From Hordeum vulgare subsp. vulgare (taxonomy: Eukaryota > Streptophyta > Magnoliopsida > Poales > Poaceae), in the NCBI RefSeq assembly GCF_904849725.1, contig NC_058518.1, positions 415,531,081-415,595,080 on the forward strand: DNA of 64,000 nucleotides, written 5' to 3'. A program made the translations under genes and the position numbers. The notes beneath the pieces were generated by a model, which saw nothing but the letters and a program-made list of their open reading frames with translations, had not been told where the DNA came from and made no database searches. Shown piece after piece: positions 1-64,000 of the stretch; position 1 is the first letter of the stretch, and each line of letters opens with the position of its first letter.

Positions 1-3000
1 TGTTTGCATTGTTTGCATATGTTTGCTTGTTTAATGATCCTATTTGAGGATAGGAGTTTTAAATATGCAGAGGCATTTAGTATGCAATGTCAAATAATAA
101 TTTTAGTGATATACTACAGTATAGGATGATAAAGTTTTGCATTGATTTATACTAACCTATCTCACGAGTTTTTGTTGAGTTTTGTGTGGATGAAGTTTTT
201 AAGATTTTGGAGACCATCATATGAGAGGAATTAAGGAGACACAAAAGATCAAGATTGGGGATGCCCATGTCATCCCCAATACATATTTCAAGAATTCTCA
301 AGCACCTAAGCTTGGGGCATACCACCTTTCTTCTTCAAACAATTATCGGTTAGTATCGGTTGAACCTAAGTTTTTGCTTCTTCACATGATTCGTGCTATC
401 CTTGGAGTGTCATTTTATTTTGTTTGAATAAGGTACTTAAGATCTTAAATTCTTAAATGGGAGAGTCTCCACATAGCCAGATAATTATTCAACTACTCAT
501 TGAGCTTCACTTATATCTTTTGGAGTAGTTTGCCTTTTGCTCTAGTACTTCACTTATATCTTTGTAGAGCATTGCGATGATTCTGTTTTATAGAAATAGT
601 TGAACTCTCATGCTTCACTTATATTATTTTGAGAGTCTTAAACATCATGGTAATTTTCTTAGGTATGAGTCTAGTGCTAATATGATGGGCATCCAAGAGG
701 GATATAATAAAAACTTTCATATAGAGTGCATCGAATACTATGAGAAGTTTGATTCTTTGCACGTAGTTTTCAGATATAAGGATGGTGATATTAGAGTCAT
801 GCTAGTGAGTAATCGTGGATTGATAGAAATACTTGTGTTAGAGTTTGTGATTCCCGTAGCATGCACGTATGGTGAACCGTTATGTGATGAAATTGGAGCA
901 TGATTTATTTATTGAGTGTCATTCTTTGTGTGGAGGTCGGGATCGCGCGATGGTTAACTCCTGCCAACCCTTCGCCTAGGAGCATGCGTCTAATACTTTG
1001 CTTTGATAGCTAATAAAATTTTGCAATAAGTATGTGAGTTATTTATGCCTAATGTTGAGTCCATGGATTATATGCACTCTCACCCTTCCACCATTGCTAG
1101 CCTCTCTAGTAACGCACAACTTTCTCCAGTGCATACACCCACCATATATCCTTCCTCAGAACGGCCACCATACCTACCCACCATGGCATTTCCATAGCCA
1201 TTCTGAGATATATTGCCATGCAACCTCCACCGTTCCGTTTATTATGACACGCATCATCATTGTCATATTGCTTTGCATGATCATGTAGTTGACATCGTAT
1301 TTGTGGCAAAGCCACTGTTACCTTTCATACATGTCACTCATGAGTCATTGCACATCCTGGTACACCGCCAGAGGCATTCATATAGGGTCATATCTTTTGT
1401 TCTAAGAATCGAGTTGTAAGTAAATAAAAGTGTGATGATCATCATTATTAGAGCATTGTCCCATGTGAGGAAACGAAGGAATCTATGATTCCCTCACAAG
1501 TTGGGATGAGACTCTGGACTATAAAAAGAAAATAAAAGAGGCCAAAGAGCCCAAACAAAAAAATGAGAGAAAAAGAGAGAAGGGACAATGCTACTATCCT
1601 TTACCACACTTGTGCTTCAAAGTAGCACCATGATCTTCATGACAGAGAGTCTCATATATTGTCACTTTCATATACTAGTGGGAATTTCATTATAAAACTT
1701 GGCTTGTATATTCCAATGATGGGCTTCCTCAAATTGCCCTAGGTCTTCTTGAGCAAGCAAGTTGGATGCACACCCACTTAGTTTCTTTTTGAGCTTTCAT
1801 ACACTTATAGCTCTAGTGCATCCGTTGCATGGCAATCCCTACTCACTCACATTGATATCTATTGATGGGCATCTCCATAGCCCGTTGATATGCCTAGTTG
1901 ATGTGACCATATCCTCCTTTTTGCCTCACAACCTCCACCATATTCTATTCCACCTATAGTGCTACGTCCATGGCTCACGCTCATGTATTGCGTGAGAGTT
2001 GAAAAGGTTTGAGAAAGTAAAAGTGTGAAAACAATTGCTTGACTAATACCGGGATTGTGCATGATTTAAATACATTGTGTGGGGAAGATGGAGCATAGCC
2101 AGACTATATGATATTGTAGGGATAACTCTCTTTGGCCATGTTATTTTGAGAAGACATGATTGCTTTGTTAGTATGCTTGAAGTATTATTGTTCTTATGTC
2201 AACATTAAACTTTTTGTCTTGAATCATATGGATCTGAGTATTCATGCTACAATATATGTTAGGTAGCATTCCACATCAAAAATTCTGTTTTTCTCATTTA
2301 CCTACTCGAGGACGAGCAGGAATTAAGCTTGGGGATGCTTGATATGTCTCCAATGTATCTATAATTTTTTATCGTTCCATGCTATTATATTATCAACTTT
2401 CGATGTTTTCTATGCATGAATATGCTATTTTATATTATTTTTGGGACTAACCTATTGACCTAGAGCCCAGTGCCAGTTTCTGTTTTTTCCTTGTTTTTGA
2501 CCTTTTTCAGATAGGAATATCAAACGCAGTCCAAATGGAATAAAACTTTCGCGATGATTCTTTTGGACCAAAAGAGACCCCCAAAGCTTTGGAAGAAGTC
2601 CAAAAGAGCCACGAGCCCGGTAGGCGCGCCCTACCCCCCCCCCCCCCTCGAGAGGTCCTAGCATGCTCGTGACCTCCTCGTGGGCCCAACTGACATAATT
2701 CCAGCGCCATAAATTCCTATAAATACACAAACCCCCAAAAATAAACCTAGATCAGGAGTTCCGCTGCCGCAAGCCTCTGTAGCCACCAAAAACCAAACGG
2801 GAGCCTGTTCCGGCACCCTGCCGGAGGGGGATCCATTTCCGGTGGCCATCTTCATCATCCCGGCGATCTCCCTGACAAGGAGGGAGTAGTTCTCCCTCGG
2901 GGCCGAGGGTATGTACGAGTAGCTATGTGTTTGATCTCTCTCTCTCGTGTTCTTGAGATGTCATGATCTCGATGTGCCGCGGGCTTTGCTACTATAGTTG

Positions 3001-4011
3001 GATCCTATGATGTTCTTTCCCCTCTCCCTTCTTGTAATGAATTGGGTTTCCCCATTTGAAGTTATCTTATCGGATTGAGTCTTTAAGAACACTTGATGTA
3101 TGTCTTGCACGTGTCTATCTATGGTGACAATGGGATATTCATGTGAGTACTTGATGTATGTTTTGGTGATCAACTTGCGGGTTTCGTGACATCGGGAACC
3201 TATGCATATGGGTTGGCACACGTTTTGACTCTCCGGTAGAAACTTTGGGGAACTCTTTGAAGTTCTATGTGTTGGTTGAATAGATGATTCTGAAATTGTG
3301 TGATGCATATCGTATAATCATGCCCACGGATACTTGAGGTGACAATGGAGTATCTAGGTGACATTAGGGTCTTGGTTGATATGTGTCTTAAGGTGTTATT
3401 CTAGTACGAACTCTATGATGGATCGAACGGAAAGAATAGCTCCGTGTTATTTTACTACGGAATCTTGAATAGATTGATCAGAAAGAATAACTTTGTGGTG
3501 GTTTCGTACCCGACAATAATCTCTTCGTTTGTTCTCCGCTATTAGTGACTTTGGAGTGACTCTTTGTTGCATGTTGAGGGCTAGTTATATGATCCAATTG
3601 TGTTATCATTGTTGAGAGAACTTCACTAGTGAAAGTATGAACCCTAGGTCTTGTTTCCACGCATTGCAATACCGTTCGTGCTCATTTTTATTATTATTTA
3701 CCTTGCTGTTTTTATATTTTCAGATTACAAAAACCTATATCGACTATCCATATTGCGCTTGTATCACCATCTCTTCGCCGAACTAGTGCACCTATACAAT
3801 TTACCATTGTATTGGGTGTGTTGGGGACACAAGAGACTCTTTGTTATTTTGGTTGCAGGGTTGCTTGAGAAAGACCATCTTCATCCTACGCCTCCCACGG
3901 ATTGATAAACCTTAGGTCACCCACCTGAGTTAAAATTGCTACTATCCTACAAACCTCTGCATTTGGAGGCCCAACAATGTCTACAAGGAGAAGGTTGCGT
4001 AGTAGACATCA
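1..4011 (+). mobile_element. Element A: 3' part of a non-autonomous gypsy-type LTR retrotransposon
   Basis: Only the 3' interior (1-2,339) and the 3' LTR are in the window. The interior has no ORF above about 100 codons. It resembles 36,560-39,280 of element E closely enough to recognise shared blocks, such as the CTACTCGAGGACGAGCAGG stretch just before the polypurine tract. No reverse transcriptase or integrase is seen. After the LTR the sequence goes straight into CACTA-like coding DNA with no primer site, so this LTR is the 3' one. GGAAG (4,012-4,016) is the expected target duplication, but its partner lies left of the window. The family (WHAM/Fatima/Sabrina-like) cannot be fixed by eye. 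Confidence 0.8.
2340..4011 (+). repeat. 3' LTR of element A
   Basis: Begins TGATATGTCTCC right after a polypurine tract (AAGCTTGGGGATGCT, about 2,325-2,339) and ends TAGACATCA, giving the TG...CA termini of an LTR of about 1.67 kb. A TATAAATA box lies at 2,718-2,725 and is the likely promoter. A poly-C run at about 2,633-2,647 is a probable slippage tract. The start shares the TGATAYGTCTCCAAYGTATC motif with the LTRs of E, F and J. Confidence 0.85.
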
Positions 4012-4891
4012 GGAAGCTCTAGGCAAGGCATATGGATTTCAGGAGGATATGGAAATAACCTTCGTATTCGTTCTCAAGATTATATTAAAGGTAATATCCA
4101 CATTTGGGTCTATGTCGATATGCTTCCAGTTTTACCTCATTGTGAGTTTGACAAGCATATTTCTTAGGTGATTTGCATTGTTTATTTAAAAATAGTTGGT
4201 GTTCGTCCCTACTTAACTTGCTTATTTTTAATTGATAGGTTATTTCTCTTCTTTAAAATCTGAGAAGACATTATACATGACCTACTATAGTCATGTATCT
4301 GATCTAACTTGGTTGGAGAAAACCCATCTCATCTAATTTATTGATGATGTTGATGATTATAACAACAATTATGAAGATATTAGCCAAAGTTATTCTGAAT
4401 ACTTGCCACTAGTGCATGAGTTGAACCCTAATAATTTCCATGTAGATAGCATGGTAAGATTGTTTTTTTACTAGTGTGACATTAATTAGTCCATCTTTTG
4501 CATACATAATGTTTTTAAGAAAAACTAGATTGTTAACGATGTTATTATTATGTTCTTCAATAGATATTCCTGCGAGAGGTTGTGCCTCATCTGATGACTA
4601 TAGACGGTCGTCATTTGAATGTTATCAGCTTACGACCACGGTGGCCTATATTTCCGCAATGCATACTCGCTTTCTAGAAGGGGTGGAAGCCTGAAACTTA
4701 AAGGGTTTGACAATTTAATGAAAAGCCATCGACAACTACTTGGCGGAGATGCGAAGGATTTGCGCATGCCACATGTCGGAGATAGGTCGATCTCTATTCT
4801 TCACAATGGAGAGAGTGGAGCTTACCTTTTTATGATATTTTACGTAGTAAAGAGTAGTAGGTTCTACCTAGGAGAGAACAATATGTGCTAG
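4012..4891 (+). pseudogene. degenerate CACTA-encoded protein gene fragment
   Basis: Exon-like coding stretches can be followed with stops and frame changes. One segment ends at about 4,452 with a GTAAG donor. A plausible intron runs to a TTCAATAG acceptor at about 4,561, and a further segment contains VVPHLMTIDGRHL followed by PRWPIFPQC. A frame change near 4,690 leads into GFDNLMKSHRQLL and HNGESGAYLF, ending at a stop near 4,891. In-frame stops are visible in the first two segments. The position just inside a CACTA terminus suggests one of the element's own proteins; I cannot say which. Confidence 0.5.
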
Positions 4892-4973
4892 CCAAGAGAG
4901 ATGACCGTTTTTAGTTCAAGATTATTATGGTGTTTTTTTTGTTTTATGACATTTTAACTTGCTATTATTAAGA

Positions 4974-5041
4974 TGATAATGAGTTGTTAGATGATTAAGA
5001 GGATGATGAGTTCTTATATGATTAAGAGGATGATGAGTTGT
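4974..5041 (+). repeat. 27-bp tandem repeat, about 2.5 copies
   Basis: The unit GATGATGAGTTNTTA...GATTAAGAG is repeated nearly exactly within the CACTA 3' region. It probably arose by slippage. Confidence 0.7.
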
Positions 5042-5145
5042 TTATCTAAATGTTGTTTTTTGCAAAATTATTATTGTTGTTGTATATTAATATGTATAAC
5101 CATGTGAAAATACAAAATAAATACAAAAAATAAAATTGTGGAATT

Positions 5146-5363
5146 AGTAGCGGCGCGTGTTAAAAAACAACGCTACTAGTAAAGTCACATATCAGTAGCA
5201 CATTATGGTTGACAGCGCTACTAATATGTGACCATACCAGTAGTGTTGGTCATGAAGCACACTATTGGTAAAAATTAGCTATAGCATCATAGCAGTAGCG
5301 GGTCTGTCGGCGCTACTGGTAGCTAAAAGTCTTGCACTACTGGTAGGGTTTTCCCTAGTAGTG
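5146..5363. repeat. CACTA subterminal repeat region and terminal inverted repeat
   Basis: At least six copies of a CAGTAGCG/C-like decamer in alternating orientation surround the 3' terminus. In CACTA elements such repeats bind the accessory transposase protein. Function here is inferred from the family. Confidence 0.65.
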
Positions 5364-6400
5364 ATTACTCCACTCATCGGCCACTATCCAGCATGCATCT
5401 AGAGTATTGACTAAAACATAGTAATGAATGGAGAACAATGACATGATGTAGACAAAGTAAACTCAAGTAATATGAATAAACTCCATCATTTTATCCTAAG
5501 AAGCAGTAACACAAATACGCATCTTTTCCCCTTCTGTCACTGGGATATAGAAATTCGCCAGGTTGAACCTAGTACAACACACCTCTCTCAACGAAGAAAT
5601 ATCGATCTAGTTGGACAAACTATTTCAATAGATTGGAGAGAATTATGAAGCTATCATAATCAAGCACATAAGAATCATATAAGTATTCGGAGGTGACTCA
5701 AATATTTATCATGCAAAATCTGAACATAAACCCACAATTCACCGGATCCCAACAAACGCACCGCACAAAAGGAATTACATCATGTGGATCAAAGGAAAGA
5801 TGCGATGATCATTATATTGAAGATCAAAGAGAGAGATATTGACATCTAGGTACTGGCTATGGACCCATAGTTCTATGGTGAACTACACACACATCATCAT
5901 GAGGGCACCAAGGTTGATGAAGAGGCCCTCTGTGATTGATCCCCCCTCCGGCAGGGTGTCGGAACGCAGCTCCAGATGGCATCTTGTCGGAAGAGAGACT
6001 TGAGGTGGCGTAAAAAGTGTTTTGGGACTCTGATGTTTTTAGGGTATAAGAGAATTTATAACTAGAGAACAGAGTCGGGAGGGCCACAAGGGAGGCACAA
6101 GCCATCAGGGCGCCCCTAGGACGCTCCTTGTTGGATTGTGCCCCCTCGTGTGTCCCCCAGCCATCTTTCGATACTCCTCGTTCTTATTTTGGTCCAGAAA
6201 AAACACCAAAAAGTTTCACGTCAATTGGGCTTCGTTTGGTATGGAAAACCTGAAAAGTGAAAAACATGCAGAAAATAGCAACTGACACTTGGCACTGGGT
6301 CAATAGGTTAGTGCTAAAAAATAATATAAATTGGTAAATAAGTACCCCAAAAGTATTCGAAAATGATAATATATCAGCAGGGAACAATGATAAATTATAG
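5364..6400 (-). mobile_element. Truncated gypsy-type LTR H, minus orientation
   Basis: Read on the minus strand this follows the layout of the other gypsy LTRs here: a TATCTATAATTT start near 6,395, then a CTAACCTATTGACCCAGTGCC block at about 6,290-6,315, the GC-rich middle, and GATGCATGCTGGATAG near 5,390. Its distal part lies beyond the CACTA insertion and outside the window. The TGATACG start is not clean, so the right boundary is approximate. Confidence 0.6.
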
Positions 6401-6773
6401 ATACCGCCAGCTTGTGATCCTGGAATGGTTAGCAGCAATAGGAACACACAAGAATATTAACCTACAGACTACTAGGGAGTGGTGGTGGTGGTGGTGGTGG
6501 TGTGTCACAAATCCATTAAGCTAACCTCAAATTCTTATCGGTTCTTACCCAGCAGTAGGCGGTCAACGGCAACCATTGCAGTCAAAACTCTGAAAGCTAC
6601 AATAGAGAGATTGCCAGGTGGTGTAAAACACATGACTTAGATGTATGTGGAGCTGGGAAGGCTTATAATATGGTAGCAAAAAGGGCCGGCAATAATCAGT
6701 TCAAAGATGCAAAGTAGAAAAGATGCTCAACAACGGTATCGTGCTGGTCCTAGGCTACCCCGTACTAGAGACA
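6400..6773 (-). mobile_element. Element G, left fragment (interior or leader)
   Basis: This stretch joins 43,828 onward once element C and one AGACA copy are removed, so it belongs to the same older minus-strand element G. No ORF is convincing. It holds a GGT microsatellite at about 6,479-6,504. Confidence 0.45.
6479..6504. repeat. (GGT)n microsatellite
   Basis: About eight consecutive GGT units (GTGGTGGTGG...). Confidence 0.9.
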
Positions 6774-7350
6774 TGTACCAGCCCAGGATCGACGCTTCAG
6801 AAGATTTCCTTTTTATTTCGTTATCGTCGTATTATTTATTTGGTTGTCGCATTCATCATCGCATCATGAGCATCATCTGCATAGCATTGGCACTCCGTTG
6901 TTGTCATTTTTTAAAACTTTCATTCGTTGTTAGTTGTCGGTGCTCTCCGTTTTTGTCATTGACCGTTTCGAGACCAACCACACACGCACATGCCCACGTC
7001 ATCGTTTAATAGTGTTCTCAAAATTTTGTATAAAACTTCCTCAAAATGGGTTTAAAGTTGGTTTACGGTCTTATTTTAATATAGGTAGGCCACCTGCCAA
7101 TTTTCGTCGCAATCGGAGGGCGTATGATACCCCAACGGATAAACCTATGGCGACACTATAGCCGGTTTAATCGTCGGATGTTTTCGGTGTTAAAACCCCT
7201 CTCACGGGCTGCCAAACCTCCCTCTCATCTCAGCCTAGCCCATCTACACAATCCACTAGACCCACCTACCCTACCCTTGTGTTTTGAACCACCCGATCGA
7301 GATCCGACGGTCCAAAAATGGATGAAATTCCCTATCCTAGCCCTCCCTGC

Positions 7351-7358
7351 TATAAATA
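7351..7358 (+). promoter_or_regulatory. TATA box of element C 5' LTR
   Basis: TATAAATA is conserved in the partner LTR at 23,252-23,259, both about 30 bp before a GAACCCTAGCCC stretch. It is the likely pol II start of the element. Confidence 0.7.
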
Positions 7359-7729
7359 GACAACCAACGAGTCCATTTTTAGAACCCTAGCCCTCGTACA
7401 AATCCGTGCCAGCCGACACCTAATCGCGTCCCACCTCTTTGTGCCTGCTCTCTCTCCCGCGAGCCACCGTCGGCCAGCCAGGCCCATCTGACGCTCGCCT
7501 GGCCCGATATCGCGTCGTCGACGCGCCCGCTCCACGGGTAGAGCACCGAGAGCCCACAGTCGCTCGAGGGGAGGAGCCCCTCATCCCCGAGCCTCCCCGT
7601 GCTCCGGACTCACCGGACCTCACCGGCTTTCCCAGTCCCGCTGACGGTGAACGTCGTGTCGCAGCCTAGGCCGAAGCCACGTGGCCTCCCTGCCTTCCCT
7701 CGCATCTCCTCATGCTCATATCTCTCAAC

Positions 7730-7732
7730 TCG

Positions 7733-7798
<66 letters not shown>
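7730..7798. repeat. (CT)n(TA)n compound microsatellite
   Basis: About 13 CT units are followed by about 20 TA units. Long ORFs across this stretch in several frames (SLSLS, IYIYIY) are artefacts of the repeat. Confidence 0.95.
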
Positions 7799-7800
<2 letters not shown>

Positions 7801-7953
7801 TGCAATGGCTCGTCCCCGCAACCATGGAAGGTCGCCAGCGGCCAGATTTAGGGCCCAACTTCTGGATCTGGCCACACCGAAGCCTCCCATGCTGGATGCC
7901 CGTCCCCGCCTCACCGTCTCATCGTTGCTTCGCCGGAGGTCAAGGGCGTCGCC

Positions 7954-9612
7954 TCATACGTCCCAAACGTATCTATAATTTCTGCTTGTTCCATGATCTT
8001 TTGGGTGACATTGTTACATGTTTTGCTACACTTTTATATCATTTTACACATATTTGGAATAACCTACCAACTCAGTGCACCCAGTGCCAGTTTCTGTCCG
8101 TTGATGTCTTTCTTTTTGCACGGGCTTTTACCCAATTTTCCGAAGCCCGAAAAAATCCAGAAAAATATATAAAAAAATCAGCGAAATGGAAGCTTCGGGA
8201 TCACCGAAGGAGGGCGAGAGGGCGCAAGGGGCATCTCAGGCGGCCTGCTAGCGCGGCCAGGCCCTAGGCCGCGCCACGAGGTCGCCTGGGTGGGCTCCAC
8301 CTCCATCGGTGCCCTCCTTTGGCCTATATTTAGTGTTGCGTGAGGAAACCCTCGCAGACTTTCTGGAATCAAGAATTTCTCCGTCATTCCGTCGCCGCAG
8401 CGCTTCCGAGATCGGGAGCGTCACGAGACCTCTTCCCGGCACCCTGCCGAAGGGAGGATTGACCTCCGGGAGCTTCTCCACCACCATGGACGCCTCCCGG
8501 ATGTGCCGTGAGTAGTTTCCCATGGACCATGAGTCCATGACTAGTAGCTATGTGATGTCTTCTCTCCAATCTTATGCTTCAATGGTTAGTCCTTGTGAGC
8601 TGCCCTACATGATCAAGGCATCTATGTAATTCTCTTGCTATTGCTATCCTCGGTTTGTTGGGATCCGATGGATTATGAGATTATGTTCAGATTGTTATGA
8701 GTTATATATTTTATTATCCTTTTATATTATGTTCCTTAGTAATTCATGCATGTTCTCCGTTGTTTTTTATTGCTTTGGCCAAGTAGTAGATCGTAAATCC
8801 AAGAGGGAGCGTTATGCATGATTGTGGGTCCGGGCCCCTCGATGTCTAGCTTGAGTGACAGAAACATGAGACTAGGGGATGTGCTTGTTGCCACCAGGGA
8901 GAAAACAACGGTGCTTGTGACCATGGTTGCAAGGATGTTTTACCTTACACGTAGTTTGTTAATGCAGTTGTTCGTTGCTTTGAGTTTACACTTTGGGTGG
9001 GGCTCGCAACTTAATACCGGAGAGATGTTCTGGATAGATATATCAAGGTGGATGATTAGTAAGTAGATGCTGATGAATAAACGGTCTACTTGTCTTGGCG
9101 TATTACCCATTACTATTGAACCTCTAACTATCAAGTAGCATAATTAGCATTGCGGTGTGATCATAATTCTGTCAATTGCCCAACTGTGATTTGTTTACCC
9201 TAGCATAGTTGTTGATCGTCTTTTGGGAGAGATACAGCACTAGTGAACATCATGTGACTCCGGTCCATATCACCATCATTGCTTACACCTCCACCATTTA
9301 TCGCTTTCATCTACTTTTCCGTTGCAATCGCTATTACCTTCCCTCTTGTGTTTTGATCTTTTGCAAACTACAAGGCCGGAGAGATTGAAAACCTCTTTGT
9401 ACTCGTTGGGAGCAAAGTTATTTGTTGTGTGTGTAGGTCCACGTCTTCTGCTAGCGCCAGGGTGGAAGACACCTACTTGTTGAGCCTAGGAGTCCTCTTG
9501 GTTCGATAAACCTTACAGTTTTCGTGTGAAGGAAATTTGCTGCTCACTACATCTCCACCTTCCACTTGGGGTCCAACGAGGGGCGAGAAGCATATACATC
9601 ACCTCATCATCA
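7954..9612 (+). repeat. 5' LTR of element B
   Basis: Starts TCATACGTCCCAAACG (second base mutated from G) and ends CATCATCA. A TATATTTA box is at 8,325-8,332. It differs from the 3' LTR by scattered substitutions throughout, so the insertion is not recent. Confidence 0.9.
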
Positions 9613-9622
9613 AGCGAATTTC

Positions 9623-9640
9623 TGGCGCCGTTGCAGGGGA
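9623..9640 (+). promoter_or_regulatory. Primer binding site (tRNA-Asp) of element B
   Basis: TGGCGCCGTTGCAGGGGA complements the 3' end of plant tRNA-Asp, with one mismatch, 10 bp after the LTR end. Confidence 0.85.
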
Positions 9641-9849
9641 CTCCACTCTTCAAGATAGGGGAGTTGCACACTATCTTTTACCTTTGCTTTTTAGTCTTGT
9701 TAGTTTGCTTTCTAGTTTTTGCTTTAGAGACTTATACCCCAAAACCACACAAAAATTAGTTACTTTACTTTTAGTCATCAAGCATGTTAAGGTTTGATTC
9801 CTGGAAGGAATCTGAGGTCCTAGACTTCCATCAAAGGAATGGATAAAAT

Positions 9850-10616
9850 ATGAAGGAAGCATGGGATAGAATTTCTGAAGCACACAACAGAATTATGCCT
9901 TGGATACCCATCAAAACTGTGCTTAGAAATTTTTATGATGGTCTCTTTATATGGTGCAAACACTCTCTGGATATTACAGCTAGAGGAGATTTCTTAGAGT
10001 GTGATGAGGCAAGAGCTCTTGATATTATACATCGTCTATCTAATAATCTTGTTTATAACCATGGTTATGACAGCATTATAGATAGACTTGCTACTATTGA
10101 AGGGAAAAAAGATGCTCTAGACTTAAGAGAAAGAGAGAAACCCTTGGTTGATAAGGAGCAGATTTTGAAAATAGACGATGACCGGGAACCTTTTGTTAGA
10201 ATTAGCATCTCTAACCAAGACTTCCTTGCTTATTGTGAAATTGGATCCATGGTTTACACTATGCCAAAAGTTGTTTATGATTCTCTCTGGTTAGATATGG
10301 AAAAAAATTCATCTTATCATGAACACACTAATGGTGATATTTCTGAAATCCAGGGAAAGGTAAAAGATGTCCAGGTTACATTCTCTAAAAGGAATGCAAC
10401 GGTTGATTTCTTCATCATGGAGCCCAACAAAGGGAATATAGTGCTTGGAAGGTCTGCCTCCGAGCCATGAGAGGCTTCATTGATATAGGTAAAGGACACA
10501 AACGATTACGTGGGAAAGCGAAAGGTACGTACCCATTCCCTAGGAAAAATAAGGATGAACTTGTTGAGGATCCGTTTGAAGGTTTTTATAATTCCGATGT
10601 CTTCGGAGAATCTTGA
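9850..10616 (+). pseudogene. gag-protease remnant of element B
   Basis: Codons from 9,850 encode the C-terminal part of a gypsy gag (FYDGLFIWCK... near residue 38, then EARALDIIHRL). An aspartic-protease-like domain follows at residues about 115-200, ending LGR. The catalytic site position reads C-E-I-G instead of the family's C-D-L-G, so the active-site Asp is Glu. A frameshift near 10,452 ends the first frame at 10,470, but recognisable codons continue in another frame to a stop at 10,614-10,616. The ORF starts inside gag because the usual upstream part is missing or degenerate. No RT or integrase follows. Confidence 0.75.
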
Positions 10617-10630
10617 TCCTCCTTCTTGCA

Positions 10631-10682
10631 TTATGCCTAGCTCAAAGGCATAAAAGAAAGCGCTTGTTGGGAGGCAACCCAG
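10631..10682 (+). other. Conserved post-ORF block with hairpin (element B copy)
   Basis: Starts TTATGCCTAGCT and ends GCGCTTGTTGGGAGGCAACC, 14 nt after the ORF stop. The same block follows the ORFs of E (36,510-36,560) and F (33,342-33,395, minus). TTGGG and CCCAA can pair around AGGCAA. Function unknown. Confidence 0.7.
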
Positions 10683-13500
10683 TATGTTTTTACTTTCTGT
10701 TTTAGTGGTCTTGGTGTGTTTTACTACTGTAGCAACATCATTGTATCTTTATTTTTAAGCTTTGTGCCAAGTTATGGCCTCCGATTGCAAGGAAGTTCAA
10801 AAAATGTGACATGCTGTCGAGTAACAGATTCTGTCTGCTTGACGAAACAAATCGCCAAAAATCACCAGATTATGTTTTTGATCTGAATATTTTTGAAAGC
10901 ATGCTCTATAAAATTTTCTTTCTGTCATATGTTCTGAGTTTTTTTATTTGAGTTGCAGAAGTGCCACGAATAAATTATTTACTACCTGTTGTTCTGTTTT
11001 TCACAGATTCTCCCATGTTTTGTGTTTTCATTATTTTGTGAATCCTAAGCTTGTTTTTTATTTGCAAAAATCTTTTGGCATTCATGAGAAGCAGTAGGTT
11101 TTCATGAGAATCTTTATTTCCAGCAGGTATTGAATTATTTTATTAAGGGAATTAACTACTCTAATCAGCTTATGATGAGTTTTGTATGAAGGGAGTTTTC
11201 AAGTATTGTGATGGGAGAGATGATGAAAGAAGATAAAGGAGTGTCAAACACTCAAGCTTGGGGATTCCCGCATGCATCCCAAGAAATATTCAAGGAGACT
11301 CAAGCACCTAGGCTTGGGGATGACCCCGCGCATCCCCTTCTCTATCAACAATCATCAGGTCGTCCATCTCCATGCTATATTTTTATCACTTCATATTATA
11401 TGTGCTATGCTTGGAGCGTCCCGCTATTTGATTTTTAGTTTTGTTTTAGTTTTGCTTGCTGTTCATAGCAAGTAGGAACCTAGCCTACCTTGTTTGGGAG
11501 AGACACATTCTCCATTTCACTCTAGAACACAACATAGATTTCCATGCTTATTCTGTTTGTGTGTTCTCCATCTTTTCGTAGCTATTGTCATGCTTAGCTC
11601 TTAGTTTTCATGCTTATCTTTTTAAGAGATTTTATTTAGGTTGATTTTGGAACTCTCTTGAGTTATCATTCTTATCTTGTTTAGAGAGTTGGCTTGTTGC
11701 ACTGAGTTGTGTGTCTTGCATAAGTAGGTAACTGAGGTTGCTATTTAAGTATAGTAGTAACTTGCAATAGTTTTGAGGTATTGATTTGAGTAATGTTTGG
11801 ACTATTGGTGCCAAGAGCTTAAGCCTATTAGTGATAGGTTTCGTATTTTGGGAAATCCGTGTGTTTTTCAAAAATTAAAAAGTTAGTTGAGAACTCTAGC
11901 TACTAAATTGACCGCTAACTTATGGATGGGTTGGAATATATAGAGTACCCTCGCGTAACCATGAGTCGAGGATGCGCAAGGATAACCAAACCCCCAAACA
12001 TTCCTCCTCGGGGTACTTGTATCTTTGTGAATTTCCTAACTATATAGAGAGTTACCGATAATAAGTGTATGAGTTCTTCGGACTAATGTGAGTATTTGAT
12101 TGTTGGTACTTCCACCATCCATATTTTGCTAGCCTCTTCGGTACCGTGCATTGCCCTTTCTCACATTGAGAGTTGGTGCAAACTCCACCGGTGCATCCAA
12201 ACCCATGACATAATATGCTCTGTCATACATAAGCCTCATTATATCTTTCCTCAAAACAGCCACCATACCTACCTATTAAGGCATTTCCATAGCCTTTCCG
12301 AGATACATTGCCCTGTAACATCCATCATCTCATGACTTGATCTTCATGTCATACATGCTTTTGCTAGATCATAGAGCCGCATGCTAGTTGGGCCTTGCCC
12401 TCATTACTGCTACATGACGCGCTAGTATCATTGCATATCCTGCTACACTGCCAGAGGCATACATTTGCATACATCATGATAGTTTTCACTTGTCTTTATG
12501 TTGAGTACTTCTTATAAAGTGTGATGATTTTTCTTTCTATTCATGTAAAATATAGAGTGTTGCCCTTAAGTGAGGAAAAGATCCCAAAGAGGACAAACAA
12601 AAGATCCCAAAGAGGACAAATGAGAGATAAAAAGACAGAGCCAAAGAGGCCACAAAAAAAATAAAGAGAAAATAAAAAGAAATAAAAATAAATAAAAACA
12701 GAGAAGGGGGCAACACTACTATTCCTTTTGAAAGATCCACACTCGTACCCATTACTATATTGGTACTACATAGAGATTATCATTCATGCATAACTATGTG
12801 GGGACCTTTACACTATAGAACTTGGTTTGCATATTCCAATGATGAGCCTCCTCAAATAAACTCTAGGTCTTCATGAGCAAACAAGTTGGATGCACCCCCA
12901 CTAGTTCCATTGGAGAGCTTACCTTAGCTCATATGTGCATCCGTTACATGGCAATCCCAACTCCTCACATCATATCTATCATTTGGCTTTCTCTCGCCTA
13001 TGGTTGTCCTCATTGATGTGAGCCTTTCACACCTTTTTGTCTTCCTTCCCCATCATTATTCTATTTTTCATCCTAAGTGCCAACATATCTTGCTTACGCT
13101 CATCCATTGCATGAGTGCTCAAAGTCGAAAGGGAGAGGATCATTTTGACTTGTGCCTGACAAGTGGTCTCGGCATGAGTCAAAATAAGATTCCAAAGGAG
13201 ACTAAGTGTGAGGTTTAGTAGATTGAGTTCTCAATTAAAAAATGTTTTATCTCTGAACCCATCCCCCCACTTCTTGCACGCATACACCATTTGGAGACAT
13301 TCGAGTCACGGACAGTGAGAGCTCTTGCACCTTTATGTTCTTGCTTTGCTAAATTCAATACTAGATATAGACTCTTGCTTGTTCTTGTCTTGACTTAAAT
13401 TGCATATATCACTTGCTTTACTTTGAAGTTCTTATATGTGTGTTAGCATGTCACCACAAAAATTATTGTGTTATCATTTATCTACTCGAGGACGAGCAAA
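10683..13500 (+). other. Non-coding 3' interior of element B
   Basis: No convincing ORF. It contains two AAGCTTGGGGAT/AGGCTTGGGGATG motifs at about 11,254-11,321 that resemble the true polypurine tract. AAGCTTGGGGATGT at about 13,505-13,518 is the tract itself, directly before the 3' LTR. Confidence 0.7.
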
Positions 13501-13518
13501 AATTAAGCTTGGGGATGT

Positions 13519-15173
13519 TGATACGTCCCAAACGTATCTATAATTTCTGCTTGTTCCATGATCTTTTGGGTGACATTGTTACATGTTTTGCTACACCTTT
13601 ATATCATTTTACACATATTTGTACTAACCTACTAACTCAGTGCACCCAGTGCCAGTTTCTGTGTGCTAATGTCTTTTTTGCAGGGGATTTTACCCAATTT
13701 ACCGAAGCCCGGAAAAATCCAGAAAAATATATATAAAAAATCAGCGAAACAGAAGCTTCGGGATCACCGAAGGAGGGCTAGAGGGGGGCAGGAGCCTCCC
13801 AGGCGGCCTGCTGGCGCGGCCAGGCCCTAGGCCGGACCAGGAGGTCACCTGGGTGGGCCCCACATCTCTGGTGCCCTCCTTTGGCCTGTATTTAGTGTTC
13901 CGTGAGGAAACCCTCACAGACTTTCTGGAATCGCGAATTTCTCCAACGTTCCGCCGCCGCAGCGCTTCCGAGATCGGAGCGTGAGGAGACCTCTTCCCGG
14001 CACCTTGCCAGAGGGAGGATTGACCTCCGAAAGCATCTCCACCATCATGGATGCCTCCTGGATGTGCCGTGAGTAGTTTCCCTTGGACCATGAGTCCATG
14101 ACCTGTAGTTATGTGATGTCTTCTCTCCAATCTTGTGCTTCAATGGTTAGTCCTTGTGAGCCGCCCTACATGATCAAGGCATCTATGTAATTTTGTTGCT
14201 ATTTCTATGCTTGATTTGTTGGGATCCGATGGATTATGAGATTATGTTCAGATTGTTATGAGTTATATATTTGATTATCCTTTTATATTATGTTCCTTAG
14301 TGATTCATGCATGTTCTCCGTTGCTTTTTATTGCTTTGGCCAAGTAGTAGATTGTAAATCCAAGAGGGAGCGTTATGCATGATTGTGGGTTCGGGCCCCT
14401 CGATGTCTAGCTTGAGTGACAGAAACATGAAACTAGGGGATGTGCTTGTTGCCACCAGGGAGAAAACAATGGTGCTTGTGACCAAGGTTGCAAGGATTGT
14501 TTACCTTACGCATAGTTCGTTAATGCAGTTGTCCGTTGCTTTGAGTTTACACTTTAGGTGGGGCTCGCAACTTAAGACCACAGAGATGTTCTGGATAGAT
14601 ATCTCAAGGTGGATGATAAGTAAGTAGATGATGATGAATAAATGGTCTACTTCTCTTGGCATATTGCCCATTACTATTGAACCTCTAACTTTCAAGGAGC
14701 ATAATTAGCATTGCGGTGCGATCATAATTCTGTCAATTGCCCAACCGTAATTTGTTTACCCTAGCATAGTTGATTATCATCTTTTGGGAGAGAGACATCA
14801 CTAGTGAACATCATGTGACTCCAGTCCATATCACCATCATTGCTTACACCTCCACCATTTACCACTTTCATTTATTTTTACGTTGCAATCACTATTACCT
14901 TCCCGCTTGTGTTTTGATCCTTTGCAAACTACAAGGCCGGAGAGATTGGCAACCTCTGTGTACTCGTTGGGAGCAAAGTTATTTGTTGTGTGTGCATGTC
15001 CACGTCTTCTACTAGCGCCACGATGGAAGACACCTACTTGTTGAGCCTAGGATTCCTCTTGGTTCGATAAACCTTACAGTTTCCGTGTGAGGGAAATTTG
15101 TTGTTGACTACATCTCCACCTTCCACTTGGGGTCCAACGACGGGCGAGAAGCATATACATCACCTCGTCATCA
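13519..15173 (+). repeat. 3' LTR of element B
   Basis: Starts TGATACGTCCCAAACG and ends CGTCATCA. The TATA box of the partner LTR reads TGTATTTA here. Confidence 0.9.
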
Positions 15174-18100
15174 CCGCCACTTCTCGTTTTGTGCCTCACG
15201 AGGAAGACACCCAAGGAACACGTTGACCGCTTCGCCTGACAATGCTCGCGGGGGCTATAGCCTCCCTGCGCCCGGTCCAATGCCCCAGCTAGCCAGCAGC
15301 CAGCGCCAAGGCTTAGCTACTCCATGGACCGGGCCAAGGCCCCACGATGAGCGCCCCAGTCTACCCTTGCCCTATGCATGTTTGATTATCCAACGCCCTC
15401 AGTTGCGGCCCAGTTCGTGTTTTTTCCTCTACTCTCTGATTTAGCTATTATCTTGGACATTTTAAATTACAGAAAAATGCAACATTTTAAAATGTTATTA
15501 GTTGGTTAATCGTGCATCGGATGGAAATATTGTACATATGTAAAATGTTCAGAATTTTGCGTAGATTGATAATTTTCAACTTTCATCCACGTTAAAAAAA
15601 GTTGATTGCTTGTAATTTTCATAAATTTCATAATCTTGCATAATTGTTATGTCATTTTTCCCATAGTAAATACCCACATGTTATATATGTTTTTGGGGAA
15701 GAAAGATCCATAAAATTTATATGTGCAATTAGTTTTGTCATTAGAGCAAGTTTGGGTGCATGCTATTTTGTTGTTGTGCCCTTTGGTATTTTGTGTGAGT
15801 CAATCTATGCATCGGAGTTAAACAAATTTAATATTAACAATGTTTAGAATTTTGTGTAGCTTCACAACATCTAACTTTCATGCATGCGTAAAATATTTAA
15901 ACTTGTTGTTTGCATTGTTTCACATAAATGCCATGTTAAAATGATTTATTTAATAACTAAATAACCATAGCTATGATTTAAATAAAATTTATGAAAAAAT
16001 GTTCTACCCTTCGTGTTATACATGATTGTGGCATTTGCATGCATAATAGGTTGCATCTACATGCTCAAGTCTGTGTTGCAAGTGCTTCATGAATACCTCT
16101 AAACTGTTATTTTGTTCAGTCTTGTGGGGATGGTTGCATCTAGTTCGTAGGACTTTTGCATATGGTTCCTTCGTGAGAATTGCTCTAGGTTATGTCTACT
16201 TTGATGCCATGCCTCTGGTTTCCATGTAGATTATCATTAACATGATCATTTGTTGCTTCTAAGGTGATATCATGTTAAACACTTTAATCTGTTTTCGTCA
16301 AGTTCCATTTGTGAAGCTCGAATTAAGCAAACCATGCCTCTTTTGATTATGTGGAATGGAGTGATTGTAGTAGGCTATGACTAGTTGTTGTTAGTAGGTT
16401 TCCCATGACATGTATGTCATGCTTATTGTAGTTTTCATGATGTTGCTGTTTGGTAGGGTCAAATATTTCTAAGTCACATAATCTGCTTATTTCAGAATGT
16501 CATGTTATGTTGATGCTAGCTATGAATGTGTGCATATTTAGACCTTGCTAGTGTGGAATGAAATGAAGTGCATCATGCCTACTACCATGCAGTAAAATTT
16601 CATGCCATTATATGTCATGTAGCATGGGTATTTATTGGTGCCAAAATGCCTTCAGGATAAAAATTGCACTGCTAAAATTGATATTTTCACCAAGTCTGAA
16701 ACTTGTTCAACTAGCCATTTTGTAAGCTCCTTTCCTAGTGATCCATGCTTCTATTCAATTCGATGTTAGGAGATAGTTGTTGAGCATCTTGTCCACTACT
16801 GCCTTATGTCTTGTTTGAGCATTTAGATTCCTGTAGCTTGTTGTTTTGATGTGGGCAGAATACCATGTTGTTGTTTTTGGGTAGATTATATCTATTTCTT
16901 GTATTAGTTATATTTGTTGAACTGTTGCCCGTTTTCAAAGTGCCATATATGAAACTTGCTTAGAATCTCATGTAGTTTCATAATATCTTGTTGCATCCAT
17001 GATTTAACATGCTTGTGGTTGTCATTTGCATACATTTTGCATTCATGACATATTATCTTGTGTTGGTTATATCTTTGAGACCGTAACTCCATTTTAAATG
17101 ATCTATATATGTAAATCGACTAGAATGACGTGTCGAATAACACAGTACACTTTGTTTTGTTGTTTAATAAATGTAAAATTTGTTTAGTTCAAATCTGGAC
17201 CAATTTCGAAATTAACATATGGGGTCATTTCGGAAATGTTATATGTTGTTTTCGACCTCATTTAAAGTGCCTAGATAGTGTAATTTATGTATGCTTCACC
17301 TCTTGCCATGTTTACCAACATTTAACATTGTCATGTATCTAAACGGGGGTGACTAAGTAATTCAAATGTGGAGTTTCGTCAACATGCAACTCGTTGCATA
17401 TTGAGCTTCACTTATTGTGTAGGAGTTGATTGTTGTGCTTTGCATGCCTTGCATATTTAAACCATACATGAATCATATGTGTGTGTGCATCATGTCTTGC
17501 ATATGTCGTGGTGTTTATCATGTGTTGATTGCTATTTCCGAATTGCTTCTTCTTGATAGAGTTTCGCAAGCGTGTCAGAGTGTGAGGATTCGTTCGACTT
17601 CATTGGTTCGTCTACATCACAGATTCGTTCTTCTTCCAATCGGGATCTCGTGCAATATGATCATTTCCCTATATACCACTACTATCATGGCTATGCTAGT
17701 TGTCTCGTTGCCTACCACCTGTTATGTCAAGCCTTCCAACATTGCCATGAAAAGCCTCTAACCCCCTCCACATCCCAGCAAAACTTTGTTTGGCTATGTT
17801 AACGCTTGCTCAGCCCTTCTTATAGCGTTGCTAGTTGCATGTGTAAGTTGCTTCCATGTGAAAACATGGGTTCCTTGTTATATCATCATATTATTGCTAT
17901 TTAATTTAATGTGCCTATATACTTGGTAAGAGGTGGAAGTCTTGGCCTTCTAGCTCGGTGTTTTGTTCCACCTTTCCCACCCTAGTTACTTGTGTACCGG
18001 TAATATGCTCCATAATTAAGCGCTCCTAACATGCTTGGGGTTGTTATGGGGACCCCCTTGATTTTTGTTTTGGGATAAAACTCTTCTGGCAAGGCCCAAC

Positions 18101-19311
18101 TTTCCTACTACATTTGCCTAATAACTAATAAAATTGCATAGGGACCCATCGACCCACGTGGATAATTAATCAACCCCCGGGCCAGTGGTCCTCATTTGTG
18201 TTGGTCCAAACCGAGCGATGTCTGGCACCCCCTGGTCGCCCGAGGTCTCAGCCAACCTGGCGCCTAGCTCATCCGGCCGTGCCTTGAGAACGAGATACTC
18301 GGCTCCTATCGGGTCCGTCAGCACGTCGGGTGGCCTTGCTGGATTTGTTTTACCTTTCTCGAATGTTTTGTGCACGGAATTGCAAGGATACTTTGGGCTA
18401 TCTAGAGGTTGAGGCTTTCCATCGAAATTTCCGAGGAAACTACGGGTCTTCCGTGGTTGAGCTCAATCCACGCAGCTTGTGGTAGTTTGTGATGGACTAG
18501 TTGGAGCACCCATGCAGGGTTAAATCTTTCTAAGAGCCATGCCCGCGGTTATGTGGAAACTTGGAAAGTTTGATTCACACCCGGTAATAGCAAACTTGAA
18601 GTAAACTTAAATAAAATATGCCAACTGTGTGCGTAACAGTGATTGTCTCTTCTTGTAAGTTTTGAATCCAAGAGAGGACACGGTGGGGTTATGTTTGACT
18701 CATAAGTAGGTGTTCAGGGTCATTTCTTGATCATTATTAGTTCACGTCTGTTCATGCGTAGATAACACCCCCCCTCTTATTCTTGTACTCATATGTTAGC
18801 CAGTCAAATAAATGCTTAGTACTTGTTGCAGCTTCATCGCTTAACCATACCTCATCCATTAAGCTTTGCTAGTCTTGATAGCTTTGGAAATGAGATTGTT
18901 GAGTCTGTGTGGCTCGCAGATTACTACCACACCAGTTGCAGGTACAGGTAAAGCGATACTTTGATGTGAGCGTGATGATTATTCTATTTGGAGTTTCTTC
19001 TTCATCATCATCATCGATCATAGGATGGGTTCCACGCCGACAGCCTGTGATAGCAAGGATGGACGTCGTTTTATTCATTTGATTTTGTCCATAGTCGGGC
19101 CCTGCTCTTCTGAATGGTGCTTGAATGTATGTTTGTATTGAGATGAACATGATTAGCCTGTGGCGAGTGTAAGCTAATTCCATATACTCATCTCTTCTTT
19201 ACATGTACTTGTAACAATATCCATTCTTGTGAAACGACGAGAATCTCTTCTATCCTTGTCGAGCCCTCGTGCCAAAAATAAGGATAGGATCGCATCTTGG
19301 ACGTTACAAGT

Positions 19312-19324
19312 TGGTATCACAGCA
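19312..19324 (+). promoter_or_regulatory. Primer binding site (initiator tRNA-Met) of element C
   Basis: TGGTATCACAGCA lies 3 bp after the LTR end and matches TGGTATCAGAGC, the complement of initiator tRNA-Met, with one mismatch. Confidence 0.8.
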
Positions 19325-22300
19325 GTACCGACCTAGGTTCCCCCTTGATTGATCGAACTTGGCTGAGTCGAGTCTAGTGAAAAGCTACTTTGAGTCTAGT
19401 TATATATAAGAGAGTATGATTCTTTTTACTCCTCTTCTATGCTCTGGTGAGGAATTGCGACTTAGGAATTTTAATTCTACACCTCTTCGCGCTCAACAAA
19501 AAATTAGGATCACACGGGTATTTTGGAATATATATGATGCCGATGTGACGGAGTTCTGACTTGGTGCTTCCTGTTAGCGAGGAGTATATCTCCAAGGGGT
19601 TTTCGACACATTGTTATCTTTCAACTTCCTTAGTATCTCAGGAAGCGGGCAACGAAACACTTCAATACTTTGCTTGGTGGCAAATAGTGTTGTAACTTTT
19701 CCCGACTACTGGTGGAGATAGCTCGGATGATCTACCATGTCTAGTATCATTGTTTTTCGAAGGCCTAAGATAGATGAGTTCGCAGAACTTCTCAGATATG
19801 TGTTGGCAGTTGCGGGAAAGGTCATGAGGCTAATTACATTGATTAGGTTCCTCGACCCACAACCTGATAGCATAACAAGAAAGATTTCGGAAGTTCTCAG
19901 GTGGGAATTCAAGTAGTTACCTAGGATTATCTTCCAACAGATGCATGATGTAAGGTTGGGGTTTGACATCTAGTGGATTCGTTTGTTCATGGTCTTTGTT
20001 ATAGAGGACAGTCTCGATATGTGTTGTCAGATATACTTCGTCAAGCCTTGTAGTTCTCTATGCCTAGGGAGCATATTTGAGCGTCATTTGAATATGACAA
20101 TCCAATGTACGATATAGCCCGTGCGAGCCTTACCATGAAAATATCGGACGGAATCTTTGTCATGAATTTGTTTCTGGCTTAATTCGCAAGCCGCATCCTT
20201 TGTTTTGTTGAAATATGGTAATTCGAGTTGCTTCGATGACAGGTGGTGATTTCATATCTTTCCTAGGCGATGTTCTCATATTTCTATGGGAGTGCTAATA
20301 CTTTTGTTCAACCGAAATTGTCATGTTGATTCTTTCCATCTGGTGTGCTTCTCTTCAAGTTAATTCAATCCATTTCAATATTTGCAAGATCCGTCCTCAT
20401 ATCTCTTTCCGGAGTTCGTCTCATCTATGTCAAGTTGTCTTTGTTTTTTTCCACCGTCCCGCCCTTTTCTTCAATGATTAGATTATCATCCAACTGCCTT
20501 TATTTTAATTGGTGCTTCCGCTATATATTCCTTTTGTATAGTATCTGCTAATTCCTTGTGAAGATTCTCACGAGTTTTGAGTTCATATTTCTTCGTTCTT
20601 GTTGTCTTCTACGGTGGATTCAATTCAAGCTTTCGGTGTTCATCATATACTTTGCATTCGTTCAATGCTTCCCATGTTGGAAATTCTTATCCAAGCCTCT
20701 TTTGTTTACTCAACCTCTCTGTTCTAGCCGGAGTGCTGAAGATATCTTAGAAGATTCGTGTTTTCGTTCAAACCCTTCAAATTATTTTGAGGTTCTCACC
20801 TCATCAAGTTTTCATTTGTACCAGTTCAATCTCTCTTTCTAAGCAATCGTTTTAATGGTGGTTTCTTTTGAGTGGGCCCATAACCCACAGGTTCTTTTCC
20901 AGGATCTTACCTGGCTCTTCTAATATTTTCCGAAGATCTCAAGCTCTTTTCAAATATGACATAAGTATGATTTTCATCAGTCATATTCCTTCTCCAAGAT
21001 CTATTCAAATTAACTTTCATCGTCGGCACAACCTTTCATTCTTCATTATTCCGAGTGTCTCAGTAATTCTTGATGGTGTTTCTTGCCATCATTCTCTGCA
21101 TTGAAGACTGAAGAAGAGTTTCTCTTAAATCTTTGCGCATTCTCTTGGAGATTTGTTGTTTCAGCTTCGTGCTATCCTCTCAAATTCTTTTGATCATGAG
21201 AAATTCCTTCCATATTTATCCGGTGCATTTCAGAGTTTTTTTCATTCTCGATCCTCCGAAGGCCATCATTTTAGAAGTTTCTTCATTCTCATCTTTTAGC
21301 TTTCGTTCTCAAATTCTTCTCAATTGTTGTCTCTTTGTTCATATCTCAATTATTTTAGTGCCTTGTTGAATTTTCTATTAGGCAGTTCATGGTCTCTTCG
21401 TTCTCATGTATCTCCATTCATTCATGGTATCCTCATTCATTTGCAAATTCTTACTGGTGTTTCGTTCAAGACTTTTTCAAGGTTGTGTTTCTGTCTTCAA
21501 TCATTTCAAGAAGAATAAGTAGTATGCCAAATTCGCTGCTTGTCATCAATTTAACATGATGAAGGATAAGCATAACATAATTCTTATTCTTGTTCCCTTG
21601 ACGTCATTTTAATCATTCTTCCGGAGTTGTTCATGATATCAAATTCTTATCCCAAGTTCTTCATCTTTTCTTTCGGGAGTTCCAAATTTTCTCAAGTATC
21701 TCTTCGTGAGCTTCATCTAAATCTTGGCAAGGTTAATCTTATTCTTTCCAACCTTCATTTTGGTTTATCATTCTTTTGTATACACAAGTTCTTCATGGTG
21801 GTTCATTAAGGATGTAGTTCTTTCTCAAAGTATTCTTCAATATTTTGTTGGAGGAGCTCAATTATTCTTTCTCTTGCAGTTCGAAGTGCAATTCTTCCTC
21901 CTTTATCATTTGAGGTGGTGCTATAGCATTCTTGACTCATGAGGAATCTCAAAGAGAATTTGTTTCAAAAATGAGATAATTAAACCCATCTTTTTCTTCT
22001 TTGAATTATCTTGGATTGGATTTCACTGAAAGCTTTTCCTAAGGATTTTTGCTATTTTGGTGCTTGTCCATGATCTAAGTTCTCAATGCATCCAAGTGGT
22101 GAATTAAGTTTTGCGTATCTTGTTGCTCCGAAGTAATCAACTGTTTCCGTTAGTGGTTGGTTGTCACCTCATAATTTTGAGATGGTTTCCACAAGCCCAC
22201 AACACGCTTTTTATTTTTGTTGTTGATTTTCCAACAACTTCGTTAAATTCTTCCTGTAAGGATGCTCTTCAATTCAATTATGGTGGAACTTGTCAACTTC

Positions 22301-22658
22301 TTCTTTGTCAAGTGATCTAGTTTCTATTCTCTTGTTCCAGAGTTGTTGTGGTGCTGTTCTCTTTGACCCTTCATCTTGGTTTTATCAAGATCATATTCTT
22401 TCCTTTGTTATCCATTTAGCCGGAGTGTTGTGTACTCTTTTCAAGTTCTTTCCTTCTTATCAAGTTTTGCCTCTCTTTTCTACTCAAGTGCTACCCAAAT
22501 TTGTTTTGAATTCTTGCTTGTGCCTCGTGCCATTCTTCTTCTCTTTGGAACCTTAAAGCTCCTTGGTTTCACTCGTTGTCAAAGAAGCAATGAAGTTTTT
22601 ACCTCTACTTTTCCTTTCTCTTCCCCTTTCATTCTGAGATCTTGGGTCGAGATCTCTT

Positions 22659-22674
22659 GTTAGTGGAGGAGAGT
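22659..22674 (+). promoter_or_regulatory. Polypurine tract of element C
   Basis: Purine-rich AGTGGAGGAGAG immediately before the 3' LTR start TGTAACAACCC; plus-strand priming site. Confidence 0.7.
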
Positions 22675-25600
22675 TGTAACAACCCAGAGTCGACGCTCCA
22701 GAAGATTCCCTTTTTATTTCGTTATGGCCGTATTATTTATTTGGTTGTCGCATTCATCACCGCATCATGCACATCATATGCATAGCATCGACACTCCAAT
22801 GTCGTCATTTTTCAAAACTTGCATCTGTTGTTAGTTGTCGGTTCTCTCCATTTTTTCGTTGACCGTTTCGAGAATAACCACACATGCACACGCCCGTGGC
22901 ATTGTTTAATAGTGTTTTCAAAATTGCATACAAAATTTCCTCAGATTGGGTTGAAAGTTTGTGTGCGGTCTTATTTTAATATAGGTCGGCCGCCTGCCAA
23001 ATTTTGTCGCAATCGGAGGTCATTTAATACCCTAACGGATAAAACTATAGCGGCACTATAGGTGGTTTATTCGTCGGATGTTTTTGGTGTTAAAAATCAT
23101 GTCACGGGCTGCCAAACCTCCCTCTCATCTCGGCCTAGCCCATCTACACAACCCATTGGACCCACCTAGCCTGCCCCTTTGTTTCGGACTGCCCGATCGA
23201 GATCCGACGGTCTGAAAATGGATGAAATTCCCTAACCTAGTCCTCCCCTGGTATAAATAGACATCCAACCTCTCCATATTTAGAACCCTAGCCCAAGACC
23301 TCCTAAAATCTGCACCAACCGCCACCTGGTCGCCTCTCACCTCTCTTTGCCTCCTCTCTCTCCCGCCAACTGACGTCGACCCGCCAGGCCCATTCGGCGC
23401 CCGCCCAACCCGAATCGTGTCGTCGTCGCGCCCACTCCACGGGAGGAGCTCCCCGCGCCCGCAGCCGCTCGAGGGGAGGAGCCCCTCATTCACAAGCCTA
23501 CCCGTGCTCCGGCATCACCTGACCTCACCGACCTTCCTAGCCCCGCAACCGGTGAATGTCGTGCCGCAGCCCCGGTCGGAGCCTCATCGCCACCCTGCCT
23601 TCCCTCATATCTCCTCACGCTCCTCTCTCTCACCTCTTTCTCCCTATTTGTCTCTTTGTCTCATGCAGTGGCTCGTCCCCGCCATCGTGGAAGGTTGTCA
23701 TCGGCCAGATCCGGGATCCAACCTGTGGATCCGGTCACACCGAAGTCTCCCGCGCCAGATCCGCGTCCACGCCTCGCCGTCTCATCGTTGCTTCGCTAGA
23801 GGTTGAGGGAGTCGCCGTTTGTCGTTATTTGCCTCGCGAGGAAGACACCCGAGCAACCCTTTGACCCTTCACTTGACAGCGCTCGCGTGTGCTGCAGCCT
23901 CCCTGCGCCCGGCCCAATGCCCTAGTTGGCCCACCAACCAACGCCAAGGCCCAGTCGCTCCACCGACTAGGCCAAGGCCCGAGGGTGAGCGCCCCAATCT
24001 ACCCTCGCCCTATGTGTGTTCGATTATCCAACGCCCTCAGTTTTGGCCAAGTACGTGTTTTTTCCTGTGCTCTGTGATTTAGCTACTATTATCTTGGACA
24101 TTTTAAATTATAGAAAAATGCATCATTTTAAAATACTATTAGTTGGTTTATCGTGCATCGGATAGAAATATTCTACATATGTAAAATATTCAGAATTCTG
24201 TGTAGATTAATAATTTTAAACTTTCATCCATGTTAAAAATATTTAAAATGTTGTTTGCTCATAATTTGCATAAATGCCATAATCTTGCATAATTGTTTTG
24301 TCATTTTGTCCATAGTAAATACCTATATGTTATATATGTTTTTGGGGTAGAAAAATTCATAGAATTTATGTGTGCAATTAGTTTTGTCATTAGAGCAAGT
24401 TTGGGTGCATGCTATTTTGTTGTGATGCCCTTTGGTATTCTGTGCGATTTAATCCGTTCATGAGAATTAAACAAACTTAATATGAAAATTGTTTAAAATA
24501 TTGTGTATCTTCACAACATCCAAATTTCATGCATGTGTAAAATATTTAAACTTGTTGTTTGCATTGTTTCGCCTAAATGTCATGTTAAAATGATTTATTT
24601 AATAATTAAATAACCGTATCTCTGATTTAAATACACCTTATATAAAAAATGGTCTACCCTTCGTGCTCTACATGATTGTAGCATTTCCTTGCATAATAGA
24701 TTGCCTCTACATGCTCAAGTCTCTGTTGCAAGTGCTTCGTGAATACGTCTAAACTGTTATTTTGTTCAATCTTGCGGGGATGTTGGCATCTAGTTTGTAG
24801 GCCTTTTGCATATGGTTCCTTCGTGAGAATTGTTCTAGGTTATGTCTACTTTGATGCCATGCCTCTGGTTGCCATGTATATTATCATTAACATGCTCATT
24901 TGTTGCTTCCAAGGTGATATCACGTTAAAAACTGCAATCTATTTTCATAAAGTTTCATTTTGTGAAGCTCGAATTAAGCAAATCATGCCTCTTTTGATTA
25001 TGTAGAGTGGAGTGATTGCAGTAGGCTATGACTAATTGTTGTTAGTAGGTTTCCTATGTCATGTATGTCATGCTTAGCTGTAGTTTTCATCATGTGACCA
25101 TGCTGAGATGATGTTGTTGTTTGGTAGGGTCAAATATTTCTAAGTCCGAGAATCTGATTATTTCAGAATGCCATGTTCTGTTGATGCTAGCTACGAATGT
25201 GTGTATATTTAAACCTTGCTAGTGTGAAATGAAATGAAGTGCATCGTGCGTACTACCATGAGGTAAAATTTCATGACATTATATGCCCTCTAGTATGGGT
25301 ATTCCTGGGTGCCAAAATGCCTTCATGATAGAAACCGCACTGCTAAAACTGATATTTTCACTAAGTCTGGAACTGTGTTCAACTAGCCCTTTTGTGAGCT
25401 CATTTCCTAGTAGTCCATGCTTCTATTCAATTTCCCGTTAGGAGATAGTTGTTGAGCATCTTGTCGACAACTGCCTCATGTCTTGTTTGATCATTTAGAT
25501 TCATGTAGCCTGTTGTTTTGATGTGCACCAAATGCCATGTTGATGTTTTGGGCAGATTATATCTACTTCTTGTACTAGTTATATTTGTTGAACCGTTGCT

Positions 25601-26475
25601 CCATTTTGAACATGTCATATATGAAACTTGCTTCGAATCTCATGTAGTTTCATAATATATTATTGCATCCATGATTTAGCATGCTTGTGGTTGTCATTTG
25701 CATACATTTTGCATTCATGACATATTACCTTGTGTTTGTCATATCTTTTAGACCGTAACTCTGTTTTAGATGATCTATATATGTAAATCAACTATAATGA
25801 CGTGTAGAATAACATGGTGCAGTTTGGTTCGCAGTTTAATAAATATAAAATTTGTTTAGTTTGTACTGGACCAATTTCGAAATTAACATATGGGATCATT
25901 TTGGAAATGCTATATGTTGTTTCCGACCTCATTTAAAATGCCTAGATAGTGTAGTTTATTTATGATTAACCTCTTGCCATGTTTCACAAAATTTAACATT
26001 GTCGTGTACTTCAACGGGAGTGAACTAAGTAATTCAAATGTGGAGTTTCGTCAATATGCAACTCGTTGCATATTGAGATTCACTTAATATGTAGGAATTG
26101 ATTGTTGTGCTTTGCATGCCTTGCATATTTAAACCGAACATGCATCATGTCTTGCATATGTTGTGGTGTTTATCGTGTGTCGATTATTGCTTCTTCTCGA
26201 TAGAGTTCCGCAAGCGTGTCGGAATGTGAGGATTTGTTCAAGTATGTTGATTTGTCTACATCACGGATTCGTTCTTCTCCCAAGCGGGATCTCAAGCAAG
26301 ATGATCATTTACCTAGATACCACTACTATCATTGATATGCTAGTTGTCTCATTTCTATCACTATGTCTCGCTGCCTACCACCTGTTATGTCAAGCCTCCC
26401 AACATTGCCATGGAAAGCCTCTAACCCCCTCCACATCCCAGCAAACTTTGGTTAGCTGTGTTACCGCTTGGTCAT

Positions 26476-27981
26476 TGATACGTCTCCAACGTATCTATAA
26501 TTTTTTATGGTTCCATGTTGTTATCTTTTCAAACTTTGGATGTTTTTTATGCCTTTTATATCTTTTTGGGACTAACTTATTAACTCAGTGCTAAGTACCA
26601 TTCCTGTTTTTTCCGTGTTTTTGACCCTTTTCAGAGGAGAATATTAAACGGAGTCCAAACGGAATAAAACTTCTGAAAAGATTTTTTCCGAAACACACGA
26701 TACGCACGGGGCGTGAGAACCAAGGCAGAGGCCACCAGGGGAGGCCACAAGCCCCCTAGGCACGGCCAGGGGGGCGCGCCTAGCAGGCTTGTGGGCCCCC
26801 TGTGGCCCGTCTGCCCTACCTCTACCGCCTATAAATTCCCGAAAAATCCAAAACCACGAGAGAGATCCACGAAAATACATTTCCGCCGCCGCAAGCTTCT
26901 GTCTCCGCAAGATCCCATCTGTGGCACGTTCTGGAGCCCTGCCAGAGGGGGGATTCGGATACGGAGGGCTTCTTCATCAACACCATTGCCTCTCCGATGA
27001 TGCATGAGCAGTTCACCATAGACCTTTGGGTCCATAGCTAGTAGCTAGATGGCTTCTTCTCTCACTTGGGTCTTCAATACAAAGTTATCCATGATCTTCA
27101 TGGAGATCTATCCGATGTAACTTTATTTTGCGGTGTGTTTGTCGAGATCCGATGAATTGTGGATTTATGATCAGATTATCTATGAATCTTATTTGAGTTT
27201 CTTCGGACCTCTTATATGCATGATTGCATATCCTTGTAATTCTGTTCGAGTTGTGGGTTTTGTTTGGCCAACTTGATCTATGATTCTTGCAATGGGAGAA
27301 GTGCTTGGTTTTGGGTTCATACCGTGCGGTGACCTCACCCAGTGACATAAGGGGTAGCGAGGCACGCATCGTGTTGTTCCATCAAGGGTAAAAAGATGGG
27401 GTTTATATCTATTGCATGAATTTATCCCTCTACATCATGTCATCTTGCTTAAGGCGTTACTCTGTTCGTCATGAACTCAATACACTAGATGCATGCTGGA
27501 TAGCGGTCTATGTGTGGAGTAATAGTAGTAGATGCAGAAAGTATCGGTCTACTTGTGTCGGACGTGATGCCTATATGTATGATCATTGCCTTAGATATCG
27601 TCATGACTTTGCACGGTTCTATCAATTGCTCGACAGTAATTTGTTCACCCACCGTTATATTTGCTATTTTGAGAGAAGCCTCTACTGAACATTACGGCCC
27701 CCGGGTCTACTTCACATCATATTTTCAGCCTTACACTTTTACTTCGTTGCACTTTCCGCCTTCAGATCTCACTTTGCAATCAATCTTGAAGGGATTGACA
27801 ACCCCTTTATAGCGTTGGGTGCAAGCTCGTTTGTGTTTGTGCAGGTACTCTGGACACTTGGCTTGATTCCCCTACTGGATTGATACCTTGGTTCTCAAAC
27901 TGAGGGAAATACTTACTGCTACTGTGTTGCATCACCCTTTCCTCTTCAAGGGAAAAACCAACGCAAGCTTAAGAGGTAGCA
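26476..27981 (+). repeat. 5' LTR of element E
   Basis: TGATACGTCTCCAACGTATC start, AGAGGTAGCA end. TATAAAT at 26,830-26,836. Very similar to the 3' LTR, clearly closer than the B pair, so E is younger than B. Confidence 0.92.
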
Positions 27982-27992
27982 AGAAGAATTTC

Positions 27993-28010
27993 TGGTGTCG
28001 TTGCCGGGGA
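27993..28010 (+). promoter_or_regulatory. Primer binding site (tRNA-Asp) of element E
   Basis: TGGTGTCGTTGCCGGGGA, matching the tRNA-Asp 3' end except for two changes. A weaker copy, TGGCACCGGGGA, lies about 50 bp on. Confidence 0.75.
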
Positions 28011-28252
28011 GGATCAAGTCAAGAATAGTCTCCCGTCAACGTGTCAATTTCTGGCACCGGGGATTATTCTAAGTGAAGCTTATCCAAGTAAGTGTTGGAA
28101 ACTCATCTCTTGCATTTACCTTTTTGCCTCTCGTTTTCCTCTCCCCCACTTCTGAAAAAAAACAAAAATTTACAAAAATATTTGCCTTTTTCGTTCGCCC
28201 TTTTCCTTCGCTTGCTTACTGCCTGCTTGAGTGGGATAGTCTACCTGTCCTC

Positions 28253-28465
28253 ATGGCTAGACCTACCGCTTCGGACGATACTCCTGAGAGCGAAGTTCTC
28301 AATTTTAAACAAAATGAGGAAGAAAACTTAAAGGACGCTTGGTATAGGATTTGCAATGCTCAGAGTAGATCTACTCGTAAGCAATCTACTACCGTCCTAC
28401 TTCGTAGCTTTATGTGGGTATTTCCCCTTGGAATAGGTATGTTCTTGACACCATCGTAGGTGGAA
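28253..28465 (+). pseudogene. gag N-terminal fragment of element E
   Basis: From ATG at 28,253 the frame encodes MARPTASDDTPESEVLNF, then KDAWYRICNAQSRSTRK. This is the N-terminal gag region of these gypsy-type families, upstream of the part kept in element B (which begins at the same KEAWDRI-like stretch). The natural frame is lost by a frame change near 28,420-28,440, and E sequence stops at the junction with inverted element F at about 28,465. Confidence 0.65.
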
Positions 28466-28792
28466 ATTTTCAAGATCATAAGAAAGATCATCACCCCAAT
28501 CATGATTATTGCAACAACTAGGGGACATAGCAAAACTAGCATCCCCAAGCTTAGGGTTTTGCATATTTTTAGCATGATTTTCACTAATAGTATTTATAGT
28601 GAAATCATTGCAATCATGCTTTTCATCGAAGGAGCCCTCGTGAATCACTTGATGAATTTCTTCATCACTATTATCAGATTCACACATCTCAAGCAAAACT
28701 CCATAAAAATAGTCAATTGTCCTCAAGTCACTAGCAATTCGTTCAACAATAGTGGGTCTCTTAAAGAGACTAGCTAGTGGATGAGGATCCAT
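28397..28792 (-). pseudogene. gag-like ORF of F, extra truncated copy
   Basis: Starts ATG at 28,792 (MDPHPLASLFKRPTIVERIA) and runs about 107 codons in family sequence, with an internal NPKLGDASF segment encoded by the CTAAGCTTGGGGATGCT motif. It then crosses the E/F junction at about 28,466 into antisense E DNA and stops at 28,397. The last 24 codons are therefore chimeric. No known catalytic motif. Confidence 0.6.
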
Positions 28793-29034
28793 ATCAATAG
28801 ATTTTCAGCAAGCGAAGATGCAAGCATATTGAAGGCACATGGCACACAAGCAAACAGAAAGCAAGCGAGAAAAAGGTTGAATGAAAAGGCAAACGAAAAA
28901 AGCAAAAGAAAACGGCGAAGGAGAAAGGCAAATGGAAACAGCAAATGTGAAGTGGGGGAGAGGAAAATGAGAGGCAACTGGCAACAAAAGTAAATGCAAG
29001 AGAAGAGTTTGTGAGACCTACTTGGATAGATCTT

Positions 29035-29175
29035 GATTTCTCCTCCCCGGCAATGGCGCCAGAAATACTTCTGATGTCAGCTGTGCTTCCCTTGCAACGG
29101 CGCCAGAAATACTTGTGCTACCTCAAAAAGATCTCCGGCAATGGCGCCAGAAATTGTCGTGTCGACGGCACCAGG
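29035..29175 (-). promoter_or_regulatory. Array of tRNA-Asp primer-site-like motifs in F, copy 1
   Basis: On the minus strand TTTCTGGCGCCRTTGC occurs three times (near 29,150, 29,110 and 29,060) within 100 bp. A weaker TGGTGCCGTCGAC near 29,172 lies just inside the LTR end. The LTR-proximal copy is placed 10 nt from the LTR end as in B. The same array recurs at about 34,380-34,510. Confidence 0.75.
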
Positions 29176-30735
29176 AATCCTTCAGCTACGGCTACGCCTT
29201 AAGGGACTTCCTAGGCAACTATGCAAATGATTTCCCCCTTGGCCTTGGAGCCTTGCGTTGGTGTTCCCTTGAAGCGGAAAGGGTGATGTAGCACCGCGGT
29301 GGTAAGTATTTCCCTCAGTTTGAGAACCAAGGTATCAATCCAGTGGAGGAGTATCTCAAGATCCTGCACAAACACAAAAACTTGCTCCCAGCGCTATGAA
29401 GGGGTTGTCAATCCCTTATAGATTGTTTTCCAAGTGAGAACTGAAAGCAACAAAGTAACAAAGCAAAGTAAAAGCGGAGGTGTAAACGATGGATGTGAAT
29501 AGACCCGGGGGCCGTAGTGTTTACTAGTGGCTTCTCTCATGAAAGCAAGTAGACGGTGGGTGAAAAAATTACTGTCGAGCAATTGATAGAACCGCGCAAA
29601 GTCATGACGATATCTATGCAATGATTATTTCTATAGGCATCACGTCCAAAACAAGTAGACCGATAATGTCTGCATCTACTACTCTTACTCCACACGTCGA
29701 CCGCTATCCAACATGCATCTAGTGTATTAAGTCCATAAGAACAGAGTAACGCCTTAAGCAAGATGACATGATGTAGAGGGATAATCTCAAACCAATGATA
29801 AAAAACCCCATCTTTTTAGCTTGATGGCAACTACTTGATGTGTGCCTTGCTGCCCCTACTGTCACTAGGAAAGGTCACCACATGGCAGAACCCAAAACCA
29901 AGCACTTCTCCCATTGCAAAAATCATAGATCTAGTTGGCTGAACAAGACCCAAGACTCGGAGAGACTTACAAGGATATCAAATCATGCATATAAGAAATC
30001 AGCAAAGACTCAAATATATATCATAGATAATGTGATCACAAATCCACAATTCATTGGATCTCGACAAACACACCGCCAAAGAAGATTACATCGGATAGAT
30101 CTCCATGAAGATCATGGAGAACTTTGTATTGAAGATCCAAGAGAGAGAAGAAGCCATCTAGCTACTAACTACGGACCCATAGGTCTGAAGTGAACTACTC
30201 ACGAGTCATTGGAGGGGCGACGATGATAATGAAGAAGCCCTCCAACTCCAAAGTCCCCTCCGGCAGGGCGCCGAGAAGGGTCTCCAGATGAGATCTCGCG
30301 GAAACGGAAGCTTGCGGCGGCGGAAAAGTATTTTCGAGGCTCCCCTAATTTTTTGCGGAATATTTCGGAATTTATAGGCCAAAGACCTAGGTCAGGGGGC
30401 GGCCAGGGAGGCCACAAGCCTGCCCACCGCCGCCTCCCCCCTGGTGGCGGAGTGGGGGCTTGTGGGCTCCCTGGAGCCCACCTAGCCTGGCCCAAAGGCC
30501 GCTTGATCTTCTTCCGTTCGGGAAAAAATCATTTCGGGGTTTTTCTTCCGTTTGGACTCCGTTCCAAAATGAGATCTGAAAAGAGTCAAAAACACGGAAA
30601 AAACAGGAACTGGCACTTGGCACTGAATTAATAAGTTCATCCCAAAAAAGATATAAAAGGTACATAAAACAACCAAAGAAGACAAGATAACAGCGTGAAA
30701 CCATCAAAAATTATAGATACGTTTGAGACATATCA
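29160..30735 (-). repeat. 3' LTR of element F
   Basis: Minus strand starts TGATATGTCTCAAACG at 30,735, just after the PPT AAGCTTGGGGATGCT (30,736-30,750 reversed), and ends GTCGACA at 29,160, about 1.58 kb. TATAAAT on the minus strand at 30,370-30,376. The end point is inferred from spacing to the primer site. Confidence 0.8.
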
Positions 30736-33340
30736 AGCATCCCCAAGCTTAACTCCTGCTCATCCTCGAGTAGGGAAGTGATAAGAATGATTTTTTGATG
30801 CTTTCATGCTACCTAGCATAGGTGTCCTTTGTAATTCCTCTTATGTGACGTGAATGTTCAGATCCATTAGATTCAAAACAATAGTTTGCTATTGACGTGG
30901 AAACAATAATAATTCAAGCAAACTAGCAAGGTAATCAAGAACTTTCAAAATAACGAGGTCAAAAGAAAGTTATCCCTACAAAAGCATATAGTCTGGCTAT
31001 GCTCTATCATCATTGCACAACGAATTTAAATCATGCAAAACCCCGGTATTGGCCAAGTAATTGTTTCACACCTTTACTTTCTCAAACCTTTTCAACTCTC
31101 ACGGAATACATGAGCGTGGGCCATGGTTATAGCACTATAGATGGTGTGGAATGTAGTGGAGGTTGCAAGACAAAAAGGAGAAGATAGTCACATTAACTAG
31201 GCATATAAATGAGTTGTGGAGATGCTCATCAATAGATATCAATGTGAATGAGTAGGGATTGCCATACAATTGATGCACTAGAGCTATGAGTATGTGAAAG
31301 CTCTTAAAGAAAACTAGTGGGTGTGCATCCAACTTGCTTGCTCACGAAGACCTAAGGCAATTTTGTGGAAGCCTATCATAGGAATATACAAGCCAAGTTA
31401 TATAATGAAAAATTCCCACTAGCTATATGGTGGTGACAAAACGAGAGACTCTCAATCATGAAGATCATGGTGCTTAATATGCACAAGTGTGGAAAAAGTG
31501 GTAGCATTGTCCCTTCTCTCTTTTTCTCTCATATTTTTTTTGGTGGGCTCTTTGGCCTCTTTTTCGGTGGGATTCTTTGGCCTCTTTTATTTCCTCACAT
31601 GGGAAAATGCTCCATTAATGATGATCATCACACTTTCAACTCAAAACTTAGAGTAACGATGACTCTATGTGGAATGCCTTCGGTAGTGTACCGTGGCAAT
31701 GATCTAGCATGGCATAGACATCAATGGAAACATCATGCTAGCTATCTTACGATCATGCAATGGCAATGTAGACGTGGTGGCACATGTCATGGTGGTAGTT
31801 GCATGGCAATATATCTCGGAATGACTTTGAAAAAGCCATAGTAGGTAGGTATGGTGGCTGTTTTGAGGGAGGCTAATGGTGGGTTTTGTGCACCGGCGAA
31901 AGTTGCACGGCACTAAGAAGATAGTGATGGTGGAAAGTGAAAGTGCATCTAAACCATGGACTCAACATTAGTCATGAAGAACTCATATACTTGTTGCATA
32001 AGTTTTATTAGTAATCGAAACAAAGCATTCAACGCATACTCCTAGGGGAAAGGTTGGTAGGTATAAACCATCGCGCGATCCCGACCGCCACGCAAAGGAT
32101 GACAATCAATAGACTAATCATGCTCGGATTTCATCACATAGCGGTTCACCATACATGCATGCTACGGGAATCACTAACTTCAACACAAGTATTTCTAGAT
32201 CCACAACACCTTACTAGCATGACTTTAATATTACCATAACCACAACTCAAAACTAATTGAGATGAATCAAACTTCTCTAACTATTCAATGCATATGAAGG
32301 TGGAAGTTTTCGTATCCCTTTGGATAACTACCCCTTTTGAGACTACTTTCAAATCATGGATCAACTACCAAGCCATGCACCGCTGTGCTCTAAAAGATAT
32401 AAGTGAAGCAAATAGAGCAAAAGTATCTAGCTCAAAAGATATAAGTGAAGCACATGTGAGCTGAATTGTCTACCAAAAGATATAAGTGAAGCTCGACAAA
32501 ATCATGGTGTGTGCATGTCTCTCTCTCTAGGTGTGCAGCAAGGATGATTGTGACACAACAAAAATAAAAGACTCCTACGGTACAAGACGCTCCAAGCAAA
32601 AACACATAACATGTGGTGAATAAAAATATAGCCCCAAGTAACGTTACCGATGGATTGAAGACGAGAGAGGGGATGCCTTCCCGGGGCATCCCCAAGCTTA
32701 GGCTTTTATGGATCCTTGAATCTATTGGGGTGCCTTGGGCATCCCCAAGCTTGAGCTCTTGCCACTCTTTATCTTTTTTTCCATAAGAACGTCACCCAAA
32801 ACATGAAAACTTCACAACACGAAACTTAAACAGAAACTCGTGATAACATTCGTACAAGAAAGCAAACCACCACTTCCTTAGGTACTATAGAAAACTTAAA
32901 TTCTAATTGTGCTGATGTTGGGTTACTGTACTTTCAATCTTCCATGGCTAATACCCCCCGATACTATCCATAGTTTCATCAAAATAAGCAACCAACACAA
33001 CAAAAACAGAATCTGTTAACAGCAGACCAGTCTGTAGCAATCTGTATATTTCGTATACCTATGGTACTTCAAAAATTCTGAACAATTACGACAGTCTGAA
33101 TAATTTGCAAAGAAATCAGCAGCAAAAAGAATCAACTCAAAATATCTTACAGAAAAAAAATGAAAATTCTTTTCGTGAGCAGAAAGTTCCTGTCTTTTCC
33201 AGCATGACCAAACGATCATCCCCAAGACTAATCATAACGGTTTTTCTTGGCACAAACGCAAAAGGAAACACAAAAAACACAATCATAACAGAATTATGAA
33301 AGTGTGGAAAACACAAAACAGAAAGAAAAAGGATAAATTC
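30736..33340 (-). other. Non-coding 3' interior of element F
   Basis: No convincing ORF over 2.6 kb. It contains PPT-like GCATCCCCAAGCTT motifs at about 32,686-32,699 and 32,738-32,751, and three copies of AAAAGATATAAGTGAAG at 32,392-32,491. Confidence 0.7.
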
Positions 33341-33341
33341 G

Positions 33342-33395
33342 TTGGGTTGCCTCCCAACAAGCGCTTTTGTTTAACGCTCTTAGCTAGGCATTCAA
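33342..33395 (-). other. Conserved post-ORF block with hairpin (element F copy)
   Basis: On the minus strand ATGCCTAGCTAAGAGCGTT is followed by GCGCTTGTTGGGAGGCAACC, about 50 nt after the 33,441 stop codon. Confidence 0.7.
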
Positions 33396-33440
33396 TGATG
33401 CTCTCACAAAAGAAAAGAATTGAAGTACAACGAGAGCATC

Positions 33441-34136
33441 CTAAAGCATGTGAAAATCACATCTAAGTCTAACATACTCCTTATGCATAGGCATTTTGTA
33501 GGAAAACAGATTGTCAACACAACCAATCGCTGCCATATGCAAGGAAGAACAAAGAGACAAGAGCAATCTCAACATCACGAGAGGTGATTTGGTGACATGA
33601 AAGTTTCTACCAAAATATTTTTCTCTCTCATAGCAATTACATGTGGGATCATATTCAAATTCAACAATATAGCTATCCCATGGGATATTCTTTTCATGAT
33701 CCACATGCATGCAAAGTTGACGCTCTTCAAAAATAGTGGGATTATCATCAAATAAAGTCATGACTTCTCCAATCCCACTTTCAGTATTGTTGCATATATG
33801 ATATTCATCATGAGGTTTGAACAAATTTTCAAGATAATAAGAAAGATCATCACCCCAATCATGATTATTGCAACAACTAGGGGACATAGCAAAACTAGCA
33901 TCCCCAAGCTTAGGGTTTTGCATATTTTTAGCATGATTTTCACTAATAGGATTTATAGTGAAATCATTGCAATCATGCTTTTCATCCAAGGAGCCATCGT
34001 GAATCACTTCATGAATTTCTTCATCACGATTTTTAGATTCACGCATCTCAAGCAAAACTCCATAAAAATAGTCAATTGTCCTCAACTCACTAGCAATTCG
34101 TTCAACAATAGTGGGTCTCTTAAAGAGACTAGCTAG
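33441..34136 (-). pseudogene. gag-like ORF of F, main copy (start codon lost)
   Basis: The frame is open for about 230 codons and matches the copy at 28,792. A small deletion at about 34,140 removes the ATG (CTATTGATATGGATCC there, CTATTGATCC here). The first ATG left is at 34,085, giving 214 residues. The C-terminal third has a Cys-rich stretch (EFEYDPTCNCYEREKYFG) followed by a hydrophobic segment (VMLRLLLSLCSSLHMAA). Function is unknown; position and length suggest a gag-derived product of a non-autonomous family. Confidence 0.65.
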
Positions 34137-34379
34137 TGGATGAGGATCAATAGATTTTCAGCAAGCGAAGATGCAAGCATATTGAAGGCACATGGCACAC
34201 AAGCAAACAGAAAGCAAGCGAGAGAAAAGGACGAACGAAAAAGGCAAAAGAAAATGGCGAAGGAGAAAGGCAAATGGAAACGGCAAATGTGAAGTGGGGG
34301 AGAGGAAAACGAGAGGCAACTGCCGACAAAAGTAAATGCAAGAGAAGAGTTTGTGAGACCTACCTGGATAGATCTTGAT

Positions 34380-34510
34380 TTCTCCTCCCCGGCAACGGCG
34401 CCAGAAATACTTCTGATGTCAGTTGTGCTTCCCTTACAACGGCGCCAAAAATACTTGTGCTACCTCAAAAAGATCTTCGGCAACTGCGCCAGAAATTGTC
34501 GTGTCGACGG
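34380..34510 (-). promoter_or_regulatory. Array of tRNA-Asp primer-site-like motifs in F, copy 2
   Basis: Three TTTCTGGCGC-type motifs near 34,495, 34,450 and 34,405 on the minus strand. The outermost, TGGCGCCGTTGCCGGGGA, is a perfect tRNA-Asp complement; the others carry substitutions. Confidence 0.75.
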
Positions 34511-36073
34511 CACCAGGAATCCTTCACCTGCGGCTACGCCTTAAGGGACTTCCTAGGCAAGTATGCAAAGGATTTCCCCCGTGGACTTGGATCCTTGCGT
34601 TGGTGTTCCCTTGAAGCGGAAAGGGTGATGTAGCACCGCGGTGGTAAGTATTTCCTTCAGTTTGAGAACCAAGGTATCAATCCAGTGGAAGAATATCTCA
34701 AGATCCTGCACAAACACAAAAACTTGCTCCCAACGCTATGAAAGGGTTGTCAATCCCTTATAGATTGTTTGCCAAATGAGAACTGAAAGCAACAAAGTAA
34801 CAAAGCAAAGTAAAAGTGGAGGTGTAAACGATGGATGTGAATAGACCCGGCGGTCGTAGTGTTTACTAGTGGCTTCTCTCATGAAAGCAAGTAGACGTGG
34901 GTGAACAAATTACTGTCGAGCAATTGATAGAACCGCGCAAAGTCATGACGATATCTATGCAATGATTATTTCTATAGGCATCACGTCCAAAACAAGTAGA
35001 CCGATACTGTCTGCATCTACTACTCTTACTCCACACGTCGACCGCTATCCAACATGCATCTAGTGTATTAAGTCCATAAGAACAGAGTAACGCCTTAAGC
35101 AAGATGACATGATGTAGAGGGATAATCTCAAACCAATGATAAAAACCCATCTTTTTACCCTTGATGGCAACTACTTGATGTGTGCCTTGCTGCCCCTACT
35201 GTCACTGGGAAAGGTCACCACATGGCAGAACCCAAAACCAAGCACTTCTCCCATTGCTAGAATCATAGATCTAGTTGGCCGAACAAGACCCAAGACTCGG
35301 AGGGACTTACAAGGATATCAAATCATGCATATAAGAAATCAGCAAAGACTCAAATATATATCATAGATAATCTGATCACAAATCCACAATTTATCGGATC
35401 TCGACAAACACACCGCCAAAGAAGATTACATCGGATAGATCTCCATGAAGATCATGGAGAACTTTGTATTGAAGATCCAAGAGAGAGAAGAAGCCATCTA
35501 GCTACTAACTACGGACCCGTAGGTCTGAAGTGAACTACTCACGAGTCATTGGAGGGGCGATGATGATGATGAAGAAGCCCTCCAACTCCAAAGTCCCCTC
35601 CGGCAGGGCGCCGGGAAGGGTCTCTAGATGAGATCTCGCGGAAACGGAAGCTTGCGGCGGCGGAAAAGTATTTTCGAGGCTCCCCTGATTTTTTTGCGGA
35701 AAAAATGGGAATTTATAGGCCAAAGACCTAGGTCAGGGGGGCAGGGAGGCCACAAGCCTGCCCACCTCCGCCTCCCCCCTGGTGGCGGAGTGGGGGCTTG
35801 TGGGCTCCCTGGAGCCCACCTGGCCTGGCCCAAAGGCCCCCTGGTCTTCTTCCGTTCGGGAAAAAATCATTTCGGGGTTTTTCTTCCGTTTGGAATCCGT
35901 TCCAAAATCAGATCTGAAAAGAGTCAAAAACACGGAAAAAACAGGAACTGGCACTTGGCACTGAATTAATAATTTAGTCCCAAAAAAGATATAAAAGGTA
36001 CATAAAACAACCAAAGAAAACAAGATAACAGCGTGAAACCATCAAAAATTATAGATACGTTTGAGACGTATCA
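34502..36073 (-). repeat. 5' LTR of element F
   Basis: Minus strand starts TGATACGTCTCAAACG at 36,073 and ends GTCGACA at 34,502. TATAAAT on the minus strand at 35,711-35,717. Next to it, E sequence resumes with CACCCCCACTC. Confidence 0.85.
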
Positions 36074-36084
36074 CACCCCCACTC

Positions 36085-36498
36085 ATGGTTAATGGAACCA
36101 CCTTAACTTTGGAACATGTGATGCGTAGACTGGATATCATTGAAAATAAAGTTGCTACGATTGAAGTCATTGAGAATTTGGATAAAAAGATCCAAAATCA
36201 AATCACTCAGTACGGATCCAAGGTGGGAATCACTTTGAAAAATCTAAAGGAGAGGGAACCCACAGTTAACGAAAAAATAGGTCATGATTCCGCTAGGATT
36301 GGCAAACTAGAGGATGTTATAACTAACTTGGGTTCTGCTTTTGCCGCTGTGCAGAACACTCCAATTTTTGCCCACAATAAGGCCACCAAGTCTGTTTTTG
36401 TTCCTAAAAATAGTGGTGAACCATCTAGTAAGAGAGATGAAGACCTTAAGATGATGAGGGCTACTTATGGTTTGAGCACCAAAGATGACGATACGTGA
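36085..36498 (+). pseudogene. gag C-terminal fragment of element E
   Basis: An open frame of 137 codons starts MVNGTTLTLEHVMRRLDIIE and is rich in charged residues with heptad-like spacing (ENKVATIEVIENLDKKI), suggesting a coiled coil at residues about 10-90. It is probably the downstream part of the gag that began at 28,253, cut off by F and an associated deletion. The stop at 36,498 is 11 nt before the conserved block. Confidence 0.6.
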
Positions 36499-36509
36499 TT
36501 CTATCACCT

Positions 36510-36560
36510 TATGCCTAGCTAAGGGCGTTAAACAATAGCGCTTGTTGGGAGGCAACCCAA
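36510..36560 (+). other. Conserved post-ORF block with hairpin (element E copy)
   Basis: TATGCCTAGCTAAGGGCGTT is followed by GCGCTTGTTGGGAGGCAACC. TTGGG/CCCAA can form a stem around AGGCAA. Confidence 0.7.
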
Positions 36561-38395
36561 TGAATTCATCTTTGCTTTTTTGCTTTCTGTTTTGTTGCGT
36601 ACACACCATCATAATTCTGTTATAATTGTGTCTTTTGTGTTTCTTTTTGTGTTTGAGCCAAGTAAAACCTTTATGACTAGTTTGGTGATGGTTATTTGAT
36701 CCTGCTGGAAAAAGACAGATATTTTTGGCTCACGAAATTATTTTTCATTTTTATCCAGAAAGAGATTTTGAATTGATTCTTTTTGCTGCTGGTTCATATG
36801 CCAATTTCCACTGTCGTAATTGTTCAGAAATTTTGAGATACCATAAGTATACGAAGTATATAGATAACTACAGACTGGTCTGTTTTTGACAGATTCTGTT
36901 TTTGTTGTGTTGGTTGCTAGTTTTGATGAAACTATGGATAGTATCGGGGGTACTAGACATGGAAAAGTGAGAATACAGTAATCTAACACCAATATAAATA
37001 GAAATCAAGTTTTCTACAGTACCTCAAGAGGTGGTAGTTTCTTTTCGTGTGCTAATGATATCACGAGTTTCTGTTTAAGTTTTGTGTTGTGAAGTTTTCA
37101 AGTTTTGGGTGATGTTCTCATGGACAAAGGGATAAAGAGTGGAAAGAGCTCAGGCTTGGGGATGACCAAGGCACCCCAAGACAAATTCAAGGACACCAAA
37201 AAGCCTAAGCTTGGGGATGCCTTGGCATCCCCTCTTTCGTCTTCAATCCATCGGTAACATTACTTGGAGCTACATTTTTATTCACCACATGATATGTGTT
37301 TTGCTTGGAGCGTCTTGTATTGTAGGAGTCTTTTCTTTTTGTTGTGTCACAATCATACTTGCTGCACACCTTTTGAGAGAGACATACACTCATCGTGATT
37401 TTGCTAGAATACTCTTTGAGCTTCGGTTATATCTTTTGAGTTAGGCAATTCAGCTCACGTGTGATTCACTTAGATCTTTTAGAGCACATCGGTGTCATAT
37501 TTTGGAGAAATAAGAACTCTCGTTCTTCACTTATATCTTTTTGAGAGTGATCTCTCTGAGTAACTTGGTAGTTGGCTTGTGCTATGAAAGTAGTCCCAAA
37601 GGTGATAGGAATCCAACGAGGATACAATGAAACTTCCATCTTCTTGTGCATTGATTAGAAAGAGAAGTTTGATTCCTCTCAATTAGTTTTGAGATATGGA
37701 TTTGGTGATACTAAGAGTTATGTTAGTAGGGTGTTGTGAATCTAGAAATACTTTTGTTTAAGTTAGTGATTCCCGTAACATGCACGTATGGTGAACCGAT
37801 ATGTTAGGAAGTCGGAGCATAATTGATCTATTGATTGTCATCCTTTGTGTTGCGGTCGGGATCACGCGATGGTTAACACCTACCAACCCTTCCCCTAGGA
37901 GTATGCGTTTAGCACTTTGTTTCGATTACTAATAAAAACTTTCGCAATAAGTATGTGAGTTCTTCATGACTAATGTGAGTCCATGGTATAGATGCACTTT
38001 CACCTTCCACCATTGCTAGCCTCTTTAGTGTCGCGCAACTTTCGCCGGTGCACAAACCCACCATATGCCTTCCTCAAAACAGCCACCATACCTACCTACT
38101 ATGGCATCTTCATAGCCATTCCGAAATATATTGCCATGCAACTCCCACCATTCTGTCTCATGACTTGTGTCGTCACCTTCATATTGCCTTTGCATGATCG
38201 TAAGATACCTAGCGAGTCATACGCCAAGCTAGATCGTTGCACATTCCGGTACATTGCCGGAGGCATTTCCGATAAGAGTCATCATTGTTCTAATCATTGA
38301 GATTTGAGTAAATTAAAGTGTGATGATCATCATTTTAGAGTATTGTCCCATGTAAGGAAATAAAAAAAAGAGGCCAAAGTTGCCCACAAATATGC

Positions 38396-38433
<38 letters not shown>

Positions 38434-39280
38434 ATTTATATATATATAAAGAGGCCAAAGAACCCAAACAAAAAAAAGAGAAGAGAGAAAAAGAGAGAAG
38501 GGACAATGCTACTATATTTTTCCACACTTGTGCTTCATAATAGCACCATGTTCTTCATGATTGAGAGTCTCTTGATTTTTCACCACCATATGCTAGTGGG
38601 AATCTTCGTTATATAACTTGGCTTGTATATTCCAATGATGGGCTTCCTCAAAATTGCCCTCGGTCTTCGTGAGCAAGCAAGTTGGATGCACACCCACTAG
38701 TTCTTCTTTTGAGCTTTCACATACTTATAGCTCTAAGTGCATCCATTGCATGGTAATCCCTACTCTTTCACATTGATATCTATTAATGGGCATCTCCATA
38801 GCCCTTTGATACGCCGAGTAGAGGTGACCATCTCCTCCTTTTGTTCTCAGAACCTCCACCACACTCTATTCCACCTATAGTGCTTTATCCATGGCTCACG
38901 CTCATGTATTGAGTGAAAGTTAAAAAAGGTTTGAGAAAGTAAGAGTGCGAAAACAATTACTTGGTCAATACCGGGGTTGAGCATGATTTAAATTAGTTGT
39001 GTGGGGATGATGGAGCATAGCCAGACTATATGATTTTGTAGGGATAACTTTCTTTGGCCTTGTTATTTCGAAAGTTCATGATTACCTTGCTAGTTTGCTT
39101 GAAGCATTATTGTTTTCATGTCAATAGCAAACTATTGTTTTGAATCTTATGGATCTGAACATTCATGTCACATGAAAGAAGTTACAAAGGACAAATATGC
39201 TAGGTAGCATTCCACATCAAAAATTCAGTCTTTATCACTTCCCTACTCGAGGACGAGCAGGAGTTAAGCTTGGGGATGCT
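36561..39280 (+). other. Non-coding 3' interior of element E and polypurine tract
   Basis: No convincing ORF. PPT-like GGCTTGGGGATGACC and AAGCTTGGGGATGCC occur at about 37,152-37,221. The real tract AAGCTTGGGGATGCT is at about 39,266-39,280. It carries the microsatellite at 38,394-38,450. Confidence 0.7.
38394..38450. repeat. (TA)n(TG)n(TA)n microsatellite
   Basis: Alternating TA, TG and TA runs; short ORFs across it (VCVCVC, IYIYI) are artefacts. Confidence 0.95.
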
Positions 39281-40783
39281 TGATACGTCTCCAACGTATC
39301 TATAATTTTTTATGGTTCCATGCTATTATCTTGTCAAACTTTGGATGTTTTGTATGCCTTTTATATCTTTTTGGGACTAACTTATTAACTCAGTGCCAAG
39401 TGACAGTCCTGTTTTTTTCGTGTTTTTGACCCTTTTCAGAGGAGAATATTAAACGGAGTCCAAACGGAATAAAACTTCCAAAAAGATTCTTCCGGAACAG
39501 AAGATACGCAGGGGCGTGAGAAACAAGGCAGAGGCCACCAGGGGAGTCCACAAGCCTCCTAGGCGCGGCCAGGGGGCCCGCGCCTAGCAGGCTTGTGGGC
39601 CCCCTGTGGCTCGTCTGCCCTACCTCTTCCGCCTATAAATTCCCGAAAAATCCAAAACCACGAGAGAGATCCACGAAAATACTTTTCCGCCGCCGCAAGC
39701 TTCTGTCTCCGCAAGATCCCATCTGGGGCACGTTCTGGTGCCCTGCCAGAGGGGGGTTCGAATACGGAGGGCTTCTTCATCAACACCATTGCCTCTCCGG
39801 TGATGCGTGAGTAGTTCACCATAGACCTTCGGGTCCATAGCTAGTAGCTAGATGGCTTCTTATCTCTCTTGGATCTTCAATACAAAGTTCTCCATGATAT
39901 TCATGGAGATCTATCCGATGTAACTTTCTTTTGCGGTGTGTTTGTCGAGATCCGATGAATTGTGGATTTATGATCAGATTATCTATGAATCTTATTTGAG
40001 TTTCTTCCGATCTATTATATGCATGATTTCATATCCTTGTAATTCTCTTCGAGTTGTGGGTTTTTTTGGCCAACTTGATCTATGATTCTTGCAATGGGAG
40101 AAGTGCTTGGTTTTGGGTTCATACCGTGCGGTGACCTCACCCAGTGACATAAGGGGTAGCGAGGCACGCATCGTGTTGTTCCATCAAGGGTAAAAAGATG
40201 GGGTTTATATCTAGTGTATGAATTTATCCCTCTACATCATGTCATCTTGCTTAAGGCGTTACTCTGTTCGTCATGAACTCAATACACTAGATGCATGCTG
40301 GATAGTGGTCGATGTGTGGAGTAATAGTAGTAGATGCAGAAAGTATCGGTCTACTTGTCTCGAATGTGATGCCTATATGTATGATCATTGCCTTAGATAT
40401 CGTCATGACTTTGCGCGGTTCTATCAATTGCTCGACAGTAATTTGTTCACCCACCGTAATATTTGCTATTTTGAGAGAAGCCTCTAGTGAACACTATGGC
40501 CCCCGGGTCTACTTCACATCATATTTTCAGCCTTACACTTTTACTTCGTTGCACTTTCCGCCTTCAGATCTCACTTTTCAATCAATCTTGAAGGGATTGA
40601 CAACCCCTTTATAGCATTGGGTGCAAGCTCGTTTGTGTTTGCGCAGGTACTCTGGACACTTGGCTTGATTCTCCTACTAGATTGATACCTTGGTTCTCAA
40701 ACTAAGGGAAATGCTTACTGCTAGTGTGTTGCATCACCCTTTCCTCTTCAAGGGAAAAACCAACGTAAGCTCAAGAGGTAGCA
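39281..40783 (+). repeat. 3' LTR of element E
   Basis: TGATACGTCTCCAACGTATC start, AGAGGTAGCA end, then duplication GTCAT. TATAAAT at 39,634-39,640. Confidence 0.92.
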
Positions 40784-42021
40784 GTCATCCCTTATTATAG
40801 CATTGCTAGTTGTAGGTGTAAGCTGCTTCTATGCGAAAACATGGGTTCCTTGTTATATCACCATATTATTGCTATTTAATTTAATGCGCCTATATACTTG
40901 GTAAGAGGTGGAATGCTTGGCCTTCTAGCTCGGTGTTTTGTTCCACCTTTGCCGCCCTGGTTACTTGTATACCAGTTTCATGTTCCATAATTGAACGCTC
41001 CTAACATGCTTGGGGTTGTAATTGGGTCCCCCTTGCTTTTTGTTTTGGAATAAAACTCTTTTGGCAAGGCCCAACTTTGGTACTACATTTGCCTAATAAC
41101 TAATAAATTTTCACAGGGACCCGTCGACCCCCGTGTATAATTAATCAACCCCCAGGCTAGTGCTCCTCATGACTGTTGGTCCAAGCCGAGCGTTGTCCAG
41201 TGCCCCCTAGTCACCCGGGGTCTCAGCCAACCCGACGTCTAGCTCATCCGGACGTGCTGTGAGAACGACATGTGCGGCTCCTATCGGGTCCGTCGACGCG
41301 CTGGGCGGCCTTGCTAGATTTGTTTTACCTTTCTTGAAAATCTTGTGCGCAGAATTCCAAGGGTAGTTTGGGCTATCTCGAGGTTGAGGCTTTCCATCGA
41401 AATTTCCGAGGAAACTACGGGTCTTCCGTGGTTGAGGTCATTCCACGCAGGTTGTGGTAGTTTGTGATGGATTAGTTGGAGCACCCGTGCAGGTTTAAAT
41501 TTTCTCAAAGTCGTGCCTGTGGCTATGTGGAAACTTGGAAACTTTACTTAACACCCGGTTATAGCAAACTTTAAGTAAACTTTGATAAAAATACGCCAAC
41601 TGTCTTTGTAACCGTGACTGTCTCCTCTCGTGAGTTCTGAATCCTAGAGAGGACATGGTGGGGTTATGTTTGACTCGTAAGTAGGTGTTCAGGATCATTT
41701 CTTGATCATTTTTGTTCACGTATGTTCATGCATAGATCACCCCCCTCTTATTCTTGTACTCGTAAGTTAGCTACTCAAATAAATGCTTAGTGCTTGATGT
41801 AGCTTCACTACTTAACCATACCTCACCCATTAAGCTTTGGTAATCTTGATACCTTTGGAAATGAGATTGCAGAGTCCCTCTTGCTCACAGATTACTACAA
41901 CACCTGTTGCAGGTATAAGTGAAGCAATACTTTGACGTGAGCGTGATGATTGTTCTATTTTGAGTTTCTTCTTCTTCATCATCGATCGTAGGATGGGTTC
42001 CAGGCCGGTAGCCTAGGATAG

Positions 42022-43565
42022 TGATGACCCACAAGTATAGGGGATCAATTGTAGCCTTTCTCGATAAGTAAGAGTGTCGAACCCAACGGGGAGCTAAAGG
42101 TAGGACAAATATTCCCTCAAGTTCTATCGACCACCGATACAACTCTACGCACACTTTACGTTCGCTTTACCTAGAACAAGTATGAAACTAGAAGTACTTT
42201 GTAGGAGTGATAGGAAAGGCTTGCAAGAAAGTAAAGAACACGTAAATAAAACTAGGGGCTGGTTAGAAAAAGAAACAACTACGAGTGTCTAACGAGTGTG
42301 GAAAAGTTGTGGTAGGAGTTGCGGAATTGTCCCTAAGCAATTGACTACGTTACTAGATCGATAGGAAGTATCATGTGGGAGAGGCCTCTGCTAGCATGTC
42401 ATCCCTTACTTGGAATTCTATGCACTTATGATTGGAACTATTAGCAAGCGTCCGCAACTACTAACGTTCATTAAGGTAAAACCCAACCATAGCAATAAGA
42501 TATATTGGTCCCCCTTCAATCCCATATGCATCAATTTCTATGCTAGGTTTGAAGCTTATGTCACTCTAGCCTGCCAATACATAGTCCTATCAACATACAA
42601 CTAACCCTATGGTGTGATCCACGCGCGCGATCATATGATGGGCACCAAAGAACAGCAACATAACCACAAGCAAATTAAACCAATCATAACAATTCATCAA
42701 TCACCGATAGGACAACGATAATCTACTCAGACATCATAGGATAGCAACACATCATTGGATAATAATATGTAGCATAAAGCACCATGTTCAAGTAGAGGGT
42801 ACAGCGGGCTGCGGGAGAGTGAACCGCTGACTATAGATGGGGGAAGATGATGGAGATGTTGGTGAAGATGACGGAGGTGTTGGTGTAGATCGCCGTCACA
42901 CGATGATGTCCCGAGCGGCGTTCCGGCGCCGCCGGGAGAGAGGGGGAGAGAGCCCCCCTCCTTCTTCTTATCCTTGACCTCCTCCCTAGATGGGAGAAGG
43001 GTTTCCCCTCTGGTCCATGGTCTCCATGGCGGCGGAGGGGCGAGAGCCCCTCCGAGATTGGATCTCTCTCTCTCTCTCTCTTTGTGTCCTTCTGTTTCTG
43101 CGCTCACAGATTCTGCGTTTCACCGTTTCTTAAATTACCGGAGATCCGTAACTCCGATTGGGCTGAAATTTTAACACGATTTTCTTTCAGATATTATCTT
43201 CCTTGCAGCGAAAGAAGGGCTCCAACTGCCTTAAGGAGTGGCCACAAGCCTGCCTGCCGCGGGCCCACCCCCTGGCCGCGGCGACAGGGCTTGTGGGCAC
43301 TCCATGCATCGCCTCGCGTTGATTCTTCTTCCCAAAAATCATAAATATTCCAAAAAAAATCCCTGTAAGTTTTTATTACGTTTGGACTTTGTTTGGTATG
43401 GATATTCTGTGAAACAAAAAACATGCAACAAACAGGAACTGGCACTCGGCACTGGATCAATATGTTAGTCCCAAAAATAGTATAAAAAGTTGCCAAAAGT
43501 ATATGAAAGTTGTATAATATTGGCATGAAACAAACAAAAATTATAGATATGACGGAGACATATTA
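42022..43565 (-). mobile_element. Solo LTR J, minus orientation
   Basis: A 1.54-kb sequence starts (minus strand) TAATATGTCTCCGTCATATC, a variant of TGATACGTCTCCAACGTATC, and ends TGTGGGTCATCA. It is flanked by a perfect GATAG duplication (42,017-42,021 and 43,566-43,570). The flanks rejoin to match 19,030-19,060 of the C 5' LTR, which lacks it. There is no interior, so it is a product of LTR-LTR recombination. A CT run at about 43,062-43,082 is internal. Confidence 0.88.
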
Positions 43566-43827
43566 GATAGCAAGGATGGACATCATTTTATTCGTTTGAT
43601 TTCATACGTAGTCGGACCCTGCATTTGTGAATGGTGCTTGAATGTATGTTTGTATTAAGATGAACATGATTAGCTTGTGGAGAGTGTAAGCCAATTCCAT
43701 ATACTCATCCCTTCTTTACATGTAGTTGTAACAATATCCATTGCAAAACGACGAGATGCGCTTCTATCCCTGTTGAGGCCCTCGTGCCAAAAATAAGGAT
43801 AGGATCGCATCTTGGCATTACAAGACA

Positions 43828-45085
43828 CGAGCCTAGAACACCAACAAAAGCATGATGTTGCACGTAATGATGGGAAGAGCACACTCTGGATTTTTCTTCC
43901 GTTTTTTGCGCTCTTTTTTTCTTCAGAAAATCACTATAATGACGAGTGTCTCAAAACTCTTCCCAAGGTGTATAAACAGGATAAGCATAAAAAATTGACT
44001 ATTTTTTAAGAAAAGCCTGGAACGATTCGGGGTTGCGACAACCAAAAATTGCGACAAAAAATCACTAGTGGGTGTCTCAAAACACTGTGCAAAGCCTAAA
44101 GCAGGATAGGAAAAAATAGTTTCACCCGCCAAAAATTTGGCCTCAAAACTATGTGGTGGTGTCCAGACTTTTTTTTTCTTGGAACTTACTCATGCAAGGA
44201 AACACGAAATTGGAAACAGAAGGGTCTCAAAAGGAATCCGAATATCTGAGGAATTCGGATGAAAGGAGAATATGGGGTCGTGATATATGGCAGCGGATAT
44301 GATGATGGTGGGTGGTGATATATGGCACCGATGATGATGGTGGTGGGTGATGGTATATGGGAGCAGTGAAGATGATAGTGGATGGTAGCAAAGTTGAAGA
44401 TTGTGCGATGGTGGCGTGAAAACTTGTGAACATAACTCGAAACTCTAAATGACTAGACCCTAAGGCGATAAACTCGACATGTTGATGTAACCGCAAATTC
44501 AACAAAGCAAAACATCAAACAGAAAATTGCACAAGGCTCTGATACCACTTGATAGAGGCGAAGTTGTCCCTGTCTTTCAATGGGATATGGCTATCGTTTA
44601 TGGTGAAGTAGACTTTGACGGTCCGACTATGAACGTGTGAGTACGTCGTGCCTTAACAATCGCTAAACCAAATCCGAGAGATATTGACCATGCCGGAGCA
44701 TGATCAACCTAACCACGAGGGTCTGTTTCCTGCATGCAAACAAAGAACAAGCAAGAAACTGAAATTGCAATCTGAATATTGCGAATATAAGAGGAAAGAT
44801 TTATTGATGAAAGTGGGGTTCTGTGGCATCTTGGTCTTGTCGTAGAACGCAAACGAAGGACGCGAAGTTGCAGTAATGGCGAACTTGTAATCTAAATAAA
44901 ATCTAAGTCTAAACGGCACCCTAAGGGGAATAAAGTGGGATTTTCGTGACCCGTTGGAGGAGGGGTTCGAAAACAACCATAACTCAGTTTACCCACACAC
45001 ACCGACTCTAAAAACAGCCTAAAATGTACTATTTTGAAATTACATGGGCTTGGCCCAAAAATAAGGTGACACATCACCTATAATA
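43828..45085 (-). mobile_element. Element G: leader, PBS and 5' LTR of an older minus-strand LTR retrotransposon
   Basis: On the minus strand an LTR ending GCCTCTATCA is followed by AGTGGTATCAGAGCC, a perfect initiator tRNA-Met primer site at about 44,538-44,551. A leader without clear ORF then runs to 43,828, where element C interrupts it; it continues at 6,773. The LTR probably spans about 44,556-45,085, but I could not fix its outer end. Copia or gypsy class cannot be told. Confidence 0.6.
44281..44390. repeat. Imperfect tandem repeat of about 36 bp, three copies
   Basis: Units begin GATATATGG or GGTATATGG and contain GATGATGGTGGTGG-type runs; located in the G leader. Confidence 0.65.
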
Positions 45086-45575
45086 TCCTATGGATGAAAT
45101 TTACGAAGTGACATCTTGTATATTTCGTCCAAGCCTTCATGCTCTTCTTATGGTGGCTTCAAAGTGCGAAAATCATCTTTGGAAACTTCGTTGTTCTTTC
45201 TCGCATGCACACCTTTTTCTCCATGCTTGATCCCACTCTAATGACCATCCTTCTTGTCCATGCTAGATACTTCATTCATAAGTAAAACAAAAGTATCTAA
45301 TTTAGGCAACATTATATGTTCATGAACATTAGAAGGATTTCCAAGAAAAAAATTTACCTGGTAATTCAATTAGCGTGCACGAGTTTTAGTAATTGGTCCA
45401 GTGCATATAGGAGTAGGGGACTCATCAGAGTGCGACCCGAGCTTGACCCCTATCGGCAGAGATTTTTGTCGGGAGGGACATTTCCGCATGCCAATTCCCA
45501 CTTCCAATTTGGTCTGCCTCCGTTGATCTTCCTTCGGCCGCTCCAGACCACCATCTGCGTCCGGCCGTCACCACC
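45086..45575. other. Unassigned interval before the Harbinger ORF1 gene
   Basis: AT-rich at first, turning GC-rich after 45,420. No gene seen. The part up to about 45,340 looks like old repeat sequence; the GC-rich part probably belongs to the following transposon gene. Confidence 0.4.
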
Positions 45576-47147
45576 ATGAAAGCCTTCGAGTCGTCGTCCA
45601 TCACCGTTGAGGTCAGCCATGCACCAAATCCTATGCCAAATCTTGTCGCCGTCCATGTCACGCCCAAGGTTGTTCAACCCTCGTCCGCGCCACCCTGTGA
45701 GTGGCAGGGCAGCATCGTCGTCCAGGACGGCTTATCCATAGCCCCCGTCGGGCAGGCACGCATGCCCGCCGCCTTCGCAGCGGTCGGCGCTATGATTCCT
45801 CCGAGGCACGCGTCGGTTTGGAAAAGGCAAGGTCTCAGGTCTAAAACGCAAGAAGCTGGTCGCAAGAGCAACCCTGCCAACGCCGCATCCAACATGTTCG
45901 ACGAAATGGGTGCAAGGTATGAATTTTTTTCTTTGTTCACCATTTACATTTGTTTGTGAATTACTGGTCGTAATTGTCGGGGGGCTTTCACAATGCGACT
46001 GCCGAGTTTGTGCACTTATTGCACGACAACACCGTCGGCATCGAGCAAGCACTGATCGGTTATTATGGTTACAATGTGTCAAATGGTGACGTGCACGATC
46101 ACACTGAGGAAAAAGATGGGATAATGAAGGTTGACAAGGCGACGTTCGACCAAAAGCAAGCCAAAAACGGTGCAAGATCCAAGAACTACACGCCATTGGA
46201 AGATCAAATCTTCATCAAGGCGTGGGAAGTTGTGTCTCTTGATGCGACGATCAGCACGGACCAAACCGGTAAGAGGTATTGACAAATGATAGAGGATCAA
46301 TTCCTTGCGAAGTATCCCAATAGAACACCGGGCACCTTATGTCTCTTCAAGGTCGTTGGGACATCATCAAGCCGGTTTGTAGCCGTTGGATTGCTTGCTC
46401 ACAACAAGTCCGCAATGCACCACCAAGTGGCACCGTTGAATCATACTATGTGAGTTCTTTCTCACATTGTACTTTAAATATTTGAAACATTTTTCATATG
46501 TTGGCATTGTTCTTGTTTTGTAGGAAAAGAATACGCGAGAAAGGTATAAGGACATGGAAGCTTCATGTGGTAGGTCATTCAACCTAGAGCATTGTTGGAA
46601 ATTGCTTCAACATAGCCAAAAGTGGAAGTTGATTGAGAAAAAAAAATCCCCACTGAAGAAAGTCCCACTCACCGAGATGGATGATGATGAAGAAGTTGAT
46701 GATAGCCCAAGAAACAAGAACAAGACGCATGAAGACAACAAGGCCATGAACAAGATCAAGAGGGAATCAGAGGCATCAAGCTTACGCGATAAGATAGATA
46801 TCATGATGCAACCAAATAAGGTGTTGGTGATCAAGACACTGGAGATGAAGAAGAAGTTGGCCGAGAAGAAAGCACAAGAGAAGCAAGAAAAGTGGATCTT
46901 ACTAAAGGAAGAGGGGTTGCACAAGACCACCATTGAGGAGAGGAAAGCCCTTATCAAGGAAAAAAGGTCTTTGGCCAAGCTTCTTACGGAGAAGAACAAG
47001 ATCATGACAATGAACCGCAATGGAATGGACGACATCACTAAAAAATGGCATGATATGGCAAGGAAGGAAATCTTAAAGAAAGGGATGATGGACGCAAGGT
47101 TAATGGCTTCGATGAGTGGGGCAATGTGTGACGGTGATGGAGAGTGA
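45576..47147 (+). pseudogene. PIF/Harbinger ORF1 (Myb/SANT-like, NAM-associated C-terminus) pseudogene
   Basis: Three exon-like parts. The first starts at ATG 45,576 and runs to a GTATGA donor near 45,917. The second (about 45,975-46,448) holds a SANT/Myb-like stretch (NYTPLEDQIFIKAWEVVSLD, then TDQTGKRY). Here a TGA replaces the expected Trp codon at about 46,280, and a frame change follows near 46,340. An intron with GTGAGT donor (about 46,449) and TTTTGTAG acceptor (about 46,523) leads to a 208-codon exon. That exon is Lys/Glu-rich and coiled-coil-like (EMKKKLAEKKAQEKQEKW), as in the NAM-associated C-terminal domain of plant Harbinger ORF1 proteins. In the family this protein binds the element's ends and partners the transposase. 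Confidence 0.7.
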
Positions 47148-47600
47148 TGATGTTGACGATGATGGTCACGAAGATGATGATGGCTTTTGCATGAGATTCT
47201 TTTGCGGTTGTGAAGAACAAAAATAATGATCAAAACGATGATGAAGATGATGATTGCTTTTGCACGACGTCCTTTAGCATCTTGTCAAAAACTAATACGC
47301 AAAGCAAAGTGATTGTTCAAATTTACCGTAAATCAGTTTAATTTTTCTTAGTTTACGGGCTCGCAAGGTCTACAATAAACATAATCCACATCGCAAAAGT
47401 GTAAAATAGAATATTCTAGAGTTTTCTTCAATTAAAAAATATTAAAAAGTCAACAAAGAAAATCTAGTAATAAGAAAGTCAGCAAGCGTTACTCCTTGTT
47501 GGTCTCATTTTTATTTCCAGAGGACAACAATGCCGGTCAAAAATTCTGCCGAATATTTCGGATGAAAAGAGAAGCTTTAGAGGATGTTACGATAGAATTA
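47148..47600. other. Interval after ORF1 pseudogene
   Basis: AT-rich, no gene. Contains GATGATG-rich low-complexity DNA just after the stop codon. TTA at 47,598-47,600 is the duplication of the next element. Confidence 0.5.
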
Positions 47601-48285
47601 GGCCCAGTTCTTTTGGCTTAGATTCTGGACAATCGTGATGTACAAAATCAAAAGCTTAAAAGAACTCGATGTGATTGTTTAAAATTATATGAGAATCGCT
47701 TGAATCACAATCGTCTGAGGTCCTCGTTTCTCGCGATTCTGGACGTTCCCACAAAACAAAACGTTTCGATTTAAGTTAGTATCACTATTTGAGGGATAAT
47801 TTACGAAAGAACCCACCCGCGCCCAGAAAAACGAGTCGCATGACCTATCCCTCCCCTTCGCTTGATCCTCATCTTTCCACTCACGCTCGCGATAGGGTTA
47901 CACGGCCACCGTCGCCGCGTCGCCCGACAGCCCATATCATCCGCTCCTTCGCCCCGCCCGCTCGCCTGAAGTCGCTCCTCCGCCCATCCAGCCGACCGAA
48001 GCAGTCCTCCTCATTGATTCCTTCGACCCCCAAGGTCCTTCCCCCGCTGTCTCCGACTACCCTCCCTGCTGTCCACTGACGTCCTTCGTCGGCCGTAACG
48101 AGTCCAACCAATGGTTGGCCGCTGCCTTGGTAACCCTTTCATTTTTTTAGATGAGACCTTTCATTTTTTTTAGATGTAGATGATTTGTTAGTTTTTCTTT
48201 GGATGTAGATGATTTGTTAGTTTTCTTTTCTTACATGAAACCATAAATATTGTGATTTGCTTCATTAATGAAATGGACGATGTTA

Positions 48286-48434
48286 CTTCTTTCGTCTCAG
48301 TTTGACCAACTATTACAAAAATATATATTTAGATGTTTTATTTTTTAATAATATAATTTTATGTTAAATAATATATTTTACATAAGTTTTTATTTTTTTA
48401 ATGATATAATTTTAGTTAAATAATATATTTTATA
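48286..48434. mobile_element. Possible truncated Stowaway-like MITE with internal duplication
   Basis: CTTCTTTCGTCTCAGTTTGA after a TA resembles a Stowaway end, but no opposite terminus is found before the next MITE. The interior is AT-rich, with two copies of an ATATAATTTTA(TG)TTAAATAATA unit. Confidence 0.35.
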
Positions 48435-48586
48435 CTCCCTTCGTTCCAAAATATAAGACCTTATGAGTGAATCTATACTCTAAAATATGTCTATGTACAT
48501 CCGTATGTAGTTTATAATACAATCTACATCCGTATGTAGTTTATAATACAATCTCTAAAGGGTCTTATATTTAGGAACGGATGGGA
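48435..48586. mobile_element. Stowaway (Tc1/Mariner) MITE with internal tandem duplication
   Basis: Ends CTCCCTTCGTTCCAAAATAT and GGAACGGATGGGA form imperfect inverted repeats, bounded by TA at 48,433-48,434 and 48,587-48,588. A 29-bp unit (ACATCCGTATGTAGTTTATA...) is present twice in tandem at about 48,497-48,555. Confidence 0.8.
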
Positions 48587-48970
48587 TATAAGTTAAATTC
48601 CCTATACACGTGAATGTCTTCTAAACTGTGTAAAGTAATGTATTTATAGATGATGGTACGGTGACGGCGACAGTGATAAATTGTTCGAAACATGTAAGTG
48701 ATAGCAATCCAGCATCCAATTTTTGTTCAGGGACAGTTGATTATGAGTAATTCTAGGAAGAATCAAAAACTAAAACGAACTGGGCCTTAATCTCATTGCA
48801 TTTAAGATCCACGAATCAGGCATCAACAACACGGGGGCCGATCTGGAGGCGCTGAACGAGTTTGTGTTACAAGCAGGGAGCGACCAGATCGGACAGAATT
48901 TTACATCAGAACATCTCGACGTCATGACAGACCAGATCCAACATGCCGCAGGGACGGAACCCGGGTGCTA

Positions 48971-49338
48971 CTATTTCTTGCCGGCGGCGTTCTTCTTGGC
49001 GTCGTCGGCCCCCTTCGTTGCCTGCGCCGCCTTCTTGGCGGTCTTCTCCTGCAGCGCCTTGGCGTCCCTCTCTCGTCGCTGCTCCGGCGTGAGCCCGTCG
49101 TCGCGGCCCTTGCTCCCCGGCTTCCGCGCCTGCGCCCTCTGCCTGTCCCGCTCCCTCTGGTCGCCGCGTGCAGCCGCCAGCCCAGGTCAAGGAACAACAC
49201 GTACAGAACAGAGAAGTACAGATCCAACCAGAACACGCATACGGTAACAACGAAAAATATAGAATTTTCGACAGGGATCAATGAAACTAGATGAATCAGA
49301 GAAGGCAATTTTTATTCGCGGTGAAGGATATGAGTCAT
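48971..49338 (-). CDS. SERF/4F5-family small charged protein (67 aa), one U12-type intron
   Basis: The coding sequence is 49,338-49,332 joined to 49,167-48,971 on the minus strand. It gives 67 residues starting MTRGDQRERDRQRAQARKPG, then a DDGLTPEQRRERD block and a Lys/Ala-rich tail ending AAGKK. The MTRG start and QRERDR region match the conserved N-terminus of the 4F5/SERF family. Those are small, disordered, highly charged proteins; animal SERF/MOAG-4 promotes amyloid aggregation and binds nucleic acid, and the plant role is unclear to me. The frame closes only if the 164-nt intron is removed at AT-AC borders. GC-rich codons, a CT-rich 5' leader and lack of any lesion suggest a live host gene, the only one I see. 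Lys and Arg are placed throughout as in the family. Confidence 0.85.
49168..49331 (-). other. U12-type AT-AC intron in the SERF-like gene
   Basis: The 5' border ATATCCTTC matches the minor-spliceosome donor consensus. TTCCTTGAC (49,194-49,186) is a perfect U12 branch-site consensus, with the branch A 19 nt before the AC acceptor. There is no GT donor after the start codons and no AG at the acceptor. The intron lies between C and GC of the third codon (phase 1) and joining restores MTRG. Confidence 0.85.
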
Positions 49339-49464
49339 GGCCGCTCCGAGGTAGAGAGATTTGGGGGACGGGAGAAAGATTGACGGAGAGAGGGAGGGGG
49401 CAGGTCGTAGTATAATTGTTGTGGTTTTGGATCGTGAGGTCGGAACGGGGGTGGGGCGTGTGGC

Positions 49465-49475
49465 GGTGTATATGT
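49465..49475 (-). promoter_or_regulatory. TATA-like box of the SERF-like gene
   Basis: Minus-strand ACATATACACC about 130 bp upstream of the ATG. A second AT-rich candidate (TTATACTACG) is nearer, at about 49,410. The leader between is CT-rich. Confidence 0.45.
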
Positions 49476-49491
49476 AGGGCCGCGGGGTAGG

Positions 49492-49523
49492 TTCCGGAAG
49501 CGCCTCTCCCTTCTGGAACGTTC
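49492..49523 (-). promoter_or_regulatory. Heat-shock element cluster upstream of the SERF-like gene
   Basis: TTCTGGAACGTTC (49,511-49,523) is a perfect three-unit nTTCnnGAAnnTTCn element. TTCCGGAA (49,492-49,499) adds a two-unit site. Both lie just upstream of the TATA-like box, where HSF proteins act in plants. Function is inferred from the motif. Confidence 0.6.
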
Positions 49524-49704
49524 GGCGCCGAATAAATAAAAGGAGGAGATAAAAGCGGAGCCGTCCATCCAGCCAATAGGGCGGTGCGTGTGGGCGACGC
49601 GAACTCGGTGCGCGTCATGTGGTACTTTCCCTGTTCGTATCCGCGGCGGCCAGGAATTCTCTAGGACATCTACTAATGGCTTATTTCCTAAGATCACACA
49701 CTAA

Positions 49705-50272
49705 GGCCTTGTTTGGTACAGTACTAGTGTATTTTAGAAAATTTATGGAGATTATTCCGATCAAATCCCTCAATCCCCACCAATCCCATAACACCATTTG
49801 ATTCTAGTGTATTTGACATGTTTCATCCTCACATTTCTTTTTAAATCTTTAAATTATAGTGCATTTTTCTCAATACACAATACACTATCCCTACCTAATG
49901 TATTGGGGATAAATGGGGATTTGAAGGGATTGGATGAAGGTTGGTGTTTCACCCAATTCATTGGAGGATTATCTCCACCAATCTCCTCAAAAACACTAGT
50001 ACTCCCTCCGGTCATTTTTACTCCGCGTATTAGATTTCGGTCTAGTCAAACTTTGCAAAGTTTGACCAAATTTATATTAAAAAATACCAATATCTACAAT
50101 ACCAAATATATACATTATAAAACTATATTTCGTAAATAATCTAACAATATTGATTTGGCATGATGAATGTTCATAATTTTTTCTATAAGTTTAGTCAAAA
50201 TAGAGATACTCTGACTTCACACAAAACTTATATGCAGACTAAAAAGGACCGGAGGGAGTACCAAACAAGGCC
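49705..50272. mobile_element. Tourist-like (PIF/Harbinger) MITE, split by a Stowaway
   Basis: Inverted repeats GGCCTTGTTTGGTAC (left) and its complement CCAAACAAGGCC (right) are flanked by TAA at 49,702-49,704 and 50,273-50,275. About 310 bp without the nested MITE. It sits roughly 200 bp beyond the SERF-like promoter motifs. Confidence 0.85.
50002..50258. mobile_element. Stowaway (Tc1/Mariner) MITE nested in the Tourist MITE
   Basis: CTCCCTCCGGTCATTTTTA and its complement GGACCGGAGGGAG form the ends; TA duplications at 50,000-50,001 and 50,259-50,260. 257 bp, AT-rich interior. Confidence 0.88.
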
Positions 50273-50275
50273 TAA

Positions 50276-51522
50276 TTGTTATAAAAAAAGATCACCCACT
50301 AACTCCAACGAGCGATCCATTTCATTCGCTCACGTCCGTTTGGATCAACGCGGATACAAAAGTCGATTCAACGAGTTGATTCAAATAAACGCGCGTTCGC
50401 TTTTCGTCCGTAGAGGATTCATTTTCGGTCCATTTTTAAACCAGATTTGCGTCGGCACGGACATGAAACGGGCGCGCGCTCGCCTTTTGCTTCCTCCGGG
50501 CCCGCTAGTCGGTGGCCCATTGGCCTCCCCTCATCCAGCAGCAACCCTCGCCCCTTCGTCGCCGACGCTGTCGTCCATTTTTTCCGGTGACTCTGCCAAC
50601 TGTCGGCGGCGCAACATCCGCTCAACAACGCCGCCACCTCCCACGTCGCCCGCCACCATCGTCTTGCCGCCGAGGAACCGACTACTTCCCACCCCCGCTC
50701 CCCCCGACACAGCCGTGACCGCGACCAAGAAGCCGCCTCACCGCACCGGCCAGATCCTCACCGACACGCTCGTCAGACGCCGGCAGGGAAGCTAGCAGGT
50801 CCGTGCGCGCCGCGACTCCCTTCGTCGACGCCCGCAAGTTGTTCGACAGTTTGCCATGGTACAAAATGGGCTCCGCCAGCAGGTTCTTTTTCACAATTTC
50901 CTTTGCGACTTCGACGATTCGTCGTCCGATGGCGAGGAGGGGATATTGGCTGCCGTGTTCGTCCATCACCACCTCAATAGCCAGCGGTTGTTGTTCCGTG
51001 GCTCCATTTCAGGCCACCTTCCGGCCTTGAACCACAACCGAGAGAGAGGGCATCTCCTTCTTTGGAAGGACTACTTTGATACGACAAATCCGTTGTTCAA
51101 ACATCAGAAATTCCACCGTGGTGTCCGTATGAGTAGGCATCTTTTCAACCGTATTAGAGAGGGGGTGGTCGGCTACAATGACTATTTCGAGTGCAAAGAG
51201 GATGATGTTGGAAAGTTTGATTTTTTTCTCTTATCATAAATGCATTGCCGTTATTCGAATGCTTGCATACGGAGTGCCCGGTGATCTCATTGGCGAGTAC
51301 GTCCGTATGAGCGAGTCTACATGCCTAGAGTCCCTGTATAAGTTCTGCAAGGCTGTTATTGCTATGTTTGGCCCTGAGTACTTGAGAGAGCCGACTCCTA
51401 AAGATACAGTCGTCTGTTGGCAATGAATGCCAGCAGGGGCTTCCGAGTGATGCTTGGAAGCATAGACTGCATGCACTGGGAGTGGAAGAACTGCCCTTCT
51501 GCTTGGCAAGGGCAATAGAAGG
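50276..51522 (+). mobile_element. PIF/Harbinger element fragment (5' region and start of transposase)
   Basis: From about 50,300 the sequence (CTCCAACGAGCGATCC, then CACGTCCGTTTGGATC) has the GC-rich, CGTCCG-rich character I associate with the 5' region of grass Harbinger elements. It leads into a transposase pseudogene. Copia element K cuts it off at 51,522. The exact left end was not found. Confidence 0.6.
50856..51522 (+). pseudogene. PIF/Harbinger transposase (Plant_tran / DDE_Tnp_4 type), N-terminal part
   Basis: Pieces of one protein lie in three frames. The first holds KDYFDTTNPLFKHQKFHRGV and RMSRHLFNRI (about 51,068-51,165). The second holds CIAVIRMLAYGVPGDLIGEY (about 51,240-51,300) and [11 protein letters not shown]. 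The third holds [19 protein letters not shown] (about 51,452-51,510). The order and spacing are those of plant Harbinger transposases, and the Asp in GSIDCMHW is the first DDE residue. Frame changes fall near 51,210-51,235 and 51,420, and a TAG lies at about 51,516. The rest would lie beyond element K. Confidence 0.8.
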
Positions 51523-53959
51523 TGTTGGGGAACGTCGCACGGGAAACAAAAAATTTCCTACGCGCACGAAGACCTATCATGGTGATGTCCATCTACGAGA
51601 GGGGATGAGTGATCTACATACCCTTGTAGACCGTACAGCAGAAGCGTTAGAGAACGCGGTTGATGTAGTGGAACGTCCTCACGTCCCTCGATCCGCCCCG
51701 CGAACAATCCCGCAATCAGTCCCACGATCTAGTACCGAACGGACGGCACCTCCGCGTTCAGCACACGTACAGCTCGACGATGATCTCGGCCTTCTTGATC
51801 CAGCAAGAGAGACGGAGAGGTAGAAGAGTTCTCCGGCAGCGTGACGGCGCTCCGGAGGTTGCTGATGACCTTGTCTCAGCAGGGCTCCGCCCCGAGCTCC
51901 GCAGAAACGCGATCTAGAGGAAAAACCGTGGAGGTATGTGGTCGGGCTGCCGTGGAAAAGTCGTCTCAAATCAGCCCTAAAACCTCCGTATATATAGGTG
52001 GGAGGGAGGGGACCTTGCCTTGGGGTTCAAGGAGCCCCAAGGGGGTCGGCCGAGTCCAAGGGGGGAGGACTCCCCCCCCCCCCCAAACCGAGTTGGACTT
52101 GGTTTGGTGGGAGGGAGTCCCCCTTCCTTCCCACCTCCTCCTTTTTTTTCTTTCTCTTTGATCTTTATCTCTATGGCGCATAGGGCACCTGTGGGCTGTC
52201 CCATGTAATGCCCCAAGTGTAGAACTTTCCCTTCTTGTAACCTTCCAAGTGGGGCCACCTTGTCAGAGATCTTGATGATATCATTTTTTGTGCCATAATT
52301 TCATGTGTGTTCCTTAGTGCTTACTTCCCTTGCATGCTTGCATAGCATATCATGCCTTGCCATACCTTATGATTGCATGCCATGATCATGTTGCATTTGA
52401 AGATACTAGGAGTAGTGTGTGGTGTGGAGAGTGCATGTGTTCTTGCTAGGGTTAAGTGGTGGTTTGCACTACCTTGTGATGCATGTGATAATGGTGTGGG
52501 TGATGTAGGAGTGAGTGCTAGTCTTTTTAAGCTCTTGCCTTTTAAACTCCTTTTCCCTCCTATTTTTATTCTTGTCAAAATTCCTTCTTCCCAAAGATGA
52601 TTCTAAAATGTCTAGTGGTTGGGGAAAATGTGCTTATGAGGGGGTGCAATTTTTATGATTTGATTCTTTGATTTAAGTGGTGCAAATAAACTCAAAACAG
52701 TAGCTTAATTACTGTTTTGCATTTATTTCAAACATCTCCAAATATTGCATTTCTATTTTTCCCTATTGGGCCAAAATTCCTTAAGTCCAGCAGAATTTTC
52801 CTTTTGAATTTTTGCCACAGTAGATTATTTTGTGGGTTATTTCCTTGAGTGTGTTTAAAACTAAATAGGAATTCTCTCCCCAATTTTTTTCCTTCTTCCT
52901 GGGCAGCATGGGCCTCTTTCCTCCCTCCTGGCCCAGCTGATCCCTCCAGAGAGAGCCCACGCGAGGCCTCTCCTCTCCTTTCTTTCTTCACGGCGTCCTC
53001 CTCCTCCCCTCGCTGTCTGCTTTCCGTCAGCACATGTGAGAGAGAGAGAGATGACGGCGCCGTGAGCAGCACGTCGAGGGCCCCTATAAGTTGCGTTGGC
53101 GTCCGTGCCCGAAGCCTAGGGTTCCTCTTCTCCCCTCAGCCGCCGCCGCCACCTCTCCCAAACCCATCTCGTTCCCATCTCTCTTCCTTCTTCGCTGTCA
53201 GGTAAGAAAGCAGAGAGAAGCAGGACAGAGAGCAGTAGACGTCGCCGGTGGCGTCGCGCCCCGCCTCCGTTCGCCGTCGTCATCATGTCCGGGGGCTCGG
53301 GGCGGCTCCCCGCGTCCCATTCCCGGCGCTAGGACCCCGAGGAGCGGCCCTCCCCGTCGAGCTCGTCTTCGTCAACGGGGCGAACCGGGCGAACTGCATC
53401 AGCTTTCTTCTTCGCCTCCGGCGTTCCTCCTTCCTGTCCGGCGCCCCCTCTTCTCCCCAAGGTGAGGACCGCCGCCCAGTGCTTTCTCCTCCTTGGTCTG
53501 GTCCAGATTCACGGCGGAGTTCGTCGTTCTTCTCTGCCGCCGTTGTCAGGAGGTTACGTTTGTGTGTACGTGCAGTAGTTTCGGATGGTGCTGAGTAGTG
53601 TAGAGTTGTGGGGGTGCCGCGCAGAGGAGGGCTTCCTCCCCCCTCTCTGCAGCAGCGCCGTGGCAGAGGAACCCACCTCGCCGCCGGCAGCTGCGGCTTC
53701 CTTTCACCTCGGTCGCGGTAGACGCAGAGCAGCAGCGTAGTGCTTGCGGTTTGCAGCAGGGGCTCCTCCCCGCATAGATGGGTGCCCAGCAGGTGCGGGT
53801 CCTTCTCCTCGTCGGCTCTCATCGTCGTATGCACGAGCGCAGCGCCGGCAGTGCAGCGTAGCTACGCCGGACATGGTTCCCGTCAGTTCGCTGTTGCTGT
53901 CTTTCTCAGTAGGCAGAGGGTGACTTCAGTTAGCTTTTCCTGTTCGAGTCTCCCCCTCT

Positions 53960-54055
53960 GTCAGTTAACACTTTGTAGCGCAGTGGTAGAGAGCCCCACG
54001 ACTCACCGAGAGGTGCAGGGATCGAATCCCAAGTGGTGCACCTCCTTCCTTTTGG
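53960..54055 (+). other. tRNA-like module 1 in solo LTR D
   Basis: TAGCGCAGTGGTAGAG resembles a tRNA A box (D-arm), and GGGATCGAATCCC, 38 nt later, resembles a B box (T-arm). Stems are imperfect and no clear anticodon arm is seen. Possibly a tRNA-derived insertion. Confidence 0.5.
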
Positions 54056-54137
54056 GTTTTCTTTTCTTTGGTTGTTAGCAGTAGCAGCAGCAGGGAGGGG
54101 TTAACCTGATCTGTCCCTCTCTCTTTGTCAAAACCAT

Positions 54138-54245
54138 GCTAGCAGTAGAGTGGTAGAATACAGTGTTGTGCACTAGGTGGTGCAGGGTTCGAATCCCTTC
54201 CAGCCCCCTTTTGCCATTCTTTTTTTTTCCTTTCTTTCTTTTATT
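54138..54245 (+). other. tRNA-like module 2 in solo LTR D
   Basis: TAGAGTGGTAGAATACAG (A-box-like) and GGGTTCGAATCCC (perfect B box) are followed by CCCCCTTTT and a long T run that could end pol III transcription. It shares GGTGCAGGGNTCGAATCC with module 1. Confidence 0.5.
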
Positions 54246-57200
54246 TTCCTTTGCTATTTGCTGTTACACCTTGTGCCTAAAAAAAATAGGCATAAAGGAG
54301 TGCATCTTGTTTTCCTTTTCCTGTCCAGAGGTTGTAGTGGTGTAGGCAAGAGATGTGAGTGTGGTGTGTGTGCATGGTGGCACACACACAAGGGGTGTTT
54401 ATGTGCATAAGAGTGTGTGTGTGTGTGTGTTTGCACTAGGGGTGCATATGCAGCTAAAAATCATGTGTAGGAGATCTTGTAGCCTTATCCTGCTTAGAAG
54501 TGCATTGTTGTTGAGTGCATGAATGTATAGAGTTGCTAGATCCTATGGTGTGTGTATGTTGCCATGTGGTGCAAGCTATGTTTAGTATGTGTAGATTTGC
54601 GTGTTGATCTAGAGCATGTTTTGGTGTGAAGTGATGTTCTAGATAGCTATCTATGTTAGCATGTGAGGGTGTGGATTGTTGTGGTGGTTTGCATATTGAT
54701 GATGACATGATTACTAGGAAGATCCTAGTGATGCTTGTGAGAGTGTGCACCATCACATGCCCATATGTGGGGGGTGTGCATACTCTCTTGTTAGTTTAAA
54801 GTGTCTTTTGTGTGAGCTTGATGCTAGTGCTTGAGAGAAATTGTGTGTGTTGGAGTTGTTGATGTGCATGACACAAACATGGGGTTCAAACCCCCATGGC
54901 ACTTTGTCATTGTGCACATGAAACCCTCCTATGTTATTGTCATCTTAGAAGCATACCTTATGGATTTGCATTTTCATTTTGTTGAAAGTTTGGGCTTTGT
55001 TTCCATGATATAGATGGAGCCCAAAGGCATGGATCTTGGTGTGTTAGTTGTAGGGGTTTGTGCTCAACACCATAGTGGTGTCAATCACCTCTTGGGAACA
55101 TGTGTGTGCAAACTATGCCTAGACAAAGTGGGCATGTGGCTGGAAAATTCCAGATTTTTGAACTCTGAAAATTTCACGAAGTCTGGAATGCTGAAAACAT
55201 TTTCTTCCCCTGTAGATAAGGTTGTTCTGGTTATTATGTTGGGAACTGGACTTAGTTCAGTGCTAGTGTTTTGAACCTGGTATGTTTGTGAAGCTTCCTG
55301 TCAATTTTCAAGTCATTTGGAGTCCAGTAGCCTGTGTTTTGATTGCTGTCAAAAGGCTTCAGAACAGAAACAGAATCTCAGGTGCAGGAATTTTCACTAA
55401 GTCCCTGAGAACTGATGGTTTTGGGAAAGTTTGTGGCCTTGTATCTTCTAGAGTTTAATTCCTTTTGCTGTGATTCTTGCTGGAGCTTGTAGTGTTCTTG
55501 GTTGGCAACAGCCACATATATTATTTGTCATATTTGAAGACCTGTAGCTATGTTGCATGTTGCTCACAAACAGCTAAGATGCAGAAACTGGCAGATTGCG
55601 TAGTTTTGACATTTTGTTCAAAGTTTGTGTTCAGTTGTTGTTGGGGTGTTCTACCTTGCTCCATTTCATTCATGTTTGGTTAATATATGTCTTGGCAACC
55701 TGGGAACACCAGATTTGTGCCAATTGTGTGTGTGGTGATGAATCTTTCACGTAGGGCTTCATATCGTGTTTCGTTGATTCCCGTTGATCCGTAGCTCCGT
55801 TTGCAAAGTTCTTTATATGGTTTTGCACCGTTTTTACGAGATGCATATGTTCATATCATTCCCATGTATGTCCAAATAGTTTAGTGCAAAGTTCTGTCCA
55901 GGAACTTGTTGTAGTTATTCTTACTTGTGCTAGTGTTAGAAATAGTCATGCATGCTCAACTTTCATCTCATGCATCATGTGATTGTTGCATTTTGTGGTG
56001 CTGCTGTTCATTGGCTGTCATTCTTGTGTTGGGTAGCACCGGGAGCGGAGACCGATTACGTGGAGTCAGGAGAGTACGTGCAGGACGATCCAGAACCATT
56101 CCAAGCTGAGGATATCACAGGCAAGATGACATGACCTTGATCCCATATCTAGACTTGTTATGTTAGTTTCGATTCCACGTTTTTGCTCGCTGCCTACCAC
56201 TGAAAATATATTGCCTCTTCATATGCCATGAGCCCAAACACCTTACTCTTTCCTAGCAAATTTGCATGGCTAGGTAGGCTTGCTCAGCTACTAATGTTAG
56301 CATTGTTAGTTGCAGGTGTTATAACTCATGAGTTGCCATGAGCTTGGTATCATTATATTAATTTCTGTTATTTAATTAATGTACCTATATATTTGGTAAA
56401 TGACGGGAGGCCTAGCCTTTTGCCGGGTGTCTTGTTCCATTATTGCCGCCTTAGTCACCGGTTACCGGTGTTTGATTCCATATTGATCGCTCCTAACACG
56501 TTCGGGGTTGTTATGGGGACCCCCTTGATAAATCGCGTAGTGTTAAGGCTTGTCCGGCAGGACCCAACTTTGGTACTATCTGCTAATCACATAATAATCT
56601 GCATAGGGAATAGCTACCCCGAGGAATTTAATCAACAACCCGGGCCAGTGCTCCCCATGAGCGTTGGCCCCACCTGAGCGATGTCCGGGGCCCCACTGGT
56701 CACCCAGAGGTTTAGCCATCCCGACGTCTAGCTCATCTGTCGTGTCCTGAGACTGAGATACGCGGCTCTTATCAGGGTCGTCGACACGACGGGAGGTCCT
56801 GCTAGCCTTGTCTTGCCTTAGCGGTATATCTTGCGTATAGGAATCCCGGTGAGGCTTTGGTTTACCCCAGAGTTGAGGTTTTCCTCTAAGGAATCCGACG
56901 AGATCACGAGATTCGTGATAGAGGATGCCTTTGCGGCCTGTGTTCGTTTGTGATGGACTAGTTGGAGCACCCCTGCAGGGTCTAATCTTTCGGAAAGCCG
57001 TGCCCGCGGTTATGTGGCAACTTGGAATATTTTGTTAACATCCGGTATTAGAAAACTTAAACATAAACTAATAAAACATGCCAACTGTGTGCGTAACCGT
57101 GATTGTCCCTTCGAAGATCTCTCTTCGATCAGGAACACGGTGGGGTTATGAGTGCCGTAGGTAGGTGTTCAGGATCACTTTCTGATCAAGTATTCACGAT

Positions 57201-58888
57201 CGTTCGTATAGAACACTGTCACTTCTCCTTTGCGTAAGCTAGCCACTTATTCAACCTTAGGATGCAGCAGCCTGAAACACTTCACCCCTTCCTTACCCAA
57301 TAACATGACTAGTTCTGGCACCAAGGTCTTAGATTGCTGAGTCCCCGTGACTCACGGATTCCTCCGAAACTCCCAGCAGGTACAGGTACCCCAGAGGCAG
57401 ATGATCCCGATGGCACCCAGCTGGCGTGGCAGTACGACGAGGAGACAGATCGCCTTTACGTGAACTATCCAGAGGACTGAGCCGTGGTCGTGATCGTGGG
57501 CCTGCAACGGGTAGCATAGCATTTTCCTTGTTTTGTAGTCCGTACCGGAACTACCTTGTTTGTTTCTGCGTTGTACTCTGTATCTTAATAAGAAGACAGT
57601 TGAATCCCAGATTGTCTACGTTATTTATTATCATGTGCTATGTTTACTTGCTTGCAAAACACTTAGATGCGCTTCTTTCCTATTCGGGGGCCTCGACCCC
57701 CAGATCGGAAAGGACCGCATCTTGGTCGTTACATCCCACCAGCACACTAAGGGCTGGTGTGCCTCCCTCAAGGCCTATGGGCTTCCCCGGGGTGGGTTGC
57801 CCCCCCCCCCCCTGGTGAACTCCCGGAACCCATTCGTCATTCGCGGTACATTCCCGGTAACTCCGAAAACCTTCCGGTAATCAAATGAGGTCATCCTATA
57901 TATCAATCTTTTTTTCCGGACCATTCCGGAAACCCTCGTGACGTCCGTGATCTCATCCGGGACTCCGAACAACATTCGGTAACCAACCATATAACTCAAA
58001 TACACATAAAACAACGTCGAACCTTAAGTGTGCAGACCCTGCGGGTTCGAGAACTATGTAGACATGACCCGAGAGACTTCTCGGTCAATATCCAATAGCG
58101 GGACCTGGATGCCCATATTGGATCCTACATATTCTACGAAGATCTTATCGTTTGAACCTCAGTGCCAAGGATTCATATAATCTCGTATGTTATTCCCTTT
58201 GTCCTTCGGTATGTTACTTGCCCGAGATTTGATCGTCAGTATCTGCATACCTATTTCAATCTCGTTTACCGGCAAGTCTCTTTACTCGTTTCGTAATACA
58301 AGATCCCGCAACTTACACTAAGTTACATTGCTTGCAAGGCTTGTGTGTGATGTTGTATTACCGAGTGGGCCCCGAGATGCCTCTCCGTCACACGGAGTGA
58401 CAAATCCCAGTCTTGATCCATACTAACTCAACTAACACCTTCGGAGATACCTGTAGAGCATCTTTATAGTCACCCAGTTATGTTGCGACGTTTGATACAC
58501 ACAAAGCATTCCTCCGGTGTCAGTGAGTTATATGATCTCATGGTCATAGGAATAAATACTTGACACGCAGAAAACGGTAGCAACAAAATGACACGATCAA
58601 CATGCTACGTCTATTAGTTTGGGTCTAGTCCATCACGTGATTCTCCTAATGACGTGATCCAGTTATCAAGCAACAACACCTTGTTCATAATCAGAAGACA
58701 CTAACTATCTTTGATCAACTGGCTAGCCGACTAGAGGCATGCTAGGGACGGTGTTTTGTCTATGTATCCACACATGTAAATGAGTCTTCATTCAATACAA
58801 TTATAGCATGGATAATAAACGATTATCTTGATACAGGAATTATAATAATAACTATATTTATTATTGCCTCTAGGGCATAATTCCAACA

Positions 58889-58901
58889 GTCTCCCACTTG
58901 C
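58889..58901 (-). promoter_or_regulatory. Polypurine tract of element K
   Basis: Minus-strand GCAAGTGGGAGAC directly precedes LTR start TGTTGGAATTATG. Confidence 0.85.
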
Positions 58902-58940
58902 ACTAGAGTCAATAATCTAGCCCTCACATCACCATGTGAA

Positions 58941-61499
58941 TTACATTGTAATAAATCTAACACCCATACAGTTCTGGTGTTGATCATGTTTTGGCCGTGG
59001 AAGAGGTTTAGTCAGCGGGTCTGCTACATTCAGATCCGTGTGCACTTTGCATATATTTACGTCCTCTTCCTCGGCGTAGTCGCACATGAGGTTGAAGCGT
59101 CGTTTGATGTGTCTGGTCTTCTTGTGAAACTGTGGTTCCTTTGCTAAGGCAATGGCACCAGTGTTGTCACAGAACAAGGTTATTGGATTCAGTGCGCTTG
59201 GCACCACTCCAAGATCCGTCATGAATTGCTTCATCCAGACACCCTCCTTAGCCGCCTCCGAGGCAGCCATGTACTCCGCTTCACATGTAGAATCTGCTAC
59301 GACGCTTTGCTTGGAACTGCACCAGCTTACTGCACCCCCATTAAGAATAAATACGTATCCGGTTTGCGACTTAGAGTCGTCCGGATCTGTGTCAAAGCTT
59401 GCATCGACGTAACCTTTTACGGCGAGCTCTTCGTCACCTCCATACACGAGAAACATCTCCTTAGTCCTTTTCAGGTACTTCAGGATATTCTTGACCGCTG
59501 TCCAGTGATCCACTCCTGGATTACTCTGGAACCTACCTGCCATACTTATGGCCAGTCTAACATCCGGTCTAGTGCACAGCATCGCATACATGATAGAACC
59601 TATGGCTGAAGCATAGGGGACGGAGCGCATATGCTCTCTATCTTCATCAGTTGCTGGGCACTGAGTCTTACTCAATCTCGTACCTTGTAGAACCGGCAAG
59701 AAACCTTTCTTGGACTGTTCCATTTTAAACCTCTTCAAAACTTTATCAAGGTATGTGCTTTGTGAAAGTCCTATCAGGCGTTTTGATCTATCCCTATAGA
59801 TCTTAATGCCTAGAATGTAAGCAGCTTCTCCTAGGTCCTTCATAGAGAAACTTTTATTCAAGTAACCTTTTATGCTAACCAAAAACTCTACGTTGTTTCC
59901 AATCAGTAATATGTCATCCACATATAATATTAGAAACGCCACAGAGCTCCCACTCACTTTCTTGTAAATACAAGATTCTCCAACCACTTGTATAAACCCA
60001 AATGCTTTGATCACCTCATCAAAGCGTTTGTTCCAACTCCGAGATGCTTGCACCAGTCAATAAATGGATCGCTGGAGCTTGCACACCTTGTTAGCATTCT
60101 TAGGATCGACAAAACCTTCGGGTTGTATCATATACAACTCTTCCTTAAGGAAACCGTTAAGGAACGCTGTTTTGACATCCATCTGCCAGATTTCATAATC
60201 AAAAAATGCAGCTATTGCTAACATGATTCTGACGGACTTAAGCATCGCTACGGGTGAGAAAGTCTCATCGTAGTCAACTCCTGGAACTTGTGAAAAACCC
60301 TTTGCCACAAGTCGAGCTTTATAAATGGTTACATTGCCGTCAGCGTCCGTCTTTTTCTTAAAGATCCATTTGTTCTGAATAGCCTTGCGGCCCTCAGGTA
60401 GTATCTCCAAAATCCACACTTTGTTCTCATACATGGATCCTATCTCGGACTTCATGGCTTCTAGCCATTTGTTGGAATCTGGGCCCACCATTGCTTCTTC
60501 ATAATTTGCAGGTTCATTGTTGTCTAACAACATGATTGACAAGACGGGATTACCGTACCACTCTGGAGCAGCACGTGATGTCGTCGACCTGCGTGGTTCA
60601 ACAGAAACTTGAACTGGAGTTTCATGATCATCATCATTAACTTCCTCCTCAACCGGCGTCGCAATGACAGAGGTTTCCCCTTGCCCTGCGCCACCATCCA
60701 GAGGGATGAGAGGTTCGACAACCTCGTCAAGTTCTATCTTCCTCCCACTCAATTCTCTCGAGAGAAACTCCTTCTCGAGAAAAGCTCCATTTTTAGCAAC
60801 AAACACTTTGCCCTCGGATTTGAGATAGAAGGTGTACCCAACTGTCTCTTTTGGGTAACCTATGAAGACGCACCTTTCCGCTTTGGGTTCCAGCTTTTCA
60901 GGCTGAAGCTTTTTGACATAAGCATCGCATCCCCAAACTTTAAGAAACGACAACTTTGGCCTTTTGCCATACCACAGTTCGTATGGTGTCGTCTCAACGG
61001 ATTTTGATGGTGCCCTATTTAAAGTGAATGCAGCTGTTTCTAATGCATAACCCCAAAATAATAACGGCAAATCAGTAAGAGACATCATAGATCGCACCAT
61101 CTCTAATAGAGTACGATTACGACGTTCGGACACACCATTATGCTGTGGTGTTCCAGGCGGTGTTAACTGTGAAACAATTCCACAATGTCTTAAGTGAGCA
61201 CCAAACTCGAAACTCAGATATTCACCCCCACGATCAGACCGTAGGAACTTGATCTTTTTGTTACGATGATTTTCCACTTCACTCTGAAATTGCTTGAACT
61301 TTTCAAATGTTTCAGACTTGTGCTTCATCAAGTAGACATAACCATATCTACTTAAATCGTCAGTGAAGGTGAGAAAATAACGATATCCGCCGCGTGCCTC
61401 CACGCTCATCGGACCACACACATCGGTATGTATGATTTCCAACAAGTCACTTGCACGCTCCATTGTTCCGGAGAACGGAGTCTTAGTCATCTTGCCCAT
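58941..61499 (-). pseudogene. integrase, reverse transcriptase and RNase H region of element K (one stop codon)
   Basis: One frame runs from 61,499 to 58,941 with a single internal stop at 60,059-60,057. The first 480 codons carry the integrase core. Its DD35E residues are D26 (HTDVCGPM), D89 (RSDRGGEY) and E125 (NGVSERR). The RT begins with its first catalytic Asp in QMDVKTAFLNG. After the stop, 370 codons carry the RT YVDD (residues 44-47 from the next ATG) and RNase H motifs (GYVDASF, CEAEYMA, FCDNTGAI) to the end. The stop is a single-base type change at a codon following RSIY. Copia order, with integrase before RT, is confirmed. Confidence 0.93.
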
Positions 61500-62920
61500 G
61501 AGGCATGGTTCGCACGTGTCAAGTGAATCAAAGTCAAGTGACTCAAAAGTCCATCAGCATGGAGTTTCTTCATGCGCTTTACACCAATATGACCTAAGCG
61601 GCAGTGCCACAAAAATATGGCGCTATCATTGTTAACTCTAACTCTTTTGGTCTCAATGTTATGTATATGCGTATCGCTATCAAGATTCAATATGAACAAT
61701 CCTCTCACATTCGGTGCATGACCATAAAAGATGTTACTCATAGAAATAGAACAACCATTATTCTCTGACTTAAAAGAGTAACCGTCTCGCAATAAACAAG
61801 ATCCAGATATAATGTTCATGCTCAACGCAGGCACTAAATAACAATGATTTAAGTTCATCACTAATCCTGATGGTAGTTGAAGTGACACTGTGCCGACGGC
61901 GATTGCATCAACCTTGGAACCATTTCCTACGCGCATCGTTACTTCATCTTTCGCCAGCCTTCGTCTATTCCGCAGTTCCTGTTTTGAGTTGCAAATATGA
62001 GCAACAGAACCGGTATCGAATACCGAGGCACTACTACGAGAGCCGGTTAAGTACGCGTCAATAACATGTATATCAAATATACCTGATTTTTCTTTGCCCG
62101 CCTTCTTATCTGCCAGATACTTGGGGCAATTGCGCTTCCAGTGACCCATACCCTTGCAATAGTAACACTCCGTTTCCGGCTTAGGTCCAGCTTTGGGTTT
62201 CTTCGTCGGATTGGCAACATGCTTGCTGCTCTTCTTCGAATTGCCCTTCTTGCCTTTGCCGTTTCTCTTGAAACTAGTGGTCTTATTCACCATCAACACT
62301 TGATGCTCTTTACGGAGTTCAGACTCTGCGACTTTCAACATCGCAAACAACTCGCCGGGAGACTTGTTCATCCCTTGCATGTTGTAGTTCAACACAAAGC
62401 CTTTATAGCTTGGCGGCAGTGATTGAAGGATTCTGTCAGTGATAGCTTCTTGCGGGAGTTCAATCCCCAGCTCAGCTAGACGGTTTGAGTACCCAGACAT
62501 TTTGAGCACATGTTCATTCACAGACGAGTTTTCCTCCATCTTGCAAGCATAGAATTTATCGGAGGTCTCATATCTCTCGATCCGGGCGTTCTTCTGAAAG
62601 ATAAACTCCAACTCCTGGAACATCTCAAATGCTCCATGACGCTCAAAGCGACGTTGAAGTCCCGGTTCTAAGCCATACAAGACTGCACATTGAACTATTG
62701 AGTAGTCCTCCTTACGTGCTAACCAAGCGTTCTTAACATCCTGATCAGCCGTAGCGGGTGGTTCATCTCCTAGCGCAGCATTAAGGACATAATCCTTCTT
62801 CCCAGCTTGTAAGATTAGCTTAAGATTACGAGCCCAGTCTACAAAGTTACTTCCATCATCTTTCAACTTAGCTTTCTCTAGGAACGTATTAAAATTCAGG
62901 ATGACTGTCGCGTGAGCCAT
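61487..62920 (-). pseudogene. gag-protease region of element K (frameshifted before integrase)
   Basis: From ATG 62,920 the frame runs 477 codons. Gag (UBN2-type) occupies about residues 1-245. A CCHC zinc knuckle is at C252, C255, H260 and C265. The protease site D302-T303-G304 follows, then the gag-pre-integrase zinc-finger histidines H439 and H444. Around 61,541-61,546 (codon about 460) the frame slips by one base, and the integrase C-C pair and core continue in the frame of the next feature. The break would separate the polyprotein into two parts. Confidence 0.93.
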
Positions 62921-64000
62921 GATCTACAACACAAATATATTCAAAGTGGACTTAGACTATGTTCAAGATAATTAGAGTTTAACTTAATCAAATTATTCGC
63001 TAAACTCCCACTCAAAAAGTACATCTCTCTAGTCATTTGAGTGGTTCATGATCCACTTGCACTAGCTCAAGTCCGATCATCACGTGAGTTGAGTATAGTT
63101 TCAGTGGTAAGCATCCCTATGCTAATCATATCATCTATATGATTCATGATCGACCTTTCGGTCTCATGTGTTCCGAGGCCATGTCTGCACATGCTAGGCT
63201 CGTCAAGCTTAACCCGAGTGTTCCGCGTGCGCAACTGTTTTGCACCCGTTGTATGTGAACGTTGAGTCTATCACACCCGATCATCACGTGGTGTCTCGAA
63301 ACGACGAACTGTAGCAACGGTGCACAGTCGGGGAGAACACAATTTCGTCTTGAAATTTTAGTGAGAGATCACCTCATAATGCTACCGCCGTTCTAAGCAA
63401 AATAAGGTGCATAAAAGGATTAACATCACATGCAATTCATAAGTGACATGATATGGCCATCATCACGTGCTTCTTGATCTCCATCACCAAAGCACCGGCA
63501 CGATCTTCTTGTCACCGGCGCCACACCATGATCTCCATCAACGTGTTGCCATCGGGGTTGTCGTGCTACTCATGCTATTACTACTAAAGCTACATCCTAG
63601 CAAAATAGTAAACGCATCTGCAAGCACACACGTTAGTATAAAGACAACCCTATGGCTCCTGCCGGTTGCCGTACGATCGACGTGCAAGTCGATATTTCTA
63701 TTACAACATGATCATCTCATACATCCAATATATCACATCACATCATTGGCCATATCACATCACAAGAATACCCTGCAAAAACAAGTTAGACGTCCTCTAA
63801 TTTTGTTGTTGCATGTTTTACGTGGTGACCATGGGTATCTAGTAGGATCGCATCTTACTTACGCAAACACCACAACGGAGATATATGAGTTGCTATTTAA
63901 CCTCATCCAAGGACCTCCTCGGTCAAATCCGATTCAACTAAAGTTGGAGAAACCGACACTTGCCAGTCATCTTTGAGCAACGGAGTTACTCGTAACGATG
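62921..64000 (-). other. 5' leader of element K
   Basis: No gene. On the minus strand this is the untranslated leader of the copia element before its gag ATG. No tRNA-Met primer site or LTR is reached before the window ends. Confidence 0.7.

What the first reader, a model, noticed from the sequence alone, without database searches (positions are those of the whole stretch)
49168..49331. Minor-spliceosome (U12) AT-AC intron interrupting a SERF/4F5-family gene after codon 2
The SERF-like frame has no ATG unless an intron with ATATCCTTC donor, perfect TTCCTTGAC branch site and AC acceptor is removed. Removal restores the family N-terminus MTRG exactly. All three U12 signals match and the GT-AG alternative fails. 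AT-AC introns are a small minority even among U12 introns. Placement after seven coding bases makes all production of this protein depend on the minor spliceosome.
Basis: partly seen in the sequence, partly recalled or inferred. Interest (0 to 1): 0.75.

Follow-up and report, generated by a model that had tools for sequence, protein, structure and literature searches.

The report
Conserved AT-AC intron in SERF gene
A small grass gene is split after its first seven coding bases by a rare type of intron that only the cell's minor splicing machine should remove; the intron looks real and seems to be shared by other flowering plants, so it is a tidy but ordinary member of a known class.

Summary
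On the minus strand, ATG ACT C (49338-49332) is followed by a 164-nt intron (49331-49168) with ATATCCTT at its start, TTCCTTGAC at 49194-49186 (branch A 19 nt from the intron end) and AC at its end. Joining the flanks gives a 67-aa SERF protein starting MTRG (PF04419, 43.6 bits against a cut-off of 22.3). No GT-AG junction tested gives MTRG. Further evidence comes from mis-annotated relatives whose N-termini look like translated intron. In 12 of 227 listed homologues MT is followed by HIL, which is C|AT ATC CTT read through. A CCTTRAC-compatible peptide lies 11-21 nt before the junction in 30 of 85 extended homologues, shuffled mean 4.8. No single relative shows both signals exactly. One Brassica model continues the same leader as RGSQ (spliced), two others as HIL. 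No RNA read and no DNA of a relative could be examined; the genome search did not complete.

The parts
49332..49338 (-). coding part of exon 1: ATGACTC (Met, Thr, first base of Arg)
   Evidence: sequence
49168..49331 (-). AT-AC U12-type intron, 164 nt, phase 1
   Evidence: sequence; peptides of relatives
49324..49331 (-). U12-type 5' splice site ATATCCTT
   Evidence: (start 49331); read through as MTHIL in 12 of 227 listed homologues
49186..49194 (-). U12-type branch site TTCCTTGAC, branch A at 49187, 19 nt before the last intron base
   Evidence: CCTTRAC-compatible peptide in 30 of 85 extended homologues tested
49168..49169 (-). AC acceptor
   Evidence: Arg at the junction in 87 of 98 extended homologues, Gly (expected for AG) in 1
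48971..49167 (-). exon 2 coding: rest of the SERF-like protein, TAG stop included
   Evidence: PF04419.19 SERF-like_N E 5.5e-11, residues 1-34

Best explanation
This is a plant SERF (small EDRK-rich factor, 4F5-like) gene on the minus strand whose coding region is interrupted once, by a U12-type AT-AC intron after codon 2 (phase 1). The U11/U12 di-snRNP would recognise ATATCCTT and TTCCTTGAC together, U6atac would replace U11 at the donor, and lariat formation at A49187 would join exon 1 (ATGACTC) to GCGGCGAC, giving MTRGDQ. If the intron stays in, the ATG yields only an 8-residue peptide, so productive expression needs minor splicing. The intron is probably inherited: matching donor or branch signals can be read from SERF records of grasses and several eudicot families. 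Shown: sequence signals, reading-frame logic, peptide-level conservation. Inferred: actual splicing, by the minor spliceosome (steps from general knowledge), and dependence of protein output on it.
For: Signals and frame. Pfam match. Homologues starting MTRGDQ in Brachypodium P0003, rice P0008, Setaria P0007 and maize P0010. MT followed by HIL in 12 of 227 listed homologues (Zizania, three Vitis, Lupinus, two Brassica, Eutrema, Arabidopsis thaliana, A. arenosa, Daucus, Ancistrocladus); the GT-type patterns searched gave one match, P0203, which has an unrelated N-terminus. CCTTRAC-compatible peptides 11-21 nt before the junction in 30 of 85, shuffled mean 4.8 and maximum 11 in 400; in a hand-picked grass subset 10 of 17 against 1.15 and 4. 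Brassica P0105 (AKLTTMT|RGSQ) against P0127 and P0130 (AKLTTMT|HIL), whose leaders differ at one residue.
Against: No RNA or cDNA read was examined for this gene. No relative was seen as DNA; conservation is read from peptides, with codon ambiguity. Donor and branch evidence come from different records: of the 12 HIL proteins, 5 were in the branch test and 0 of 5 passed; allowing mismatches, P0080 and P0107 come within 1 of TTCCTTRAC at 11 nt and the other 7 that could be scored need 2 or 3. Several of those models seem to be spliced elsewhere inside the intron (inference). 55 of 85 show no CCTTRAC-compatible peptide, and distances over 21 nt were not counted (P0097 would be 29). The branch test followed my having seen the pattern in some rows; related sequences are not independent; two of three searches used extended proteins as queries, so the fractions are enriched. 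One extended protein, P0162 (A. thaliana, HIL type), has Gly at the junction, as an AG acceptor would give. The closest relatives P0001 and P0002 (contigs of 785 and 615 nt) carry intron sequence, so genomic contigs or intron-retaining transcripts are in the database.
Confidence: 0.92

Rival explanations
1. The segment is removed with GT-AG borders by the major spliceosome, using the ATG at 49240 inside it or another start.
For: Three GT-AG and three GC-AG junctions keep a frame from the ATG at 49240 into exon 2. One extended relative, P0162, has Gly at the junction, as an AG acceptor would give.
Against: None of the six gives MTRG; all delete part of the conserved N-terminus. Relatives in rice, maize, Setaria and Brachypodium begin MTRGDQ.
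Confidence: 0.03
2. The locus is a pseudogene or damaged copy, and the AT-AC signals are leftover or coincidental.
For: The motif combination alone is expected about 0.1 times per window; the gene sits among MITE-like inverted repeats.
Against: Exon 2 is open to a stop; the product is 97% and 94% identical, over 97% of its length, to P0001 and P0002; the splice signals agree with those read from relatives.
Confidence: 0.03
3. An AT-AC intron removed by the major spliceosome (U2-type AT-AC class).
For: Such introns exist, for example in sodium channel genes (PMC2831892, passages).
Against: Those have G at position +5 (same passages); here +5 is C within a full ATATCCTT, with an exact TTCCTTGAC 19 nt from the end.
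Confidence: 0.02

Closest known systems
U12-type introns of the AT-AC subtype (minor spliceosome)
   Same: ATATCCTT donor, TTCCTTGAC branch site close to the acceptor, AC end, 5' position in the gene
   Different: Nothing essential; the coding part of exon 1 is very short (7 nt)
Plant SERF (4F5, PF04419) genes, for example rice Os05g0407100 (P0008)
   Same: Same protein family and MTRGDQ N-terminus; extended models in Oryza, Zizania, Vitis, Brassica and others carry donor-like or branch-like peptides at the same place
   Different: Intron sequence upstream of the branch site differs; branch-to-end distance is 19 nt here and 11-21 nt in the 30 relatives that passed a test limited to 8-21 nt

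Membership tests
U12-type AT-AC intron | ATATCCTT at the 5' splice site | tested here: met
   49331-49324; consensus as in PMC2831892 passage
U12-type AT-AC intron | TCCTTRAC-type branch site close to the acceptor | tested here: met
   TTCCTTGAC 49194-49186; 19 nt from branch A to the end, somewhat more than the 10-15 bases quoted in PMC2426677
U12-type AT-AC intron | AT and AC termini giving the correct frame | tested here: met
   49331/49168 is the only junction with spliceosomal ends giving MTRG in the range tried
U12-type AT-AC intron | conservation of the signals in orthologues | tested here: met
   peptide level only; donor in 12 of 227, branch in 30 of 85, not both in one record
U12-type AT-AC intron | splicing depends on U11/U12/U4atac/U6atac | not testable with these tools
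   needs RNA from minor-spliceosome mutants
SERF-like protein family PF04419 | N-terminal SERF-like profile above the curated cut-off | tested here: met
   43.6 bits against 22.3

The most novel reading that the evidence does not exclude
In flowering plants the SERF genes as a group, including more than one paralogue, have kept an AT-AC intron after codon 2, so that supply of this small charged protein is gated by minor-spliceosome capacity and intron retention acts as an off switch.
Probability: 0.25. Interest if true: 0.5.

Novelty: new member of a known kind. Interest (0 to 1): 0.3.

Why it matters
It adds a well-supported, apparently old AT-AC intron to a gene family for which none of the paper listings I saw described one (long listings were seen only in part). 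It also offers a reason why many annotated plant SERF proteins have odd N-termini: gene finders that do not model AT-AC introns translate the intron or invent an upstream exon (inference). The donor and branch sequences would make a simple marker for minor splicing in grasses.

Tried and rejected
Whole-genome comparison for homeologues and retrocopies was tried eleven times with the genome search; every call came back busy and unanswered. A scan of viral contigs for related loci gave 35 pattern matches, none confirmed. Rfam at gathering scores found nothing in the window.

Papers: ten searches were made. Searches returned no paper. One search (EDRK-rich with U12) returned one, PMC4785180; the passages concern human SERF1A at the SMA locus, and U12 occurs only in a reference title. 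One search returned three, none on this topic by title. The others were seen as top rows only: 20 of 82, 20 of 183, 30 of 236, 15 of 37,178, 20 of 37, 8 of 92; the SERF, SERF2, EDRK-rich and 4F5 counts in the listed rows were 0. The Arabidopsis locus names used were recalled. I could not open U12DB, ERISdb or IAOD, which may list this intron in rice or Arabidopsis.

A test on the residue before the junction (83 of 85 able to end in A, background 70%) is weak, because AC and AG acceptors both have A there. GT-AG splicing, pseudogene and U2-type AT-AC were considered and set low (see rivals).

Full report
What is there. The finding is on the minus strand. The sequence reads GCGGCC ATG ACT C | ATATCCTTCACC ... 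GTTCCTTGACCTGGGCTGGCGGCTGCAC | GC GGC GAC CAG. Removing 49331-49168 (164 nt) gives a 67-aa protein that matches PF04419 SERF-like_N from its first residue (E 5.5e-11, 43.6 bits, cut-off 22.3). Without removal, the ATG gives MTHILHRE and stops; the SERF frame itself holds no Met.

Is it more than chance. ATATCCTT is found 6 times and TTCCTTRAC twice in the 64 kb, both strands; one combination meets the AT-AC rules used (donor, exact branch, AC 8-21 nt after the branch A, under 5 kb), and it is this one. Markov sequences give 0.1 per window (60 runs, maximum 1). The motif match alone is thus only suggestive. The junction test is stronger: among 781 junction/start combinations in the range tried that link an ATG to the SERF frame, four give MTRG, all the same product through repeated bases at the borders, and one of these has spliceosomal ends, AT-AC at 49331/49168. 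In-frame junctions with other usable ends are 3 GT-AG, 3 GC-AG, 12 AT-AG and 3 further AT-AC; none gives MTRG.

Relatives. Three protein searches found 415, 476 and 513 homologues and listed 120 each, 227 distinct in all; unlisted ones were not examined. Of the 227, 111 have Met plus Thr, Ser or Ala directly before the conserved block, 98 have a different upstream sequence, and 18 did not fit the pattern. The extended ones are useful because many look like intron translated by mistake.

Donor. In 12 of all 227, MT is followed by HIL, as expected if C|AT ATC CTT is read through: Zizania, Vitis (three), Lupinus, Brassica carinata, B. napus, Eutrema, Arabidopsis thaliana, A. arenosa, Daucus and Ancistrocladus; by recalled taxonomy these are six families. 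Three of the 12 (P0138, P0176, P0207) are among the 18 that missed the pattern. The same script looked for GT equivalents (R-I-L/F/S/P and R-K/V/E/N) and found one, P0203, which on inspection has an unrelated upstream sequence. In Brassica the leader ending AKLTTMT, differing at one residue, continues as RGSQ in P0105 and as HIL in P0127 and P0130, with an identical protein from GSQ onward. That comparison marks the exon 1 boundary, although all three are annotated models.

Branch site and acceptor. For 85 of the 98 extended proteins (4 with fewer than 6 upstream residues and 9 with a residue other than R or S at the junction were dropped), I asked whether the peptide could be encoded by CCTTRAC with its branch A 8-21 nt from the intron end. 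30 of 85 could, against a mean of 4.8 and a maximum of 11 in 400 shuffles of the last nine residues. For 17 grass proteins, picked by hand from organism names or the grass-type RGDQ block after I had seen their peptides, 10 could, against 1.15 and 4. With the full TTCCTTRAC the figures are 11 of 85 against 0.9 and 5 of 17 against 0.19. The other 55 of 85 could not. Against the reading: of the 12 HIL proteins, 5 entered this test and none passed; P0080 and P0107 (Vitis) come within one mismatch of TTCCTTRAC at 11 nt, and the other 7 that could be scored need two or three. So donor and branch are supported by different records; some HIL models are probably spliced inside the intron. Arg at the junction (87 of 98) means, where exon 2 begins GC as here, that the intron ends in C; an AG acceptor would give Gly, seen once (P0162). 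Where the codon could be AGA or AGG this is ambiguous; two Dillenia proteins have Ser, which would point to A as last base.

Paralogues. Oryza P0133 has the RGNQ block, unlike the RGDQ of this gene's type, and shows SSLT 18 nt before the junction; P0138 and P0162 are Arabidopsis proteins with clearly different SERF sequences and both show MTHIL. So the intron seems to predate some duplications, as an inference from peptides.

Meaning. AT-AC introns are 13-26% of U12-type introns in maize, rice and Arabidopsis (PMC7367187 Table 2, passages). U12 introns are concentrated in 5' portions of human and Arabidopsis genes (PMC2426677, part 1 of 3 of the text read; repeated as an earlier result in a passage of PMC10639083). 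AT-AC ones convert to U2-type less often (PMC2831892, passages), which fits an old intron persisting at codon 3. On the other side, PMC7367187 and PMC10639083 report low conservation of U12 positions between human and Arabidopsis (8 of 93, and 5.5%; passages); I made no test outside plants. PMC4785180 was seen as passages; all other papers in search listings only.

Noticed in passing
58941-62923 minus strand: Copia-type LTR retroelement coding region (gag, integrase and reverse transcriptase Pfam matches), in three abutting or overlapping open frames.
   Followed up: partly
46524-47147 plus strand: Open frame with a NAM-associated C-terminal domain (PF14303, E 4.1e-8), about 1.8 kb from the SERF gene.
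   Followed up: no
49698-50279: Nested inverted repeats starting about 360 bp upstream of the SERF ATG: 22-nt ends 91% complementary enclosing 114-nt arms 71% complementary, MITE-like.
   Followed up: no
48422-48599: Another MITE-like inverted repeat (39-nt arms, 79%) downstream of the SERF gene, containing a 29-nt tandem duplication at 48493-48550.
   Followed up: no
public SERF records: 98 of 227 listed plant SERF-like proteins have an upstream sequence other than MT/MS/MA before the conserved block; many look like translated intron or unrelated upstream exons, perhaps because the AT-AC intron is not modelled. The set is enriched for such cases by the queries.
   Followed up: partly
P0099 and P0135, Dillenia turbinata: Serine in place of arginine at the junction, suggesting an intron ending in A (possible non-canonical U12 terminus).
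   Followed up: no
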